Shown one piece after another: positions 1 to 64,000 of a stretch of DNA of 64,000 nucleotides (the stretch's first letter is position 1; each line of letters begins with the position of its first letter). Where the stretch lies: the NCBI RefSeq assembly GCF_003865345.1, contig NZ_RMVE01000005.1:248001-312000 (forward strand). The letters are read 5' to 3'. This stretch comes from Nonlabens xiamenensis. Lineage in GTDB: Bacteria; Bacteroidota; Bacteroidia; Flavobacteriales; Flavobacteriaceae. The notes beneath the pieces were generated by a model. The model saw only the letters and a program-made list of their open reading frames with translations, was not told the origin of the DNA and searched no databases. The position numbers were made by a program, and so were the translations under genes.

Positions 1-873
1 ACCATCGAGGAAAAAGTTGAAATCGCTAAACAGCATTTGTTACCTAAACAACTCAAGGAACATGGTCTAAACAAAAGCCACCTTAAAATTGGTAAACCTC
101 AATTAGAAAGAATCGTTGAAGGATATACCCGAGAAAGCGGAGTGCGAGCGCTGGATAAGCAAATTGCTAAAATGGTACGTTATGCAGCCAAAAGCATCGC
201 CATGGAAGAAGAATACGATGTCAAGGCGACCAATGATACCATCTTGAAGGTGTTAGGATCGCCCAAAATGCAACGTGACAAATATGAAAACAATGAAGTA
301 GCCGGTGTAGTTACTGGCCTAGCCTGGACCAAGGTGGGAGGGGACATTCTTTTTATAGAGTCTATTCTGAGTAAAGGAAAAGGGAACCTGACCATTACCG
401 GTAATTTGGGTAAGGTGATGAAGGAAAGTGCAACCATTGCGATGGAGTACATCAAGGCCAATGCGGAACAACTGGGTATTGACCACGTGGTTTTTGAAAA
501 ATACAATGTGCATATCCACGTACCTGAAGGGGCCACACCCAAGGATGGCCCTAGTGCTGGTGTAACGATGCTTACCTCACTGGTATCCTTGTTCACCCAA
601 CGCAAGGTCAAAAAGAGTATCGCCATGACCGGAGAGATTACCTTGAGGGGTAAGGTATTGCCTGTAGGCGGAATCAAGGAAAAAATCCTGGCTGCCAAAC
701 GTGCACGCATCAAGGAAATATTGCTTTGTGAACAAAACCGCAGGGATATTGAAGAGATCAAACCTGAGTATTTGAAAGGTCTGACTTTCCATTATGTGAG
801 TGATATGAGCAAAGTTTTGGAATTGGCGTTGACCAAACAAAAAGTCAAAAACCCTAAAGAATTGATAGGATAA
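1..873 (+). CDS. lon: Lon protease, C-terminal part (5' end outside window)
   Basis: This is the C-terminal ~290 residues of the ATP-dependent protease Lon, which degrades misfolded and regulatory proteins in the cytoplasm. The reading frame is open from base 1, so the gene begins upstream of the window. The first ~65 residues are the helical AAA+ lid ([11 protein letters not shown] is typical). They are followed by the S16 protease domain with catalytic Ser in KDGPSAGV (about 540-565) and catalytic Lys in [13 protein letters not shown] (about 670-700). The gene stops at 871-873, only 18 bases from the end of a convergent gene. Nothing looks broken in the visible part. Confidence 0.97.
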
Positions 874-891
874 ATTTTTTGTCAGGATTTA

Positions 892-1359
892 TTATTTGCC
901 GTCCAGATCTAACAAGATAGAGGTGCGTTTCTCGACAATCAGGTGTTGATACCATTTACCTAGATTGGCGGCTATCTTTTGATGGTTTTCTACCAATTGT
1001 ATAGCCAGCGGAAAGACTGCGCGGTCTTTGTGATTTTTAATAGCGGTAAGGTAACCCAGGAACTTACCGTGTTGGTTCAGTATTTTCGGCGGGTTGGTAC
1101 TCAGCGGGTTCCAAGGTGAATAGTTCTTATTGGGGTCTCCGTAAATATTAAGGTCATTCCAGATGGAAGTCGAACTAAAACTGCTACCGTACTCGCCAAA
1201 GGCATTCCATATAGAATTGGTCTGAAATCTTTCACATGTCAAACAACCCAAGTAAACTTGATGATTTTCACCCCCGTAGAGGTGCATTTCCTGGCCTTGA
1301 GCCAGACCACCTATAAGTAGGTTCAAAAGAATAATTCCTGCAAACGGAAGCTGGCGCAT
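892..1359 (-). CDS. small secreted protein of unknown function
   Basis: Encodes 155 residues with an N-terminal signal peptide (MRQLPFAGIILLNLLIGGLAQGQ) and a soluble remainder, so it is probably periplasmic or secreted. I chose the ATG at 1359 because it gives a clean signal peptide and lies about 25 bases below a good promoter (1391-1420). The upstream in-frame extension to 1455 would contain that promoter. The mature part carries a CLTC pair and repeated motifs of the type 'SIWN...YG' (SIWNAFGEYGSS, SIWNDLNIYGDP). This resembles families of small secreted Bacteroidota proteins, but I cannot name it. It is convergent with lon. Confidence 0.7.
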   Translation of the reverse strand: MRQLPFAGIILLNLLIGGLAQGQEMHLYGGENHQVYLGCLTCERFQTNSIWNAFGEYGSSFSSTSIWNDLNIYGDPNKNYSPWNPLSTNPPKILNQHGKFLGYLTAIKNHKDRAVFPLAIQLVENHQKIAANLGKWYQHLIVEKRTSILLDLDGK

Positions 1360-1390
1360 ATTCGTTAGGATTTGTGTTGATGCTTGCTTC

Positions 1391-1420
1391 CAAAAATAAG
1401 TGAAAGAAATACGACAACAA
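1391..1420 (-). promoter_or_regulatory. Bacteroidota-type promoter for the secreted protein gene
   Basis: On the minus strand a TTG (plus-strand CAA at 1418-1420) is followed after 19 bases by TATTTTTG (plus 1391-1398), matching TTG-N19..21-TAnnTTTG. Predicted transcription start is near 1384, about 25 bases before the ATG at 1359. Confidence 0.55.
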
Positions 1421-2110
1421 AAGCGCCGAAAAACACAAGCTTTATAATTTGGCAAATAAAGACAGGGTAGGATGGTGAGGAATAATCAAATCCTTTTGGC
1501 TCATTGAATGGTGTATACACACTTCCGTCATGTACAATTAAGTCAATGGGTTATTCCAAAACAGTTGACCCTTAAACTGTTATATTAAACTGCTGCGTTC
1601 TGGGTAAGCAGCTCGCGGTCGAACAACTCCAAATTGATTGGTTTGAAAGTTGGACGAATCTGCTATGATGGATATCGACTTGTTATTAGCACCATAGACA
1701 CAGGACTATCTCTGTTGCTGTCCAACCATATGGCTATCAATATAGAAGTAAAAGATGCCTATAGAAATGACTAACAGCTTACAAGCACACTCCTAGCCAT
1801 TGTTGATTGTATAACTTCCTGTGGGAGAAATATAAGATTTATGTATAGAAGAAAGGAGCTGGAGTTGGGCACAATCCAGCCCAATGTCAATAAAATTAAA
1901 ATATGAGTAGAGTTGCTGACCGTCTCGATTGAAATGATTTCCAAAATAATGAGATACCCTTTGGTGATGAAATGTCCATTAGTGGGTACATAAAACCCTG
2001 CTTTAAAGGGAAGTCCTGTTGACAATTGATAGGAATGAAACACGGATAGGGCGGATGAGTTGCTATCCTTGGGGCATAAGCTTAACAACAACATACAGCG
2101 CGACGAAAGG
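1421..2110. other. about 690 bases without a convincing gene
   Basis: I see no gene with a ribosome binding site, family motif or conserved domain here. On the minus strand a 128-codon frame (1771-2157) is open but overlaps the end of the LptD-like gene and looks compositionally poor. A second minus-strand frame around 1790-1980 reads more like protein (for example FGNHFNRDGQQLYSYFN) but is short and bounded by stops. The stretch may hold a decayed gene on the minus strand or simply spacer. No intrinsic terminator is visible after the LptD-like gene. Confidence 0.4.
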
Positions 2111-4897
2111 TCAGAACTGCGGGTCAGGTTGTTTTCTTTGGTCCCATTTAATGTCACTCAAAGCACTGGCTTTGATACCAATAAAGAAGAACCAGCTGTT
2201 TCTAGGACCTATAGGAGTCCAGTTAAAACTCATCCTAAAACTTTCCAGATCCCGCTGAAAGCGCAAGGTTGTGAATGAAATTCCTTTACCCACAAAATCA
2301 TATCCCGTATTACCGCCTACAGACCATCTGGGGGATAGCTCAACATCGCCGCTTACCATTAAACTTTGATTATTGATCTCACTCTGCCGTTGGGCATTGT
2401 TGTAGGTCATGGTATAAGCAAAGTTCAAATTCCATGGAATCTTAAATCGGTACCGCTGCTCATCTATGTTTACATCCTGTTGTTCTGGTTCAGCATTCAG
2501 GTCGGCATTGGGGTCTACCGCCTGGCCGAAAAGGTCATCCTCCCGACCACCGTTGGCCAGTGTACGATCATTTAATTTTGTTGGGTTTTTCTCTTCTTCT
2601 GTGGCCTCTTTGGAGAAGTCTTTGTCACTTAATGAAAAAGAAACCCTTGCACCAGCTCTGGTCAAACGGAACAGGCTACCACCATTGTTGATATTAAAAG
2701 TATTGATGCGTTGATTATTATTGTCCAGGGCATAAGGATCAAAATTGGCATCCAAGTTCAAATCGATCTTCTTGGTTAAAGGGATGACGCCACGGACCTG
2801 CAGCGGACTCCAGTTCAAGCTATCTCCTGCCAAGTTATAGGCAGTGTTGAATGTGAGTGTTTTTAGTAGTTGAATTTTCTTAGGTTCGGTGGCGGTACTA
2901 TCCTTATCCCTAACTTTGGCCTCAATGTTATTTTGAACGCTGATACCTATACTGCTGGAGAAATTTCGTCCTGGCGCACCGGCATAAGTTCCTTCAAATC
3001 TACTGTAAAAACGCTCTTCCTCTGACACCTCAAGTCCGCGCTCGTCTAGTAATCTTTCATAGTATTGATCAAAACTTGGGTTGGCGGAATAACTAATACT
3101 GGGTCTGATCACATGTCTGATGGCTTTGATTTTAGCATCAGGGTTATCGGATTTCCAGTTTCCAAATATCTGAGTCCCGACGCTGGCACCGTAACTGTAG
3201 GTGCGGTAGGAATCAAACCCATTGATGGTATCCCTTCTTACTGCAAATCCGCCTGTGTCGTTGGCTACCAAGGTCTGATCGATGGTTTCAAACACCCAGT
3301 TCTCATCATAATTGGCATTGGCACTAATACTGAAATAACTGATTTTAAAGTTGGTCGCGAGAGGTACACTATGTCGCACGCCCATCACCGCATTGTCAAA
3401 CATACGACCTGTAAGAAAGTCTTCATCATTGGTATTGATGGTATTTTCTGCACGAACGTTATACTGCAGGTTGACATTTTGGATGATTCCTTTTTTGGAA
3501 CCGTTCTTACCAGCAAAGGGGTACACCCTGGATACACTTCCCTGTAGTGTTGGCAACGTCAGATTCACGGTTCCTTGGTTGACATTTTGTCGCACACTTA
3601 CTGTCGAACTCAAATTGACTTGTGGTTCTCCTGGAAAGGTCTTGTTATACGAAATTGAGCTGGCCAAGGTATTGTTCAGTGTTGCGCTCTGATTGATTTG
3701 ATTAAAGGACTGTCTAAAAAACTCGCTGCTCCCCAGGTTAACGCTAGCGCTAAATCGGGAATTTGGGTTGGATTTCGGATCCTGTGAATGTTGCCAGTTC
3801 AAGTTATAACGTGTAGATTTAGAAAAATCAGAGAATCCGCGCTCACTTTGGATTTGGTTTTCATACAGGAACCTCAAATTTCCAGAAAATCTATACCGCT
3901 TTCTATAACTACTCTCTACACGAGCTCCATAACTTCCATTGGTAAAGTAATCTCCCAACAGGGTCAAGTCAAAATAATCATTGACGGCAAAGTAATAGCC
4001 ACCATTCTGTAAAAAATACCCCTGCGTATTGTTATTTCCAAAGGAGGGCAATATAATTCCACTCTTGCGCTCACTGGTCATGGGGAAAAAGGCAAAGGGT
4101 AATCCCAATGGGGTAGGCACATCGGCAATGTACATATTGACCAAGCCGGTGACAATCTTTTTCTTTGGTACCATCTTAATACGTCGAGCGAGAAAATAAT
4201 ACTCAGGATTTTCAGGATCCTTTGAGGTAGTAAATCTTGCATTGCGCATAAAGAAAACCGAATCATTGACTTTTTTGACTACTTCGGCAATCACGTTGAA
4301 TTCGCCTTGCTTGGTGACTGAATTATAGGTTAGCGCTTTTTTACTGTCTTTGTTGAATACGATGGAGTCAGGCTTTACCGTGTTGGTGCCTTGAGTAAAT
4401 TCCGGTTTTTGGGTGTAAACACCTGTTGAATCCTCGACGATACCATAGGCGTAAATATTGCCGGTATTATTATCAATAACAATTTTTCCGGCTTTGATGT
4501 TGATATCACCGTAAGTGATTTCGGCCTGGTTGTACAAAGTGATGGTATTGTCACGTCTATCGATGCGCTTGTAATCGGTAGCACTGGACTCAATTTTGTA
4601 TTCTAGAAAACTTTTCTTCTTTACGCTGTCTTGCGCAATAGTATCTTTTTTAGAACGATCGTTGGTATCTACGACCACACCGTTTAAATTCATTAAAGCC
4701 GCGTCAGTCCCCTGAATTGATGTGTCTACTTCCTGCTGTCTCAATTCCCTTAGCCTGGCATTGATAAGCGAATCGTTTTTCTGATTTTCACGTGCAGGAA
4801 TCTTCTCCCCAGATTGCGGTAATTCCTGCGCGATAAGTTCTGCACCACCTGTTAAGAACAAAAGGATAAAAATGATATGCTTATAGTAGGTATGCAA
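2111..4897 (-). CDS. lptD: LptD-like outer-membrane LPS assembly protein
   Basis: Encodes 928 residues: a signal peptide (HIIFILLFLTGGAELIAQ), then an OstA/LptA-like domain at about residues 100-260 (NTITLYNQAEITYGD, IDNNTGNIYAYG). The rest is a long beta-barrel region rich in alternating aromatic strands and ending near the stop, as expected for the LptD family that inserts lipopolysaccharide into the outer leaflet. No ATG lies in frame near the signal peptide; the best start is the TTG at 4895-4897, with the next Met far downstream. It is divergent from an amidase gene, sharing about 140 bases that contain one copy of the 16-bp palindrome. Bacteroidota LptD homologues are diverged, so the assignment rests on domain layout. 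Confidence 0.82.
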   Translation of the reverse strand: MHTYYKHIIFILLFLTGGAELIAQELPQSGEKIPARENQKNDSLINARLRELRQQEVDTSIQGTDAALMNLNGVVVDTNDRSKKDTIAQDSVKKKSFLEYKIESSATDYKRIDRRDNTITLYNQAEITYGDINIKAGKIVIDNNTGNIYAYGIVEDSTGVYTQKPEFTQGTNTVKPDSIVFNKDSKKALTYNSVTKQGEFNVIAEVVKKVNDSVFFMRNARFTTSKDPENPEYYFLARRIKMVPKKKIVTGLVNMYIADVPTPLGLPFAFFPMTSERKSGIILPSFGNNNTQGYFLQNGGYYFAVNDYFDLTLLGDYFTNGSYGARVESSYRKRYRFSGNLRFLYENQIQSERGFSDFSKSTRYNLNWQHSQDPKSNPNSRFSASVNLGSSEFFRQSFNQINQSATLNNTLASSISYNKTFPGEPQVNLSSTVSVRQNVNQGTVNLTLPTLQGSVSRVYPFAGKNGSKKGIIQNVNLQYNVRAENTINTNDEDFLTGRMFDNAVMGVRHSVPLATNFKISYFSISANANYDENWVFETIDQTLVANDTGGFAVRRDTINGFDSYRTYSYGASVGTQIFGNWKSDNPDAKIKAIRHVIRPSISYSANPSFDQYYERLLDERGLEVSEEERFYSRFEGTYAGAPGRNFSSSIGISVQNNIEAKVRDKDSTATEPKKIQLLKTLTFNTAYNLAGDSLNWSPLQVRGVIPLTKKIDLNLDANFDPYALDNNNQRINTFNINNGGSLFRLTRAGARVSFSLSDKDFSKEATEEEKNPTKLNDRTLANGGREDDLFGQAVDPNADLNAEPEQQDVNIDEQRYRFKIPWNLNFAYTMTYNNAQRQSEINNQSLMVSGDVELSPRWSVGGNTGYDFVGKGISFTTLRFQRDLESFRMSFNWTPIGPRNSWFFFIGIKASALSDIKWDQRKQPDPQF

Positions 4898-4983
4898 TCT
4901 TGACTGTACTATTTTCGTTATTGGAATGGCCTGGTTTTTGAAATGTCAAAACTACGTATAATATTACAGCTGTTTTGTCATTT

Positions 4984-4999
4984 CGCTTTCGCGAAAGCG
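4984..4999. repeat. 16-bp iterated palindrome, copy 1 (exact, intergenic)
   Basis: Exact CGCTTTCGCGAAAGCG, in the divergent region between the LptD-like gene and the amidase gene. If the amidase were started upstream at 4943, the repeat would encode AFAKA, but the ATG at 5039 is the better start. Confidence 0.9.
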
Positions 5000-5038
5000 G
5001 ACTTAATAAAAAACAATGCTATAAGCTTTATTCTCTAT

Positions 5039-6133
5039 ATGAAAACGAAGGAAATCTTCATTATTGCCCAAATGTTACTGCCTGTTTTTATGCTGGCAAA
5101 TATACCGATCGATTCTACAAAAACCAGCAATAACAAAGTTTTTACAGTGGTATTGGACGCAGGTCATGGAGGTAAGGATTCAGGAAAATATATCGCACGC
5201 ACTGCAGAGAAGGATATTGCACTGAGCGTAGTCAAGATGTTAGGCAAAGAATTGGAGGCGCATCGAGATATCAAAGTGGTTTACACCAGAACAACTGATA
5301 AGTTTCTCGAACTCTACCAGAGGGCTGACATCGCCAATAATGCCAAGGCCGATTTATTTGTATCCGTTCACTGTAATGCAGCGGCAGCCACAAGTGCCAA
5401 AGGAAATGAAACGTGGGTACTTGGGATCCATCGAAATGCAGACAATCTCGAGGTGGTACAACGAGAAAATTCTGTAATTCTATTGGAAGAAGATTACGAA
5501 GAGAAATATGCAGGCTTTAATCCAAACGACCCTTCTAGCTTTGCCACCAACCTGATGATCCAGGAGGAATATTTGGATAATTCTATTGAAATGGCCAGCA
5601 ATGTACAGACCCGATTTTCAGCAGATCTTAAGCGTAAAAATCGCGGAGTCAAACAGGCAGGATTTGCTGTTTTGCGATTGTCTTATATGCCTAGTGTTTT
5701 AATTGAAACTGGGTTTATCACTAATGCCGAGGAACGAGCTTTTCTTAAAAGTAGCGCGGGTCAAAAGAAGGTAGCTCATTCTATTTATGACGCTATTTTA
5801 GAATATCAAAAGAACAGGGATATCAATCTTTTTATATTAGATCAGGTAGATACTGGTAGTGTAGATGGTGCTGTGCCCTTTCAAACGGCGGCAGATAATG
5901 CTATTTATAAGGTCCAAATTAGTGCAAGTGGCAATAAATTAGCTCCCAAATCTTACAATTTTCAGAAATTGCCAGAAATCTCCAGAGAGCAAGATGGGTC
6001 TATTTACCGATATTTTACGGGTAATTTTTCTAACCTGGCAGACGCTGTAGAATTGAAGAAGCAAGCGGTGGCAAAAGGTTATAAATCAGCCTTTATAGTC
6101 GTTTACGAGAACGGTGTGCGTCGAAGGTTGTAA
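5039..6133 (+). CDS. N-acetylmuramoyl-L-alanine amidase with C-terminal SPOR-like domain
   Basis: A 364-residue periplasmic Amidase_3 enzyme that cleaves the bond between MurNAc and the stem peptide, acting in septum splitting and peptidoglycan turnover. A signal peptide (KEIFIIAQMLLPVFMLANIP) is followed by the catalytic domain: zinc ligands in VLDAGHGGKDSG, the Glu in AEKDIALS and the His in SVHCNA, with the catalytic Glu in VLIETGFITN. The last ~75 residues (YKVQISASG ... YKSAFIVVYENG) look like a SPOR domain that would bind denuded glycan strands at the division site. The ATG at 5039 is preferred over upstream in-frame codons because it starts the signal peptide. Confidence 0.93.
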   Translation: MKTKEIFIIAQMLLPVFMLANIPIDSTKTSNNKVFTVVLDAGHGGKDSGKYIARTAEKDIALSVVKMLGKELEAHRDIKVVYTRTTDKFLELYQRADIANNAKADLFVSVHCNAAAATSAKGNETWVLGIHRNADNLEVVQRENSVILLEEDYEEKYAGFNPNDPSSFATNLMIQEEYLDNSIEMASNVQTRFSADLKRKNRGVKQAGFAVLRLSYMPSVLIETGFITNAEERAFLKSSAGQKKVAHSIYDAILEYQKNRDINLFILDQVDTGSVDGAVPFQTAADNAIYKVQISASGNKLAPKSYNFQKLPEISREQDGSIYRYFTGNFSNLADAVELKKQAVAKGYKSAFIVVYENGVRRRL

Positions 6134-6176
6134 CAACTCATAAAAAATTGTTACTTCATATCTATGCGGCTTGCCT

Positions 6177-6184
6177 TATCTTTA
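6177..6184 (+). promoter_or_regulatory. promoter -7 element for the MlaD-like gene
   Basis: TATCTTTA matches TAnnTTTA. A TTG at 6148-6150 lies 26 bases upstream, somewhat further than usual. Predicted start of transcription near 6190 makes the ATG at 6207 the translation start and excludes an upstream TTG. Confidence 0.4.
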
Positions 6185-6206
6185 CATTCGCAGAAAGGCT
6201 ATATTC

Positions 6207-7160
6207 ATGAAGCTCTCCAAAGAAATCAAAGTCGGTATCCTCACAGTTTCAGCCGTTGCGTTGTTCATTTTTGGATACCAGTATCTCAAAGGTCGGAACC
6301 TACTCAAAGATGACCGATCTTTTTATGCCGTTTATAATAACGTGGAAGGACTTACCCAGTCTGCTCCTGTGACCATCAACGGTTTACGGGTTGGAAATAT
6401 TGACAATATTGACTTTTTGGATTCTTCTGGAAGGTTATTGGTAAAATTTCACGTAGATGAGTCTTTTAGTTTTTCTTCGGAAAGTACAGCTTCTGTGTAT
6501 AGCACTAGTCTTATTGGTGGAAAAGCCTTGGCCATCGTCCCCAATTTTGAGAGTAACGCGCGTCCCGCTCAACCAGGTGATACTTTAAAATCTAAGATCG
6601 ATTCTGGTATTCAAGGTCAAGTCATGGATGAGTTCTTACCTCTCAAAGATAAAATTGAGCATATGATTGTGAGTGCTGATTCAGTACTTACCGCTGTGAA
6701 TAAAACCTTGAATCCAAAAACACGAGCAGCTATTGTCAGTAGTTTGGGTGAGGTCAACAGAACATTGGTCGAAATCCGAGGCTTGTCTAGAAGTGCCAAT
6801 AGCTTTTTGGAAGATAACCGCCAGAATCTAGATCGCACGATTGCCAATCTGGACACCACTACCAAGAATTTTGCGGCCATCTCTGATACCTTGGCACAAG
6901 TTGAAATAGCTGGAACGGTAAAAGAACTGGAAATGGCAGTATCCAAATTCAACGTAGTTTTGGATGATGTAGCTTCAGGAAAAGGCAGTTTAGGAAAGTT
7001 GATGACTGACGATAAATTATATACCAACCTTGAGCGCACAACACGTCAGGCTGAGATGCTGTTGCAGGATATCAAACTTAACCCCAAACGATACGTACAT
7101 TTTTCAGTATTCGGTAAGAAGCCTGGAGAATATGAAGAACCAGAATCCCGAGACCAATAA
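6207..7160 (+). CDS. MCE/MlaD family lipid-transport protein
   Basis: Encodes 317 residues with one N-terminal membrane anchor (KVGILTVSAVALFIFGYQYL), then an MCE domain at about residues 35-115 (VYNNVEGLTQSAPVTINGLR, VGNIDNI) and a long helical C-terminal region. This is the substrate-binding component of Mla-type systems that move phospholipid between inner and outer membranes; MCE proteins oligomerise as rings in the periplasm. No MlaE permease or MlaF ATPase lies nearby. The gene follows the amidase and precedes the Fe-S membrane protein by 6 bases, so it may be co-transcribed with the latter. Confidence 0.9.
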   Translation: MKLSKEIKVGILTVSAVALFIFGYQYLKGRNLLKDDRSFYAVYNNVEGLTQSAPVTINGLRVGNIDNIDFLDSSGRLLVKFHVDESFSFSSESTASVYSTSLIGGKALAIVPNFESNARPAQPGDTLKSKIDSGIQGQVMDEFLPLKDKIEHMIVSADSVLTAVNKTLNPKTRAAIVSSLGEVNRTLVEIRGLSRSANSFLEDNRQNLDRTIANLDTTTKNFAAISDTLAQVEIAGTVKELEMAVSKFNVVLDDVASGKGSLGKLMTDDKLYTNLERTTRQAEMLLQDIKLNPKRYVHFSVFGKKPGEYEEPESRDQ

Positions 7161-7166
7161 TCAATT

Positions 7167-8522
7167 ATGGAGTACTTACCTATTATCATTTTTGCCCTGA
7201 TCCTCGTGGGAGGTGTGGGATATTTTGCGAGCAACATCAAAAAAATGATTCGCAACATCAAATTGGGAAAAGAGGTAGATCGTTCTGACCGTAAAGGGGA
7301 ACGCTTTGCACAAATGGCTCGTATAGCTTTAGGTCAATCTAAAATGGTACGTCGTCCTATCGCTGGACTTCTACACATTATTGTGTATATAGGATTTGTC
7401 ATTATCAATATTGAAGTCCTCGAAATCATTATCGATGGTCTGACAGGGCAGCACCGCATTTTTGCGCCTTACTTAGGTGGAGTATATGACTTTCTGATTG
7501 CTACCTTTGAAATTCTTGCCTTATTGGTATTGGTGTCGGTCATTGTGTTCCTGGTAAGAAGGAATGTGATGAATATCCGTCGTTTCTTGGCTCGCGAACT
7601 CAAAGGTTGGCCTAAAAATGACGCCAATTACATTTTGTATTTTGAGGTAGTATTAATGGCGCTTTTCCTTACGATGAATGCTGCCGACCTGGCCATTCAA
7701 CAAGGTGTCGCCGCTGGTAGATTTACCAGTGAGGCCGCTACACATTATATCGCTGCTGGTTCTTTTCCTGTAAGCCAATTTATTTCACCACTGTTTGAAG
7801 GAATGGAGTTCAAAACTTTGTTCTGGATCGAGCGTACTTGCTGGTGGTTACACATTGTAGGTATTTTGATCTTTTTGAATTATCTATACTGGTCCAAGCA
7901 TCTGCACATCATGTTGGCTTTCCCTAACGTTTATCTGGCAAAGCTTACGCCAAAAGGTCAATTCACCAATATGGAGGCGGTGACCAAGGAGGTAAAAATG
8001 ATGATGGATCCCAATGCAGATCCGTTTGCGGCTCCGGACCCTGCTGCTGCAGAAGAAGAGCCTGCCAGTCTGGGTGCTCAGGATATTTTTGATCTGAACC
8101 AGGTACAATTATTAAATGCTTACACCTGTACCGAATGTGGGAGGTGTACGGCCGAGTGTCCGGCCAATCTGACCGGTAAGAAGTTAAGTCCGCGTAAAAT
8201 CATGATGGATACCCGAGATCGCTTGGAAGATGTAGGAAAAGTGATTGATAAAGAAGGGGAATGGAAGGATGATGGTAAGACGTTGTTAAACGATTACATT
8301 TTGACCGAAGAGTTATGGGCTTGTACCACGTGTAATGCCTGTGTTGAGGCATGCCCGATTGGTATCGATCCATTGAGCATCATCATGGAAATGAGAAGAT
8401 ACCTTGTGCTGGAGAATAGTGCGGCGCCTAATGAATTAAATGTCACCATGGGTAATATTGAAAACAATGGAGCACCATGGCCTTATAACCAAATGGATCG
8501 CCTGAACTGGGCAAACGAATAA
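7167..8522 (+). CDS. membrane-bound (Fe-S) oxidoreductase, HdrD/DsrK-like with cytochrome-b-like N-terminus
   Basis: Encodes 451 residues. The N-terminal ~250 residues form about five membrane helices (positions near 3-22, 70-95, 105-130, 150-172, 220-240), resembling the nitrate-reductase gamma/HdrE fold. The C-terminal cytoplasmic part has two 4Fe-4S motifs, CTECGRCTAECP (about residue 320) and CTTCNACVEACP (about 385). It would pass electrons between the quinone pool and a soluble partner. The likely partner is the CCG-domain protein at 9055-9846, so the pair reproduces a split HdrD/E-HdrB arrangement. Donor and acceptor cannot be told from sequence. Confidence 0.88.
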   Translation: MEYLPIIIFALILVGGVGYFASNIKKMIRNIKLGKEVDRSDRKGERFAQMARIALGQSKMVRRPIAGLLHIIVYIGFVIINIEVLEIIIDGLTGQHRIFAPYLGGVYDFLIATFEILALLVLVSVIVFLVRRNVMNIRRFLARELKGWPKNDANYILYFEVVLMALFLTMNAADLAIQQGVAAGRFTSEAATHYIAAGSFPVSQFISPLFEGMEFKTLFWIERTCWWLHIVGILIFLNYLYWSKHLHIMLAFPNVYLAKLTPKGQFTNMEAVTKEVKMMMDPNADPFAAPDPAAAEEEPASLGAQDIFDLNQVQLLNAYTCTECGRCTAECPANLTGKKLSPRKIMMDTRDRLEDVGKVIDKEGEWKDDGKTLLNDYILTEELWACTTCNACVEACPIGIDPLSIIMEMRRYLVLENSAAPNELNVTMGNIENNGAPWPYNQMDRLNWANE

Positions 8523-8526
8523 CATT

Positions 8527-8955
8527 ATGAGTGAACAATTTAAAGAAGCATTAAATGAGGATGGTTCCTTGGCAAGTCCTGTATTGCCGGAAGGTGTCAA
8601 AAACTACTTGATTGATATTGACGGAACTATAACAGAAGATGTTCCTAATGAGGAACCAGAGCGCATGGCAACTTGCTTACCATTCCCAGATGCCTTGAAA
8701 ACCCTGAATGAATGGTACGATGATGGACATATCATTTGTTTCTTTACCTCAAGAACCGAAGAACACAGAGAAGTAACAGAAGCCTGGTTGGACAAGCATG
8801 GTTTCAAATACCACAGTTTATTGATGGGTAAACCTAGAGGAGGAAACTACCACTGGATTGACAACCACATGGTACGCGCTACTCGCTATAAAGGTCAGTT
8901 TACTCATTTGGTAGAAAAGGAAGTAACCATTGAGGTCTTTCAAAATAATAAGTAA
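8527..8955 (+). CDS. HAD-type phosphatase-like protein
   Basis: Encodes 142 residues with HAD motif I as YLIDIDGTI (nucleophile and acid Asp in DxD, about residues 30-36), a motif II-like FFTSRT (about 77) and basic residues with WIDNH further on (about 121). It is short for the superfamily and has no large cap domain. Similar proteins are sometimes annotated 'phosphoheptose isomerase' in Flavobacteriaceae, which the motifs do not support. It sits 4 bases after the membrane Fe-S gene and before its soluble partner. Its substrate is unknown. Confidence 0.75.
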   Translation: MSEQFKEALNEDGSLASPVLPEGVKNYLIDIDGTITEDVPNEEPERMATCLPFPDALKTLNEWYDDGHIICFFTSRTEEHREVTEAWLDKHGFKYHSLLMGKPRGGNYHWIDNHMVRATRYKGQFTHLVEKEVTIEVFQNNK

Positions 8956-8968
8956 ACATACACATTGG

Positions 8969-8996
8969 CTTCCTTTCTTTTGAGCCAGGAAGTTTT
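8969..8996 (+). terminator. weak candidate intrinsic terminator
   Basis: CTTCCT (8969-8974) can pair with AGGAAG (8987-8992), followed by TTTT. An overlapping alternative stem TGGCT/AGCCA exists. The stem is short, so this may only partly terminate before the downstream Fe-S gene. Confidence 0.3.
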
Positions 8997-9054
8997 GTCA
9001 AATTTGCATTGGGAAACAAATTTGGTTCCTGATTGACGTATAGAATAAGAACCT

Positions 9055-9846
9055 ATGAGCAACAATTTAACAGTACCAACCGTAGCAGAGTTTATTGCAC
9101 AAGGAAAACAACCCGAAGTTTTATTCTGGGTAGGGTGCAGCGGAAGCTTTGACGACAGGTCCAAAAAAATTACCAAAGCCTTTGTCAAATTATTGAACAA
9201 GGCGGGCGTAGAGTTTGCGGTATTAGGAGCAGAAGAGAGTTGTACAGGGGATCCTGCTAAACGTGCTGGAAACGAATTTCTATTCCAGATGCAGGCGATG
9301 ATGAATATAGAAACCCTGAATGGATACGAAATCAAAAAGATCGTTACGGCTTGTCCTCACTGTTTTAATACGCTGAAAAATGAATACCCTGAACTAGGAG
9401 GGAATTATGAAGTGATTCATCACACCTCTTTCCTTAAAAGTTTGATCGCTGATGAAAAACTTACCATCGAAGGAGGCAAATTCAAGGGTAAGAAAATAAC
9501 TTACCATGACCCCTGCTATCTAGGACGAGCCAACGAAATTTATGAGGCACCCAGGGAATTGATCGAAAAACTGGATGCTGCATTATTGGAGATGAAGCGT
9601 AGCCGTCGCAATGGTCTGTGCTGTGGAGCAGGTGGTGCCCAAATGTTCAAAGAACCTGAAGAAGGAAAAAAAGATATTAATATCGAGCGTACGGAAGAAG
9701 CACTGGAAACAGGGGCAGATGTCATTGCAGCAGCTTGTCCGTTCTGTAATACAATGATGAGTGATGGAATCAAAGCTGCAGAAAAAGAAGGACAAGTTGA
9801 GGTTCTTGATATTGCAGAGATGATCGCCTCAGCTGAAGATTTATAA
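9055..9846 (+). CDS. (Fe-S)-binding protein, heterodisulfide reductase subunit B-like (CCG domains)
   Basis: Encodes 263 residues, cytoplasmic. It contains the cysteine clusters of the CCG family in two halves: WVGCSG, ESCTGD and TACPHCFN in the first, then HDPCYLGR, LCCGAGGA and AACPFCN in the second. In HdrB, clusters of this kind bind non-cubane Fe-S centres that handle thiol/disulfide or hydride chemistry. The neighbouring membrane Fe-S protein (7167-8522) is the obvious electron partner. The substrate is not evident; no adjacent dehydrogenase, lactate-utilisation gene or glycerol gene narrows it. Confidence 0.88.
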   Translation: MSNNLTVPTVAEFIAQGKQPEVLFWVGCSGSFDDRSKKITKAFVKLLNKAGVEFAVLGAEESCTGDPAKRAGNEFLFQMQAMMNIETLNGYEIKKIVTACPHCFNTLKNEYPELGGNYEVIHHTSFLKSLIADEKLTIEGGKFKGKKITYHDPCYLGRANEIYEAPRELIEKLDAALLEMKRSRRNGLCCGAGGAQMFKEPEEGKKDINIERTEEALETGADVIAAACPFCNTMMSDGIKAAEKEGQVEVLDIAEMIASAEDL

Positions 9847-9852
9847 TTGATT

Positions 9853-10455
9853 ATGAGAAATTTTATTACCCTTTTTATTTGTTTGCTCGTGTTTACAGGC
9901 ACCTATGCACAACAACCGAGCGAAGAAGCTATTAGTAAATTATCAACAGATACCTGCACGTGTATCGAGAAAATAGATAACATTAAAACCGAAGCCCAAG
10001 CCGAGTTAGAATTAGGTAAATGCATGGCCGCTGCCTACGGTAAAGATGTAAAGTACTATAACAGTCAAGGTCTTGATTTTATGAACGAGGCCATTTTGGA
10101 AGAGTTTGGTGAAGCTGTAGGTTTAAATATGGTAGCGAATTGCCCTAGCTTTCTTGAAATTTTCATAAACATGGATTATGATGATGAAGAAACTGGAGAT
10201 AGCTATGAAACCTTTGAGGAAATCACTGGCAGCGTTCAGAAACTCACCTCTGATTCATTCAGTGTTTTGACGATCAAGGACGACAACGGAAGGCAGCATA
10301 AAGTCCTTTGGCTGACTTATGTAGACAATGGTGACTTGCTGAGACAGGCCATTGAAGACAAAAAAACCTATACATTTAGGGTTCGCGAGCTGGACATCTA
10401 TGATCCACGCATTGAGGAGTACCGAAACATGTATGTATTAGATCGCATAGATTAA
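9853..10455 (+). CDS. exported protein of unknown function
   Basis: Encodes 200 residues with a signal peptide ending at TYAQQ. The mature part has Cys residues in a DTCTCIEKID motif and again in LGKCMAAAYGKD and VANCPSF, a pattern seen in small Bacteroidota periplasmic proteins with a four-Cys helical domain. I chose the ATG at 9853; a TTG two codons upstream is unlikely. The C-terminal half (ITGSVQKLTSDSFSVLTIKD) may form a small beta domain. It follows the HdrB-like gene by 6 bases, so it is probably in the same transcript. I cannot name the family. Confidence 0.75.
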   Translation: MRNFITLFICLLVFTGTYAQQPSEEAISKLSTDTCTCIEKIDNIKTEAQAELELGKCMAAAYGKDVKYYNSQGLDFMNEAILEEFGEAVGLNMVANCPSFLEIFINMDYDDEETGDSYETFEEITGSVQKLTSDSFSVLTIKDDNGRQHKVLWLTYVDNGDLLRQAIEDKKTYTFRVRELDIYDPRIEEYRNMYVLDRID

Positions 10456-10460
10456 CTGGT

Positions 10461-10670
10461 TTGTCAGAAAATAAATTTGATTATAAAAGCATTGTATTGT
10501 CCGCAGCTTTCGGCGGGATGATTTATGCAATATTGATGTCAGTCTGGTACCAATTTGTCAATGAGGAGCCCTTTAGTATATTGAAGTTTGTCATTGACTT
10601 TTTCATGTTTGGACTGTTGATCGCTGGAATCATCTGGTGGTCTATGAGGGGGAAAAACAAGGAGAAATAG
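10461..10670 (+). CDS. small two-helix membrane protein
   Basis: Encodes 69 residues with two predicted membrane helices (IVLSAAFGGMIYAILMSVWY, then FVIDFFMFGLLIAGIIWWSM) and a basic tail (RGKNKEK). The start is a TTG at 10461, 5 bases after the previous stop; no ATG precedes the first helix. It resembles in size and layout the protein at 11830-12036 (FYWIKFIMNTLIFGGLMAY against SILKFVIDFFMFGLLIAG), so the two look paralogous. They flank the AraC-type gene. Function unknown. Confidence 0.65.
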   Translation: MSENKFDYKSIVLSAAFGGMIYAILMSVWYQFVNEEPFSILKFVIDFFMFGLLIAGIIWWSMRGKNKEK

Positions 10671-10737
10671 CCAACTGGTGGTAACATTTGAGTTGGTACA
10701 ATGTTAGACATGCTTACACCTTCTTTTAAAGCCAGTC

Positions 10738-11652
10738 ATGCGTGATAAACAACAACAAGCCAATTATCAGCAACGTATCCAACGTGTTTTTGAATATATC
10801 GATGAAAATCTTGGGGAAGATTTAAACCTTGAGGTTTTAGCGGGTCAGGCCTACTTCTCGCCGTATCATTTTCACCGTATTTTTAAATTCATGACTGATA
10901 TGACGTTGAATGACTATGTGACCAAAAGGCGCATGGAGAAATCGGCTGCGGATTTGCTGCATAGAGATACACCTGTAGGAGAATTAGCCCATACCTATGG
11001 CTTTGCCGATAGTACTTCGTTTTCCAAGGCTTTCAAAAATTATTTTAATATCAGTCCTACGCAGTTCAAGGATCAAAATTACCAGAGATTTAGCAAGATC
11101 GGACAACTGGACCGCAAGAATGGACAAGACAATCTAACTCACGAAAAATACATTTGTACCATCGACAAACTAAAAAAATGGATACAGATGAATGCAACTA
11201 TTACAATTACCAACATTCCTTCCATGGAGCTGGCCTACATTTCCAGTTTAGGAGTAAGCAATCTTCCGCAGGCCTATCATAACCTGGTACAATGGGCGAT
11301 AAGCAAAGGATTGATGAACGATCATTCCAAAATGGTCACCGTATATCACGACAGTTTTAAATTTACTTCCCCTGAAAAGGTCCGTATCAGTGCTTGTATA
11401 TTACTTGACGAACCCATGGCACCAGAAGGTCAAATAGGGAGGCGTACAATTCCTGAAGGTAAGTATATCAAGTCTGCTTATACAATAGGGGTAAATGAGT
11501 TTGAACAAGCGTGGACAGGATTATTTGTATGGATGAATGAACAAGGTTATCAAATGGCAGATAAAGAACCTTTTGAGATCCATCACAATAATTTCAATGA
11601 ACATCCACAGAAGAAAGCCATCGTTGACTTTTACATTCCAATAGTGGGGTGA
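10738..11652 (+). CDS. AraC-family transcriptional regulator with GyrI-like C-terminal domain
   Basis: Encodes 304 residues. The N-terminal ~110 residues contain two helix-turn-helix units typical of AraC/XylS DNA binding (LAGQAYFSPYHFHRIFK; YGFADSTSFSKAFKNYF ... SPTQFK). Residues ~155-304 (ITNIPSMELAYISSLG ... ALVDFYIPI-type ending AIVDFYIPIVG) match GyrI-like small-molecule binding domains, as in Rob/BmrR-type regulators that sense amphipathic or drug-like ligands. Its targets are not clear; the two small membrane proteins flanking it are candidates. Confidence 0.92.
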   Translation: MRDKQQQANYQQRIQRVFEYIDENLGEDLNLEVLAGQAYFSPYHFHRIFKFMTDMTLNDYVTKRRMEKSAADLLHRDTPVGELAHTYGFADSTSFSKAFKNYFNISPTQFKDQNYQRFSKIGQLDRKNGQDNLTHEKYICTIDKLKKWIQMNATITITNIPSMELAYISSLGVSNLPQAYHNLVQWAISKGLMNDHSKMVTVYHDSFKFTSPEKVRISACILLDEPMAPEGQIGRRTIPEGKYIKSAYTIGVNEFEQAWTGLFVWMNEQGYQMADKEPFEIHHNNFNEHPQKKAIVDFYIPIVG

Positions 11653-11772
11653 TCAATTGACAAACATCAACAAAAGCCCGTGCTGATGAATCATTCAGGT
11701 TGGCTGTATTGGTGATCTCGTATGCAACGCAGGAAACCTTTTACTCCTTTTATCAAACTCATGGCAAATCCT

Positions 11773-11780
11773 TAACTTTA
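11773..11780 (+). promoter_or_regulatory. -7-like element deciding a translation start
   Basis: TAACTTTA matches TAnnTTTA; no clear -33 TTG is seen at the right distance. Transcription from it would begin near 11787, leaving too little leader for the ATG at 11791. This supports the ATG at 11830, which has a purine-rich GGGAAAGAAAG upstream. Confidence 0.35.
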
Positions 11781-11829
11781 CAGATCAAGAATGGTAAATA
11801 ACGAGTTGATTATAACCCGGGAAAGAAAG

Positions 11830-12036
11830 ATGTCTGATCCATGCCTCATAAAAAAACGCCCTATAGGATCCTTGATCAGGATTGGTTTACTGATGGGGCT
11901 ATTTTATGCCTGCGGGATGGCAGGTTTTGATCTGTGGGATAGTGGAGATTTTTATTGGATCAAATTTATAATGAACACCCTGATTTTTGGCGGATTGATG
12001 GCGTATTCTTTTCGTTACCATAGAAAGAAAGCATAA
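11830..12036 (+). CDS. small two-helix membrane protein, paralogue of 10461-10670
   Basis: Encodes 68 residues with two predicted membrane helices (SLIRIGLLMGLFYACGMAGF; FIMNTLIFGGLMAYSF) and a basic C-terminus (RYHRKKA). The ATG at 11830 is preferred over 11791 because of a -7 element at 11773 and a purine-rich site just before it; it also gives the same length as the similar protein upstream of the AraC gene. It is followed after 2 bases by the next gene, so the two are probably co-translated. Function unknown. Confidence 0.65.
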   Translation: MSDPCLIKKRPIGSLIRIGLLMGLFYACGMAGFDLWDSGDFYWIKFIMNTLIFGGLMAYSFRYHRKKA

Positions 12037-12038
12037 TA

Positions 12039-12521
12039 ATGAGAGCAAATTTTAAAGACCTACCGGATGATGCCCGGGTATGGATTTATCAGGCCAATAG
12101 GCCTTTTACTACAGACGAACTCAATGAGCTCAAGCCGCAGATGGACAATTTTCTACAGCAATGGACCGCACACGGCAAAGATTTAAAAGCTGGAGTAGAG
12201 TATCCGTATAACCGTTTTATCGTGATAGGCCTAGATCAGTCTCATGCCGGTGCAACCGGATGTTCCATTGATGCTAGTGTACATTTTATCCAGTCTATTG
12301 AAAAAGCCTTTGGGGTTGATTTGATGGACAAGATGAACGTGACTTTTAAGAACGGTCCTTATGTGGCACATAAAGAATTAGCTGACTTTAAAAAAATGGC
12401 CAAGGCCAAATCTGTTTCGCCTAAAACTATCGTATTCAACAACTTAGTTCAGACGGTAGGGGAGTACAAGGAACATTGGGAAGTTCCTGCCAGTGAGAGT
12501 TGGCATTCCAGATTTTTTTGA
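12039..12521 (+). CDS. conserved Bacteroidota protein of unknown function (often mislabelled 'ABC transporter ATPase')
   Basis: Encodes 160 residues, cytoplasmic, without signal peptide or membrane helix. Conserved-looking segments are VWIYQANRPF, FIVIGLDQSHAGATGCSID and PKTIVFNNLVQTVGEY. I remember this family carrying the label ABC transporter ATPase in flavobacterial genomes, but no Walker A, Walker B or LSGGQ motif is present, so that name is not supported. No catalytic residues are evident; the Cys in ATGCSID and the paired Asp/His are candidates. Confidence 0.7.
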   Translation: MRANFKDLPDDARVWIYQANRPFTTDELNELKPQMDNFLQQWTAHGKDLKAGVEYPYNRFIVIGLDQSHAGATGCSIDASVHFIQSIEKAFGVDLMDKMNVTFKNGPYVAHKELADFKKMAKAKSVSPKTIVFNNLVQTVGEYKEHWEVPASESWHSRFF

Positions 12522-12705
12522 TCTGATACTTTCTAAAGGCCCAGGGCGTATTTCATTTTGATTATTCTAATATTTATCGGTGGGATAACCCGTGTAAAAC
12601 ACGCTCAATTTTTGACTTAAATTTATCAGCTTTCCCCAGTTAATTCAATATCTTTCGTTGAAGGGAATGATTATTGTTTCCTACTGAAAAACCTCGGTAA
12701 CTTCT

Positions 12706-15639
12706 ATGAAATTGAATTTGGTCAAATTGACTGTTTGTTTGTTCGCTTTCGCGAAAGCGTACACCACACAAGCCCAATTAAATAATAATCAACCGCTTAT
12801 TGCGAAAGACGCTGTAGCTCAAAACATTTGGGTGGATAGTGTCTATCAAAGTCTTTCCCAAAAAGAACGCATCGGCCAGCTCTTTATGGTGGATATGTTT
12901 TCCAACAAAGGTGCTGCCCATGAAAATCAGATCAAACGCTTGGTAAAGGAATATGGCATCGGTGGTATCATATTTTCTAAAGGAGATCCTGTCACACAAG
13001 CCCGGTTGACCAATCAATTGCAGGCTCAAGCAAAGATTCCTATGCTTATTGCCATGGATGCAGAATGGGGACTGGCGATGCGGTTAGAAAATACCTATGC
13101 TTTTCCATGGAATATGACTTTGGGAGCCACTCCAGGAACACAATCTAGTTATGAAGTAGGTCAACGTATAGGTGAACATTGCCGTCGATTAGGGGTCCAC
13201 ATCAATTTTGCGCCAGACGTGGATATCAATACCAATCCAGATAACCCTATTATCGGTAATCGCAGTTTTGGTGAGGATAAATTCAATGTGACCCAAAAAG
13301 CAGAGGCATTTATGAAGGGGATGCAAAGTACCGGAACCTTGGCTTGCGCTAAACATTTTCCTGGTCACGGTGATACCGATCAAGACAGCCATAAAACCTT
13401 GCCTACCGTAGATTTTTCCGCTGCCCGTATCGATAGTGTAGAATTATATCCTTACAAACAATTGATTGATAAAGGCATGGCTAGTGTCATGGTTGCCCAC
13501 TTAAATATTCCCAGCCTGGAACCCAAGTCGGGTTACCCAACCAGTATCAGTAAAAAGGTAGTTACAGATTTATTAAAGAAGCGTCTGGGTTTTCAAGGCT
13601 TGATTTTTACAGATGCCTTGAATATGAAAGGAGCTAGTAATTTTAGCGAACCTGGCGACATAGATTTGGCTGCGTTCAATGCTGGTAACGACGTGTTGCT
13701 GATTTCTGAAAACGTTCCAAAAGCCATCGCCAAAATTGATGCAGCTATCGCCACTGGAAGTATTACCGAAGACCGACTGGCCCATTCAGTCAAAAAAATA
13801 CTGCAAGCCAAATACGTCGCCGGACTTCACCAATATCAGCCAATAGATGAGACAAACTTGGTACAACAACTCAATACAGAACAGGATGAAGTAACCTATG
13901 AACGAGCGATGTCAAAAGCCATCACTGTTTTAAAAAATGAAAATGACCTGTTGCCCCTTAAAAATTTAGAGACTAAAAAAATTGCCTATGTCGAGTTGGG
14001 GGATGATAGTGGTGATGTTTTCTATCAGGAGCTGAATAAATACGCAAGGGTAGATAAGATCATTGCAGATCGTCTCGACGGACTGCTCCAAGCCCTGTCG
14101 CCTTATAACACGGTGATCGTTGGATTTCACCGCAGTGATGAGAATCCCTGGAAGTCCTATCAAATCAAAGGAAAAGAACTAACATGGTTATATGAGATTG
14201 CCCGCAAGCATGAGGTGGTTTTTGACGCTTTTGTCCGCCCTTATGTGTTGAACCAATTGAAAACTACAGCCAATTTTGAGGCTGTACTTATGTCCTACCA
14301 GAATAGTAAATGGAGTCAGCAGCTCAGTGCACAAATCATATTTGGCGCAAGGGAAGCGGTTGGTAGATTGCCCGTCAGTGCAGGTCAGTTTACGGTAGGG
14401 GATGGTTCAAATCTTACCGCGATTGGAAGATTGTCCTATGGGGATACGCCCAGTAGTGTGGGATTAAATACAGCTGTTTTAGAAAAAATTGACAGCATCG
14501 CTCAATACACAATAGATCATCAAGGAGCACCAGGAATGCAAGTGCTGGTAGCACGCAAAGGTAAAGTGGTTTGGAACAAAAATTACGGGTATCATACCTA
14601 TGATAAAAAACAGGAGGTAAAGGCCAGTGATATCTATGATGTAGCTTCTATGACCAAAATTATGGCCACCTTGCCTCTGTTGATGGAGCTGCAGGAAAGA
14701 CATGTATTGGACCTGGATAGCCCAGTGTCTCTATATGTACCTGAATTACGTGCATCTAACAAGGAAAACATCAGCCTAAAACAGATGTTGTCTCATTACG
14801 GCAGACTTAAACCATGGATTCCGTTTTATATACATACGTTGGATTCTGTAGACCAGCAACCGTTGAGCCAATTCTACAGTAAAGGCCCTCAAGCAGGTTA
14901 TCATATCAAAGTGGCTGATGGACTCTACGGCAGCAAAGTGCTCAATGATACAATTTTTGGAAGAATAAAAAACTCAGAGTTGCTGGATGAACTTGAATAT
15001 AAGTACAGCGACCTGCCCTACTATATCTTTAAAAAATACCTGGAAGATCGATCTAAAAAAGACCTGAACGAACTCACCCAAACTCATTTTTACGAGTCTA
15101 TGGGAATGCATCGTACAGGGTATTTGCCGCTGAATCGTTTCCCAAAGTCGGAGATCATACCTACTGAAAACGATACCTTATTTAGAAAACAGCAATTGCA
15201 TGGCTTTGTTCACGATCAAGGAGCTGCAATGCAAGGTGGAATAGGTGGACATGCTGGTGTTTTCTCCAATGCCAATGACGTGGCCAAGATGATGCAAATG
15301 TACCTTCAAGGTGGGACTTACGGTGGCCGTCAATACTTTAAGCGAGAAACCTTGGATACCTTTAATACTTGTTTTTATTGCGAGAATGAAGTGCGCAGGG
15401 GAGTTGGTTTTGACAAGCCTCAACTTGAGGAGCCTGGACCAACTTGTGGCTGTGTAAGCATGACCAGTTACGGTCACAGTGGATTCACAGGTACCTTAAC
15501 CTGGGTAGATCCGGAAGAAGACATCGTTTATGTTTTTCTTTCTAATCGTGTGTATCCAGAAGCCAGCAATCGATTCCTGATCCAAGAAAACATTAGAACC
15601 AATATTCAACAAGTGATTTATGACGCAATTATTGATTAA
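12706..15639 (+). CDS. fusion: GH3 beta-N-acetylglucosaminidase (NagZ-like) + serine hydrolase (beta-lactamase/PBP-like)
   Basis: Encodes 977 residues with a signal peptide ending near TQAQ. Residues ~45-375 are a GH3 domain with the NagZ-type motif KHFPGHGDTDQDSH (about 213-226) and nucleophile Asp in FTDALNMKGAS (about 301). Residues ~390-570 resemble the GH3 C-terminal sandwich. Residues ~590-970 are a class C beta-lactamase/PBP4-like domain with the SxxK motif SMTK (about 648-651), a YSD in place of the usual YxN, and HSGFTGT (about 924) for the KTG motif. The enzyme probably trims cell-wall muropeptides in the periplasm. The signal peptide contains one copy of the iterated palindrome (FAFAKA). 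bshA follows after 12 bases. Confidence 0.9.
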   Translation: MKLNLVKLTVCLFAFAKAYTTQAQLNNNQPLIAKDAVAQNIWVDSVYQSLSQKERIGQLFMVDMFSNKGAAHENQIKRLVKEYGIGGIIFSKGDPVTQARLTNQLQAQAKIPMLIAMDAEWGLAMRLENTYAFPWNMTLGATPGTQSSYEVGQRIGEHCRRLGVHINFAPDVDINTNPDNPIIGNRSFGEDKFNVTQKAEAFMKGMQSTGTLACAKHFPGHGDTDQDSHKTLPTVDFSAARIDSVELYPYKQLIDKGMASVMVAHLNIPSLEPKSGYPTSISKKVVTDLLKKRLGFQGLIFTDALNMKGASNFSEPGDIDLAAFNAGNDVLLISENVPKAIAKIDAAIATGSITEDRLAHSVKKILQAKYVAGLHQYQPIDETNLVQQLNTEQDEVTYERAMSKAITVLKNENDLLPLKNLETKKIAYVELGDDSGDVFYQELNKYARVDKIIADRLDGLLQALSPYNTVIVGFHRSDENPWKSYQIKGKELTWLYEIARKHEVVFDAFVRPYVLNQLKTTANFEAVLMSYQNSKWSQQLSAQIIFGAREAVGRLPVSAGQFTVGDGSNLTAIGRLSYGDTPSSVGLNTAVLEKIDSIAQYTIDHQGAPGMQVLVARKGKVVWNKNYGYHTYDKKQEVKASDIYDVASMTKIMATLPLLMELQERHVLDLDSPVSLYVPELRASNKENISLKQMLSHYGRLKPWIPFYIHTLDSVDQQPLSQFYSKGPQAGYHIKVADGLYGSKVLNDTIFGRIKNSELLDELEYKYSDLPYYIFKKYLEDRSKKDLNELTQTHFYESMGMHRTGYLPLNRFPKSEIIPTENDTLFRKQQLHGFVHDQGAAMQGGIGGHAGVFSNANDVAKMMQMYLQGGTYGGRQYFKRETLDTFNTCFYCENEVRRGVGFDKPQLEEPGPTCGCVSMTSYGHSGFTGTLTWVDPEEDIVYVFLSNRVYPEASNRFLIQENIRTNIQQVIYDAIID
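12744..12759. repeat. 16-bp iterated palindrome, copy 2 (exact, in signal peptide of GH3 fusion)
   Basis: Exact CGCTTTCGCGAAAGCG. It is read as AFAKA inside the export signal, placing a Lys just after the hydrophobic core. Confidence 0.9.
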
Positions 15640-15651
15640 GAACTCCCAATT

Positions 15652-16782
15652 ATGAAGTTAGCCATTGTTTGTTATCCTACCTTTGGTGGAAGTGGAGTAG
15701 TGGCTACGATGTTGGGGACTGCCCTTGCAGAACGCGGTCATGAAGTACACTTTGTTACCTACAGCCAGCCCGTCCGATTGGAGCTACTGTCAAGAAATAT
15801 TTATTTTCATGAAGTGAATGTGGAAGAATACCCACTCTTTCACTACCAGCCTTATGATCTTGCACTTTCCAGCATGCTGGTCAATGTGGTACAGGAACAT
15901 GGCATCGAACTCCTGCATGTCCACTATGCCATTCCGCATGCCTATGCAGGTTATATGGCCCAGCAAATGCTCAAAGACTTAGGAATTCATCTTCCTATGG
16001 TTACAACTCTACACGGAACAGATATTACACTGGTAGGAAATCACCCAGTATATAAGCCTTCTGTGACTTTCAGTATCAACAACAGTGATGTGGTCACCTC
16101 AGTATCTGAAAGTCTTAAGCAGGATACTTTAAAGCTTTTTGATATTAAAAAACACATCGATGTAGTGCCCAACTTTATTGATATGTCTACTTATCAGTCG
16201 GAATTTAAAGATTGTGACCGTTCTGTCATGGCATTTCCACAAGAGCGTATCATTGCTCATATCAGTAATATGCGACCTGTAAAGCGCATTATGGATGTGG
16301 TCAAAATTTTTGAATTGGTGGAAAAGGAAGTGCCGTCTATTTTAATCATGGTCGGAGATGGGCCAGAACGCGCTGCTGCCGAGGAATACGGAAATAAAGT
16401 TGGATTGAGGCAAAAGATAAAATGGGTAGGGAACAGTAATGAAATTGATCGTATTCTTTGTTTTTCTGACCTTTTCCTATTGCCTTCTGAAAAGGAGAGT
16501 TTTGGACTGGCTGCACTGGAAGCCATGGCCAATCGTACTCCTGTTGTTTCCACCAACACTGGCGGACTTCCAGAGGTGAATGAAGACGGTGTGTCTGGTT
16601 ATACTAGCCAAGTAGGGGCCATTGAAGAAATGGCACGATATGCGATCGACATCTTAAAGGAAGATAAAAATTTAAATAAGTTCAAGAATGCCGCTTTCGC
16701 GAAAGCGGAACAATATGACATCAAACACATAATACCTCAATATGAAAAACTTTATACCGACATGCTTGATCTTGCTCATTAG
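15652..16782 (+). CDS. bshA: N-acetyl-alpha-D-glucosaminyl-L-malate synthase (bacillithiol step 1)
   Basis: A 376-residue GT4 glycosyltransferase that joins GlcNAc from UDP-GlcNAc to L-malate, the first step to the thiol bacillithiol. The N-terminus IVCYPTFGGSGVVATMLG is diagnostic for BshA, as are LHVHYAIPHA and TLHGTDITLVG. The C-terminal nucleotide-binding half has GDGPER and the E-x7-E region (PSEKESFGLAALEAMA). Length is normal. Near the C-terminus the iterated palindrome encodes AAFAKAE. It overlaps the next gene by 41 bases and follows the GH3 fusion by 12, so the three probably form one transcript. bshB and bshC are not in the window. Confidence 0.96.
   Translation: MKLAIVCYPTFGGSGVVATMLGTALAERGHEVHFVTYSQPVRLELLSRNIYFHEVNVEEYPLFHYQPYDLALSSMLVNVVQEHGIELLHVHYAIPHAYAGYMAQQMLKDLGIHLPMVTTLHGTDITLVGNHPVYKPSVTFSINNSDVVTSVSESLKQDTLKLFDIKKHIDVVPNFIDMSTYQSEFKDCDRSVMAFPQERIIAHISNMRPVKRIMDVVKIFELVEKEVPSILIMVGDGPERAAAEEYGNKVGLRQKIKWVGNSNEIDRILCFSDLFLLPSEKESFGLAALEAMANRTPVVSTNTGGLPEVNEDGVSGYTSQVGAIEEMARYAIDILKEDKNLNKFKNAAFAKAEQYDIKHIIPQYEKLYTDMLDLAH
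16692..16707. repeat. 16-bp iterated palindrome, copy 3 (exact, in bshA)
   Basis: Exact CGCTTTCGCGAAAGCG, read as AFAKA about 30 residues before the end of BshA, in the C-terminal helix region. Confidence 0.9.
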
Positions 16783-17209
16783 CCTGGCATCATGTTGTAG
16801 CCAAAAGGGAGCCAACGCTCAAGTGTCTAAGATTGATCAAGGAGAAATGATAGTACTAACGGATCAACATACAGGTCACGAGACCAAGGAAATTTTGGTC
16901 ATTGACAACCAAACAGACCTCGAGAAAATCTACGATAGGATCAATGAGGGAAGGAGTCCGTCCTTAACATTGCCAACTGTAGATTTTGATCATCAATGTG
17001 TGATCGCCACCTTTTTAGGCACTAAAACCAGTGGGGGCTTCTCCATCAACGAAAAATATGAAGTATACACTGAAGACGGTATACGTTATGTTTTTGAAGC
17101 GGTGTCCCCTGCGCCCGATAGTCTAGTGACCACGGTTATGACTTCGCCGGGTATGTTGGTAGTAAGCAACCATCCTGCGTCCGAAGTGCAGGTGGAATGG
17201 AAGGAGTGA
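16742..17209 (+). CDS. lipoprotein with PrcB-like domain
   Basis: Encodes 155 residues beginning with a lipoprotein signal (lipobox LASC, acylated Cys18). The rest (VDFDHQCVIATFLGTKTSGGFSI-type segment, then VVSNHPASEVQVEW) resembles PrcB-like domains of protease complex subunits: a conserved 'V-A-x-F-x-G-x-K-x-S-G-G' beta strand pattern. Its ATG lies 41 bases inside the end of bshA in another frame, implying translational coupling. The functional link to bacillithiol, if any, is unknown. Confidence 0.7.
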   Translation: MKNFIPTCLILLISLASCCSQKGANAQVSKIDQGEMIVLTDQHTGHETKEILVIDNQTDLEKIYDRINEGRSPSLTLPTVDFDHQCVIATFLGTKTSGGFSINEKYEVYTEDGIRYVFEAVSPAPDSLVTTVMTSPGMLVVSNHPASEVQVEWKE

Positions 17210-17255
17210 TCCGGAAAAGAAAAAAAGTATAGGTATTCATCACACCGGAAATCTT

Positions 17256-18251
17256 ATGTGGTACAACGCGGTCATCTGGTTAGCTATTGACCTTACTCAG
17301 ATAGGCAAGAAGCTCCGACGCTATAGTAATAAATACAGACTGTCGGTACTGATAGTGTTGTCTGGTGTTATTTCTTTAGCACAATCCGATCCGGCAGAAT
17401 ACTTAAAGTTTATTGACGCGCAAAATGAACTGATTCATCGGTCTACCTGGAATTATATGCAGGAATACAGTTTAGATGTCAACCCGAATGCGTTAAAAGG
17501 AGCACGTAAACAATTGGAAAACCAACTCAAAGCTTCCTTGTCCAAAATCAGTCGTTCTAGAACACCAGATAAGGAGTTTACCAATCAGGCAATGACGTAT
17601 GTTCAGGGAAATTTAGATTTGGTAGAAGGCGATCTTAAAAGTTTGCTGAAGGACAAAAATGCTGGAGATATAACGATTAATCAGCTTCAAATTTTACAAC
17701 AATTGCGCAAGCGCATCCAACAAATCAGACAGAATTATGACCAAGCGGTCATTGACTACGGGCAGAAGTATGGTTTGAATTTAACTGAGAATGACTCCCG
17801 ACTGGCACAAAATATGGCAGCCACTATACGAATTTATGATTATTACAATCAGCTGCAGTTGGTTTTCAAAGGATTACAGCAAGAGGAATACAATTTCTGG
17901 CAGGACATGAATAATAAGAGCTTGGTTTCTTATGACCAATCCATCCAAGAATTAAAAGCACATTTGGCATCTGTAAAGGTTGACAGCGCTCTGTTGGCGT
18001 ATGAAGGGGATGGTAGGATGGGTATAGTGTTAGAGGAATATCATCAGTTTTTGACAAAGCAAGTTCAGGGAGGACTTGATCCGATCCGAGTGATTAAAAA
18101 TGCTACTCCGGGAAATCTGACGGCTCAGACGGATGCTTATAATCAGAGCATTCACTGGGCAAACAGAACTAGAAAGAAGCTTTATGAACGGTGGAAGGTA
18201 GAAAGTAAGGAATTTTTGCGTAGAAAAATCTCTTCATTGATCTCCCTTTAA
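17256..18251 (+). CDS. exported helical protein of unknown function
   Basis: Encodes up to 331 residues. The start is uncertain: the ATG at 17256 gives an unusual ~30-residue basic extension before a hydrophobic segment (LSVLIVLSGVISLAQS) that looks like a signal peptide. The mature part is almost entirely helical and charged, with heptad-like stretches (KQLENQLKASLSKI, QLRKRIQQIRQNYDQAV) suggesting coiled coil. I recognise no domain. It is followed by a smaller secreted helical protein. Confidence 0.6.
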   Translation: MWYNAVIWLAIDLTQIGKKLRRYSNKYRLSVLIVLSGVISLAQSDPAEYLKFIDAQNELIHRSTWNYMQEYSLDVNPNALKGARKQLENQLKASLSKISRSRTPDKEFTNQAMTYVQGNLDLVEGDLKSLLKDKNAGDITINQLQILQQLRKRIQQIRQNYDQAVIDYGQKYGLNLTENDSRLAQNMAATIRIYDYYNQLQLVFKGLQQEEYNFWQDMNNKSLVSYDQSIQELKAHLASVKVDSALLAYEGDGRMGIVLEEYHQFLTKQVQGGLDPIRVIKNATPGNLTAQTDAYNQSIHWANRTRKKLYERWKVESKEFLRRKISSLISL

Positions 18252-18314
18252 CAGACTTTATTTTAATTTTAAGTCAATTCATTAAATGAAGGAGTTATCT
18301 TTAAAATAAAAATT

Positions 18315-18722
18315 ATGAAATCTATAATATCGTATTTAAGTTTAATTGTAGTCTTTCTGGGTTTTCAGAATCTCCAGGCACAAGATCTTGATTTAATTGA
18401 GGCCAGTAAGAGTCAAAAGGACAGAGCACATTTAATCGTTACAAAACTTAATGACCAACTGTCATTAACTGAAAAGCAGTACATGTTGTTTCACGAAAAG
18501 CAAACAGAATTTATTGCTAAAAATGATGCCGTCATCAATAGTGATAGAACGCCAGATGAAGCCAATAAATTATTAAGAGCTTTTTACAAAGAACAATATC
18601 AAGAAATGGATGATATTTTGACTGAGCCACAGATGCAGGTATACAGAGAAATACGTCCAGTTACCGACCCCTTGATTACAGTGAGTAGATTACAAACTAC
18701 CAATGAAAAAATGGATAACTAA
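18315..18722 (+). CDS. small secreted helical protein of unknown function
   Basis: Encodes 135 residues with a signal peptide (IISYLSLIVVFLGFQNLQAQ). The mature part is helical: LNDQLSLTEKQYMLFHEKQTE and YKEQYQEMDDILTEPQMQVY resemble the repeated 'L-x-L-T-x-x-Q' segments of small periplasmic Spy/CpxP-like or Bacteroidota stress proteins, but the match is weak. A strong terminator follows. Confidence 0.65.
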   Translation: MKSIISYLSLIVVFLGFQNLQAQDLDLIEASKSQKDRAHLIVTKLNDQLSLTEKQYMLFHEKQTEFIAKNDAVINSDRTPDEANKLLRAFYKEQYQEMDDILTEPQMQVYREIRPVTDPLITVSRLQTTNEKMDN

Positions 18723-18746
18723 TTTTGATATAAGTCATTTTTTAAG

Positions 18747-18772
18747 GCCGTTCCATCAGGAGCGGCTTTTTA
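18747..18772 (+). terminator. intrinsic terminator
   Basis: GCCGTTCC (18747-18754) pairs with GGAGCGGC (18759-18766) with one G.U pair, followed by TTTTTA. It ends the transcript of the small secreted protein. Confidence 0.8.
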
Positions 18773-18782
18773 TTTGATAGGG

Positions 18783-18813
18783 TTGCATTGATTGGGTCAA
18801 GATTTTATCTTTA
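18783..18813 (+). promoter_or_regulatory. Bacteroidota-type promoter for the YebC gene
   Basis: TTG at 18783-18785, 20-base spacer, TATCTTTA at 18806-18813. Predicted transcription start is near 18820, 25 bases before the ATG. Confidence 0.65.
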
Positions 18814-18844
18814 CGCTTCTTAATTAATATTTGAACCACAACTT

Positions 18845-19585
18845 ATGGGTAGAGCATTTGAATTCAGAAAGGCCAGGAAGATGAAACGCTGGAGCGCCAT
18901 GTCCAAAGCCTTTACAAGAATTGGTAAAGACATCGTGATTGCAGTAAAGGAGGGAGGTCCTGATCCAGACGCGAATGCAAGATTGAGAGCGGTGATCCAA
19001 AATGCCAAATCGGTCAACATGCCCAAGGCCAATGTGGAACGTGCGATTAAAAGAGCAACAGATAAAAACACGGCCAATTATGAAACCGTATTGTTTGAAG
19101 GATATGCACCACACGGAATTGCCGTACTGGTTGAAACATCCACCGATAACAACAATCGGACAGTGGCCAATGTGCGTAGTTACTTTAACAAATGTGATGG
19201 AAGTCTAGGAACCTCTGGATCCGTAGAATTCATGTTTGACCATAAATGTCATTTCCGTATTCCTGCTGGTGATCATGATTTGGAAGAGTTGGAATTGGAA
19301 TTGATTGATTTTGGGGCCGAGGAACTTTTTCTGGATGAACGGGATGAAGAGGACGATAATTCAGTGGATGGTATCATGATTTATGCTGAATTCCAAAATT
19401 ACGGAGCACTGCAAAAAGGCCTAGAAGAAATGGGTATCGAAATCTTAAGTAGTGATTTTGAATATATACCTACCGTTCAAAAGGAATTAAATGAGGAGCA
19501 AAGGGAAGATGTAGAAAAATTGATTGAAAAATTGGATGAGGATGATGATGTCAATAATGTTTATACAACCATGAAGGACGATTAA
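18845..19585 (+). CDS. yebC: YebC/PmpR/TACO1-family regulator or translation factor
   Basis: Encodes 246 residues, standard for the family. Signature segments: GRAFEFRKARKMKRWSAMSK, then DPDANARLRAVIQNAKSVNM and FEGYAPHGIAVLVETSTDNN. YebC proteins were described as DNA-binding regulators; more recent work on relatives shows a role in translation of difficult (poly-proline) sequences on the ribosome. The C-terminus is very acidic (ELNEEQREDVEKLIEK, DEDDDVNNV). It has its own promoter and lies apart from ruvC, its frequent neighbour elsewhere. Confidence 0.95.
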   Translation: MGRAFEFRKARKMKRWSAMSKAFTRIGKDIVIAVKEGGPDPDANARLRAVIQNAKSVNMPKANVERAIKRATDKNTANYETVLFEGYAPHGIAVLVETSTDNNNRTVANVRSYFNKCDGSLGTSGSVEFMFDHKCHFRIPAGDHDLEELELELIDFGAEELFLDERDEEDDNSVDGIMIYAEFQNYGALQKGLEEMGIEILSSDFEYIPTVQKELNEEQREDVEKLIEKLDEDDDVNNVYTTMKDD

Positions 19586-19666
19586 TAAATGCATCTTGTA
19601 AAAATTTTAAGCATCAATTCTGGATTTAGTCTTAACTTTAAATGCTAATCATAAAAAATTTATATC

Positions 19667-20044
19667 ATGGTAAAACAAAAATATCAAAGTGTCCTTGATC
19701 TGGGTGAAAAGTTAAATATCAAAGAAGGTGATGTTCAGGTAAAAGGAGACAGGCTGGAAATAAAGGGTACGGCCCATACACAATATGAAAAAGATTTGTT
19801 GTGGGATGAAATCAAAAGAGTAGGTGGCGAGAATCCGTCAGACCTCATGGCGGATATAAAAGTTGAAAATGATGCTTACTATACCAAGCACACTGTGGAT
19901 AGTGGCGAATCCCTAAGTTTAATCGCCAAAAAGTATTATGGTGACCCAATGAAATACAAGCAAATATTTCAGGCCAATACTGACCAACTAAAAAATCCGG
20001 ATTTGATACATCCAGGTCAAGAATTGATCATTCCAAATAAATAA
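19667..20044 (+). CDS. BON/LysM-domain protein (YgaU-like)
   Basis: Encodes 125 residues without a signal peptide. The first ~65 residues resemble a BON-type domain (VQVKGDRLEIKGTAHTQYE), and residues ~75-125 form a LysM domain (YTKHTVDSGESLSLIAKKYY; INPGQ-type ending HPGQELIIPNK). The two-domain order and size match the YgaU/Kbp family, which in E. coli is a cytoplasmic potassium-binding protein. Whether K+ binding holds here is inference. It ends in a clear terminator. Confidence 0.85.
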   Translation: MVKQKYQSVLDLGEKLNIKEGDVQVKGDRLEIKGTAHTQYEKDLLWDEIKRVGGENPSDLMADIKVENDAYYTKHTVDSGESLSLIAKKYYGDPMKYKQIFQANTDQLKNPDLIHPGQELIIPNK

Positions 20045-20068
20045 TAAAAATTATAATATCTTATCAAG

Positions 20069-20099
20069 GCCGTTTCAGAATTTTCTGCAACGGCTTTTT
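20069..20099 (+). terminator. intrinsic terminator
   Basis: GCCGTT (20069-20074) pairs with AACGGC (20089-20094), extended inside by CAGAA/TTCTG, then TTTTTA. Confidence 0.8.
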
Positions 20100-20258
20100 A
20101 ATTGTATACATGTGAGTCAAAGTGGTAATTGTTTAACTAACAGCAATATTACGTGCTACTGACGTCATAAGCTTACCAGTGTATGATAAAATTGGTAAAG
20201 TATTTATTGAAAAAATACCAATAGACCCATTGTTTTAACGTAGTCCAACTGTGGCTTT

Positions 20259-20336
20259 ATCGATGAAATGCGTAGTTGGTATGGTTGAAGTCTATTGTTT
20301 AATCGTAAATAAGTGTATTTCATCGATTTACCGATG
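20259..20336. promoter_or_regulatory. inverted repeats upstream of the first T9SS cargo gene
   Basis: An 11-bp arm ATCGATGAAAT (20259-20269) recurs inverted as ATTTCATCGAT (20317-20327). The second arm also forms a tighter dyad CATCG-N6-CGATG (20321-20325 and 20332-20336). These lie about 60 and 125 bases upstream of the predicted transcription start, as activator or repressor sites would. The rest of the 370-base gap (20045-20415) holds the terminator and the -7 element. Confidence 0.4.
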
Positions 20337-20375
20337 AATAGGTGATTTAAACCTCTAGTAACCATAGCATCCAAG

Positions 20376-20383
20376 TAGTTTTG
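20376..20383 (+). promoter_or_regulatory. -7 element for the first T9SS cargo gene
   Basis: TAGTTTTG matches TAnnTTTG. No -33 TTG is seen at the correct distance, so expression may depend on a factor at the upstream inverted repeats. Predicted start near 20390; the ATG is at 20416. Confidence 0.45.
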
Positions 20384-20415
20384 TATGGTCTATCATTCAT
20401 ATCAACCAGAATGTC

Positions 20416-23400
20416 ATGAATACAAACTACTTAAACCAATTTATCTCACGTTCTTCTAAACATAGCGCTGGCTTCTTTTGCCAAACCTTGTTTTTATTCT
20501 TCGCGTTTGGTCTGCAAGCTCAGACCTATTGTGAGCCAGAGGCTAGGGATGAAGCAGATCTCTATATCAATCAGGTTGAATTTGCAGGTATGATTAATTC
20601 AGGGACTGGATACGCTCTGGGTTATCAAGATCATACCGCTCATATCGGCTATGTGCAGGAAAATGGCACAGTTACTTTTCAACTCACTGCTATCCCCTTA
20701 AATGCATGGCAAGTTGGAGAAACCGTATTTGGTATATTCATCGATTTAAACAGCGATGGCGACTTTACAGATACGGATGAAACCCTTGTTATTACCCCTT
20801 TGGGAGGTGAATCATATGCTTATACTTATACACTACCGGCGAGCATGGTTTCAGGTAACAATTATAGGGTTAGATTCAGGGCAGCTACCAGCTACCTGGG
20901 TGATTCTTGCGCTGACGAGCGTCGATCTGAAACGGAAGATTACCTTATTGGTGTAACGAGCGCAAGTGGGCCCAGTGCGATAGATGATAACTTTAGTGCA
21001 ACAGCTAATTCCAATGGATCAGACAACACGTTGGATGTTTCTGCAAATGATTCATTCGGGCCTACTCATGGTAGTGATGGAGATGACTATTCCATAGCTT
21101 CAAGTCCGTTGACCACAGCAAATGGTGGATCAGTCGTAGAGACTACCGACGGGGTATTTGAATATACCCCAGGTGCAAACTTTGTAGGTATGGATACTTT
21201 TGCCTATACATTCTGCGATTCTGGAGGGAATTGTGCGAGCGCTACCGTATATCTGCTAGTTGATTTCGGAGCTTGTACTCCATCATCTAACTCTGGTGGT
21301 ACGCATTACATTACTAGATTTCAATTGGGCGGTGAAACTACCAGTATTGATAATTCATCAGGAGATGATGGTGGATATGCTAATTTCACCGGCGTTACGC
21401 CTGCTGATGTTTACACAGGAGGAACCTATACCATGGACTTAGACACCCAAGGTGACAGGTCGGGTTGGGCGGCCTATATTGATTACAACAGGAATGGTGA
21501 TTTTGGTGATCCCGGAGAGCAAATCTATGCAACCAATGGAGAAGAGGCTACTCCTTATGCTCCACGTTCTTTTACAGTACCTACAGGCCTCTCCTTTGGT
21601 AATAGAATTTTAAGGGTAGGTTCCAGACGGTACTGGTCTTCCAATGAACCCTGTGGTACCACCAGTGGGCATCCTGAAGAGTTTGAAGATTATATCGTTG
21701 AAGTTGCACTTGATCCATCAACTCCGCGAACAGCTTCTGTAACTGGGAATCTAAATACCATTAACGACGGAGATACCACTACATCATTTACGAATTTTAC
21801 TGACTTTGGGGCAACAGATACGAGTTCTGGTACCCGTCAACGTACGTTTACGATAACTAACATTGGAGGGGCTGACCTTACATTGGGAACCAATCCAGTC
21901 ATCTTTGCTGGTGGAGGTATTCCAGAATTCACAATTATTGCCGCCCCTGCTAGTGGGACCGTCATTCCATCAGGTGGTTCGGAGAGTTTTACGATTGAAT
22001 TCAATCCATCCGCTGCGACTTTCTTTACTACAACCGTTAGGGTGAGGTCCAATTCATCTCCTAGTGGAACCAATAATTATGATTTTGCTATCAGTGGAGA
22101 AGGCGCCGAAATTTATCCAGATACCGATGGAGATGATGTTTCTGACAACGTGGATATAGATGATGATAATGATGGTATTACCGATACCGAAGAACAAAAT
22201 TTATGTCTCGCTAATCCGCTGAGCAGCACAGCAGATATCATTTTCCTTAATGAAACCTTCGGTGCAGGTACCAATAAAGTGAGAATTGACGATGTTACTC
22301 CAGGAGTAAGTACGACTTATTGTTATGAAGATGGTACCACAGCTAGGGCTGCAGATGAATGCGACAATGATCAAAACTTAGGTGATGGTAAGTATGCTGT
22401 TCACTATTCCATCACCGACAACGATGGGAACACCGTAGTAGGAGCAAATACTGCCGATATTTCTGCATGGGCAGAGCGATTGTGGTATGACGGGCAAGAT
22501 CATACCGTGGGCGATACAGATGGAAGAATGGCCATCTTTAATGCAAGCTTTGAACCTGGTACCTTTTATGAAACTGAAATCGTCGGAACAGTGCCCGGAG
22601 CACCCATATATTATGAATTTTGGGCAATCAATATTGACCGTGCGGATAGCGAATTTGATCCCAGCGAATTACCGCGTATACTTCCGAATGTGACCGTCAA
22701 CTTCTTAAGCCTTGATAAAACTATCACCTATCATACCTTCAATGCGGGAGATATTCCACGATGTGATGGAGATCCTACCAATTCCTGTATTCAGTCGGAT
22801 TGGATCAATAAAAATACCACGGTAGTCCTACCCTCAAGTGATTTTATCATTCAGTTGGTCAACAATGCTCCTGGAGGTTTTGGAAATGACTTGGCACTAG
22901 ATGACATAAAAATTACACAACAGCTTTGTGACCTTGACCTTGACGGTGTGGCTGACGTTGTAGATTTAGACAATGATAATGACGGGATCCCCAATATTTA
23001 CGAGATCGGTCAACCTGCCTCAGTGACTTCAATCGATGATAATCGTGATGCCACTTCTTTCAATGATAGTGGCTGGGTTGATACTAATGTTAACGGTATG
23101 CATGATGCCTATGAGTCATTTGCAGCTTTAGACTCTGATGGAGATGGCGTGGCTGATTATTTGGACCTTGATAGTGATAATGACGGAATCTTTGATGTGT
23201 TGGAATATGATGGCTATGGTGATCTCGATATCAGAGGTGACGGATGCGGTGATGGGACAGATCTTTACACCAACAGTGCCACCGATGAATCAGATGGCGA
23301 TGGGATTCTAGCCATGTATGATTTAAACGATAATGACTCGGACAACGATGATCATGGAACTGCTGGATTTGTTTTACCCCAGGATTCTGATGGAGACGGT

Positions 23401-26079
23401 ATTCCAGATTACCTGGATATTGATAGCAATGATGCTGCCGATGACCTTACCAATGGAAGCGATATAGACAATTCCTACTATGCTCACTTGGATTTAGATC
23501 ATGACGGTAGAATAGATATTGGTACCGATGTAGATATGGACGGCGTTACGGATGGAACCTCCGATTTCGATACTGGATTGTTTGGTGCGCCGATTGACCT
23601 GGATACCGATCTTCATATGAATTTTGACGGGCGTAATGACTACGTTCAAGCCAGTATCAGTAGGTTGGCAGGATTATCATCCTTTACCGCCATGGCTTGG
23701 GTCAAGTTGGATGCTTCCTTTTCCAACACAGGAACTTTCCTAAGTGATTCTGGATTTGAGTTGAAAATTACACCTTCTCAAACCGTTCAATTGGTTTTGA
23801 CGGATAACGCCAACAATACTTATACGCTAGAGAGTTTGGCGGCATTGACGATCAATAAATGGTTTAATATCGCTGTGATTTACGATAGCAATAACAACGA
23901 GGTAAACCTATATATCAATGGTGTAGAGGAAGCTACCGCCGTGACCTCTGGACTGCCAGTTCAATCCATCGGCGGACAAGTCCTTACGATCGGTAATTTA
24001 GCCGATGGATCCAATGAATATTTCCATGGTTCGATCGATGAGGTGAGACTATTTTCCAAAGCCATCGAGCACCAATCAATGACCCAAATGATGTATCAGG
24101 AAGTTGGCCTTTATGCAGGCGACCTCAAAGGAAAGCTGATCAATAGAACTTTTCAAGGAGTGGCCTGGACCGATCTCATATTGCACTACGATTTCCGGAA
24201 AAATGTATACGATCAGGTTTTTGACCAAAGTGCTGCAGGTATAGATGCGATCATGTACAACATCAAGAGTATTAAGTCTCAATCGGCTCCTTTACCCTAT
24301 GAAACAGCACAGCCAGGTCTTTTGTCTGATCCTAGTACCTATGTGGAACCAGTCGTATGGCATCCTTCTGATCTAGCTGCCTATCCTTACGGTATACTTC
24401 ATGTTAAACACGATGTCACTCTTCCGGTGAGTGCCCAGTCCTCAGGATTAATTATTGATGCTGGAGCGACCCTTACCATTCTGGACGGGAATGAAGGTAA
24501 CAGTAAGTGGTATTTACTACTCAATGGAACAATTGACCTGTTGGGCGATGCACAAATTACCCAAACGGAAGCTAGTGAACTGGATGTCGTGAGTGTTGGA
24601 AAAATATTGAGAAGACAGGAAGGGAAAGGTGATGTGTATAGTTACAACTATTGGGCCTCTCCTGTAGGTGAATTATCAACTTTAAATAACAATACAGACT
24701 TTCACTTAGGAATGCTCAAAGATCCATTTGGAAATGTGCAGTTTACCAGTAGGGGAGTCATTACTCCTCCAGTGACACAGCCAGCCACGATAAGCGGTAG
24801 GTGGTTGTATCAATTTGTCAGCGGAAACTCCTACTTCGATTGGTTACCAATAGACCAAAATACACCCTTGAGTCCAGGAACAGGTTGGACCCAAAAAGGT
24901 GCTGGAGGAAGTCCGAACCAACAATATATTTTTGAAGGAAAACCCAACAACGGAGTGATCCAAATTCCGGTGACTACAGACGCCTATTCTTTGGTAGGTA
25001 ACCCTTACCCTAGTGCCATCGATGCCAGACAATTCATTGTTGATAATGCAGGACTCATTGATGGAGCGGTTTATTTATGGGATCAATTCCGAGGAACGGA
25101 TCATGTTCGTGCCAACTATGAAGGGGGTTATGCGACCATTACCCAACTGGCGACGACTAGAGGTTCGCAAATCGCTACAGGTGGAGCATTAGGCGGTCCT
25201 ACACTTGGGACAGTAACTCCAACCTTCTTTTTGCCAGTGTCCCAGGGATTTTTTGTCAACCATACTGGAACAGGAAATTTGGAATTCAACAATGGTCAGC
25301 GCGTATTTAAGTTGGAAGCTGCTGGAGAAAGTATATTTACAGGTGCACCAGGAAGTTCGCAAGCTCAAGTGGATCGCTCAGACTACCAAGATCAAGAGGC
25401 CACTATCATAAGATTGGAATTGGAATCAGAAGTTGGAGAGAGTAAGGAAATTGTGCTCGGTTTTGACCAAAGATTTACAATGGGTGAGGATTATGGCTTT
25501 GATGGGCGTATGTACGATAATCCCAGAAGCTGGGACCTATACACCCAGTTTGGTGGACGTAACTATGTGATCAACGCATTACCTGAAATTCAACCCAATG
25601 CTCAGGTTCCCTTGATCATTCATGCAGAACAGCAATATCAGTATATACTTCGGGCTACTGAAATAGCTCAGATCGATGCAGGACAGATAGTGTTACTTCA
25701 TGATAAGGATTTGAATGTTTACCACGACTTAAGGCAAGGTGATTATTTATTTCAAGTGCCCACAGATGGAAGGTTTGAGAATAGGTTTGAGGTCGTGTTT
25801 GAACAACCCTCTACTTTATCCAACGATGATTACATAGTCGACGGATTACAAATTTATTATGCCAGCCAGCAGGAATTACTATTTGTTGACCATGTGGAAG
25901 GAACTTTAGAAAAAGTTCAGTTGTATGATCTGTCGGGTAAGTTGTTGTACCGCTTTCGCGAAAGTGACATCCAAAACAGCTCCAACGGTATGAGGTTGCC
26001 TACGATCAGTAGTGGTATCTATCTTGTGGAAGTTCATGTAGACGGGCAGTCAACTACCCAAAAAATTATCAAGCCATAG
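20416..26079 (+). CDS. giant multidomain secreted/surface protein, T9SS cargo
   Basis: Encodes 1887 residues with a signal peptide ending near LQAQ. Approximate layout: GEVED domain 75-180; cadherin/Ig-like segment 188-282; second GEVED 285-432 (ends HPEEFEDYIVEV); choice-of-anchor-D/ASPM-like Ig 435-562; thrombospondin-type-3 calcium repeats at ~568-590, 838-870 and 905-1010 (DTDGDDVSDNVDIDDDNDGI type); LamG/concanavalin domain ~1068-1218; beta-rich region; type IX sorting domain in the last ~85 residues (LQIYYASQQELLFV ... GIYLVEVHVDGQ). It would cross the outer membrane through the Por/T9SS and be attached or released. Likely an adhesin or glycan-binding surface protein; no catalytic domain is seen. 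One iterated palindrome (variant) lies in the sorting domain. Confidence 0.88.
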   Translation: MNTNYLNQFISRSSKHSAGFFCQTLFLFFAFGLQAQTYCEPEARDEADLYINQVEFAGMINSGTGYALGYQDHTAHIGYVQENGTVTFQLTAIPLNAWQVGETVFGIFIDLNSDGDFTDTDETLVITPLGGESYAYTYTLPASMVSGNNYRVRFRAATSYLGDSCADERRSETEDYLIGVTSASGPSAIDDNFSATANSNGSDNTLDVSANDSFGPTHGSDGDDYSIASSPLTTANGGSVVETTDGVFEYTPGANFVGMDTFAYTFCDSGGNCASATVYLLVDFGACTPSSNSGGTHYITRFQLGGETTSIDNSSGDDGGYANFTGVTPADVYTGGTYTMDLDTQGDRSGWAAYIDYNRNGDFGDPGEQIYATNGEEATPYAPRSFTVPTGLSFGNRILRVGSRRYWSSNEPCGTTSGHPEEFEDYIVEVALDPSTPRTASVTGNLNTINDGDTTTSFTNFTDFGATDTSSGTRQRTFTITNIGGADLTLGTNPVIFAGGGIPEFTIIAAPASGTVIPSGGSESFTIEFNPSAATFFTTTVRVRSNSSPSGTNNYDFAISGEGAEIYPDTDGDDVSDNVDIDDDNDGITDTEEQNLCLANPLSSTADIIFLNETFGAGTNKVRIDDVTPGVSTTYCYEDGTTARAADECDNDQNLGDGKYAVHYSITDNDGNTVVGANTADISAWAERLWYDGQDHTVGDTDGRMAIFNASFEPGTFYETEIVGTVPGAPIYYEFWAINIDRADSEFDPSELPRILPNVTVNFLSLDKTITYHTFNAGDIPRCDGDPTNSCIQSDWINKNTTVVLPSSDFIIQLVNNAPGGFGNDLALDDIKITQQLCDLDLDGVADVVDLDNDNDGIPNIYEIGQPASVTSIDDNRDATSFNDSGWVDTNVNGMHDAYESFAALDSDGDGVADYLDLDSDNDGIFDVLEYDGYGDLDIRGDGCGDGTDLYTNSATDESDGDGILAMYDLNDNDSDNDDHGTAGFVLPQDSDGDGIPDYLDIDSNDAADDLTNGSDIDNSYYAHLDLDHDGRIDIGTDVDMDGVTDGTSDFDTGLFGAPIDLDTDLHMNFDGRNDYVQASISRLAGLSSFTAMAWVKLDASFSNTGTFLSDSGFELKITPSQTVQLVLTDNANNTYTLESLAALTINKWFNIAVIYDSNNNEVNLYINGVEEATAVTSGLPVQSIGGQVLTIGNLADGSNEYFHGSIDEVRLFSKAIEHQSMTQMMYQEVGLYAGDLKGKLINRTFQGVAWTDLILHYDFRKNVYDQVFDQSAAGIDAIMYNIKSIKSQSAPLPYETAQPGLLSDPSTYVEPVVWHPSDLAAYPYGILHVKHDVTLPVSAQSSGLIIDAGATLTILDGNEGNSKWYLLLNGTIDLLGDAQITQTEASELDVVSVGKILRRQEGKGDVYSYNYWASPVGELSTLNNNTDFHLGMLKDPFGNVQFTSRGVITPPVTQPATISGRWLYQFVSGNSYFDWLPIDQNTPLSPGTGWTQKGAGGSPNQQYIFEGKPNNGVIQIPVTTDAYSLVGNPYPSAIDARQFIVDNAGLIDGAVYLWDQFRGTDHVRANYEGGYATITQLATTRGSQIATGGALGGPTLGTVTPTFFLPVSQGFFVNHTGTGNLEFNNGQRVFKLEAAGESIFTGAPGSSQAQVDRSDYQDQEATIIRLELESEVGESKEIVLGFDQRFTMGEDYGFDGRMYDNPRSWDLYTQFGGRNYVINALPEIQPNAQVPLIIHAEQQYQYILRATEIAQIDAGQIVLLHDKDLNVYHDLRQGDYLFQVPTDGRFENRFEVVFEQPSTLSNDDYIVDGLQIYYASQQELLFVDHVEGTLEKVQLYDLSGKLLYRFRESDIQNSSNGMRLPTISSGIYLVEVHVDGQSTTQKIIKP
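25951..25966. repeat. 16-bp iterated palindrome, copy 4 (one substitution)
   Basis: CGCTTTCGCGAAAGTG, one base from consensus, in the T9SS sorting domain, read as RFRES. Confidence 0.85.
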
Positions 26080-26109
26080 CATATAAAATAAATATGAATA
26101 AATTTGACT

Positions 26110-26141
26110 CTGCCAAGTATGCTTGTACTGGCAGGGTTTTT
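26110..26141 (+). terminator. intrinsic terminator
   Basis: CTGCCA(A)GTA (26110-26119) pairs with TACTGGCAG (26126-26134) with one bulged A, then GGTTTTTA. Confidence 0.65.
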
Positions 26142-26172
26142 ATCTTTTCTACTTCAATCTAAACCAACAATA

Positions 26173-29100
26173 ATGAAGAAAATTACCCTATTCCTTTTTA
26201 TGTTTACCCTGATGCTTGCGTGGGCGCAGGATCCTGAAACCAATAGCCGAAACTGGTCAGTAACAAAACTGGCCAATGCTGATCAGTTGGTTTCTTACCC
26301 TAATGAAATTACATACGGTCCCGATGGTTGGTTGTGGATAACAGAACGTGCTTCCCACAACAATAATGAAAACAACAATGGTGAGCGTGTGGTAAGGGTC
26401 GATCCTACTAATGGTAATAAAACAGAAATGTTGGACCTGCACAATGATGTTTATAGTGCAGCAGGACAAGATGGGTTGATGGGTATGGCCATTCACCCTG
26501 ATTTATATGCCGATGTGACCACCACCACCAACAATTATGTTTATCTGGCCTACACTTATGATGATGCACCGGGTGGTAATGTAGCCAGAAAGCTTCGTAT
26601 TGCGAGATATACCTATGACAACGCAAATAATAACTTGGATCCCAACTCTGAGTTTGTGTTGATTGACAATATAGATGGAAGTAACGATCATAATTCTGGT
26701 CGTATGAAAATAGGGCCAGACCTAAAAATCTATTACACGGTAGGAGATTTAGGTTGGAACCAATTTGCCAACAAATGTCAGCGTATCCAGGCCCAGGCAC
26801 TTCCCACTCAAAATGATGTGAATAACCAAAATTGGTATTCGTATAAAGGCAAAATTTTAAGAATGAATCTGGATGGATCCATTCCCGCAGATAATCCAGT
26901 ATTTTATCCATTTACCGTAACGGATGCCAACCCAATACCGGACAACGCGGATACCAATCGCCCTGATAATGAAAAGGTACGTAGTCATATTTATACCTAC
27001 GGGCATAGAAATGCTCAGGGTATCATATTTGATTCTGCCGGAAAACTATATTCTTCTGAACACGGTGACCGAGTGGATGATGAAGTAAATATTATTACTC
27101 CAGGAAAAAATTATGGATGGCCGCTTATTGTGGGACAACGTGATGCCCAGGCTTACAGTTACTGTATTAAGGCTTCGGACCCAAATGGTTGTACGACCGG
27201 CAGCAATGAATGTCCAGCGGGTTCTACCATACATCAGGAAGATGCTTTTCCAGAACCAGTTGATTTTCAAGGCCCCATTGCCACTTACGTAGACTTACCT
27301 GCCAGTGTGCCTACGGGTGACTTTTTAACTTGGCCTACAGTGGCTCCCTCCAGTATTGATGTTTATGAATCCGGTATCATTCCTTGGAATAAAAACATCA
27401 TTGTCCCAACCTTGAAAAAAGGAACATTATACCGTTACGAACTGAGCACAGATGGGAACTCTGTGGCCAGTGAGTTGATCGAATTTCATTCGTCCAATGA
27501 CCGGTATAGAGATGTGGCATTTTCACCAGATGGAAGTACAATTTATGCGGTAACAGACAGTGGAGGATCTACCTCTGGTCCATCAGGAACCACAAACGTA
27601 GGTGTGAGCAATCCAGGAGCTGTATTTAAAATTGAATACCAAAGTTTCCCAGAACCATCTAATCAAGTTACCGCTTTTACCGCTACTGGTGGCGCAGCCT
27701 CAGTAAACTTGAGCTGGACCGATGCCAGTGGAACCAATCAAGCAGATGGTTATTTGATCGCCGTCAGCACAACTCCAGGGAATTTCCCTACTTTGATTGA
27801 TGGAACATCACTGTCAGACGACCTCGATTTGACGGACGGGAATGGGGTGATCAATATCAAAAACGGAGTGGAAAGCTATTTGCTTCAGAACCTAGATGAA
27901 GCTACCACCTATTATTTTGAAATTACGGCTTATGCCAACTTTGGTACTGATGTAGATTATTTGACTGGTACTCCAGCTCCTCAGGCTAACGCAGTTACTG
28001 AAGAGTCGCCAAAACTGTTCATCACAGAAGTGGTCAGCACTGGTGCAACTGCAGACCGTGCTTTTGTTGAAATCTATAACTTTGGTTCCCAGCCATTGGA
28101 TTTGGCTGCCAACAACATTTATTTGGGGAGAGAACGTGCAGGCGGAAACCAATTTGATGTGGCCTTGACCGGAACAATCCAGCCAGGACAATATTTTGTT
28201 GCCGGGCGCAGTAATGCCCAGTTCAGTTCTGTATATGGAATGAATCCAGATGCCGAAGGGACGGATGATCTTTTTGGAGGAGATGGTGATGATCCATACA
28301 TATTGACCGTAGGCAGTTTTGTGTCTGGCGGTCACCTTACGCTGGATATTTATGGAGAGATAGGTGTAGATGGGACGGGAGAAGCCTGGGAATATACTGA
28401 TTCCAGAGCGGTACGCCGCAGGGAGGTAAGCCAGGGCAATGTGGTTTGGACTGCATCAGAATGGGATATCATAACTATTGCAGCTGCTGCTGAAACCACA
28501 CCCAAAACTCCGGAAACTTATTCTTTTGTATATGATGCCGGAAACTGGTCTCCTTTTGATCCCAATGGTTTGAGTTTGCTGGTGGATAATGCACAAGTGA
28601 TGAACGGAACAGCGACATTGACTGGTGCCATGGAAATCAATGACCTAACTATTGACGCCGGAGCTACCTTGAACTTTGCAGGTCAACAAATGACCTTGGC
28701 AGGGAACTTGACCAATAACGGTGATATCCAGGCATTGGATGCCATACTCGTGGTGGATGGAGTTACTGCACAAAACTTATCTGGTAACGATTTTGGGTTG
28801 GCTACGCTTGAAGTACGTAATGCAGTTACGGTGAATTCAACGATCAGCTTATATGAGCTGCTTACTATAAGCGCCGACCTTAGCGTTGATCCAGCTCATA
28901 ATATTGTTCTGAAAAGTAATGATCAGGGCACCGCTTATATCTCTGAAATTTCGGCAGGTAATGTGACAGGTAATTTTAGGGTTGAGCAATATGTTCCTGC
29001 AAGGAGAGCATTTAGATTTTTGACTCCATCGGTCACCACTTCTGATTTTATTTCTGATAACTGGCAACAGGATACCCACATTACTGGATCGAATACAGGA

Positions 29101-30369
29101 GCCAATGGTTTTGATGCCACTGGAACAGGAAATGCCTCGATGTTTGGTTTTGACAACCTAAACGGAAACTGGACTGCCGTTGCCAACACGGATGCTACTA
29201 TTTTAGAAGCTGGTAAGGCCTACCGTCTGATGGTAAGGGGAGACCGCAGCATTAATGTGAATGATAATAATGCTACCCCAGTAGCTACAACGCTCAATGC
29301 AACTGGTACTATTCTTACCGGTCCTCAGATTGTTTCCAACTTGAGTAATACCGCCAGCGGATTCAACTTTGTTGGAAATCCGTATCAGGCACCGATTGAC
29401 ATGCAATTGGTATTGGCGGGTTCAACAAATCAAAATACTTCGTTTATCTATTTATGGGATCCAGCCTTGAACGCGAGAGGAGCCTATGTCACTGTTGATG
29501 TTACGGATAACACCTCCAATAATATAGGAAGTTTATTGAACAAATATGTGCAACCAGGAACTTCTTTCTTTACCCAGACGTTGACCGATGCTGCTGCTTC
29601 TATCGCTTTCGCGGAAGCGCATAAATCCACAGATCAAGGAATCCTAAATACAGCACGAACTGCTAGTGTTAGCTCATTGATTGTTTCTCTATATGAAGAC
29701 AGTGAGTTCCAAAACGGTAGTGGTCCTAGAGATGGTGTGGTAATGAAATATGGTGGACAGTATTCCAATGCCGTTACCGCAGAAGATGCGATAAAATTCA
29801 ACAATTTGGACGAGACCATGGCATTAGTCAATGGCACAGATCATTTGAGTATTGAAAAAAGACAACCACCTGCAGATGGTGAGAGTACAGGATTAAACTT
29901 TGTGCGTTACCGCGGTATGCAGTACGTGTTACAGCTTCAATTGAACCAATTGGGTATTGGAGCACAACTATACGATGCACATACACAAAACTATACCCAA
30001 CTCAATGAAGGTGTTAACAATTACTCATTTACTGTAGATCCACAGCAGGCAGGAAGCAACGATCCTGAGCGTTTTAGTATTCTTTATACCAATTCTACCT
30101 TGAGCGTAAATGAACCTGTAGTTAGTGGCTTTACATTGTATCCAAACCCTGTTGAGGATGGGGTGGTGCAATTAGGATTTGGTCAGCAAACTACCATACA
30201 ACGCATTGAACTATTCCACAGTTCCGGACAATTGATCGGAACGACCAAAGTTCAAAATGCAGTTGATTCATGGAGCTATCGTTTACCACAGGGTGTGGCT
30301 ACGGGGAATTACTTTATCAGAGTAGTCACTGACTTAGGAAGTGAAACCCAACAATTGATCGTCCGATAA
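26173..30369 (+). CDS. secreted PQQ-type sugar dehydrogenase-like protein with Fn3, lamin-tail and T9SS sorting domains
   Basis: Encodes 1398 residues from the ATG at 26173, which starts a clean signal peptide (MKKITLFLFMFTLMLAWAQ); an in-frame ATG at 26104 lies inside the preceding terminator. Residues ~20-460 are a glucose/sorbosone dehydrogenase (GSDH) beta-propeller: DHNSGRMKIGPDLKIYYTVG, GHRNAQGIIFD, SEHGDRVDDEVNIITPG, NYGWP. Then an Fn3-like domain (~496-600), a lamin-tail domain (~612-720, KLFITEVVSTGATADRAFVE), beta-helical stretches (~810-870) and a type IX sorting domain (~1310-1398, SGFTLYPNPVEDGVVQLGF). Such proteins oxidise sugars at the cell surface with PQQ; no PQQ biosynthesis genes are in the window. 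Confidence 0.9.
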   Translation: MKKITLFLFMFTLMLAWAQDPETNSRNWSVTKLANADQLVSYPNEITYGPDGWLWITERASHNNNENNNGERVVRVDPTNGNKTEMLDLHNDVYSAAGQDGLMGMAIHPDLYADVTTTTNNYVYLAYTYDDAPGGNVARKLRIARYTYDNANNNLDPNSEFVLIDNIDGSNDHNSGRMKIGPDLKIYYTVGDLGWNQFANKCQRIQAQALPTQNDVNNQNWYSYKGKILRMNLDGSIPADNPVFYPFTVTDANPIPDNADTNRPDNEKVRSHIYTYGHRNAQGIIFDSAGKLYSSEHGDRVDDEVNIITPGKNYGWPLIVGQRDAQAYSYCIKASDPNGCTTGSNECPAGSTIHQEDAFPEPVDFQGPIATYVDLPASVPTGDFLTWPTVAPSSIDVYESGIIPWNKNIIVPTLKKGTLYRYELSTDGNSVASELIEFHSSNDRYRDVAFSPDGSTIYAVTDSGGSTSGPSGTTNVGVSNPGAVFKIEYQSFPEPSNQVTAFTATGGAASVNLSWTDASGTNQADGYLIAVSTTPGNFPTLIDGTSLSDDLDLTDGNGVINIKNGVESYLLQNLDEATTYYFEITAYANFGTDVDYLTGTPAPQANAVTEESPKLFITEVVSTGATADRAFVEIYNFGSQPLDLAANNIYLGRERAGGNQFDVALTGTIQPGQYFVAGRSNAQFSSVYGMNPDAEGTDDLFGGDGDDPYILTVGSFVSGGHLTLDIYGEIGVDGTGEAWEYTDSRAVRRREVSQGNVVWTASEWDIITIAAAAETTPKTPETYSFVYDAGNWSPFDPNGLSLLVDNAQVMNGTATLTGAMEINDLTIDAGATLNFAGQQMTLAGNLTNNGDIQALDAILVVDGVTAQNLSGNDFGLATLEVRNAVTVNSTISLYELLTISADLSVDPAHNIVLKSNDQGTAYISEISAGNVTGNFRVEQYVPARRAFRFLTPSVTTSDFISDNWQQDTHITGSNTGANGFDATGTGNASMFGFDNLNGNWTAVANTDATILEAGKAYRLMVRGDRSINVNDNNATPVATTLNATGTILTGPQIVSNLSNTASGFNFVGNPYQAPIDMQLVLAGSTNQNTSFIYLWDPALNARGAYVTVDVTDNTSNNIGSLLNKYVQPGTSFFTQTLTDAAASIAFAEAHKSTDQGILNTARTASVSSLIVSLYEDSEFQNGSGPRDGVVMKYGGQYSNAVTAEDAIKFNNLDETMALVNGTDHLSIEKRQPPADGESTGLNFVRYRGMQYVLQLQLNQLGIGAQLYDAHTQNYTQLNEGVNNYSFTVDPQQAGSNDPERFSILYTNSTLSVNEPVVSGFTLYPNPVEDGVVQLGFGQQTTIQRIELFHSSGQLIGTTKVQNAVDSWSYRLPQGVATGNYFIRVVTDLGSETQQLIVR
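29604..29619. repeat. 16-bp iterated palindrome, copy 5 (one substitution)
   Basis: CGCTTTCGCGGAAGCG inside the sugar-dehydrogenase-like gene, read as AFAEA in a linker before the sorting domain. Confidence 0.85.
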
Positions 30370-30392
30370 GATTTAGCAATTGTTCTATTATA

Positions 30393-30419
30393 AAAACGGG
30401 TCCTCATGGGACCCGTTTT
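30393..30419. terminator. bidirectional intrinsic terminator
   Basis: AAAACGGGTCC (30393-30403) pairs perfectly with GGACCCGTTTT (30409-30419). T-runs on both sides serve the convergent sugar-dehydrogenase-like gene and gltD. Confidence 0.9.
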
Positions 30420-30431
30420 CTTTTAATGATT

Positions 30432-31904
30432 TTATCTTCTCGGCAAGTCGTCTTGCAGGTTCTTAAGCGGGAGTGATGATGAACCTGTCAGGTATTCATC
30501 TACATGGTGAGCCGCCTGTCGACCCTCAGAAATAGCCCAAACGATTAGCGATTGTCCTCTTCTCATATCTCCTGCGCTAAATATGCCTTCCATATTTGTC
30601 TTGTGATCGTTTACACTTGCTTTGACATTTCCTCTTGGGTCTTTTTGTAAGCCTAACTGATCGACCAGAGTAGCGTCAGGACCTGTAAAACCAAGGGCCA
30701 ATAAGGCCATATCACATTCCCAGGTTTTCTCAGTATGGGGAATTTCTTTGAGTTGTTTGCGGTTGCTTCCAGGTTGGTCTACCCATTCTACTTCACAAGT
30801 CACCAACCCTGTCAGATTGCCTTTATCATCCCCAATAAATTCTTTGGTGCTGATACCAAATACTCGGTCTACACCCTCCTGATGCGAACTGCTCGTGCGC
30901 AATCTCATAGGCCAATAGGGCCAGGGCTGATCTTCAGGGCGCTCCGTCCCCGGTCGGGATAGAATTTCAAAATTGTAAACACTTGCAGCACCTTGTCGGT
31001 TTGAGGTTCCTATACAGTCTGAACCAGTGTCACCTCCACCGATCACGATGACTTTTTTACCAGTGGCTTCAATCAATTCCTCCCAGGCTTTTTTACCATC
31101 TACTCGTTCATTGTTTTGCTTCAAGAAGTCCATGGCTTGATAAATCCCTTTAAGGTGGGATCCTTTGATGGGAATGGATCGGCGTTGCGTGGAGCCGCCA
31201 CAGAGTAGCAAGGCGTCGTGTTCTGTACGCAGTCTTTCTATACTGACGTTTTTACCGACGTGAGTATTTGTTTTAAAAACAATTCCTTCTTTTGTTAGAA
31301 TGTCTAGCCTTCTGTCAATGATGTCTTTTTGCAATTTAAAATCAGGGATGCCGTAGCGAAGTAAACCACCTATCTTTTCATCTCTCTCATATACGGTTAC
31401 TAAATGACCGGCCCGATTCAGCTGTTGTGCGGCCGCTAGACCAGCTGGTCCTGAACCAATAATTCCAACGGATTTGCCAGTCCGTTGGATAGGCGGCTCA
31501 GGCTGTATCCATCCCTCTTCAAAAGCTTTCTCGGCAATATTTTTTTCTATGTTCTCAATGCTGACGGGATCCTCATTGATGCCCAGCACACATGATTCTT
31601 CACAAGGGGCAGGACATAGTCTACCCGTAAATTCAGGGAAATTATTAGTGCGATGGAGAATTTGGGCAGCTTCTTTCCATTTTCCTCGGTACACCATATC
31701 GTTAAAGTCTGGAATCAAATTTCCCAGTGGGCATCCACTATGGCAAAACGGGATTCCACAATCCATACATCGACCGCCCTGCTTTTTGAGTTCGCTCTCC
31801 TCTAAGGGTACGGTAAATTCTTTATAATGTTGAAGTCTTTCTGCTACGGGTAAGTAGGACTCATCTTTTCTTTTATATTCCAAAAAGCCTGTTGTTTTTC
31901 CCAT
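30432..31904 (-). CDS. gltD: glutamate synthase (NADPH) small subunit
   Basis: Encodes 490 residues. GltD takes electrons from NAD(P)H through FAD to the large subunit, which makes glutamate from glutamine and 2-oxoglutarate. N-terminal cysteine motifs for 4Fe-4S clusters are visible (GGRCMDCGIPFCHSGCPLGN; GRLCPAPCEESCVLG). The FAD-binding motif is VGIIGSGPAGLAAAQQL and the NADPH-binding one VIVIGGGDTGSDCIG. It follows gltB by 18 bases on the same strand, the usual operon. Confidence 0.97.
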   Translation of the reverse strand: MGKTTGFLEYKRKDESYLPVAERLQHYKEFTVPLEESELKKQGGRCMDCGIPFCHSGCPLGNLIPDFNDMVYRGKWKEAAQILHRTNNFPEFTGRLCPAPCEESCVLGINEDPVSIENIEKNIAEKAFEEGWIQPEPPIQRTGKSVGIIGSGPAGLAAAQQLNRAGHLVTVYERDEKIGGLLRYGIPDFKLQKDIIDRRLDILTKEGIVFKTNTHVGKNVSIERLRTEHDALLLCGGSTQRRSIPIKGSHLKGIYQAMDFLKQNNERVDGKKAWEELIEATGKKVIVIGGGDTGSDCIGTSNRQGAASVYNFEILSRPGTERPEDQPWPYWPMRLRTSSSHQEGVDRVFGISTKEFIGDDKGNLTGLVTCEVEWVDQPGSNRKQLKEIPHTEKTWECDMALLALGFTGPDATLVDQLGLQKDPRGNVKASVNDHKTNMEGIFSAGDMRRGQSLIVWAISEGRQAAHHVDEYLTGSSSLPLKNLQDDLPRR

Positions 31905-31922
31905 TTCTGTTTTGATTTTGGA

Positions 31923-34900
31923 TTATACGGTTTGTTCTTCAGCTAGTTTTAACAAAGCTTGTCGGTATTCTTCTGGTAAAACTTTGATAAAATGATGGAC
32001 TTCACGTTCCCAATTTTCCAGTAAGCGTTGCGCCAATTTACTGTAGGTAGCGTTATAATGTTCTTCCACCATTTCTTTTAATAATTGCAAGTCTTCTTCT
32101 TGCTGAACTGGGCCAAAATTGAGCCCTTCGCTATTTGACTTGCGTTGTAATTCAGAGGAAGGGTCATATACATAAGCTATACCACCACTCATCCCTGCGC
32201 CGAAATTGCGACCAACACTACCTAAGATAACAACTGTGCCTCCAGTCATATATTCACATCCATGATCACCAATTCCTTCTACCACAGCCTGTGCTCCTGA
32301 ATTACGCACACAAAAGCGCTCGCCAGCCTTACCGTTGATAAAGGCTTTTCCGCTGGTAGCACCATATAAGGCAACGTTACCTATAATAACATTTTCCTCT
32401 GGAACAAAAGTGGATTCCATAGGAACCTTAACAATGATTTTGGCTCCAGATAAACCTTTACCTAAATAATCATTAGTATTTCCTGAAACACTTAAGGTCA
32501 ATCCCTTGGCTGCAAAAGCTCCAAAACTTTGTCCAGCACTACCGGTGAAATTCAATTTAAGCGTGTTCTCAGGTAAACCATTCGCGCCATAAATTTTAGA
32601 GATTTCATTGCTTAGTATGGTACCTACTGCACGATCCTCATTGGTGATTTTAAAGTCGAGACTGGTCTTTTCTTTTCTAAAGAGCGCTGGATGTGCTTTG
32701 GAAATTATTTTAAAGTCCAGGGATTTTTCAAGATCGTGATTTTGCTTGGTTGTGTTTCTTATGGATACGCCTTGAGGTGCCTTGACTTGATGAAGGATGG
32801 GACTCAAATCCAATCCCATCGCTTTGTATTGCTTGATGCTTTGGCTGCGATCCAGCTTTTGTACCTGACCAATCATCTCGTCCATAGTCCTGAAACCTAA
32901 TTGTGCCATGATCTCACGAACTTCTTGCGCCACGAAGTACATAAAGTTGACTACATGTTCGGGCTTACCTTTGAATTTTTTACGTAATTCAGGGTTTTGG
33001 GTAGCTATACCTACTGGACAAGTATTCAAATGACACACTCGCATCATGATACACCCAGAAGCTACCAGAGGCGCCGTTGCAAAACCAAATTCTTCTGCTC
33101 CCAACAAGGCAGCCACTGCGACATCTCTTCCTGTTTTGAGTTGACCATCACATTCAAGGACCACGCGATCCCTTAAATCGTTCATGACTAAAGTTTGCTG
33201 GGCTTCTGCCAGACCAAGTTCCCAGGGCAAACCTGTATGTTTTAAACTGGTTAGTGGAGCGGCTCCAGTACCTCCATCATGTCCTGAAATCAAGATGACA
33301 TCGGCTTTGGCTTTGGCGACCCCAGCGGCCACCGTTCCTACACCTACTTCTGATACCAACTTGACGTTGATACGCGCCTCTCTATTGGCAGATTTCAAAT
33401 CATAGATCAACTGTGACAAGTCTTCTATACTGTAGATGTCGTGATGCGGTGGGGGAGAGATCAAACCAACATAAGGAGTTGAGTTTCGTGTCTTGGCAAT
33501 TTCCGGATTTACTTTCGGTCCTGGAAGGTGTCCGCCTTCACCCGGCTTGGCGCCTTGGGCCATTTTTATTTGTATTTCGGAGGCATTGGTCAGATAATTG
33601 GAGGTCACCCCAAATCGGCCAGAGGCAACTTGTTTGATCGAACTGTTTTTCCAGTCTCCGTTAACATCCTTATAAAAACGTTGCTGATTCTCACCACCTT
33701 CTCCAGAATTACTCTTCCCGCCGATTCTATTCATAGCGATGGCGAGATTTTCATGGGCTTCTTGGGAGATCGATCCATACGACATTGCACCGGTTTTAAA
33801 TCTTTTAACAATTTCGGTCCAGGGTTCTACCTCCTCAATATCGATGGGGTCAAAATTGGTAAATTCAAACAATCCTCTGATGGTCATGAGTTGCTTTTGC
33901 TGCTCATTAACCATTTGCGCATACTCTTTATAAACTACAGGTTTATTGGAACGCACGGACTCCTGTAATTTGGCAATACTCAAAGGGTTAAAGAGGTGAC
34001 CAGCACCATTTCTCCTCCAGCGATACTCACCGCCTATTTCGAGATCCATGGCAGAGGGTTCAGTAGCAGCGATACTCGAATCTTCTTTTACATTTGTTGG
34101 TGGTGTCGCTTTCGCGAAAGCTTTATGGTATCTCTTGTTGATATCTTGCTCTATTTCATGAAGACCTATGCCTTCAAGTCTAGTGACCGTTCGAGGGAAA
34201 TACTTGTCCACCACTTTGGAATTGATACCTATACATTCAAACAATTGCGAACTTCGGTAGGAGTTTAAGGTAGAGATACCGATTTTATTCATGACTTTTA
34301 GCACACCTTTTCCAATTGCGGCATTAAAGTTTTGAATGGCGGATTCCACCTCGTCAACCTCCAGATCACTAAAGCGTTCTTCAATGATTTCGTTGACCAT
34401 GTAAGGGTTGATAGCGCTAGCTCCGTAGCCAAATAATAAAGCAAAATGATGTACCTCCCTAGGTTCTGCGCTCTCAATAATGATACTGAATTGAGATCGT
34501 TTTCCTAATTTGAGCAGTCCGTTGCTGACATAAGAGCAGGCCAGCAATGCTGGAATAGGTGCCATATTTCTATTGGCTTCTCTGTCGGTGAGAATGATGA
34601 TGTTAGTTCCTGCATCCACAGCTTTTGCCGCTTCAGTAAGTAAGCTATCTAATGCATTTTCCAATCCGTTATGTCCTTTATCAATTGGATAGACCATTGA
34701 TACGGTTGAAATGTTGAAGTGGGGATGATCAAAATTCTTGATCTTGTCCAGGTCCTGCTTTGAAATGACAGGGTTTTGAATCTTCAGCTTGCGACAATGC
34801 TCAGGAAGCATTTTAAATATATTATGATCGCTACCTAAGGTCAGACTGATGTCAGTAATTAATTTTTCCCGGATTCCATCTAGAGGCGGATTGGTCACTT

Positions 34901-36458
34901 GGGCAAATAGCTGTTTGAAGTAATTATAAACGAGCTGGGTTCGGTCTGAAATGGCTGCGATCGGTGCATCATTTCCCATTGATCCTATAGGTTCCTTTCC
35001 TTGTTGAGCCATAGGTAGAATGATACGATCAATTTCTTCCTGCGTATAGCCAAACATCATCTGACGGGCGATCAGTGATTCCTGATTGTAAAAAACCGGA
35101 CACTCATTATAAGGGATATTCTTTAAATGAACCATGTTTTCCTCAAGCCATTCCTGGTAAGGATGCCCAGCGGCAATTCTGTTTTTTATTTCTTCATCGT
35201 TCACAATTCGTCCTTCAACCATGTCCACGAGAAACATTTTACCTGGTTCTAATCGGCCGTGAAACTCTACATCCGCAGGGTCGATTTCTACGACACCGGT
35301 TTCAGAAGACATGATAACATAGCCCTTTTTTGTCACCGTATAGCGCGAGGGTCGTAGTCCATTTCTGTCGAGAACAGCGCCTATATAATCCCCATCCGTA
35401 AACGGAATAGATGCAGGTCCATCCCATGGTTCCATCAAACAACTGTTGTATTCGTAAAAAGCTTTCTTTGCCGCTGTCATGTCTGAATTCTTTTCCCAGG
35501 CTTCGGGCACCAGCATCATCATCACCTCAGGCAAACTACGACCTGTCATCAATAAGAGTTCGACTACCATATCCATGCTAGCAGAATCTGACTTGTGAGG
35601 TAAAACGATAGGCAACACCTTTTTAAGGTCATCACCCAACCAATCGCTTTGCATCAACTCTTCCCGAGAATACATTCTGGCTACATTACCTCTCAACGTG
35701 TTGATTTCTCCATTATGACACATATACCTGAAGGGTTGTGCGAGGTCCCAAGTAGGGAAGGTATTGGTTGAAAAACGCTGGTGGACTAGAGCCAGACGAG
35801 TCACCAAACGGTCATCCAGCAAGTCTCTATAAAATAGTTTAATATCTTTAGGTCTGAGCAGACCTTTATATATAATGACCTTGGTAGAAAAGCTAGGCAG
35901 GTAAAAAAATGAGCTTTCAGAGAGTTTGGAAGAATAAATCAAGTGCTCGGCGCTCTTTCTGGCCATAAATAACTTACGATCAAAATCGATTTGATTTTTA
36001 TGTACATCGGGGCCGGTCACAAAGATTTGTTTCACAAAGGGTTGGGAAACTTTGGCAATGTCACCTAACACGGATTCATCTATAGGTACATCACGCCATC
36101 CCAAGAGTTCGATTCCTTGAAGTTGTAATTGTTCTTCAAAGACTTGAATGCAATATTTGCGCTGGTTTTCTTTGAGCGGCAGAAATACATTACTAACGGC
36201 ATAAGCTCCAGCTTCAGGTAGGTCAAATTCGCACTTGCTTTGAAAAAAGCTGTGAGGAATATCAATTAGAATCCCGGCACCATCTCCAGTGCGTCCATCG
36301 GCGCTCACGGCGCCTCTATGTTCCAGTTTTTCTAATATCTGGAGCGCTTTGTGAATGATATCATTGGACTTGACACCGTTGAGGCTACATATGAAACCTG
36401 CACCGCAGTTGTCATGTTCAAATTCTGGTAAGTAAAGACCCTGTTTTTTTAATGTCAT
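31923..36458 (-). CDS. gltB: glutamate synthase large subunit
   Basis: Encodes 1511 residues, full length. The mature amidotransferase nucleophile is Cys18 (HDNCGAGF), preceded by a 17-residue propeptide, as is normal. The central and FMN domains are complete (SNSGEGGENQQRF; SGHDGGTGAAPLTSLKHTG), and the 3Fe-4S cysteines are in CIMMRVCHLNTCPVG (about residue 1134). A GXGXG beta-helix domain closes the protein. Mid-protein, a copy of the iterated palindrome encodes KAFAKAT in a linker just before the central domain. The promoter at 36499-36529 serves gltBD. Confidence 0.98.
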   Translation of the reverse strand: MTLKKQGLYLPEFEHDNCGAGFICSLNGVKSNDIIHKALQILEKLEHRGAVSADGRTGDGAGILIDIPHSFFQSKCEFDLPEAGAYAVSNVFLPLKENQRKYCIQVFEEQLQLQGIELLGWRDVPIDESVLGDIAKVSQPFVKQIFVTGPDVHKNQIDFDRKLFMARKSAEHLIYSSKLSESSFFYLPSFSTKVIIYKGLLRPKDIKLFYRDLLDDRLVTRLALVHQRFSTNTFPTWDLAQPFRYMCHNGEINTLRGNVARMYSREELMQSDWLGDDLKKVLPIVLPHKSDSASMDMVVELLLMTGRSLPEVMMMLVPEAWEKNSDMTAAKKAFYEYNSCLMEPWDGPASIPFTDGDYIGAVLDRNGLRPSRYTVTKKGYVIMSSETGVVEIDPADVEFHGRLEPGKMFLVDMVEGRIVNDEEIKNRIAAGHPYQEWLEENMVHLKNIPYNECPVFYNQESLIARQMMFGYTQEEIDRIILPMAQQGKEPIGSMGNDAPIAAISDRTQLVYNYFKQLFAQVTNPPLDGIREKLITDISLTLGSDHNIFKMLPEHCRKLKIQNPVISKQDLDKIKNFDHPHFNISTVSMVYPIDKGHNGLENALDSLLTEAAKAVDAGTNIIILTDREANRNMAPIPALLACSYVSNGLLKLGKRSQFSIIIESAEPREVHHFALLFGYGASAINPYMVNEIIEERFSDLEVDEVESAIQNFNAAIGKGVLKVMNKIGISTLNSYRSSQLFECIGINSKVVDKYFPRTVTRLEGIGLHEIEQDINKRYHKAFAKATPPTNVKEDSSIAATEPSAMDLEIGGEYRWRRNGAGHLFNPLSIAKLQESVRSNKPVVYKEYAQMVNEQQKQLMTIRGLFEFTNFDPIDIEEVEPWTEIVKRFKTGAMSYGSISQEAHENLAIAMNRIGGKSNSGEGGENQQRFYKDVNGDWKNSSIKQVASGRFGVTSNYLTNASEIQIKMAQGAKPGEGGHLPGPKVNPEIAKTRNSTPYVGLISPPPHHDIYSIEDLSQLIYDLKSANREARINVKLVSEVGVGTVAAGVAKAKADVILISGHDGGTGAAPLTSLKHTGLPWELGLAEAQQTLVMNDLRDRVVLECDGQLKTGRDVAVAALLGAEEFGFATAPLVASGCIMMRVCHLNTCPVGIATQNPELRKKFKGKPEHVVNFMYFVAQEVREIMAQLGFRTMDEMIGQVQKLDRSQSIKQYKAMGLDLSPILHQVKAPQGVSIRNTTKQNHDLEKSLDFKIISKAHPALFRKEKTSLDFKITNEDRAVGTILSNEISKIYGANGLPENTLKLNFTGSAGQSFGAFAAKGLTLSVSGNTNDYLGKGLSGAKIIVKVPMESTFVPEENVIIGNVALYGATSGKAFINGKAGERFCVRNSGAQAVVEGIGDHGCEYMTGGTVVILGSVGRNFGAGMSGGIAYVYDPSSELQRKSNSEGLNFGPVQQEEDLQLLKEMVEEHYNATYSKLAQRLLENWEREVHHFIKVLPEEYRQALLKLAEEQTV
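34107..34122. repeat. 16-bp iterated palindrome, copy 6 (one substitution)
   Basis: CGCTTTCGCGAAAGCT inside gltB, read on the minus strand as AFAKA in an interdomain linker. Confidence 0.85.
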
Positions 36459-36498
36459 GGCAGCATGATTTAGGATATAATAATGGCTTGGTTTGTAC

Positions 36499-36529
36499 TA
36501 AATATACTTTTCTATTATTCCCATTCCAA
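36499..36529 (-). promoter_or_regulatory. promoter of gltBD
   Basis: On the minus strand TTG (plus CAA 36527-36529), a 20-base spacer, then TATATTTA (plus 36499-36506). Predicted start near 36492, 34 bases before the gltB ATG. Confidence 0.6.
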
Positions 36530-36782
36530 ATGCGCGGATCATTTTTACGAGTATCCAATTTTAATGTGGTTATCATTGCCAGATTCTGAAAATACACGAT
36601 CTCAATTGCGAAATTCAAAACAATCAGAAATGTTAATAATGCAATAAAATGAATTTTTCCTTCAATATAATCATGAAAAAAAGCCTTTTCTACTGACTAA
36701 ACAACCAAATTTTCCTCGATGAACTGATAATCTCGTATTCTAAATGTTAAGTTAAAATTAAAAAAAGCATATATTTTTTACA

Positions 36783-36856
36783 GACCCCTATTTTTTATAG
36801 GGGTCATTTTGATAATAACATAAAAATGATATATTTGACCTTAATAAAATAGGGGT
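36783..36856. promoter_or_regulatory. GACCCCTAT dyad and repeated half-site upstream of porin-PII-amtB
   Basis: GACCCCTAT (36783-36791), five T, ATAGGGGTC (36797-36805): a perfect 9-bp dyad ending two bases before the promoter -33. ATAGGGGT recurs at 36849-36856, exactly 52 bases (about five helical turns) downstream of the right arm, near the predicted transcription start. This looks like a regulator bridging or activating the nitrogen operon. A hairpin in RNA is also possible, but no U-tract follows. The rest of the 451-base gap (36459-36909) is AT-rich spacer with the two promoters. Confidence 0.5.
36808..36837 (+). promoter_or_regulatory. promoter of the porin-PII-amtB operon
   Basis: TTTG at 36808-36811, 18-base spacer, TATATTTG at 36830-36837 (perfect TAnnTTTG). 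Predicted start near 36844, leaving a ~65-base leader. Confidence 0.65.
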
Positions 36857-36909
36857 GTGATTTATTTTTTGATAGGTTTACATCATCAAATCAATCAAAA
36901 ACCTATTTT

Positions 36910-37968
36910 ATGAAAACTCTATTTTCCTTCTGTATGATTCTTTTGGCCATGACTGCATTTGCACAACAAGAAGAAAACACTGAAAAGAAAACATTCACCT
37001 TGTCGGGTAGTGTCGATGTCTACGCTAGACAGAATCTCACAGGACCTAATGGTGAAGATGCCATTGCCCCCAATACCTCATTTGCCAATTTGAATGGCTT
37101 TGCCTTAGGCATGGCTAACGTTGTTGGTTCATTTGAAAGCAAAAATGGTAAAGTTGGTGCCGTTGCCGATCTGGTCTTTGGCCCAAGGGGAGAGGATGCT
37201 ACCTTTTTGTCTCCTGAGTTGCGACCTGGTGGTAGTTCAAATATTTTAAACCAACTATATGTATACTGGAATGTTAGTGAAACGACCACGCTTACCTTTG
37301 GTAATTTCAATACCTTCTTAGGTTATGAAGTCATTTCACCGACCGGAAATTTCAATTATAGCACTTCCTATATGTTTTCTTTTGGTCCATTTTCCCATAC
37401 AGGAATAAAAGCCGATTTCAGTTTATCAGATGATTTTGCTATCATGGCAGGAATTTTTAATAATACCGATGCCACCGAGTTCAATCCTGATAATGATTAC
37501 ACAGTCGGAACACAATTGGCTTACAAGAGTACTTTTCTCAATTTTCTTTACGGTAAACAAGGAGGAAATACTGAGGCTACTTTCCAGGTAGACCTTACCA
37601 CTGGGTATGACTTGAGTGACAGCTTTTATTTAGGACTCAATGCCACTTACAATACAACTGATGATGCCGCTTTTTACGGAGTTGCTTTATATCCACAGTA
37701 CGCGTTAAGTGATGCTTTTAAATTAGGTCTTAGAGGAGAGTACTTTGCCGAGACTGAGGAAGGCGTACTCGCCATCGGTGGCTATGATGAATCAGGAGAT
37801 GCCTCGGTGATTGCTTTAACCCTTACTGGAAGCTATGAAATCGAAGACTTTACCATTAAACCAGAAATAAGAATTGACAGCACGAGTGAGGATACCTTCC
37901 TAGACGCTGATCTGGAACCTGCCGATTCGCTCGCTTCTTTTCTGGTGGCAGCCATCTATAAATTTTAA
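36910..37968 (+). CDS. outer-membrane beta-barrel porin (BBP2/OmpL-like)
   Basis: Encodes 352 residues with a signal peptide (MKTLFSFCMILLAMTAFAQQ) and regularly alternating beta strands to a C-terminal aromatic residue (FLVAAIYKF), typical of porins. FGNFNTFLGYEV and SYMFSFGPFSHTGIK fit the putative beta-barrel porin-2 family. It is the first gene of an operon with PII and AmtB. This suggests an outer-membrane entry route for a nitrogenous solute under nitrogen limitation; that role is inference from position. Confidence 0.83.
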   Translation: MKTLFSFCMILLAMTAFAQQEENTEKKTFTLSGSVDVYARQNLTGPNGEDAIAPNTSFANLNGFALGMANVVGSFESKNGKVGAVADLVFGPRGEDATFLSPELRPGGSSNILNQLYVYWNVSETTTLTFGNFNTFLGYEVISPTGNFNYSTSYMFSFGPFSHTGIKADFSLSDDFAIMAGIFNNTDATEFNPDNDYTVGTQLAYKSTFLNFLYGKQGGNTEATFQVDLTTGYDLSDSFYLGLNATYNTTDDAAFYGVALYPQYALSDAFKLGLRGEYFAETEEGVLAIGGYDESGDASVIALTLTGSYEIEDFTIKPEIRIDSTSEDTFLDADLEPADSLASFLVAAIYKF

Positions 37969-37984
37969 TTAAACCAATGTAAAA

Positions 37985-38323
37985 ATGAAAAAAATCGAAG
38001 CCATTATCAGAAAATCTAAGTTTTCGGCAGTAAAGAAAGCCCTGCATGCCGTTGACGTGAATTTCTTTTCCTATTGGGATGTTACCGGTTTGGGAAATGA
38101 AAAAAAAGGCTCAGTGTACAGAGGCGTATCCTATAGTACAAGCGATATTCAACGCAGATACCTATCCATTGTGGTGACAGATGAATTTGAGGAACAAACT
38201 GTCAACGCCATTCTTGAATCTGCGCGTACAGGAGATGTGGGTGATGGAAAAATATTTGTCTCTACTATCGAGGAAAGCTACAGAATAAGAACTGGCGAAA
38301 AAGGCAAAGACACCCTCAAATAA
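37985..38323 (+). CDS. glnK: PII nitrogen regulatory protein (GlnK-like)
   Basis: Encodes 112 residues, normal for PII, the trimeric sensor of 2-oxoglutarate and ATP/ADP that gates AmtB. The T-loop is GLGNEKKGSVYRGVSYS, keeping the YRG-x-x-Y core, although the second half (TSDIQRRYLSIVV) departs from the E. coli sequence. The B-loop is TGDVGDGKIFVS and the C-loop RTGEKG. Tyr45 and Tyr50 are possible modification sites; whether uridylylation occurs is unknown. It lies 16 bases after the porin and 51 before amtB. Confidence 0.95.
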   Translation: MKKIEAIIRKSKFSAVKKALHAVDVNFFSYWDVTGLGNEKKGSVYRGVSYSTSDIQRRYLSIVVTDEFEEQTVNAILESARTGDVGDGKIFVSTIEESYRIRTGEKGKDTLK

Positions 38324-38374
38324 CCTACACCTCAATTCAATCAATCTTTATCAACCTAGAAAACTATTATCATT

Positions 38375-39637
38375 ATGAATGAAGTACAAAAAGAAGCACT
38401 GGATGCTGCCCTTGCCTTGAAAGGAGACATGGGTGCCTTATGGATCACGCTTTGTGCCATCCTGGTATTTTTTATGCAGGCTGGATTCACCCTTGTAGAG
38501 GTTGGATTTACCAGGGCCAAAAACGCTGGGAATATTATTATGAAAAACGTCATGGACTTAGCTATTGGCTCCATCATGTTTTTTACCGTTGGTTATGCAT
38601 TTATGTATGGCGACATTGTTGTGGCAGGTGGGTTTATGAGATTCAGCAGTGAAGAACAGGGCTATTTTCTCTTTCACGCAACCGATTGGTATAACTTGTT
38701 CTTTCAAACAGTATTCTGTGCCACCGCAGCTACCATTGTATCTGGTGCTGTAGCCGGACGTACAAAATTTTCAACCTACCTGATCTTTTCAGCGGTACTG
38801 ACCACCATCATCTATCCCATATCAGGAAGTTGGTATTGGCCCTTCGATGAAAATGCTTGGTTAAATGAATTAGGCTTTATAGATTTTGCAGGTTCTTCAG
38901 TGGTACATGCAGTAGGTGGTGGAGCCGCGTTGGTGGCTGCAAAACTAGTTGGCCCTAGAATCGGCAAGTACGTAGACGGAAAGGTAAATGTAATCCCTGG
39001 ACACAATATGCTTTACGGTGCCTTGGGAGTCTTAATACTTTGGTTGGGCTGGTTTGGATTCAATGGTGGATCTCAATTGGCCTGGGGAGGCGATGATACC
39101 ATCGCTGCTGGTAGCGTGATCATCAACACTAATCTTGCCGCAGCTATTGGAGCAATGGCAGCACTGGCTTATACCTGGTTGAGATATGGGCAGGCTGATT
39201 TGTCCATGACCTTGAATGGTGGTCTTGCCGGGTTGGTGGGTATCACCGCTGGATGTGGCGCAGTCAGCGCGATCGGCGCTATTTGTATTGGTCTGATTTG
39301 CGGTATCGTGGTCGTGATGTCTATTGAATTCCTCGATAAAAAATTACGAATCGACGATCCAGTAGGAGCGATCTCTGTTCATGGAACCTGCGGATTCCTT
39401 GGAACCGTACTAGTAGGAGTATTTGCGCTGGAAGGCGGATTGATCTCTGGTGATGGTTTCAAACTCTTAGGAGTGCAAGCCTTAGGATCTTTGTCCTACA
39501 TCGGTTGGGCAGTGGTTACAAGTTTCGTGCTATTGTTTGTGCTGAAAAAGACCATTGGTCTGCGAGTAAGTGCCAAAGAAGAGGAAGAAGGTCTGGATAT
39601 GCACGAGCACGGTGTGAATATCTATGCCGAGGACTAA
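38375..39637 (+). CDS. amtB: ammonium transporter
   Basis: Encodes 420 residues with eleven predicted membrane helices. Amt signatures are present: FFMQAGFTLVEVGFTRAKN, DFAGSSVVHAVGGGAALVAA with the first pore His, and ISVHGTCGFLGTVLVG with the second. No signal peptide is evident. It is the last gene of the porin-PII-amtB operon and is followed by a strong terminator. PII upstream is expected to block the channel when 2-oxoglutarate is low. Confidence 0.97.
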   Translation: MNEVQKEALDAALALKGDMGALWITLCAILVFFMQAGFTLVEVGFTRAKNAGNIIMKNVMDLAIGSIMFFTVGYAFMYGDIVVAGGFMRFSSEEQGYFLFHATDWYNLFFQTVFCATAATIVSGAVAGRTKFSTYLIFSAVLTTIIYPISGSWYWPFDENAWLNELGFIDFAGSSVVHAVGGGAALVAAKLVGPRIGKYVDGKVNVIPGHNMLYGALGVLILWLGWFGFNGGSQLAWGGDDTIAAGSVIINTNLAAAIGAMAALAYTWLRYGQADLSMTLNGGLAGLVGITAGCGAVSAIGAICIGLICGIVVVMSIEFLDKKLRIDDPVGAISVHGTCGFLGTVLVGVFALEGGLISGDGFKLLGVQALGSLSYIGWAVVTSFVLLFVLKKTIGLRVSAKEEEEGLDMHEHGVNIYAED

Positions 39638-39666
39638 TATCAACCCAAACTAAAACGTCTAAAATA

Positions 39667-39694
39667 AAATCCGCCGTAATGGCGGATTTTTTAT
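39667..39694 (+). terminator. intrinsic terminator after amtB
   Basis: AAATCCGCC (39667-39675) pairs with GGCGGATTT (39681-39689) followed by more T. Confidence 0.88.
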
Positions 39695-39806
39695 TGGTAA
39701 GTCATCAGGTTATTTAAAGAGCTAGAAATAACAATTCTGGTCTCTCGGTCATTAGAAAGTTGCTTTCTAGGCAGCCTCCCTTTTTTCAAATCAACCTGGC
39801 TGTAGT

Positions 39807-40154
39807 CTATTTAAAAAGATCCATACCAGGAATGTTAGGCATACCGTCTTTGGCTACGGCAGCCACTTCCGTATCATGTATGTTTTCGGCTCGATCCAGT
39901 GCTTTGTTCATCACACTGATCAAATAATCTTCCAACTGATCTTTGTCTTCCAATAGGCTATCATCTATTTCTACATTTTTTACCTGGCGATTGGCTGTGA
40001 GGGTGATTTTAAGCAAGCCATCGCTACTTTGCTCTTGCACCATTACCGTATCCATGCGCTTCTTGGTGGCTTCAACCTTTTCCTGTGTCTCCTTGAGTTT
40101 TCCCATCATACCCATCATATCTCCAAACATATCTTTCGTTTTTTTGTTTATCAT
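39807..40154 (-). CDS. ybaB: YbaB/EbfC nucleoid-associated protein
   Basis: Encodes 115 residues. The family's layout is visible: an N-terminal helix ([19 protein letters not shown]), a central beta hairpin ([20 protein letters not shown]), and a C-terminal helix region ([18 protein letters not shown]). These dimers bind DNA with little sequence preference. It is not next to dnaX or recR here. Confidence 0.92.
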
Positions 40155-40222
40155 TCATGTGTTCGGCAATCAGGGGCAGGAAACTTTGAGTTGCTCCGCT
40201 ACCTAAATGCCATTTCTGTGTC

Positions 40223-40238
40223 CGCTTTCGCGAAAGCG
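40223..40238. repeat. 16-bp iterated palindrome, copy 7 (exact, intergenic)
   Basis: Exact CGCTTTCGCGAAAGCG between ybaB and the divergent oligopeptidase gene. Confidence 0.9.
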
Positions 40239-40319
40239 AAACAAAAATAAGTCTCTTAGGACAATGACGGCAAATAGACTACCTATTTTATATCTTGCAC
40301 CGCTGAAAAACTAAGTTTT

Positions 40320-42371
40320 ATGGCCCACCAAGCTCCAATTGCCAAAAAGATTGCTCATGTTCACGATGCCCACGACCACCAACGCATCGATTATTATCAC
40401 TGGATGAGTGAGCGTGATGCCCCAGAAGTTATCCGCCACTTAGAAAACGAAAATGAGTACTATGAGGCCATGACCGCACATACAGCCGACTTAAAAAATA
40501 AGCTGTTTGAAGAAATCAAGGGTCGTTTAAAGGAAGATGATCAATCGGTTCCCTATCTACTCAATGGATATTGGTATTTCAGCAGGATGGAAATAGGGGA
40601 AAGCTATCCCTATTATTATAGACGCCAGGACGGAACCCAGCACGAAGAATTGTTGTTCAATGTCAATGAGATGGCTCAGGGTCATGATTACTATAAGCTT
40701 ACCGGTATGAATGTTTCGCCCGATAATAAAATGGTAGCATTTGGTATCGATCAAATCGGGAGACGAGAATATCAACTTTTTGTTAAGGACCTAACCACTG
40801 GTGATATCTTGCCACATTCACTGAAAGGTACAACTGGAGGATCTGTATGGGCTAATGACAACAAAACGCTGTTCTTTACCCGCAAGGACCCTCAAACTTT
40901 GCGAGCTAATCAGATTTTTAGATATCAAATACATCGACCAGCCGAAACCAATGAGTTGATCTATGAGGAAAAGGATGAGACCTTTAACTGCTTTATATAT
41001 AAAACGCTTTCGGAGGAATATATCATGATCAAGTCCTCAGCTACGCTTTCAGATGAAGTCAGATTTATCAAAGCTGATCAGCCTGGTGCGGCATTTCAAT
41101 TGGTTCAGGAGCGGCAGCCAGAAATTGAATATAGTGTATCTCATTATCAGGATCATTTTTACCTGATGACCAATAAAGATGGGGCGACCAACTTTAAAAT
41201 CATGCGTACACTTTGCAGTACACCAGAAATGGAAAATTGGGAAGAAGTGATCGCTCATGATCCAGAGGTGTTGCTGGAGGATTTTGACATTTTTGAGAAA
41301 TATTTTGTGGTTTCAGATAGGTTCAATGGGCTCAATCGAATCCGAATCAAGGCTTGGGATGGTACCGTAGACTATTTCTTGCCCTTCAGCAACGAAACCT
41401 ATACCGCTTATACCAGTGCCAATTTTCAGTTCAAAACCAATAAGCTTAGGTATAGTTATAATTCCATGACATTGCCTCCATCGGTGATCGAATTTGACAT
41501 GGAGACGCGAGAGGAAATAATTTTAAAAACACAACCTATAGAAGACCCTGACTTTGATCCAGATAATTACCATTCTGAACGGGTCTGGGCAACAGCTGAA
41601 GATGGTGCCAAAATACCGATCAGTCTGGTTTACCGAAAGGATAGAAGGGTGGAAGGTGGCAACCCACTCTTACAATATGGTTATGGTAGTTATGGAAGTA
41701 CGATAGATCCTTATTTTTCCATTTCGAGGTTAAGTCTGCTGGATCGCGGATTCATATTTGCCATTGCGCATGTGAGGGGTGGAGAATACCTGGGAAGGGA
41801 ATGGTACGAACATGGGAAAATGTTTCACAAACGCAACACATTCACCGATTTTATTGCCTGTAGTCGGCACTTAATTACCCAGGGCTATACCACTGCACCT
41901 CATTTATATGCCTCGGGCGGTTCGGCTGGAGGTTTATTAATGGGAGCGATCATAAATATGGCACCCAGGCTGTATAATGGTATTTTGAGCGCTGTCCCAT
42001 TTGTAGATGTGGTGACGACCATGCTGGATGATAGTATACCACTTACTACTGGAGAATATGACGAATGGGGGAATCCGCACCAAAAAGATAGTTATGAGTA
42101 TATGCTTGGTTATTCGCCCTATGACCAAATTAAGGAACAAGATTATCCACATATATTCTGTACGACCGGTTATCATGATTCACAGGTGCAATATTGGGAG
42201 CCTGCCAAATGGGTTGCGAAACTAAGGGAATTAAAAAAAGACAATCATTTGTTGTTGTTTAAAACCGACATGAGTAGCGGTCACAGTGGCGCCTCCGGCC
42301 GGTATGAAGCATTAAAAGAAGTGGCGCAGGACTTTGCCTTTCTGCTGGATCTGGAAAAGATCACTACCTAG
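40320..42371 (+). CDS. ptrB: oligopeptidase B-like serine peptidase (family S9)
   Basis: Encodes 683 residues without a signal peptide, so cytoplasmic. The N-terminal ~400 residues are the seven-bladed propeller that restricts substrates to short peptides. The C-terminal alpha/beta hydrolase has nucleophile Ser in ASGGSAGGLLMGA (about 533), Asp in TGYHDSQVQYW (about 621) and His in SSGHSGASGRYE (about 655). Oligopeptidase B cleaves after Arg/Lys; acidic residues determining that were not checked. Confidence 0.94.
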   Translation: MAHQAPIAKKIAHVHDAHDHQRIDYYHWMSERDAPEVIRHLENENEYYEAMTAHTADLKNKLFEEIKGRLKEDDQSVPYLLNGYWYFSRMEIGESYPYYYRRQDGTQHEELLFNVNEMAQGHDYYKLTGMNVSPDNKMVAFGIDQIGRREYQLFVKDLTTGDILPHSLKGTTGGSVWANDNKTLFFTRKDPQTLRANQIFRYQIHRPAETNELIYEEKDETFNCFIYKTLSEEYIMIKSSATLSDEVRFIKADQPGAAFQLVQERQPEIEYSVSHYQDHFYLMTNKDGATNFKIMRTLCSTPEMENWEEVIAHDPEVLLEDFDIFEKYFVVSDRFNGLNRIRIKAWDGTVDYFLPFSNETYTAYTSANFQFKTNKLRYSYNSMTLPPSVIEFDMETREEIILKTQPIEDPDFDPDNYHSERVWATAEDGAKIPISLVYRKDRRVEGGNPLLQYGYGSYGSTIDPYFSISRLSLLDRGFIFAIAHVRGGEYLGREWYEHGKMFHKRNTFTDFIACSRHLITQGYTTAPHLYASGGSAGGLLMGAIINMAPRLYNGILSAVPFVDVVTTMLDDSIPLTTGEYDEWGNPHQKDSYEYMLGYSPYDQIKEQDYPHIFCTTGYHDSQVQYWEPAKWVAKLRELKKDNHLLLFKTDMSSGHSGASGRYEALKEVAQDFAFLLDLEKITT

Positions 42372-42384
42372 AGAATTTTTTGTG

Positions 42385-42392
42385 TAAATTTG
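42385..42392 (+). promoter_or_regulatory. -7-like element for the cysteine-synthase-fold gene
   Basis: TAAATTTG matches TAnnTTTG. No clear -33 is present. Transcription from here would start near 42399 and rules out an upstream start at 42390. Confidence 0.4.
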
Positions 42393-42437
42393 CCACGTTT
42401 TTGTGCAGATTTTTTGTGCAGACTCAAAACCCAATAT

Positions 42438-43478
42438 ATGAGCGACAACATTAAAGCGTACCATAGCGTACTTGAACTGATAGGAGAGACCCCATTGATT
42501 CAACTTTCCAAAACGGTTCAAGATTTTCCGGGAAGCTATTACGCCAAAGTAGAAGCGTTTAACCCTGGCCATTCGTCTAAAGATCGCATCGCCCTTCACA
42601 TTATAGAAGAAGCAGAACGCAAAGGAATACTTCAACCAGGCCATACCATCATTGAGACCACTTCTGGAAATACCGGATTCAGCATCGCCATGGTGAGCAG
42701 GATTAAAGGTTATGACTGCATACTAGCCGTGAGCTCTAAATCAAGTGCAGACAAGATTGATATGCTGAAGTCCATGGGGGCCAAAGTATATGTTTGTCCC
42801 GCACATGTCAGTGCAGATGATCCACGCAGTTATTACCAAGTTGCGAAAAGATTACATGAAGAAATCAAAGACAGTATCTATATCAATCAATATTTTAATG
42901 AACTGAACATAGATGCTCATTACAACACCACGGGCCCTGAAATCTGGGAACAAACGGCTGGTGAGATCACACATCTGGTAGCTTGTAGTGGAACCGGAGG
43001 AACGATCTCTGGTACGGCGAGGTTTCTTAAAGAGCAAAATCCCAACATCAAGATTTTGGGGGTAGATGCTTATGGTAGTGTACTGAAAAAATACCATGAG
43101 ACCCAAGAATTTGACAAGGATGAAATATACCCATACCGTATTGAAGGACTGGGGAAAAATCTGATTCCAACAGCTACAGATTTTGATACTATTGACAGTT
43201 TTACCAAGGTAAAGGACGAAGATGCCGCCCATATGGCGAGGTTGATTTCTCAAACTGAAGGTCTATTCGTTGGTTATACCAGTGGAGCGGCCATGCAGGC
43301 GGTGAAACAACTGGCAAGCCAAGGTGTATTTGACAAGGACTCTAAGGTGGTTGTTATATTTCCTGACCACGGTTCTCGTTACATGAGCAAGATTTATAAT
43401 GATCAGTGGATGCAGGACCAAGGCTTTTTTGATTCCAAATCTACAGCCGACCAGCAGCATATCGAGTATATCAAGTAG
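42438..43478 (+). CDS. PLP-dependent cysteine-synthase/CBS-family enzyme; candidate cysteate synthase
   Basis: A 346-residue fold-type II PLP enzyme. Lys48 in HSSKDR is the Schiff-base Lys; [12 protein letters not shown] is the Asn loop; [15 protein letters not shown] binds the PLP phosphate; [14 protein letters not shown] and [20 protein letters not shown] resemble cystathionine beta-synthase more than CysK. These enzymes replace the hydroxyl of (O-activated) serine with a sulfur nucleophile. Because the next gene is an alpha-oxoamine synthase of the capnine/sphingolipid type, I propose cysteate formation from (phospho)serine and sulfite as one possible role; ordinary cysteine or cystathionine synthesis is the alternative. 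The ATG at 42438 is chosen because an in-frame start at 42390 overlaps the -7 element. Confidence 0.85.
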
Positions 43479-43718
43479 ATTGAAGCTTGCTTGTTGGAGC
43501 AGAGGCCAGTTTCATCAATGCATTCGGTTATCCTATGCAGCTGCTAATGGGAATGGATTTTTTGTAAAAAATAGCTTCTGTTTATTGAAGGAGTAGCTGG
43601 AAGTTATTAAGGTTGTTCTCCTTACCAGTATTATCTGAAATTTAGAATATATCGTAGGTTGTATGTAAGCCATTGTTATATCAATGACTTATCACCCAAT
43701 TGTGCGTAAAATTCTTAT

Positions 43719-43767
43719 TACTATGCATGCATAGTATATGTATAATCCTTCATACTTTGTATATTTG
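43719..43767 (+). promoter_or_regulatory. 18-bp perfect palindrome and -7 element upstream of the alpha-oxoamine synthase
   Basis: TACTATGCATGCATAGTA (43719-43736) is a perfect dyad. TATATTTG (43760-43767, perfect TAnnTTTG) follows, with predicted transcription start near 43774, so the dyad is centred near -46 where the -33 box should be and no TTG is found. The dyad resembles ATTATGCGCGCATAAT at 46097. The rest of the 306-base gap 43479-43784 shows nothing else. Confidence 0.5.
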
Positions 43768-43784
43768 CCTGCTTAATAAATGAT

Positions 43785-45041
43785 ATGAAGGACTTATTTG
43801 ACAAAATTTATAAGGACAAGGGACCATTAGGTAAATGGGCAAGTGTAGCTGAAGGATATTTTGTATTTCCGAAATTGGAAGGACCTATTGCCAACCGAAT
43901 GCGTTTCAATGGTCGAGAGGTCATCACCTGGAGTGTCAATGACTACTTAGGACTGGCTAATCATCCAGAGGTAAGGAAGGTAGATGCAGAGGCTGGTGCT
44001 GAATATGGAAGTGCCTATCCTATGGGTGCCCGAATGATGTCTGGTCATACCGATTTGCATGAACAATTACAAGACGAATTGGCCGAATTTGTTGAAAAAG
44101 AAGCCGCCTATTTGTTGAATTTTGGGTATCAAGGTATGGTTTCCACTGTAGATGCACTGGTATCCAAGGATGATGTCATAGTCTATGATGTAGATGCTCA
44201 TGCCTGTATCATTGATGGTGTACGATTGCATCATGGTAAAAGATTTACCTATAAGCACAACGATATTGAAAGTATAGAGAAAAATTTACAGCGTGCTACC
44301 AAAATCGCCGAACAGACTGGTGGTGGTATTCTGGTGATTTCGGAAGGAGTTTTCGGTATGCGAGGTGAGCAAGGGCGTTTGAAGGAGATTGTTGCCTTGA
44401 AGGAAAAGTATAACTTCCGACTATTTGTGGATGATGCACATGGTTTTGGAACACTAGGTAAAACTGGAGCCGGAGCAGGGCAGGAGCAAGGCGTACAAGA
44501 TCAAATTGATGTGTATTTTGCCACATTTGCCAAATCACTGGCCAGTACAGGAGCTTTCATTGCAGCGGATAAAGAGATTATTGATTACCTGAAATACAAT
44601 TTGCGTTCGCAGATGTTTGCCAAATCACTTCAAATGCAATTGGTCAAAGGTGCTTTAAAACGTTTGGATATGTTACGCACCATGCCAGAACTAAAAGAAA
44701 AGCTTTGGGAGAACGTTAATGCTCTTCAAAACGGACTCAAAGACAGAGGTTTTGACATCGGTACTACGCAATCCTGTGTGACTCCAGTTTATTTAAAAGG
44801 GAGTATACCAGAAGCTATGGCTTTGGTCAAAGACTTGCGAGAAAATTTTGGAATTTTCTGTTCGATCGTAGTTTATCCAGTGATTCCGAAGGGAATGATA
44901 TTATTGAGATTGATCCCAACAGCATCGCATACACTGGAAGATGTAGAAGAGACGCTGGATGCGTTCTCTGCGATCAGAGACCGATTAGAAGGCGGTGTGT
45001 ATAAAAGACTAAGCGCAAAAGTTGCTGAGGCGATGTCCTAA
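43785..45041 (+). CDS. alpha-oxoamine synthase (serine palmitoyltransferase / cysteate acyltransferase-like)
   Basis: A 418-residue fold-type I PLP enzyme of the AOS family, which condenses an amino acid with an acyl thioester. Visible features: NDYLGLANHPEV near the N-terminus, DVDAHACIIDG, DDAHGFGTLG with His219, and PLP Lys250 in TFAKSLASTGAF. It is longer than KBL and BioF at the N-terminus, fitting the sphingolipid/sulfonolipid branch. Flavobacteria use a member of this family to make capnine from cysteate and acyl thioester (Fjoh_2419 of Flavobacterium johnsoniae, shown to be needed for sulfonolipids and gliding). Serine as substrate cannot be excluded. The adjacent cysteine-synthase-fold gene supports cysteate. 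Confidence 0.88.
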   Translation: MKDLFDKIYKDKGPLGKWASVAEGYFVFPKLEGPIANRMRFNGREVITWSVNDYLGLANHPEVRKVDAEAGAEYGSAYPMGARMMSGHTDLHEQLQDELAEFVEKEAAYLLNFGYQGMVSTVDALVSKDDVIVYDVDAHACIIDGVRLHHGKRFTYKHNDIESIEKNLQRATKIAEQTGGGILVISEGVFGMRGEQGRLKEIVALKEKYNFRLFVDDAHGFGTLGKTGAGAGQEQGVQDQIDVYFATFAKSLASTGAFIAADKEIIDYLKYNLRSQMFAKSLQMQLVKGALKRLDMLRTMPELKEKLWENVNALQNGLKDRGFDIGTTQSCVTPVYLKGSIPEAMALVKDLRENFGIFCSIVVYPVIPKGMILLRLIPTASHTLEDVEETLDAFSAIRDRLEGGVYKRLSAKVAEAMS

Positions 45042-45108
45042 GTAATGCGTTTTGATCCATTAAGAGAGGTTGCCTAAAAAACATACATTGTAAAATGTTG
45101 TCAGTCTA

Positions 45109-45159
45109 AGCTTGTCGAAGATCGTTTGAAGATGAAGAAACTAAAAACTTCGACAAGCT
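45109..45159. repeat. inverted repeat AGCTTGTCGAAG / CTTCGACAAGCT
   Basis: Perfect 12-bp arms (45109-45120 and 45148-45159) around a 27-base loop, between the alpha-oxoamine synthase and the lipoprotein gene. No T-run follows, so it is a poor terminator. CTTCGACAAGCTCAG is a dispersed intergenic repeat I associate with Bacteroidota genomes (memory, not checked). Confidence 0.6.
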
Positions 45160-45218
45160 CAGTTTGATCATATAAATCTTCTGTTGGGGCCGCCTCTTGT
45201 TTATTTTCAATATTTCTG

Positions 45219-45785
45219 TTACAGGCTGTCCTTATTTTTTTTCAGGTAAGCTTGTTGTATCACGCTGATCGGGTAGGTATCTACTTTATAGCCTTCGGCC
45301 TTTCCTGCGGTCGTTGAATCCTGTAGGCTGGACATGGTGATCATAAAATCCATGTGGTCCGGATAAAACTTTTCGGTACTATTCAAAAGGTTACCCGCTA
45401 CCTGATAAGTACTAAAGAGCGTACCATCTGCATAAGCAACAGGAAGTATGATACCGTTATTCTCATCCAACTCAAAGACATTCGGATTCGGCGTGCTAAT
45501 GAGGGTGTAAGCTCTTTCAGACCGCTCTTCACCGTAAAATATTTTATAATCAAAACGTGTGCTATCGGCAGTAGATAGTAAATGAAATTCCATGGGAATG
45601 GAATTGACACCGTTACTGGTAGTGATTTCCAGATCACCTTTATACACACCTAAATAATCGTTGGGAAAGTCGAATGCCTTTTTTACGTCAGCGGGTGTTT
45701 CTTCAGCCGTGGTGGACTCAAACTCTTTGGCCTCTTTACAGGCCAGAAACAAAGGCAAGATCAGAAATGCTATCCATTTTTTCAT
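45219..45785 (-). CDS. lipoprotein of unknown function
   Basis: Encodes 188 residues with a lipoprotein signal (MKKWIAFLILPLFLAC, acylated Cys16). The ATG at 45785 is chosen because it begins the signal peptide; an in-frame extension to 45857 would run into the hairpin of the upstream repeat unit. The mature part is beta-rich (YLGVYKGDLEITTSNGVNSI, ERAYTLISTPNPNVFELDEN) and reminiscent of small lipocalin-like lipoproteins, without a clear family. The gene reads away from the small-RNA array, directly after its last terminator. Confidence 0.75.
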   Translation of the reverse strand: MKKWIAFLILPLFLACKEAKEFESTTAEETPADVKKAFDFPNDYLGVYKGDLEITTSNGVNSIPMEFHLLSTADSTRFDYKIFYGEERSERAYTLISTPNPNVFELDENNGIILPVAYADGTLFSTYQVAGNLLNSTEKFYPDHMDFMITMSSLQDSTTAGKAEGYKVDTYPISVIQQAYLKKNKDSL

Positions 45786-45803
45786 GGAGCGAAAATAGGT
45801 ATT

Positions 45804-45895
45804 AAAAAGAAATCCCGAGTCGTCCATATAGACTTCTCGGGATTTCCCACTAACCAACCAAAAAACTTTATGAAAATTACTCTTAATAACCTTCT
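45804..45895 (-). ncRNA. putative small RNA, tandem unit 1
   Basis: On the minus strand a ~92-base transcript is predicted, starting ~12 bases after the sigma-54-like element (45907-45921). It carries a conserved leader with GGTTATTAAGAGTAATTTTC and GGTTGGTTAGTG, and ends in a perfect 11-bp hairpin: plus-strand GAAATCCCGAG 45809-45819 against CTCGGGATTTC 45836-45846. TTTTT follows on the minus strand (plus 45804-45808), making an intrinsic terminator. A 32-codon frame reads across the other strand (45870-45968) but is not conserved in unit 2. Confidence 0.55.
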
Positions 45896-45906
45896 TATAG
45901 TATGTT

Positions 45907-45921
45907 TCAATTCCCGTGCCA
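45907..45921 (-). promoter_or_regulatory. sigma-54-like promoter of tandem unit 1
   Basis: Minus-strand TGGCACGGGAATTGA matches the sigma-54 -24/-12 pattern TGGCACG-N4-TTGC at 14 of 15 positions, counting N4 as free, with exact spacing; only the final C is A. Confidence 0.5.
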
Positions 45922-45925
45922 AAGT

Positions 45926-45941
45926 ATTATGCGTACATAAT
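45926..45941. promoter_or_regulatory. imperfect dyad next to sigma-54-like element, unit 1
   Basis: ATTATGCGTACATAAT: 6-bp arms ATTATG/CATAAT, located 5 bases upstream (minus direction) of the -24 box. Confidence 0.45.
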
Positions 45942-45976
45942 AAAATTATTACTCATTCTTTGATTTAACTGCCTTG

Positions 45977-46066
45977 AAAAGGAAATCCCGAACGCTCTTG
46001 CAAACCTCCGGGATTTCTCACTAACCAACCAAAAAACTTTACGAAAATTACTCTTAATAACCTTCC
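45977..46066 (-). ncRNA. putative small RNA, tandem unit 2
   Basis: Same organisation as unit 1, 173 bases away: leader GGTTATTAAGAGTAATTTTC and GGTTGGTTAGTG, then a hairpin with plus-strand GAAATCCCG 45982-45990 against CGGGATTTC 46009-46017. On the minus RNA the stem gains a G.U and an A-U pair to reach 11 bp; on the plus RNA the same step is an A/C mismatch. The tail is CTTTTC. The loop sequence differs from unit 1, so stem and leader are kept while the loop varies. Confidence 0.55.
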
Positions 46067-46077
46067 TACCATATTAT

Positions 46078-46092
46078 TCAATTCCCATGCCA
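46078..46092 (-). promoter_or_regulatory. sigma-54-like promoter of tandem unit 2
   Basis: Minus-strand TGGCATGGGAATTGA, the unit-1 element with one change (C to T in the -24 box), same -24 to -12 spacing. Confidence 0.45.
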
Positions 46093-46096
46093 AACT

Positions 46097-46112
46097 ATTA
46101 TGCGCGCATAAT
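46097..46112. promoter_or_regulatory. perfect 16-bp dyad next to sigma-54-like element, unit 2
   Basis: ATTATGCGCGCATAAT, a perfect palindrome, 5 bases upstream (minus direction) of the -24 box; similar to the dyad at 43719-43736. Confidence 0.5.
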
Positions 46113-46144
46113 AAAATACCGAAGAATATCATGGTGGTTGCAGA

Positions 46145-46230
46145 ATAAAGAAATCCCGAGTGATCGAGCGACCTCTCAGGATTTCCTACTAACCAACCAA
46201 AAAAACTTTATGAAAAAATACTCTTCAAAA
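46145..46230 (-). ncRNA. tandem unit 3, probably without its promoter
   Basis: Plus-strand GAAATCCCGAG (46150-46160) against CTCAGGATTTC (46175-46185). The pair C/A on the plus RNA becomes a G.U pair on the minus RNA, keeping an 11-bp stem. GGTTGGTTAG and the CATAAAG leader are retained up to about 46230. Beyond that the similarity ends and no -24/-12 element is present, so the unit looks truncated. A 65-codon plus-strand frame beginning at 46210 overlaps corA and is not credible as a gene. Confidence 0.4.
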
Positions 46231-46347
46231 TCACATTTATCTGAAAAACAATACATTGAGTATGATTTTCTTCAAATGAGCGTGCAAAAATACATAGTAT
46301 ATCGGGATTGGCAAGTATTCTTTGTTATTTATTCGATAAACGGCAAA

Positions 46348-47424
46348 TCAGAGCCATTTTTTCCATCTGAAGAATCCAAGCAAGCTTACAAATATAATGG
46401 CGTTTAGAATCCAGAAGTATTGATAGCCATGCTCCCAGGTCAGTTCTGGTATATGTTCAAAATTCATCCCGTAAATACCAGCCACAAAAGTCATAGGGAT
46501 AAATAACGAACTCACAATAGTCAATACCTGCATGACTTGATTCATTTTATGGCTTACACTGGACAAATACATATCCCTTAGTCCTGCATTGATTTCGCGA
46601 TACGATTCCACCGTTTCTATAATCTGTATACAGTGATCATAGGCATCTTGAAAGTAAGCATGTGTCCTTGAATCGATCAAAGTGCTATCCTCTTTTAATA
46701 ATCTGCTGATGGACTCCCGCAGCGGATAAATGGCTCTTCTTAAACTGAGCAACAACCGCTTATTGCGTTGGGCCTTATTGAGGCTATCCTTTTGTGGTTC
46801 CTCAAATATTTCATCTTCTAATTGGTCCAGGTAATCCCCAATCTGTTCCACGGCGATAAAATAATGGTCGATAACACTATCGATCAACGCATAAAACAAA
46901 TAATCATTTTTAACGGAACGTATTCTCCCTTTACTGTTTTCAATCCGGTCTCTTATGTTCTCAAAAACATCCCCTGTTTTTTCCTGAAAAGTGATAACGG
47001 CATCCTGTGTCAGGATAATACTTACCTGCTCTTCATTGAGTTCGTTGTTTTCTGTATCATAGGAAATCATTTTTATACATTGATAAATATATTCTCCATA
47101 AAACTCGGTTTTAGGACGTTGGGTGGTATTGGCAATATCTTCCAGTAACAAATGATGTAAGTGGAATTTGGATCCAACTTTTTCCAATAAGTCTATATCG
47201 TGTACACCGTCTATATTGAACCAGTTTACCCGGTCTTCCTTGAGCTGATCCAGGAAAATCCCATACTGCTTAGAATAATGATCTTTATCGTATAAAATCG
47301 TTTCTGCTGTGACTTCTCCATCGCGCTCTTCTCCTACATACGAAATAGTTCCAGGTGGCTGAAACACGGTACTTTTTGACTTTGGGGTCGCCTTGCGTCT
47401 AAGTCTTAGCTTTGGGGTCTTCAT
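46348..47424 (-). CDS. corA: CorA magnesium/cobalt transporter
   Basis: Encodes 358 residues. The large cytoplasmic N-terminal domain is followed by two membrane helices near the C-terminus with the essential GMN motif between them (VAGIYGMNFEHIPEL) and a basic tail (FFRWKKWL). The protein forms a pentameric Mg2+ channel in the inner membrane. It follows uvrA by 18 bases on the same strand, so it may share the uvrA transcript. The small-RNA array begins just past its 3' end. Confidence 0.95.
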   Translation of the reverse strand: MKTPKLRLRRKATPKSKSTVFQPPGTISYVGEERDGEVTAETILYDKDHYSKQYGIFLDQLKEDRVNWFNIDGVHDIDLLEKVGSKFHLHHLLLEDIANTTQRPKTEFYGEYIYQCIKMISYDTENNELNEEQVSIILTQDAVITFQEKTGDVFENIRDRIENSKGRIRSVKNDYLFYALIDSVIDHYFIAVEQIGDYLDQLEDEIFEEPQKDSLNKAQRNKRLLLSLRRAIYPLRESISRLLKEDSTLIDSRTHAYFQDAYDHCIQIIETVESYREINAGLRDMYLSSVSHKMNQVMQVLTIVSSLFIPMTFVAGIYGMNFEHIPELTWEHGYQYFWILNAIIFVSLLGFFRWKKWL

Positions 47425-47442
47425 AGGCTTGTAATACTAATG

Positions 47443-50247
47443 CTAAGATAGCTTTTCTGCAATATAAGGAGCGGTATAGCTCTCTTTGACCTTGGCTACC
47501 TCTTCTGGTGTACCGGTGGCTACAAGTCGTCCTCCTTCCTGACCACCTTCAGGTCCTAAATCGATTACATAGTCGGCGCATTTGATCAGATCCATATTAT
47601 GCTCGATCACGATCACCGAATGACCTTTATCAATCAAGGCATTAAAACTGTCTAATAGTTTGTTGATATCGTGAAAATGTAGTCCTGTTGTGGGTTCATC
47701 AAAAATAAACAGGGTCTTATCGTTAGTTGTTCCTTTGACCAGAAAACTGGCCAATTTAATACGTTGTGCTTCACCACCAGATAAGGTTGAGGAGCTTTGT
47801 CCTAAAGTGACATAGCCTAGACCTACATCTTGAAGTGGTTGGAGTTTTTTGATGACTTTTCTTTCTTCGTGTTTCTCAAAAAAAGCAATGGCGTCATCGA
47901 TTGTCATATTTAAGAGATCATCGATATTTTTACCGTGATAAGTTACTTCCAGGACCTCTTTTTTAAATCGCTTCCCTTTACAGGTTTCGCAAGTCAATGT
48001 AACATCTGCCATAAACTGCATTTCGATGGTGACTTCACCATCTCCTTTACAGGTTTCGCATCTACCACCATCCACGTTAAATGAAAAGTGTTTAGCCTTA
48101 TAGTTACGAATTATGGACAATTTCTGATTGGCATAAATATTCCTGATATCGTCGTAGGCTTTGACGTAGGTCACCGGATTTGATCGCGAACTCCGACCAA
48201 TAGGATTTTGGTCAATAAATTCGACCGTCTTGAGGTTTTCAAACTTGCCTTTGATATCAGTAAATTGGCCCGCTTTTTTACCATAACCTCCCAATCTCTT
48301 AAGTAAGGCTGGGTATAAAATTTGTTTGACCAGTGTAGATTTTCCACTACCAGACACTCCTGTAACCATAGTTAGTACACCCAAAGGAAAACGCACGTCA
48401 ATATTTTTTAGGTTGTTTTGACGGGCGCCTACGATGTCAATATGGTATTTATGATTTCTTCGCTTTCGCGGAAGCGGAATCTCCATACTTCCATTAAGGT
48501 ATTGAGCCGTAAGACTATCTGAAGCTAATATTTTCTCCAGACTTCCCGCAGCCACCACTTCGCCGCCATGAGTTCCGGCTTTGGGTCCAATATCTATGAT
48601 TTCATCAGCCGCTTGCATGATTTCCTCATCATGTTCAACCACGATCACCGTGTTACCCAAATCCCTCAGGTTTTTTAATACTTTTATCAAGCGTTGGGTA
48701 TCTCTGGGGTGCAAGCCGATGCTGGGTTCGTCCAGTATATACATGCTGCCCACCAAACTGCTTCCCAAAGAAGTGGCTAGATTGATGCGCTGACTCTCTC
48801 CTCCAGAAAGGCTATTTGATTTTCGGTTGAGTGTTAGATAACTTAACCCTACATCGGCCAAAAAACCTAACCTGTTGTTGATTTCGACCAACAAACGCTT
48901 AGCGACCTGACTATCGTGTTCGTTGAGTTCGAGTTCCTTAAAGAACTCCACTAGTTCCTTAATGGGCATCACCACAAGATCAGTTATCGTAGTATCGTTG
49001 ATCTTTACGTAGGAAGCCTCTTTGCGCAAGCGTGCACCACCGCAATTACTGCAACGTGTTTTGCCTCTGTATCGGGACAACATCACCCTATTTTGAATTT
49101 TATAAGCTTTTGCTTCCAGTTCCTCAAAAAAGGCATTGATTCCTTGAAAATGTTTATTCCCATTCCAAACCAGATCCTTTTCCTTCTGAGTTAATTCAAA
49201 CCAAGGCCGGTGGATCGGAAAATCAAATTTTGCTGCATGCTTAATCAGTTGGTCATTGTAGTAAGACATACTATCTCCTCTCCAGGGGAATACTGCTTTT
49301 TCATATATAGACAAAGCAGTGTTGGGAATGACCAGATCCTCGTCAATACCTATCACATCACCATATCCCTCACATTTCGGACAGGCACCATATGGGTTAT
49401 TAAAGCTAAACAAGTGTGGATTAGGCGCTAAAAACTCCATTCCATCCATTTCAAACTTATTGCTAAATTCTCGAACGGCACTTCCGTTCATATGCTCGAT
49501 ATAGGCTAATCCTTTACCTTCAAAAAACGCGGTGTCCACAGCGTCGGCCAGGCGATTGTAAAAATCTTCATCATCTCTTTTAATGATACGATCTACTACA
49601 ATTCGCACCTCGTCTTTTTTACTGTATTCAAGCCCTTCTTCATCGATGCGATGTATATCATCATTGATCTTGATCCTCGTGTATCCTTGTTGCAATAGGA
49701 CTTGGAGTTGATCCTTGATTTCTCTTTTACCCTTGACAATCAATCGAGTCGTCAACAGTAGCTTGGTACCATCTTCTTGGGATTTTACATAATTAATGAC
49801 ATCGGTAACCGTATCCTTTTTGACCTCATTCCCGGAAATAGGAGAGTAGGTACGACCGATGCGGGCAAAAAGCAATTTTAGGTAATCGTAAATTTCTGTA
49901 CTGGTTCCAACGGTAGACCGCGGATTGGTAGAGTTGACTTTTTGCTCGATCGCAATGGCGGGAGCAATACCTTTGATATATTCTACCTTGGGTTTATTGA
50001 GTCGGCCCAGAAATTGTCGCGCATAGGAAGATAGACTTTCTACGTACCTGCGTTGACCCTCGGCATAAAGTGTATCAAAGGCCAGGGAAGACTTACCACT
50101 TCCTGATAGGCCGGTGATGACCACCAGTTTATTTCTAGGAATCGCGGCATTGAGGTGTTTAAGGTTGTGTAGCTCGGCTCCCTTAATTAAAATATTCTTT
50201 TTAGGGCTTAGCTGATCGATATCGGCAAAAAGGCTTTTTTTGGGCAT
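47443..50247 (-). CDS. uvrA: excinuclease ABC subunit A
   Basis: Encodes 934 residues from the chosen ATG (MPKKSLFADIDQ). UvrA finds bulky DNA lesions and loads UvrB. Two ABC modules are complete: Walker A GLSGSGKSSLAFD and GVSGSGKSTLVKQ, signatures LSGGESQRINLA and LSGGEAQRIKLA, zinc fingers CPKCEGYGD.../CSNCGG and CETCKGDGE.../CETCKGKRF. A TATATTTG lies on the minus strand (plus 50253-50260) only 5 bases before the ATG, so a transcript from it would be nearly leaderless; an earlier start at 50289 would need another promoter. The linker between the modules contains a palindrome copy (PLPRKRR). Confidence 0.97.
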   Translation of the reverse strand: MPKKSLFADIDQLSPKKNILIKGAELHNLKHLNAAIPRNKLVVITGLSGSGKSSLAFDTLYAEGQRRYVESLSSYARQFLGRLNKPKVEYIKGIAPAIAIEQKVNSTNPRSTVGTSTEIYDYLKLLFARIGRTYSPISGNEVKKDTVTDVINYVKSQEDGTKLLLTTRLIVKGKREIKDQLQVLLQQGYTRIKINDDIHRIDEEGLEYSKKDEVRIVVDRIIKRDDEDFYNRLADAVDTAFFEGKGLAYIEHMNGSAVREFSNKFEMDGMEFLAPNPHLFSFNNPYGACPKCEGYGDVIGIDEDLVIPNTALSIYEKAVFPWRGDSMSYYNDQLIKHAAKFDFPIHRPWFELTQKEKDLVWNGNKHFQGINAFFEELEAKAYKIQNRVMLSRYRGKTRCSNCGGARLRKEASYVKINDTTITDLVVMPIKELVEFFKELELNEHDSQVAKRLLVEINNRLGFLADVGLSYLTLNRKSNSLSGGESQRINLATSLGSSLVGSMYILDEPSIGLHPRDTQRLIKVLKNLRDLGNTVIVVEHDEEIMQAADEIIDIGPKAGTHGGEVVAAGSLEKILASDSLTAQYLNGSMEIPLPRKRRNHKYHIDIVGARQNNLKNIDVRFPLGVLTMVTGVSGSGKSTLVKQILYPALLKRLGGYGKKAGQFTDIKGKFENLKTVEFIDQNPIGRSSRSNPVTYVKAYDDIRNIYANQKLSIIRNYKAKHFSFNVDGGRCETCKGDGEVTIEMQFMADVTLTCETCKGKRFKKEVLEVTYHGKNIDDLLNMTIDDAIAFFEKHEERKVIKKLQPLQDVGLGYVTLGQSSSTLSGGEAQRIKLASFLVKGTTNDKTLFIFDEPTTGLHFHDINKLLDSFNALIDKGHSVIVIEHNMDLIKCADYVIDLGPEGGQEGGRLVATGTPEEVAKVKESYTAPYIAEKLS
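48461..48476. repeat. 16-bp iterated palindrome, copy 8 (one substitution)
   Basis: CGCTTTCGCGGAAGCG inside uvrA, read on the minus strand in the third frame as LPRKR, in the linker between the two ATPase modules. Confidence 0.85.
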
Positions 50248-50324
50248 ATGCACAAATATAAGATCGGTGATCGTCCCAGTTTCCCGCATTATTGTAAGAA
50301 AAATGTTAAATAATGTTACATGAT

Positions 50325-50357
50325 TTTGTTATTCTGGAATAAAAGTTGCTATATTTA
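50325..50357 (+). promoter_or_regulatory. promoter of the sigma-factor gene
   Basis: TTTG at 50325-50328, 21-base spacer, TATATTTA at 50350-50357. Predicted start near 50364, leaving a ~90-base leader before 50456. Confidence 0.55.
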
Positions 50358-50455
50358 GCCCGTTAACATTTTTTAAACACTACGCGTATAGGATAACATT
50401 ACTTTAAAAATCGATCTACAAGGAACATCTGGAGGATCAACAAAGTTGTTATACT

Positions 50456-51040
50456 ATGCTTATGGAAAATGTTAAAGACTCAGTACTGGTCCGACAGTAT
50501 ATTGAAGGGGATGAAGGATCACTAGAAATTCTTATCCGTCGTCACAAACAAAGAATCTACAGTTTTATTTTTTCAAAGGTTATGGATCGGGACATCACTG
50601 AAGATGTTTTCCAGGATACCTTCATTAAAGTTATCAAAACCCTTAAACGCGGCAAATACAATGAAGAGGGTAAGTTTCTACCTTGGGTCATGCGTATAGC
50701 CCACAACTTGGTGATTGATCATTTCCGTCGCAACAAACGCATGCCTAAATTCCAGTCTAGAAATGATTTTGATATTTTTGACGTGATCAGTGATGGTGAG
50801 GAAAGTATGGAATATGAGATGATCACCAGTCAGTTGCACGATGATGTTAAACGATTGGTAGAAGAGCTGCCTGAAGATCAAAAAGAAGTATTGGTGATGC
50901 GTATCTATAAAGAGATGTCCTTCAAAGAAATAGCTGCTGCTACTGATGTTAGTATCAACACGGCGCTCGGAAGAATGCGTTATGCCTTGATCAACCTGCG
51001 CAAGGTGATTGACAAGCACAATATTGTATTGACAAGATAA
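50456..51040 (+). CDS. sigma-70 family RNA polymerase sigma factor (ECF-type)
   Basis: Encodes 194 residues (or 192 from the ATG at 50462). Region 2 is visible (LIRRHKQRIYSFIF ... EDVFQDTFIKVIKTL, FLPWVMRIAHNLVIDHFR), then an acidic linker, then region 4 (LPEDQKEVLVMRIYKEMSFK, EIAAATDVSINTALGRMRYA). No anti-sigma gene follows; instead a 48-residue protein and a terminator do. The linker and high similarity to a widely conserved Bacteroidota sigma factor suggest a housekeeping or stress role; targets cannot be told. Confidence 0.93.
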   Translation: MLMENVKDSVLVRQYIEGDEGSLEILIRRHKQRIYSFIFSKVMDRDITEDVFQDTFIKVIKTLKRGKYNEEGKFLPWVMRIAHNLVIDHFRRNKRMPKFQSRNDFDIFDVISDGEESMEYEMITSQLHDDVKRLVEELPEDQKEVLVMRIYKEMSFKEIAAATDVSINTALGRMRYALINLRKVIDKHNIVLTR

Positions 51041-51114
51041 TTAGTGTTTTTTGGCCGATTCTTATAATAAAGCCTTGAAAGTTGCGTTTAATTCAAAACT
51101 AAACCCAATTCCAA

Positions 51115-51261
51115 ATGGCAAAACTTTACAAAGAATCATTACCAGAATCCGTGAAACCCCTTGGACCGAAAGAGGATACCATCAAGCTGTTGCTCAGCTT
51201 TTCAAAAGCTTTGAGTATATCTCATTATAAAAACATGACTTTTGAGATACTCAATAATTAA
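51115..51261 (+). CDS. 48-residue protein downstream of the sigma factor
   Basis: A small open frame (MAKLYKESLPES at the start, NMTFEILNN at the end) lies 74 bases after the sigma gene and just before a strong terminator. It is basic at the N-terminus and has an amphipathic-looking middle (TIKLLLSFSKALSI). No start codon competitor or membrane helix is visible. It could be a small anti-sigma or accessory peptide, or an independent small protein; I infer the link only from position. Confidence 0.6.
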   Translation: MAKLYKESLPESVKPLGPKEDTIKLLLSFSKALSISHYKNMTFEILNN

Positions 51262-51280
51262 AAATTAATTTTTGTTTTCG

Positions 51281-51315
51281 AAAAAAGCCCATTTTGAAAT
51301 GAAATGGGCTTTTTT
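51281..51315. terminator. bidirectional intrinsic terminator
   Basis: AAAAAAGCCCATTT (51281-51294) pairs perfectly with AAATGGGCTTTTTT (51302-51315). A- and T-runs on both sides let it serve the sigma-factor transcript and the convergent nth gene. Confidence 0.93.
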
Positions 51316-51375
51316 AAGGTGTATATCATCCATCTTTCGCGATATTTAAAATAATACCAGACGGTCAGTTCTTCC

Positions 51376-52041
51376 TCAGTTCTTCTTACTTTTTGTGGCG
51401 GCATATTGGTTGAGCACGCTTTTTCTACCTACTGTTTTAGTAATGATGTCTTTTTCCAGATCCCAACCTCTGGCAGGACTATACTCTCTACCGTACCAGA
51501 TGATTTGCAAGTGTAAGTCATTCCATTTTTCTCTGGGAAAAAGCCGTTTGGCATCTTTTTCAGTTTGAACTACATTTTTTCCGTTGGTGAGGTTCCAACG
51601 ATACATCAAGCGATGAATGTGCGTATCTACTGGAAAAGCAGGTATTCCAAAAGCTTGCGATAATACCACCGCCGCGGTTTTGTGTCCGACGGCCGGTAAT
51701 TCTTCTAATTCTTCATAGGTCTGCGGGACCTGACCTTTATGTTTATCGATTAAAATTTGGGATAAACCGTGAATACCCTTAGATTTCATTGGGCTGAGAC
51801 CCACCGGTTTAATGATTTCCCTGATCTCATCTACACTCAGCCTCACCATGTCGTAAGGATTGTCTGCGCGTTCAAAAAGTAAAGGGGTAATCTGATTGAC
51901 CCTGACGTCTGTACTCTGTGCACTCATGAGTACGGCAATCAATAAAGTGTAAGGGTCTTTATGGTCTAAAGGAACAGGAATAGTAGGGTAGAGCTCTTCT
52001 AGCTTATTTATGATAAATGCAACCTTTTCTGCTTTGTTCAT
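51376..52041 (-). CDS. nth: endonuclease III family DNA glycosylase lacking the Fe-S cluster motif
   Basis: Encodes 221 residues. The helix-hairpin-helix is ELPAVGHKTAAVVLSQAF with catalytic Lys121, and catalytic Asp139 is in FPVDTHIHRL, matching Lys120/Asp138 of E. coli Nth, so it should remove oxidised pyrimidines from DNA. The C-terminus (YGREYSPARGWDLEKDIITK) has no cysteine at all, whereas most family members bind a 4Fe-4S cluster through C-x6-C-x2-C-x5-C there. The reading frame is otherwise intact, so this is loss of the cluster rather than a broken gene. Confidence 0.93.
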   Translation of the reverse strand: MNKAEKVAFIINKLEELYPTIPVPLDHKDPYTLLIAVLMSAQSTDVRVNQITPLLFERADNPYDMVRLSVDEIREIIKPVGLSPMKSKGIHGLSQILIDKHKGQVPQTYEELEELPAVGHKTAAVVLSQAFGIPAFPVDTHIHRLMYRWNLTNGKNVVQTEKDAKRLFPREKWNDLHLQIIWYGREYSPARGWDLEKDIITKTVGRKSVLNQYAATKSKKN

Positions 52042-52044
52042 TAG

Positions 52045-52052
52045 TATCTTTA
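52045..52052 (+). promoter_or_regulatory. -7-like element for bcp
   Basis: TATCTTTA matches TAnnTTTA; no good -33 TTG at the right distance. Predicted start near 52059, supporting the ATG at 52078. Confidence 0.35.
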
Positions 52053-52077
52053 TGCTTTGAAACCCAAAAATACGATT

Positions 52078-52527
52078 ATGACTTCATTAAAAGCGGGTGA
52101 TCCAGCCCCAGATTTTAGCATCCCCAACCAGGATGGTCAAACCATTTCCCTCTCTGACTTTAAAGGTAAAAAGTTGGTGCTTTTCTTTTATCCGAAAGCC
52201 AGCACACCAGGTTGCACCGCTGAAGCCTGTAATTTAAGAGACAATATTGACCGCTTTCGCGAAAGCGGATACGAAATTCTAGGGGCGAGTGCCGACAGTC
52301 AGAAGCGTCAACAGAATTTTAAAAATAAATACGATTTACCTTATGATTTACTGGCCGATGAAGACCATGAGCTACTCAATGCCTATCAGGTTTGGGGACC
52401 TAAAAAGTTTATGGGCCGAGAATATGATGGGATACACCGTACAACTTTTGTGATCGATGAAAAGGGGATCATCAGCGAAGTTATCCAAAAGGTAAAAACC
52501 AAAGAACACGCTGAGCAGATTCTATAA
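52078..52527 (+). CDS. bcp: thiol peroxidase of the Bcp/PrxQ family
   Basis: Encodes 149 residues from the ATG at 52078 (the upstream TTG at 52057 lies at the predicted transcription start). Bcp reduces hydroperoxides using thioredoxin. The peroxidatic Cys is in PKASTPGCTAEACNLRDN, with the second Cys five residues later as in PrxQ-type enzymes. A palindrome copy encodes DRFRESGYE just after that helix, where related proteins have a similar helix, so it appears to fit the fold. It overlaps the convergent next gene by 6 bases. Confidence 0.95.
   Translation: MTSLKAGDPAPDFSIPNQDGQTISLSDFKGKKLVLFFYPKASTPGCTAEACNLRDNIDRFRESGYEILGASADSQKRQQNFKNKYDLPYDLLADEDHELLNAYQVWGPKKFMGREYDGIHRTTFVIDEKGIISEVIQKVKTKEHAEQIL
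52252..52267. repeat. 16-bp iterated palindrome, copy 9 (exact, in bcp)
   Basis: Exact CGCTTTCGCGAAAGCG, read as RFRES. Confidence 0.9.
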
Positions 52528-54006
52528 AGGAGCATCCTCTACCGAGGTTTCTGGTTCAGACTCTGTGCTACATTCCTCGTTACAGCCGAACAAATTTTGC
52601 GCTTTCATCAAATCAGCAATACCTTCTGGCAGCATTTCTTCCCAACCTGATTCACCTTGTTCAATCTTGCGCAATACATCCCTGGAGAAAATGTGCAGAA
52701 TATCTGGATTGTAATCCTCAATATCCTTAAGTTTTCCATTGTACTTGAAGAATTTATACAATTCCTTCATACGTGGATGTACTTTAAGGTTTTCACTGGT
52801 GGTCAATTCGCCAGTCTCTTTGTCAAGAAGCGGATACAGATAAACGCGTAAATCTTTAAAGAAGAGTTTACCAAAGGCTTCCAGAATACCTCCACTGAGG
52901 TGCGTATAGTATTTGGTGTCAAAGATATCAACCAGGTTGTTGACTCCCATCACCAGCCCTATACGTTCTTTCGTGTAGTTATTCAGGTACTCAACCAACT
53001 TATAGTATTCCTTGAAGTTGGATATCATAACTGTTTGTCCGAGAGAGCATAAAAGCTCAGCTCGATGCATAAAATCTTCCTCGTCAATTTCACCACTGGC
53101 CCTTAAATTGGATAAGGTAATTTCAAATATGGTTTCTAGTTTTTCTTCCTTAACCGTACCTGATTTTAGAAACCTTCTCCTGGCAGTTTCATACATATCC
53201 ATATTCACTTTGGTCACTGGTCTAAAGCTTCCACGCAAGGCCAATACATTCTTTTTGTACAATATGCGCGCAGAAAGGATGTTGTTTCCGTCAGGACCAA
53301 ACATGACCGCCTCCGTCATTCCATTTTTTAACAGCTGTAAACTCATCAGGCGGTTGTCGACTTGCTTGAATCGAGGACCAGAAAAATTGATCATATCAAT
53401 TTCGATCTTATCTTGATCAATATGGTCATATAGGTATTGCAGCAATTTCTTGGGTTGATCGTGCTTATAAAAAGCGCCGTAAATCAAATTGGTTCCCAAT
53501 GTTCCTAAGGTAATTTGTTGCAGTCTTGCGTCACGTTCCTTAAAACGCACGTGCAATATGATTTCTGAATAATCCTCTTCTGGCGAGGCTTGAAAGCGTA
53601 TACCCACCCAACCGTGACCTAGATAGCGCTTGGCAAAATCAATGGTCGCTACAGTATTGGCATAAGTAAAAAAGAGTTTTTCAGGGTGCTTTTCTCTGGA
53701 GAGTCTTTGCTCGATAAGATCTGTCTCGTGCTGTAGCATTTTCACCAATCGGGACTCAGTCACGTATCTACCATCACCCTGTATACCGTAAACAGCATCA
53801 GAGAAATCTTTGTCGTAAGCGCTCATGGCCTTGGCAATAGTTCCAGAGGCGCCACCTGCTCTAAAAAAATGTCTCACGGTTTCCTGTCCAGCCCCGATCT
53901 CGGCAAAAGTACCGTAGATGTTTCTGTTCAGATTAATTCGTAAAGCTTTGTTTTTGAGAGAGGGGACCGATTCAAAATCGTGGTCGCCAGGCAAGGATAT
54001 ACCCAT
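52522..54006 (-). CDS. conserved Bacteroidota protein of unknown function
   Basis: Encodes 494 residues, no signal peptide and no membrane helix, so cytoplasmic. Distinct segments: NRNIYGTFAEIGAGQETVRHF, FFRAGGASGTIAKAMSAYDK, AKRYLGHGWVGIRFQ and VMGVNNLVDIFDTKYYTHLS. I have seen this family labelled 'TonB-dependent receptor' or 'nicotinate-nucleotide adenylyltransferase'; neither fits, since there is no barrel, plug, export signal or HxGH motif. The C-terminal Cys residues (FGCNEECSTE) are notable but probably disordered. It is divergent from the MBL hydrolase. Confidence 0.75.
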   Translation of the reverse strand: MGISLPGDHDFESVPSLKNKALRINLNRNIYGTFAEIGAGQETVRHFFRAGGASGTIAKAMSAYDKDFSDAVYGIQGDGRYVTESRLVKMLQHETDLIEQRLSREKHPEKLFFTYANTVATIDFAKRYLGHGWVGIRFQASPEEDYSEIILHVRFKERDARLQQITLGTLGTNLIYGAFYKHDQPKKLLQYLYDHIDQDKIEIDMINFSGPRFKQVDNRLMSLQLLKNGMTEAVMFGPDGNNILSARILYKKNVLALRGSFRPVTKVNMDMYETARRRFLKSGTVKEEKLETIFEITLSNLRASGEIDEEDFMHRAELLCSLGQTVMISNFKEYYKLVEYLNNYTKERIGLVMGVNNLVDIFDTKYYTHLSGGILEAFGKLFFKDLRVYLYPLLDKETGELTTSENLKVHPRMKELYKFFKYNGKLKDIEDYNPDILHIFSRDVLRKIEQGESGWEEMLPEGIADLMKAQNLFGCNEECSTESEPETSVEDAPL

Positions 54007-54086
54007 TGGTGCTTATTTGCTGTTTACACAAAGGTAGCAAAGCCCTTAGCTTTATAAAAAAATATCAATACTTTTATGAAACAATT

Positions 54087-54857
54087 ATGGAAGTAAAAAT
54101 CACGCTCTTGGGAACTGGAACATCCCAGGGAATTCCCATTATAGGTAGCACACATCCAGTATGTTTGAGTCAGGATCCCAAGGATAAAAGACTGCGCGTA
54201 AGTGCACTTATTGAGGTCCAGGGAAAACGCTTTGTCATCGACTGTGGGCCAGATTTCAGACAACAGATGCTGCGACATAAGATCACAAGGTTGGACGCCG
54301 TTTTTTTTACGCACGAACATGCCGACCACACAGCAGGGCTCGACGACTTGCGCCCGTTTTATTTTCGGCAAGGTGATCTGGAGTGTTTTATGACCCCTAG
54401 AGTACATAAGGCCTTGCAAGAACGATTCCATTATATCTTTACTACTGAGAATAAATATCCAGGTGTAGCGACCCTCAATGTGCACGAATTTGGCAACGAG
54501 AGCTTTATCGCAGATGGGGTAAAAATCACTCCGGTACTGGCAGATCATGGATATATACCTGTTCACGGATTCCGGATAGGTAATTTTGCCTATATGACTG
54601 ACGTAAAAACTATTGCCGATTCAGAAAAACAAAAACTAAGAGGACTAGATGTGCTCGTGCTCAATATGTTGAGAAAAGAGCCGCATCCTACCCACCTAAA
54701 CATGGAAGAGGCGATGGTGTTGATTGAAGAATTACAACCTAACCGCACCTATTTTACCCACATAAGCCACCATTTAGGGTTCCACGAAGAAGTACAACAA
54801 ACCTTGCCCGAGAATGTGTATTTGGGCTATGATAATCTAGAAATTATTTCAAAATGA
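54087..54857 (+). CDS. MBL-fold metallohydrolase, PhnP-like
   Basis: Encodes 256 residues from the ATG at 54087 (an upstream in-frame start at 54006 sits inside the divergent gene's start). GTGTSQGIP at the N-terminus and the zinc motif FFTHEHADHTAGLDDLRPF are typical of the PhnP/RNase-Z-like branch, which hydrolyses cyclic phosphodiesters; the later His residues are in VLADHGYIPVHG and YFTHISHHLG. No phosphonate genes are nearby, so the substrate is open. It overlaps the next gene by 4 bases (ATGA). Confidence 0.9.
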   Translation: MEVKITLLGTGTSQGIPIIGSTHPVCLSQDPKDKRLRVSALIEVQGKRFVIDCGPDFRQQMLRHKITRLDAVFFTHEHADHTAGLDDLRPFYFRQGDLECFMTPRVHKALQERFHYIFTTENKYPGVATLNVHEFGNESFIADGVKITPVLADHGYIPVHGFRIGNFAYMTDVKTIADSEKQKLRGLDVLVLNMLRKEPHPTHLNMEEAMVLIEELQPNRTYFTHISHHLGFHEEVQQTLPENVYLGYDNLEIISK

Positions 54858-55360
54858 TGAAAAAGAACATTTATTTATACCTATTTATTTTTGCCGCACT
54901 CATTGCTTTAATTGTTTATGTGAACGGTAGGAAATACCAAGAAGATTTGGAACAAAACGTTTCCCAACTTAGGAATGAACTCAGTAAAAGTGATGAGTCA
55001 AGAAAGGATTTGCAACGCCAACAGTTGGAGTGGGAGCAACGCTCAACTTTTTCTTTAGAAGGCAATCCTGAAGCCGAGAGTTATTTTGACTCCTTGGGCA
55101 CTTCTGCCGACATAGTAAAGTCACTGATAACCGACGAATTGTTAGAACTAAACATTCAAACTGGTGGAAATCCATTGATCCCTTATGTAGGCGCTGGTAA
55201 GGGCTATCATATCATTGATACTCAGTTTATCAATCACCGCTGGGTATTGGCCAATTTTACCGACGGTCAACGTTGGGGAGAAATACTTATCCAGTATTTT
55301 TTTGATGAAAATAATGAACTAGAACTTACCGAAGTTGGAACAGTACTTTATCCAAACTAA
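54854..55360 (+). CDS. single-pass membrane protein of unknown function
   Basis: Encodes 168 residues. One N-terminal helix (IYLYLFIFAALIALIVYVNG) is followed by a short coiled coil (QNVSQLRNELSKSDESRKDL), then a soluble extracytoplasmic domain with aromatic strands (YHIIDTQFINHRWVLANFTD). Its ATG overlaps the stop of the MBL gene, so translation is probably coupled. No family recognised. Confidence 0.7.
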   Translation: MMKKNIYLYLFIFAALIALIVYVNGRKYQEDLEQNVSQLRNELSKSDESRKDLQRQQLEWEQRSTFSLEGNPEAESYFDSLGTSADIVKSLITDELLELNIQTGGNPLIPYVGAGKGYHIIDTQFINHRWVLANFTDGQRWGEILIQYFFDENNELELTEVGTVLYPN

Positions 55361-55383
55361 TACCTGCTGATCACCAACCGAAC

Positions 55384-55797
55384 ATGGAAATAAGTTTTGA
55401 ATACTGGAATCGCCTGGCCGATCAAACCATATTGATTAGTTCGCTGCTCTGTGGTTTCTCCATCGCTATTTTGGCCAATTTTCTGGTAGCTAGCCTGCGG
55501 AGTCGTTTGACCAATTACATTTTAGTTCTTTCTACCTGTGCCGCTGGTTTTTTACTGATCAGTGTGTTTGCGATGACTAAACTGCTGTTGCTCACCACCC
55601 AGGGCTATCCTTTTCCCGTGGTCAATGACGACCTGTTTTTTCCACGCATTGTTGGTAGCTGCTCTTTTTTTCTTGGGATATTTTCGTTGATTTCAGTCAT
55701 TTCCCTATCCGGATGGACCCGATCAAAACGACTGGGTAGAATCACGACCTTGATTGGCTTGTTGACCCTGATCTGTTTACTGGTTGTATTGTACTGA
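55384..55797 (+). CDS. four-helix integral membrane protein of unknown function
   Basis: Encodes 137 residues with four predicted membrane helices (about residues 13-34, 42-66, 85-108, 116-136) and short loops. No conserved motif recognised. It follows the previous gene by 23 bases and ends 10 bases from the convergent esterase. Confidence 0.65.
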   Translation: MEISFEYWNRLADQTILISSLLCGFSIAILANFLVASLRSRLTNYILVLSTCAAGFLLISVFAMTKLLLLTTQGYPFPVVNDDLFFPRIVGSCSFFLGIFSLISVISLSGWTRSKRLGRITTLIGLLTLICLLVVLY

Positions 55798-55807
55798 TTC
55801 TAAGCTG

Positions 55808-56479
55808 TTAAGAAAAAAGACGTGATTCCAACCATTTTTTCATGTCGTAAAAGTTTTCCCTGGCTACCCCATGACCTACAGGATAATCATTGAAAACATG
55901 TGGAATTCCCCATTCCTTTAATAGCTCAGGCGCCTTGCTTCCCCAAGCAAAGGGCACCACTTGATCCATGTTGCCGTGGGAGATAAAAAAGTGCGTGGTG
56001 TTTGCGCTTTCGCGAAAGCGAGACGCCAAATTTTCTTTTCCAGCGATCAACTCCTCATTGATATAACCGCTCATGGCTACTACATTTTGAAATTCTCTTG
56101 GATGCGAAAGACTAAGTCCATAGGAAAGTATGGCTCCCTGACTAAAACCTAATAGACTGATCTGTGCTGGATCTATGGGATAGGTTTGTTTGACTTCCTC
56201 TATAAAGCTCATCAATTTTTGCATGCTTTCCCGGGCCTGGTCGTCGTCACTGAATTTTTCACCATGTGGATCAAAGTTGATGGCATACCATGCGGCACCA
56301 TACGGCGGTAATTCATAAGGCGCTCTAACAGAAATAATGAATAATCGCTCGTCCAATTCAGGAGCAAAAGAAAATAGATCTTCCTCATTACTGCCATATC
56401 CGTGTAACAAGATAAGAAGGGGGGCTTTTTCCAGCTTGGAAGGTCGGGTAAGGTGTTGAAGACTGAGTTGTTGTGACAT
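55808..56479 (-). CDS. alpha/beta hydrolase, phospholipase/carboxylesterase family
   Basis: Encodes 223 residues, no signal peptide. LILLHGYGSNEEDLF gives the oxyanion region, LLGFSQGAILSYGL has the nucleophile Ser (about residue 115), and the Asp and His lie in HGNMDQVVPF and YPVGHGVARE. This matches the YpfH-like carboxylesterase group. A palindrome copy encodes ASRFRESANTT in the loop before the Asp strand. Its ATG overlaps the stop of the preceding membrane protein gene (TAATG). Confidence 0.92.
   Translation of the reverse strand: MSQQLSLQHLTRPSKLEKAPLLILLHGYGSNEEDLFSFAPELDERLFIISVRAPYELPPYGAAWYAINFDPHGEKFSDDDQARESMQKLMSFIEEVKQTYPIDPAQISLLGFSQGAILSYGLSLSHPREFQNVVAMSGYINEELIAGKENLASRFRESANTTHFFISHGNMDQVVPFAWGSKAPELLKEWGIPHVFNDYPVGHGVARENFYDMKKWLESRLFS
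56005..56020. repeat. 16-bp iterated palindrome, copy 10 (exact, in esterase)
   Basis: Exact CGCTTTCGCGAAAGCG, read on the minus strand as RFRES. Confidence 0.9.
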
Positions 56480-56832
56480 TATTTGATAAAACTAAACCAG
56501 GTTTGAAAATAACTCCCTAAAACGGGTAGCGGGTCTTTTTGATCCCTCAAAGCAGAAAGCATTCCCAATAAGGCAATCAAAACCATCAAAGTGATGATCA
56601 GCAACGCGATATACCAAGTCGGTATCAATTCCGCAAAAACGCTGATAAGAATCGCAATTATAGCAATGCCAAACATTTGGCGTATATGGAAGGCGGCAAA
56701 TTGCTGCCCTTTATTCTGATTCATAATTACGGCTATCCCAAAAACTCCGATAAACAGTAAAAGGTGAATGTATAAAAAAAGACTACTGGCATAAGCCAGA
56801 ATGGCCAGATTTTTACCTGCTAGACTAGACAT
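56479..56832 (-). CDS. small integral membrane protein (DUF4870-like)
   Basis: Encodes 117 residues from the ATG at 56832, with three predicted helices (ILAYASSLFLYIHLLLFIGV; MFGIAIIAILISVFAELI; YIALLIITLMVLIALLGML). The layout, with NQNKGQQFAAFHIRQ between helices 1 and 2, resembles DUF4870/Tic20-like proteins. The start overlaps the end of the dihydroorotase-like gene by 8 bases, and the stop overlaps the esterase start. Confidence 0.75.
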   Translation of the reverse strand: MSSLAGKNLAILAYASSLFLYIHLLLFIGVFGIAVIMNQNKGQQFAAFHIRQMFGIAIIAILISVFAELIPTWYIALLIITLMVLIALLGMLSALRDQKDPLPVLGSYFQTWFSFIK

Positions 56833-58075
56833 AAAAGGTAGATTTTTTATTGTTGACCACACCAAGTATCTTCCCTTTCATTGGACGTCCCAGAAAAGCA
56901 GAATTCTTGCTGGTGGATATGATATGTTCCTCGCCAAATTCATATTCATGAATAGGGTCAAACAAGGTCAGATTGGCGAGTGTATCTTCTTTTATCTTTG
57001 GTCTGCTTATTCCGAAAACCTGGTAGGCGTTGGTCAATAAAGCAATAGCTCTTTCGGTACTGACAATATGATTGAGTGCCCCAAAACAAGATTCTAATCC
57101 AACTGTTCCCGCTGCAGCATGATCAAATTCCACTGCCTTTTGCTCGATGGTCAATGGGGTGTGATCACTGGTCACCAGGTCCACTGCATTGGTGTTTAAA
57201 TATTTTCTCAGGGCTTTTTGTTCGTTACTGTCCCGCAACGGAGGATTGAGCTTGAAACGCGTATCAAAGTCGGTAAGTACAGCACTGGTTAAAGTCAAAT
57301 GGTGAATACTAACGCTGCTGGTTACGGTACTACCTGAATCTTTAGCACTTTTGATGAGTTTTAAGCCTTCAACCGTGGAAACGGTAGGGATGTGTAATCT
57401 TCCTCCAGCGTATTGGGCCAATCGGATGTCTCTAGCAATTTGTATTTCCTCGGCCAGTCCTGGCATAGATTTTATTCCCAAATGTATACTGTTCTCATCT
57501 TCATTGATCATGCCTTTTCCTGCGATATTTCTATCTTGAGGAAAGGATTGGATCACAGCATTAAAAGCCGATGCGTATTGCAATCCCACCTTGAGCAAAT
57601 TTGCATTCTGTACACTTTTTTTGTAATCGTAAAATGAAACCGCACCTGCCTTTTTCATATCGTACAATTCTGCCAGATGTTCTCCTTCCTGTTGCAGGCT
57701 TAAGTTACCTACCGGAAAAACATTGACCACATTTCCTGCCGTGGCTTGCAACAGGTAGTGTATTCCAGATTGGTCCTGTGGATTGGGTTGATTGTTAGGG
57801 TTGAGCATGATACCAGTAAATCCGCCGGCTGCCGCTGCCTTCAGTCCATTTTCCAATGTTTGGCGCTCCTCAAAGCCCGGTTCGCCAAAACTTACACTGG
57901 AGTCCAACCACCCTATAGAAACATGGAGGTTTTGGTGTTCAATCAACTTAGCTTTCGGTTCCTCGATCTTGGACTGAATTTTTTGAATTTTACCATTTTT
58001 GATCAGGATATCCCTTTTCTTGAGGTGGAGTGACGAATCGGCATCAACGATGACAGCATTTTTGATCAGAATCAT
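56825..58075 (-). CDS. dihydroorotase-like protein with metal ligands replaced (probable pseudoenzyme)
   Basis: Encodes 416 residues of the class I dihydroorotase family (full length). Active enzymes carry D-x-H-x-H-L-R-E-P-G; here the segment is GWLDSSVSFGEPG, so Ser60 and Ser62 replace both metal-binding His and Gly64 replaces the substrate Arg. The later HAED position reads QSFPQD and the HVST motif reads LHIPTVST. IHHLTLT and LVTSDHTP are retained. It therefore should not hydrolyse dihydroorotate in the usual way. Non-catalytic PyrC' subunits that support aspartate transcarbamoylase assembly are known in Pseudomonas and could be a parallel. It overlaps the BatA-domain gene by 4 bases. Confidence 0.85.
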   Translation of the reverse strand: MILIKNAVIVDADSSLHLKKRDILIKNGKIQKIQSKIEEPKAKLIEHQNLHVSIGWLDSSVSFGEPGFEERQTLENGLKAAAAGGFTGIMLNPNNQPNPQDQSGIHYLLQATAGNVVNVFPVGNLSLQQEGEHLAELYDMKKAGAVSFYDYKKSVQNANLLKVGLQYASAFNAVIQSFPQDRNIAGKGMINEDENSIHLGIKSMPGLAEEIQIARDIRLAQYAGGRLHIPTVSTVEGLKLIKSAKDSGSTVTSSVSIHHLTLTSAVLTDFDTRFKLNPPLRDSNEQKALRKYLNTNAVDLVTSDHTPLTIEQKAVEFDHAAAGTVGLESCFGALNHIVSTERAIALLTNAYQVFGISRPKIKEDTLANLTLFDPIHEYEFGEEHIISTSKNSAFLGRPMKGKILGVVNNKKSTFYV

Positions 58076-59970
58076 TTCAAGTACTTTAGGATCAACAGTT
58101 CACAAATTAAAAAAAACAAGGCACCCAGCACAAAATATTTCCAAAGGCTCAGTATATTTTCTTCTTGACTGATCTTGTCCAACACATCGCTTACCTCATT
58201 AAATACATCAGGACCTAAATCAGCATCTTGATAATAGGTCATTTTATTTTCTGAGCGGTCCAAATTATAGCTCAACGTAGCCATTTTTTTATCAGATTGC
58301 AATACGTTGTAGCTGCCGGGTAGTTTGAGTTCTTGCCCGCTAGACAACATGACATAGCTATCAAAGGCTTGCTGGGCTGGGATCCATTCCTGCGAATCAA
58401 GTTCAAGTTTTAGGACTTCATCCTGTTCCATGATGGCAGGAACCGCTATTTGATTGTCGGTTCCCAAGCTGTAATATAACTCTGGCACTGGCAAGGCGCT
58501 GATGGCCATATTATAAAATATGGGTACAATGAGTGGCGAATTTTGAAAGTTGGAGTTCTCCTGATTGATAGGAGCGGTAAAAATGTACATCTTACCTTTC
58601 TGAAACAGGAAGCTTGACCCATCTTCCAGCGAAAGAATAGGAGAGAGGGCGTTCGTTGTAAGCAGACTGGTGTTGATTCTGGGGTACTGAAAATTGGTTA
58701 CTCGGTTATTGAAAACACCTTCCAGCAGTGGATGCGAAAAGTGGATCTGAGTAATGCGTTTTTCAAAATCATTCGGCTGCAGTGTCGGTATGCCGGCAAT
58801 TTCTAGTTCAGACATTTGCAAAGAAGGGATAATGACAAGACTCCCTCCATTGGCCATTAATTTATTGAGTTCTAATCGCAAACCTGCGGGAATATCAGTC
58901 AGTTCATTCAAGATGACAAGTTGTTGTGATGCTACCAGATTGTAATTTAAATCACGCTCATTCACCGCTAGATATTCAAACTCAGGGCCATCATATAATC
59001 GATTAAGGAAATTACCATTGGCTCCGTTAACGCTCAATACCTTTATCTTTTGCAGATTATTAGTGCTGATATACATGCTATTGTCAAAGGTCAGGCCTTC
59101 ATCTTCAATACTAACACTCGCTTGAAGTGGCTCGGTTAATTCCAGGTCAAACTCTGCTGTTCCCTCCTGATTTTCTAGCTTAACACTGGTCTTGGCCATC
59201 AGGATACCTGCATTGTCCAGGCTAATGGTGATTGGTGTTTCTACCTCATAATTGGCTGACAGATCAACCTCGAGCTTAAGTTTTCTTCCGTTCTGACTGG
59301 CCACAAAAACTGTGTCTATGGAAATATTATTTAGGTTTTGCGGTTCCAATTTGACAAATTCGAGTTTGATTCCAGGTAAGGAGTCTGTAAATGAACCAGA
59401 TCCGTTTTTCTGAAAATCCGATATCAGGATCAGCTCTTTGACCGCCGCATCATTGTTGAAAAGCGACTGGGCCTTTAATTGAATTTGTTCGGGAGTAAGT
59501 GCGCTGCCAGTAAAACCACTATTCAATAGTGCATTGGAAAGTTGTTGTTTATTGGTGGCTGTAAATACCTGATCGTTGGTAAATAGGGAGAACACCTTAT
59601 CTGGGGATAAGAATCGCAGCAAATCTGTCACTGCCGTATTATACAAGGTGGATTTGGCTCCTTTGGCCTGCATGGAGTATGAATTATCCAGGTAGATCAA
59701 GGTTTCCTTTTCGCTGGTGGCTGTATCGCTGCCAGGCCAATAGGGCTGAGCAAAAGCCAACACCAAACAGCTGATCGCTAGCATCCGCGCGAGCAAGCTC
59801 AACCATTTCTTTAATTGGCGACTTTTTCTAGTTTGATTGATCAGTGGCTTTAGAAAGGCAACATTGGTAAAGGCCACTTTTTTAAATCGCCTCAGTTGAA
59901 ACAAATGCACTAAAATAGGTATGAGCAGAAAGAATAGACCGTAAAGAAGAGCAGGATTCTTAAATAGCAT
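58072..59970 (-). CDS. BatA/aerotolerance N-terminal domain protein with vWA-like domain
   Basis: Encodes 632 residues: N-terminal BatA-type membrane hairpin (ALLYGLFFLLIPILVHLFQL; LLARMLAISCLVLAFAQPYW), then a von Willebrand-like segment with an Asp-Asn-Ser-x-Ser site (LIYLDNSYSMQAKG, MIDAS-like) at about 92-105, a long periplasmic beta-rich part, and a C-terminal helix (YFVLGALFFLICELLILKYL). It is first in a tightly overlapping operon (dihydroorotase-like, membrane protein, esterase). It is longer than classical BatA/BatB and has no MoxR ATPase gene beside it. Confidence 0.9.
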   Translation of the reverse strand: MLFKNPALLYGLFFLLIPILVHLFQLRRFKKVAFTNVAFLKPLINQTRKSRQLKKWLSLLARMLAISCLVLAFAQPYWPGSDTATSEKETLIYLDNSYSMQAKGAKSTLYNTAVTDLLRFLSPDKVFSLFTNDQVFTATNKQQLSNALLNSGFTGSALTPEQIQLKAQSLFNNDAAVKELILISDFQKNGSGSFTDSLPGIKLEFVKLEPQNLNNISIDTVFVASQNGRKLKLEVDLSANYEVETPITISLDNAGILMAKTSVKLENQEGTAEFDLELTEPLQASVSIEDEGLTFDNSMYISTNNLQKIKVLSVNGANGNFLNRLYDGPEFEYLAVNERDLNYNLVASQQLVILNELTDIPAGLRLELNKLMANGGSLVIIPSLQMSELEIAGIPTLQPNDFEKRITQIHFSHPLLEGVFNNRVTNFQYPRINTSLLTTNALSPILSLEDGSSFLFQKGKMYIFTAPINQENSNFQNSPLIVPIFYNMAISALPVPELYYSLGTDNQIAVPAIMEQDEVLKLELDSQEWIPAQQAFDSYVMLSSGQELKLPGSYNVLQSDKKMATLSYNLDRSENKMTYYQDADLGPDVFNEVSDVLDKISQEENILSLWKYFVLGALFFLICELLILKYLK

Positions 59971-60204
59971 TTGGTTCTGTTACCTAAGGTCAAAGATAAT
60001 CACTTTGACTGTAGCCACCATAATATTTTACATATACTCAACGCCGTTCTTTTTCATGGGGAAATGGAAGGCTATGCGCCAACTTGAGTTTTAACAACAC
60101 TTAAAGTGGAGCACGGGTTGATCAGTGTTTGAATCGTTCAATCCTTATTGTCCTCTGTTTTAAAATCCTATCGATTGCTTATCAAACTGCGCTATAACTT
60201 GGCT
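59971..60204. other. intergenic, nothing recognised
   Basis: About 230 bases between the TIGR02757 gene and the BatA-domain operon, both on the minus strand. I see no clear promoter of the TTG/TAnnTTTG kind, no hairpin terminator and no gene. Confidence 0.5.
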
Positions 60205-60978
60205 TTACAATTCTTTAAAAGCACCCAACCCGAACAAGGCGTAATCATACTTAACAGGATCATCTGGGTCAAACTTCCTGAGTTGAAGGTCGAGTTCGCC
60301 AACGGCCTTTGCATCATTCTGCTTACGTTTTAGTAGCCCTAACTTTCTGGCAATATTGCCGGTATGCACATCCAGTGGCAAAGAAAGGGAGCTTGACGGA
60401 ATTTTATCCCAGATTCCGAAATCAACGCCAGCCTGATCTTTTCTCACCATCCATCTCAAATACATGTTGATGCGCTTGGCACTGCTATTTTTTACTGGAT
60501 CGCTCACGTGCTTCTCAGTTCTCGCAGGGTGTTTGATTTCAAAAAACACTTTTTTAAAAGCCGATATTCCTTCTTGTAAGTTGGCTTCTGTATGGTACGC
60601 TTTCGCGAAAGCGGATTCCAACCCGTCATGATGTGCATAGATATGCTGCAACGACCTCATAAAGCTTTGGGCGTCCTGGCTGTTAAAGGTCCGGTGTACG
60701 AAACCTTCAAAACGCGCTAGATCTTTTTCTTCAAAGTTTTTAATAAAATCTGAGGGGGCATGATCCATCAATTCCATTAGCCGGTTGGCGTTGTTGATGA
60801 TACTTTTTCTATTTCCCCAAGCGATAGTAGCGACCAAAAAGCCTGAGATTTCAATATCTTCTTTATCATCAAATCGGTGCGGAATTTGAATCGGATCGTG
60901 TGGGATAAAATCCGAGGTATTATACTGGATCACTTTGGCTTCCAGAAATTCCTTAAGCTCTTTACGATTCATTTTCAT
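60205..60978 (-). CDS. TIGR02757 family protein
   Basis: Encodes 257 residues, cytoplasmic and helical. Signature segments: GFLVATIAWGNRKSIINNAN, AKRINMYLRWMVRKDQAGVD, and SLPLDVHTGNIARKLGLL. The HhH-like pattern near the C-terminus and the 'LRWMVR...D.G.W' block resemble the family known as TIGR02757/DUF2400, of unknown function, possibly related to DNA glycosylases. One palindrome copy encodes SAFAKAYH. Its start overlaps the LolD-like gene by 4 bases. Confidence 0.88.
   Translation of the reverse strand: MKMNRKELKEFLEAKVIQYNTSDFIPHDPIQIPHRFDDKEDIEISGFLVATIAWGNRKSIINNANRLMELMDHAPSDFIKNFEEKDLARFEGFVHRTFNSQDAQSFMRSLQHIYAHHDGLESAFAKAYHTEANLQEGISAFKKVFFEIKHPARTEKHVSDPVKNSSAKRINMYLRWMVRKDQAGVDFGIWDKIPSSSLSLPLDVHTGNIARKLGLLKRKQNDAKAVGELDLQLRKFDPDDPVKYDYALFGLGAFKEL
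60598..60613. repeat. 16-bp iterated palindrome, copy 11 (exact, in TIGR02757 gene)
   Basis: Exact CGCTTTCGCGAAAGCG, read on the minus strand as AFAKA. Confidence 0.9.
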
Positions 60979-61634
60979 AGGAACGACCCGTCCGACATGA
61001 TGAGTTTGCGGTCGGCCAACTCTGCTAGTTCTTCATTGTGGGTAACGATCACAAAAGTTTGTTGCATTTCATCTCTGAGTTTAAAAATGAGCTGGTGCAA
61101 ATCTTCGGCGGTACTGGAATCTAAATTTCCTGTAGGCTCATCGGCAAAAATGACTTTAGGATTATTGATCAATGCCCGCGCCACTGCCACCCGTTGCTGT
61201 TCACCTCCAGACAAGGCACCGGGTTTATGTTCAAACCTGTCTGAAAGTTTAAGGTAATCCAGGAGTTCTTTGGCGCGTTTTTCTGTGCTTGATTTGTCCT
61301 TATTACCGATGTAGGCAGGAAGACAAACATTTTCTAGGGCACTAAATTCAGGTAATAACTGGTGAAATTGAAACACAAAACCTAAGGACTCATTGCGGAA
61401 TCGACTTAAGGCTTTAGGCTTCAATGACATCAAGTCTGTTCCATTAATACTCAACCGAGTCTCAGGTCTTGAATCTGGTGTTTCTAAGGTTCCTAGTATG
61501 TGCAATAAGGTGGTCTTACCAGCGCCCGAACTTCCTACTACACTTACTACCTCACCAGGTTGAATATGCAAATTTACGTCATTCAGCACCTGTAGGTCTC
61601 CAAAGCTTTTATTAATATGGGTCGCTTCTATCAT
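60975..61634 (-). CDS. lolD: ABC transporter ATP-binding protein (LolD/MacB-like)
   Basis: Encodes 219 residues from the ATG at 61634, which starts the domain (IEATHINKSFGDLQVL). Walker A is GSSGAGKT, the signature ALSGGEQQRVAVARAL, Walker B VIFADEPTGNLDSS, and the switch His is in VIVTHNEE. Size and sequence fit LolD, which drives lipoprotein release from the inner membrane with LolC/E. No permease gene is adjacent, so the partner must be elsewhere. It lies 19 bases after the DUF5916 gene. Confidence 0.85.
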   Translation of the reverse strand: MIEATHINKSFGDLQVLNDVNLHIQPGEVVSVVGSSGAGKTTLLHILGTLETPDSRPETRLSINGTDLMSLKPKALSRFRNESLGFVFQFHQLLPEFSALENVCLPAYIGNKDKSSTEKRAKELLDYLKLSDRFEHKPGALSGGEQQRVAVARALINNPKVIFADEPTGNLDSSTAEDLHQLIFKLRDEMQQTFVIVTHNEELAELADRKLIMSDGSFL

Positions 61635-61653
61635 AGCATAAAGGTAGGTGATA

Positions 61654-64000
61654 CTAAGCTTTGAACAATCTCCTGGCATCATTGAAATCCAAGAAATAAG
61701 TCACACGCAGAGAAATATTGTGCCGTTGGTCTTGTTGAAAAAGGTTCTGCAGACTGTCCTGATAGCTGATTTCGCCCTGATCGTCTTGGTTAAAAATACT
61801 GTTGCGGTAGAGTAGGGTAGCCTCACTACCCGGCGCAAAGCGCCATCGGTAGGAAAGGTCAAGGTTCCAAATATTAAAATTAGCGTCTGGATTTTGTCCG
61901 TCCTCTAGCGCATAATCACTGGGAATGGTTGTACCATCATCTTGTAATTCCTCAAAGTTTCTACTAAAACTTGCTCTGGACCAAAAATTTCTAAAAGCAA
62001 TGCTCAGTGCCTGTCGGTTGTTGAAATTATAGGTTCCAGATATTTGATTTTCTACGGTATGGGTGTTCCTGTTACTTAAAATAGCGGTTGCTCCTTCATT
62101 TATTCTAGTGACATAACTGATGCGGTCATCGGTCCTGGACCAGCTATACCTATAAATCAACAAAAATTTATCTGAAAACCTAAACCGCGGACTCACGTTG
62201 TAGTCATAACTTAATTCTGGGTCATCAAATCGTTGAAAATACCCGGCATTGATGTCCAGGGCAAGCTTTTTCCTGTAGTCGGTAGAAATGAACCCGCCCA
62301 CAAAAGTTGCTGGATTATAACGCACCACTTGCCGAGGAATGCGGCTTTCAAACTGATTGAGGTTGCGGGTAGAATAGACCACATCCATCCCAAAAGCCAA
62401 TCGCTCTCTGGTGATAAAAAAAGGGTTGAGGGTGACATCTGTTTTGGTGATAATGTCTGGATTGAGCTGTCGCTCGTGCCTCATTCTCAATTCAATATTG
62501 TACCGATTAAAAATACCTTGTTGGGTAAACTGATTGTATTGTAAGTCAGCCGCAAAGGTCTGAAAATTAGTACTGAAGTTTTGACCTAAATCGTTCGGAT
62601 TCCAATTTTCTCCGGTGAGAAAGTGGCCCAATCTGGGGCGCCATTTTCCTGTTGTACGTCGCCATTGTATTTCAGTTTGGTAGCCAGAATCAGTCCCTGT
62701 AGGTGTAAATCTGTTACTCATTTTCACTTCCGTATGATAATTGTTGGCCGCTTGGGAATCGTTCAGATCAACGATCAAGGCAGTAACGTTGGCATCGGTA
62801 AAACTGCCGTTACGCAAGGTATTGGCATTGGCGATAGAGGCAGAGCTGTTTTTACCAAATTGCTGGTCCAGAACAAACATGTTGTAATTGGTAAAAGGTT
62901 CGGTGACCACCAATCTTCGGAAACCATCAGCTGAATTCTCTACGGTGGCTTCTGTTTTTTCAGTGATGGCATTGAGCACTCCTACACCCAGTCGGTTCTT
63001 GGTGCGCCCTGTGACTTTAACGGCATTGAGCAATTGGGCGCTGGATGGATTGTCAATGATATCCTCATTTTCAAAGAGTTCGATATTGCTAAAACCAGAT
63101 GGTGTTTGTCCAATACGTCTCGAGAAAAATATACCACCTTTATTCAATAAATCGGTACCCTCATTAAAGAACGCTCGGTTCTCCCCAAAGGTTTGTTCAA
63201 AAGGTCCCAGATTAAGCCTTACCTGATCAAAGGCCACTTGTCCAAAATCAGGAATCAAAGTTGCATCCAAGGTAAAGGCCTCATTAATTCCGTATTTCAG
63301 GTCCAGCCCGGCGCTGTAATCGGTAGTGTTTTCTCCTGCAAACCTATTGTGAACAACACTGGTATAAGGATATAGATTGAGACGCAGGGGTGGATTGATC
63401 TCGGCCACTCCTTTTAGCAAAGCATCGTATTGAGTGTCATTACCTTTGGTAATATCAATATAGTTATAAGAATAAAATTCGTTTAATTTTACGATCCGGC
63501 GAGTGACTTGAAAACTCCAATCTTGAACGTTACGCTTAGGAAATCTAAGGGTTCGGTAAGGAATCTTCATTTCCACATACCAGCCTTTATCATCAATGCT
63601 GGTTTCTGAAGTAAAAACCACATTATAGCTAAAGTCTTCACGACCTCCTTCAACAATGGCATCTGCCAGGGCATTAGCACTGGTAGCAAAAAACCTGGTT
63701 TGATTGATCTGATTGTTGTAAGTATTGATATAAAAGCCGAAATTATCAGCTTGTACACCAATCTGGTCACGCTGAGAAAACTGAGTAGGGATACTGCCCG
63801 GGTCATCGTCATAGAGGTAGCCAGCCACGTACAAGGCGGTATCATCGTAAGCAATTTTCACCTCGGTGCGATGGGTTGGTCTTTCTGCCTGGCCATTTGT
63901 AGGCTCTATCATGACAAAATCTTTCGCAACAGGAAGTCCCTCCCAAAAGGCTTCAAAGGGCTTCCCATCAATATTTGGTTTGTCATTCACCCTGGTGGCT
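61654..64000 (-). CDS. DUF5916 outer-membrane-type protein with CBM9-like N-terminal domain (5' end outside window)
   Basis: The frame is open to the right edge of the window, so the N-terminus is missing; about 782 residues are visible. The first ~200 visible residues resemble the carbohydrate-binding family 9-like domain (GKPFEAFWEG, VKIAYDDTALYVAGYLYDDD, EMKIPYRTLRFPK). The rest is a long series of amphipathic strands (RNLNQFESRIPRQVVRYNPA, FLLIYRYSWSRTDDRISYVT) ending at RVTYFLDFNDARRLFKA, typical of a DUF5916 barrel. Role unknown; such proteins sit in the outer membrane and may bind glycans. Confidence 0.9.
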   Translation of the reverse strand, partial: ATRVNDKPNIDGKPFEAFWEGLPVAKDFVMIEPTNGQAERPTHRTEVKIAYDDTALYVAGYLYDDDPGSIPTQFSQRDQIGVQADNFGFYINTYNNQINQTRFFATSANALADAIVEGGREDFSYNVVFTSETSIDDKGWYVEMKIPYRTLRFPKRNVQDWSFQVTRRIVKLNEFYSYNYIDITKGNDTQYDALLKGVAEINPPLRLNLYPYTSVVHNRFAGENTTDYSAGLDLKYGINEAFTLDATLIPDFGQVAFDQVRLNLGPFEQTFGENRAFFNEGTDLLNKGGIFFSRRIGQTPSGFSNIELFENEDIIDNPSSAQLLNAVKVTGRTKNRLGVGVLNAITEKTEATVENSADGFRRLVVTEPFTNYNMFVLDQQFGKNSSASIANANTLRNGSFTDANVTALIVDLNDSQAANNYHTEVKMSNRFTPTGTDSGYQTEIQWRRTTGKWRPRLGHFLTGENWNPNDLGQNFSTNFQTFAADLQYNQFTQQGIFNRYNIELRMRHERQLNPDIITKTDVTLNPFFITRERLAFGMDVVYSTRNLNQFESRIPRQVVRYNPATFVGGFISTDYRKKLALDINAGYFQRFDDPELSYDYNVSPRFRFSDKFLLIYRYSWSRTDDRISYVTRINEGATAILSNRNTHTVENQISGTYNFNNRQALSIAFRNFWSRASFSRNFEELQDDGTTIPSDYALEDGQNPDANFNIWNLDLSYRWRFAPGSEATLLYRNSIFNQDDQGEISYQDSLQNLFQQDQRHNISLRVTYFLDFNDARRLFKA

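Follow-up and report, generated by a model that had tools for sequence, protein, structure and literature searches.

A tandem array of putative sigma-54-type small RNA genes in Nonlabens xiamenensis and its relatives in the Flavobacteriaceae

The window, that is, the whole 64,000-nt stretch of Nonlabens xiamenensis contig NZ_RMVE01000005.1 analysed here, harbors a tandem array at 45804-46225. Three repeat units, detected through a 15-nt repeat family, follow each other at spacings of 173 and 168 nt, and a 109-nt repeat pair within the array shows 89% identity, in agreement with the three head-to-tail units of ~170 bp described in an earlier note on this DNA. The minus strand carries, in its own direction, uvrA, corA, unit 3, unit 2, unit 1 and a lipoprotein gene. 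The features are, in that direction:

47443-50289, minus strand: a gene that we take to be uvrA from its sequence
46348-47424, minus strand: corA (Pfam match, PF01544), upstream of the array
46145-46225, minus strand: unit 3, block and terminator, core seed 46188-46200 (fold prediction and pairing counts; putative role as a tail)
46096-46113, no strand: perfect palindrome TATTATGCGCGCATAATA upstream of unit 2 (repeat analysis and other Nonlabens copies)
46079-46094, minus strand: sigma-54 box of unit 2 (TTTGGCATGGGAATTG; pattern match)
45975-46067, minus strand: unit 2 small RNA with a predicted start, anatomy as in unit 1, core seed 46020-46032, CGT for CAT
45925-45942, no strand: palindrome-like TATTATGCGTACATAATA next to the unit 1 box on its upstream side, a possible regulator site (similar element at equal spacing in other Nonlabens copies)
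45908-45923, minus strand: sigma-54 -24/-12 box of unit 1 (TTTGGCACGGGAATTG; pattern match and comparison with relatives)
45804-45896, minus strand: unit 1 small RNA, start predicted ~12 nt past the -12 element, end at the T-run
45872-45894, minus strand: unit 1 5' hairpin GAAGGTTATT-AAG-AGTAATTTTC (fold prediction)
45849-45873, minus strand: unit 1 single-stranded block TCATAAAGTTTTTTGGTTGGTTAGT, the proposed seed (core 45849-45861; comparison and predicted unpairedness)
45804-45848, minus strand: unit 1 intrinsic terminator (fold prediction, covariation and strand pairing counts)
45219-45785, minus strand: lipoprotein gene downstream of the array (ORF; no Pfam or NCBIfam match)

Units 1 and 2 each comprise a sigma-54 box, a 5' hairpin, a single-stranded block UUUUC(A/G)UAAAG-UUUUUUGGUUGGUUAGU and a terminator with a T-run. 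The boxes proposed earlier hold for these two units; in unit 3, which sits behind corA, there is no good sigma-54 box, and of the 5' hairpin the 5' half is missing. This unit consists of the block and the terminator alone and probably belongs to the corA transcript as its 3' tail. The stretch GGUUGGUUAGU lies immediately 5' of the terminator and is fixed in all three copies. The conserved leader of the earlier note is not uniform: the 5' hairpin and the terminator vary, and what is constant is the stretch between them.

On the minus strand the units fold with z-scores of -4.7, -3.7 and -3.3 (units 1, 2 and 3), and 0/200, 0/200 and 2/200 shuffles, respectively, fold as well. The plus strand likewise folds better than its own shuffles, as expected for hairpins. 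Counts of the stem pairs favor the minus RNA: of 16 pairs, unit 1 forms 16 on the minus strand versus 14 on the plus strand, unit 2 15 versus 12 and unit 3 16 versus 13, which bears out the earlier observation that G.U pairs preserve the stem on the minus strand only. Across 12 Nonlabens copies, 174 of 182 terminator pairs form as minus RNA (95.6% of cells) versus 151 of 182 as plus RNA. Random drift of the stem among relatives had been named as the contrary outcome; instead, these 12 copies show compensatory change, with both-side changes in 6 terminator pairs, a value reached by none of 500 shuffles and compared with at most 4 for slid structures. Covariation was counted on the terminator of the 12 Nonlabens copies only, since the 5' hairpins of different sequence types did not align under MAFFT; an RNAalifold consensus on one alignment placed spurious pairs within the seed and was rejected. 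A simple terminator scan flags unit 3 alone among the three units; the terminators of units 1 and 2 contain internal loops and interrupted T-runs.

The array could also be read on the plus strand, as repeated gene starts (an CTAACCAACC leader, then ATGAAA...) of decayed signal-peptide genes, and by eye the plus strand of unit 1 does present a leader with a 32-codon ORF. We give this explanation hardly any credence and dropped it: pairing favors the minus RNA, the sigma-54 boxes fit the minus strand, and on the GGTTGG strand 119 of 150 motif occurrences have a terminator behind them, versus 15 of 150 when the opposite side and strand are examined. The minus-strand small-RNA reading proposed at the outset holds, and comparison with relatives supports it together with the sigma-54 promoters of units 1 and 2 and the duplication of RNAs of ~90 nt.

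Eight copies of TTTTTTGGTTGGTT(A/T)G occur in the 3.68 Mb genome. Three are those of the array, and three form a second tandem cluster, flanked at one end by a DUF6265 gene and a gene that is presumably rnr, as judged from its sequence, and at the far end by a DUF2807 gene. Of the remaining two, one lies 4 nt past an ORF that matches RskA_C and one behind another ORF. A genome of the same genus (G010) has one copy at the corA site and two at the rnr site, which means that local duplication or loss has set the arrays apart. Matches of the box-plus-seed pattern in named Nonlabens species fall at loci also seen in the genomes of the same genus (L114 with L073, L153 with a G242 place), in line with the placement of the window in Nonlabens.

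In the family, 19 of 60 genomes contain TTTTTTGGTTGGTTAGT, at 30 places in all (reversed control, 3). Searched irrespective of promoter, TTGGTTGGTTAGT occurs at 103 places in 32 of 41 family genomes (reversed motif, 28); the other 9 lack even this 13-nt motif, and the RNA family is not universal in Flavobacteriaceae. A terminator with an energy below -9 lies within 60 nt at 75 of 102 distinct sites versus 3 of 28 for the reversed motif (Fisher p 1.7e-9), and the 27 sites without terminator are about the number expected by chance. At the terminator-type sites the motif is conserved and the terminator sequence is free to vary. Forty-four of the 75 have a same-strand ORF ending no more than 80 nt before them, the position of an mRNA tail, and 31 do not, with tails called on mechanical ORFs of 100 aa or more. 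Outside Flavobacteriaceae, 8 sites were found in 7 of 192 genomes, none with a terminator, just one of these 192 genomes being from the same order. In the genomes searched the RNA is therefore confined to Flavobacteriaceae, a range in which sister families are scarcely represented. What the computations show is the strand and anatomy of the RNA, its promoter motif, how it is conserved, its distribution in the family and its presence at mRNA-tail positions.

As the earlier note had supposed, no named family matches: a scan of the window with Rfam 15 gave no hit at the gathering threshold and, at E<=10, only matches far below the cut-offs, and a scan of 20 related loci returned tRNAs only. Six records of a plasmid collection matched at a chance-like level (best E 0.03). 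A search of the open-access literature found no published account of this RNA family.

The earlier reading had been made to depend on an rpoN gene, and the genome does encode sigma-54 (PF04552 at C5:793932, E 2.3e-52). The boxes of units 1 and 2 read TTTGGCAC/T-GGGAA-TTG. Taken by itself, this genome lends the box little weight, since TTTGGCAY-N5-TTG has 9 matches versus 7 for the reversed control, and it is the comparison with relatives that settles the matter. The stricter TTTGGCAC-N5-TTG has only three matches in the genome, at two small RNA genes and at this genome's copy of the FIFVE gene described below (L175). Among 397 family genomes, a sigma-54 box followed after 18-48 nt by TTTGGTTGGTT was found at 34 places in 29 genomes (reversed control, 1), two of which (L095, L098) resemble chance matches in coding sequence. 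All 66 distinct loci that match box-N14-52-TTTGGTTGGTTA[GTA]T have a terminator (E below -9), a count that is identical with or without exclusion of the 12 of 59 box-plus-seed stretches treated as off-target, 11 for want of A[GTA]T and a terminator and one (L166) by organism alone.

Among stand-alone members of the family whose upstream ORF is on the opposite strand, 15 of 17 have a sigma-54 box within 115 nt upstream, a span chosen after inspection of 22 loci (control windows, 24 of 2716), or 13 of 15 once units 1 and 2 of the window, placed in this class by a mechanical 106-aa plus-strand ORF, are set aside. Elsewhere, such a box is present at 4 of 14 stand-alone members with a same-strand upstream ORF, at 2 of 44 tails and at none of the 27 terminator-less sites. 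With a span of 80 nt, the box is found at 12 of 75 terminator-type sites (control, 10 of 2317). Several of the box-bearing stand-alone loci have, ~150 nt upstream, opposite-strand ORFs of 266-286 aa that resemble one another; several of the 13 are thus probably one locus inherited across genera and are not independent.

Immediately before the -24 box, and always at the same distance from it, 11 of 20 listed upstream regions have a palindrome, (T)TATGCNNGCATA (46096-46113, L002, L073, L116, L118, L138, L143, L148, L150, L153 and L165). Of the 20 regions 18 are from Nonlabens; the element of unit 1 (45925-45942) is a near match. The usual enhancer sites of sigma-54 lie farther from the promoter than this palindrome.

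The neighborhood of the RNA gene is partly conserved. Among the 66 loci, 23 have the order uvrA, small RNA, FIFVE gene, and 7 more have FIFVE downstream with no uvrA close by; the RNA lies directly behind uvrA in many relatives. The order corA, small RNA, lipoprotein gene is found at 9 loci and rnr, small RNA, DUF2807 gene at 4, both being Nonlabens arrangements, and the other 23 have partial or differing neighborhoods. At the present locus the unit 1 terminator ends ~20 nt before the lipoprotein ATG (45785-45804). Because this gap is so short, the lipoprotein gene may depend on read-through from the promoter of the small RNA. Little room being left for another promoter, and the Nonlabens RNA preceding the same lipoprotein gene at the 9 loci mentioned, the sigma-54 transcript might be viewed as a leader of the downstream gene with the terminator as its switch. 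We regard such cis attenuation as very unlikely: at 45 of the 75 terminator-type sites the next ORF is on the other strand, and at 3 none is in view, so that attenuation cannot be the common function, even if read-through into the lipoprotein gene may take place here.

The part of the RNA that is both conserved and, by prediction, accessible is the block. Folding gives 34 of 45 non-redundant loci a predicted 5' hairpin (mean z -2.5); the 11 without it are mostly of the Aequorivita or Galbibacter types. Over the same 45 loci the core has a mean unpaired probability of 0.80, with values above 0.7 in 32. The block common to 17 Nonlabens copies is TTTCATAAAG-TTTTTTGGTTGGTTAGT, three copies having CGT or CAA for CAT and one an AAT seed; its complement, ACTAACCAACCAAAAAACTTTATGAAA, looks like a leader with a start codon. 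Other seed variants carry AAU or AUU for AGU (L088, L089, L090, L103, L104, L118), and L096 (AGAAAA) falls outside the seed pattern. The element UUUCAUA is absent from Aequorivita-type copies, and unit 2 has CGU.

We lean towards reading the array as three copies, two of them complete and one without a promoter, of a Flavobacteriaceae small RNA family, under a sigma-54 control akin to envelope stress, with a conserved seed antisense to translation starts. Sigma-54 polymerase would start the RNA, in which a variable 5' hairpin (absent in some genera) and a variable terminator would keep the seed UU(U)GGUUGGUUAGU single-stranded. The seed is often preceded by UUUCAUA, and together with its upstream block it has the complement ACUAACCAACC...UAUGAAA, which resembles a leader followed by the start codon of an exported-protein gene in flavobacteria. 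Induced along with the sigma-54 envelope and protein-quality response, the RNA would pair across translation start regions and block translation of a set of mRNAs, probably those of envelope proteins. Antisense pairing at start codons is plausible; expression, pairing, targets and physiological cue are what we infer.

Searches for target sites gave mixed results and no convincing target in common. TTTCATA lies within 18 nt upstream of the core at 12 of 89 terminator-type sites versus 0.5 in shuffles, related sequences being counted repeatedly. Terminator-less sites lie upstream of ORF starts, as leaders, in 7 of 27 cases (L233 being doubtful) versus 39 of 1752 random positions (p 1.6e-6); against reversed-motif sites, the better control, the comparison is 7 of 27 versus 2 of 28 (p=0.06). 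The pattern ACTAACCAACCN{0,25}ATG occurs 174 versus 87 times in 100 genomes, and 39 of 50 inspected sites (20 hand-picked, 30 from the listing) themselves have a terminator behind them on the small-RNA strand. In 9 genomes of the same genus, TAACCAAN{0,16}ATGAAA has 113 matches versus 43 reversed, 13 of the 113 being copies of the small RNA. A model with one target found no support: the genes differ among 50 TAACCAAN loci inspected, 20 of them hand-picked. Enrichment of k-mers in leaders is modest and is biased, since most loci were sampled because of the motif.

The same data may be explained by a protein. In that explanation GGUUGGUUAGU beside the terminator is a site for an RNA-binding or processing and stability factor, the mRNA tails are its normal clients, and the sigma-54 RNAs are decoys. 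The 44 of 75 terminator-type sites behind same-strand ORFs suit a protein site equally well, as do a motif that is conserved while the terminator sequence is free and a weak target-site test (7 of 27 versus 2 of 28). A U-rich tract beside a terminator is, moreover, typical of chaperone-bound RNAs. The enrichment of UUUCAUA (12 of 89 versus 0.5) is unexpected for such a module, and the class of RNA-binding protein tied to FopS in Bacteroides was not found, RRM_1 having 0 matches in the genome while a control search detects it in Bacteroides ihuae. We consider a protein-binding 3' end less likely but a serious alternative, and retain antisense pairing as the preferred function.

RybB and MicA of Salmonella depend on Hfq, and the Qrr RNAs of Vibrio occur in several copies and belong to a quorum-sensing circuit of another phylum. 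RybB and MicA are the small-RNA arm of an alternative-sigma (sigma-E) envelope stress response acting on envelope mRNAs, a role demonstrated there, in the passages of PMC1804206 that were available, and proposed here; sigma factor and phylum differ, and as far as the Rfam scans tell there is no sequence kinship. The Qrr RNAs are sigma-54-dependent (PMC10162802, in the part accessible), as is proposed for the present family; the window has no Rfam match to them at the curated threshold.

The closest system found in the phylum is FopS of Bacteroides thetaiotaomicron. According to the sections of PMC11697453 at hand, FopS are multi-copy paralogous small RNAs of Bacteroidota, as in the present family, and have in both cases a single-stranded seed stretch followed by an intrinsic terminator. 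Pairing close to start codons is demonstrated for FopS and proposed for the present RNAs. In contrast, FopS have canonical sigma-ABfr promoters and associate with the RRM protein RbpB (PMC11697453, same sections), whereas units 1 and 2 have a sigma-54 motif; unlike FopS, most members here have a predicted 5' hairpin, and the motif also occurs at mRNA tails.

The sigma-54 regulon predicted in Flavobacterium psychrophilum includes GroES/EL, DnaK, Lon, ClpB, Skp, a gliding operon, exported proteins of unknown function and a putative RNA, Rfp36 (PMC9723704, in the portion available). Rfp36 (TSS 840245) is a putative regulatory RNA of the same family, Flavobacteriaceae, with a predicted sigma-54 promoter; it is likened to the present RNA by that description. 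As far as that portion goes, the regulon is mainly one of quality control, envelope stress, gliding and exported proteins, and its content suggests an envelope and protein-quality cue. For this reason, of the 'nitrogen- or stress-responsive' role offered earlier, the nitrogen half is without support and stress is the better guess.

More tentatively, a single anti-start-codon word carried on sigma-54 small RNAs and on many mRNA tails might constitute a Flavobacteriaceae-wide RNA regulon, the repressor arm of a sigma-54 envelope-stress response, with no RRM protein found and with an evolution independent of sigma-E/RybB and CpxQ. In some genomes, the mRNAs that carry the word in their tails would include that of a sigma-54-controlled exported protein. 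Flavobacteria form a large group of environmental bacteria, described as understudied in PMC9723704, where their sigma-54 regulon was mapped in one species. A small RNA family that recurs, keeps its seed and has a promoter of known type would offer a tractable entry. The same word and terminator in stand-alone RNAs and in mRNA tails offer a natural series for tracing how 3'-UTR RNAs turn into independent genes, or the reverse.

The FIFVE gene is named here after a conserved word, 'FIFVE.GIEFSVFPDGQFDFY', of its product, which has a signal-peptide-like start and an SR/RG-rich tail (L052:1712-2935, L054:370-1485, L175). Two examples of the protein gave no Pfam or NCBIfam match. At 47 of 48 loci the gene has a sigma-54 box in the 220 nt before it, a count in which many rows are close relatives and which may include boxes of a small RNA just upstream; of the 28 loci without the motif upstream, 27 have the box. 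The small-RNA motif lies within 60 nt past the FIFVE stop at 18 of the 40 loci where that stretch is visible, a proportion biased by the many loci that entered the sample because of the motif.

By eye, a subgroup of tails in several genomes has TGTAACAAA upstream and a GCAAC...GTTGC-like terminator (L242, L245, L258, L260, L270, L271). A reversed-motif site, L370, resembles a variant of this subgroup, so that the reversed control is not fully clean. Also by eye, the terminator loop word TGCCTCAAAGCA is common to many tail-type sites across genera despite their differing stems (L054, L057, L064, L178, L210, L212, L235, L254 and others), and is possibly a second functional element.
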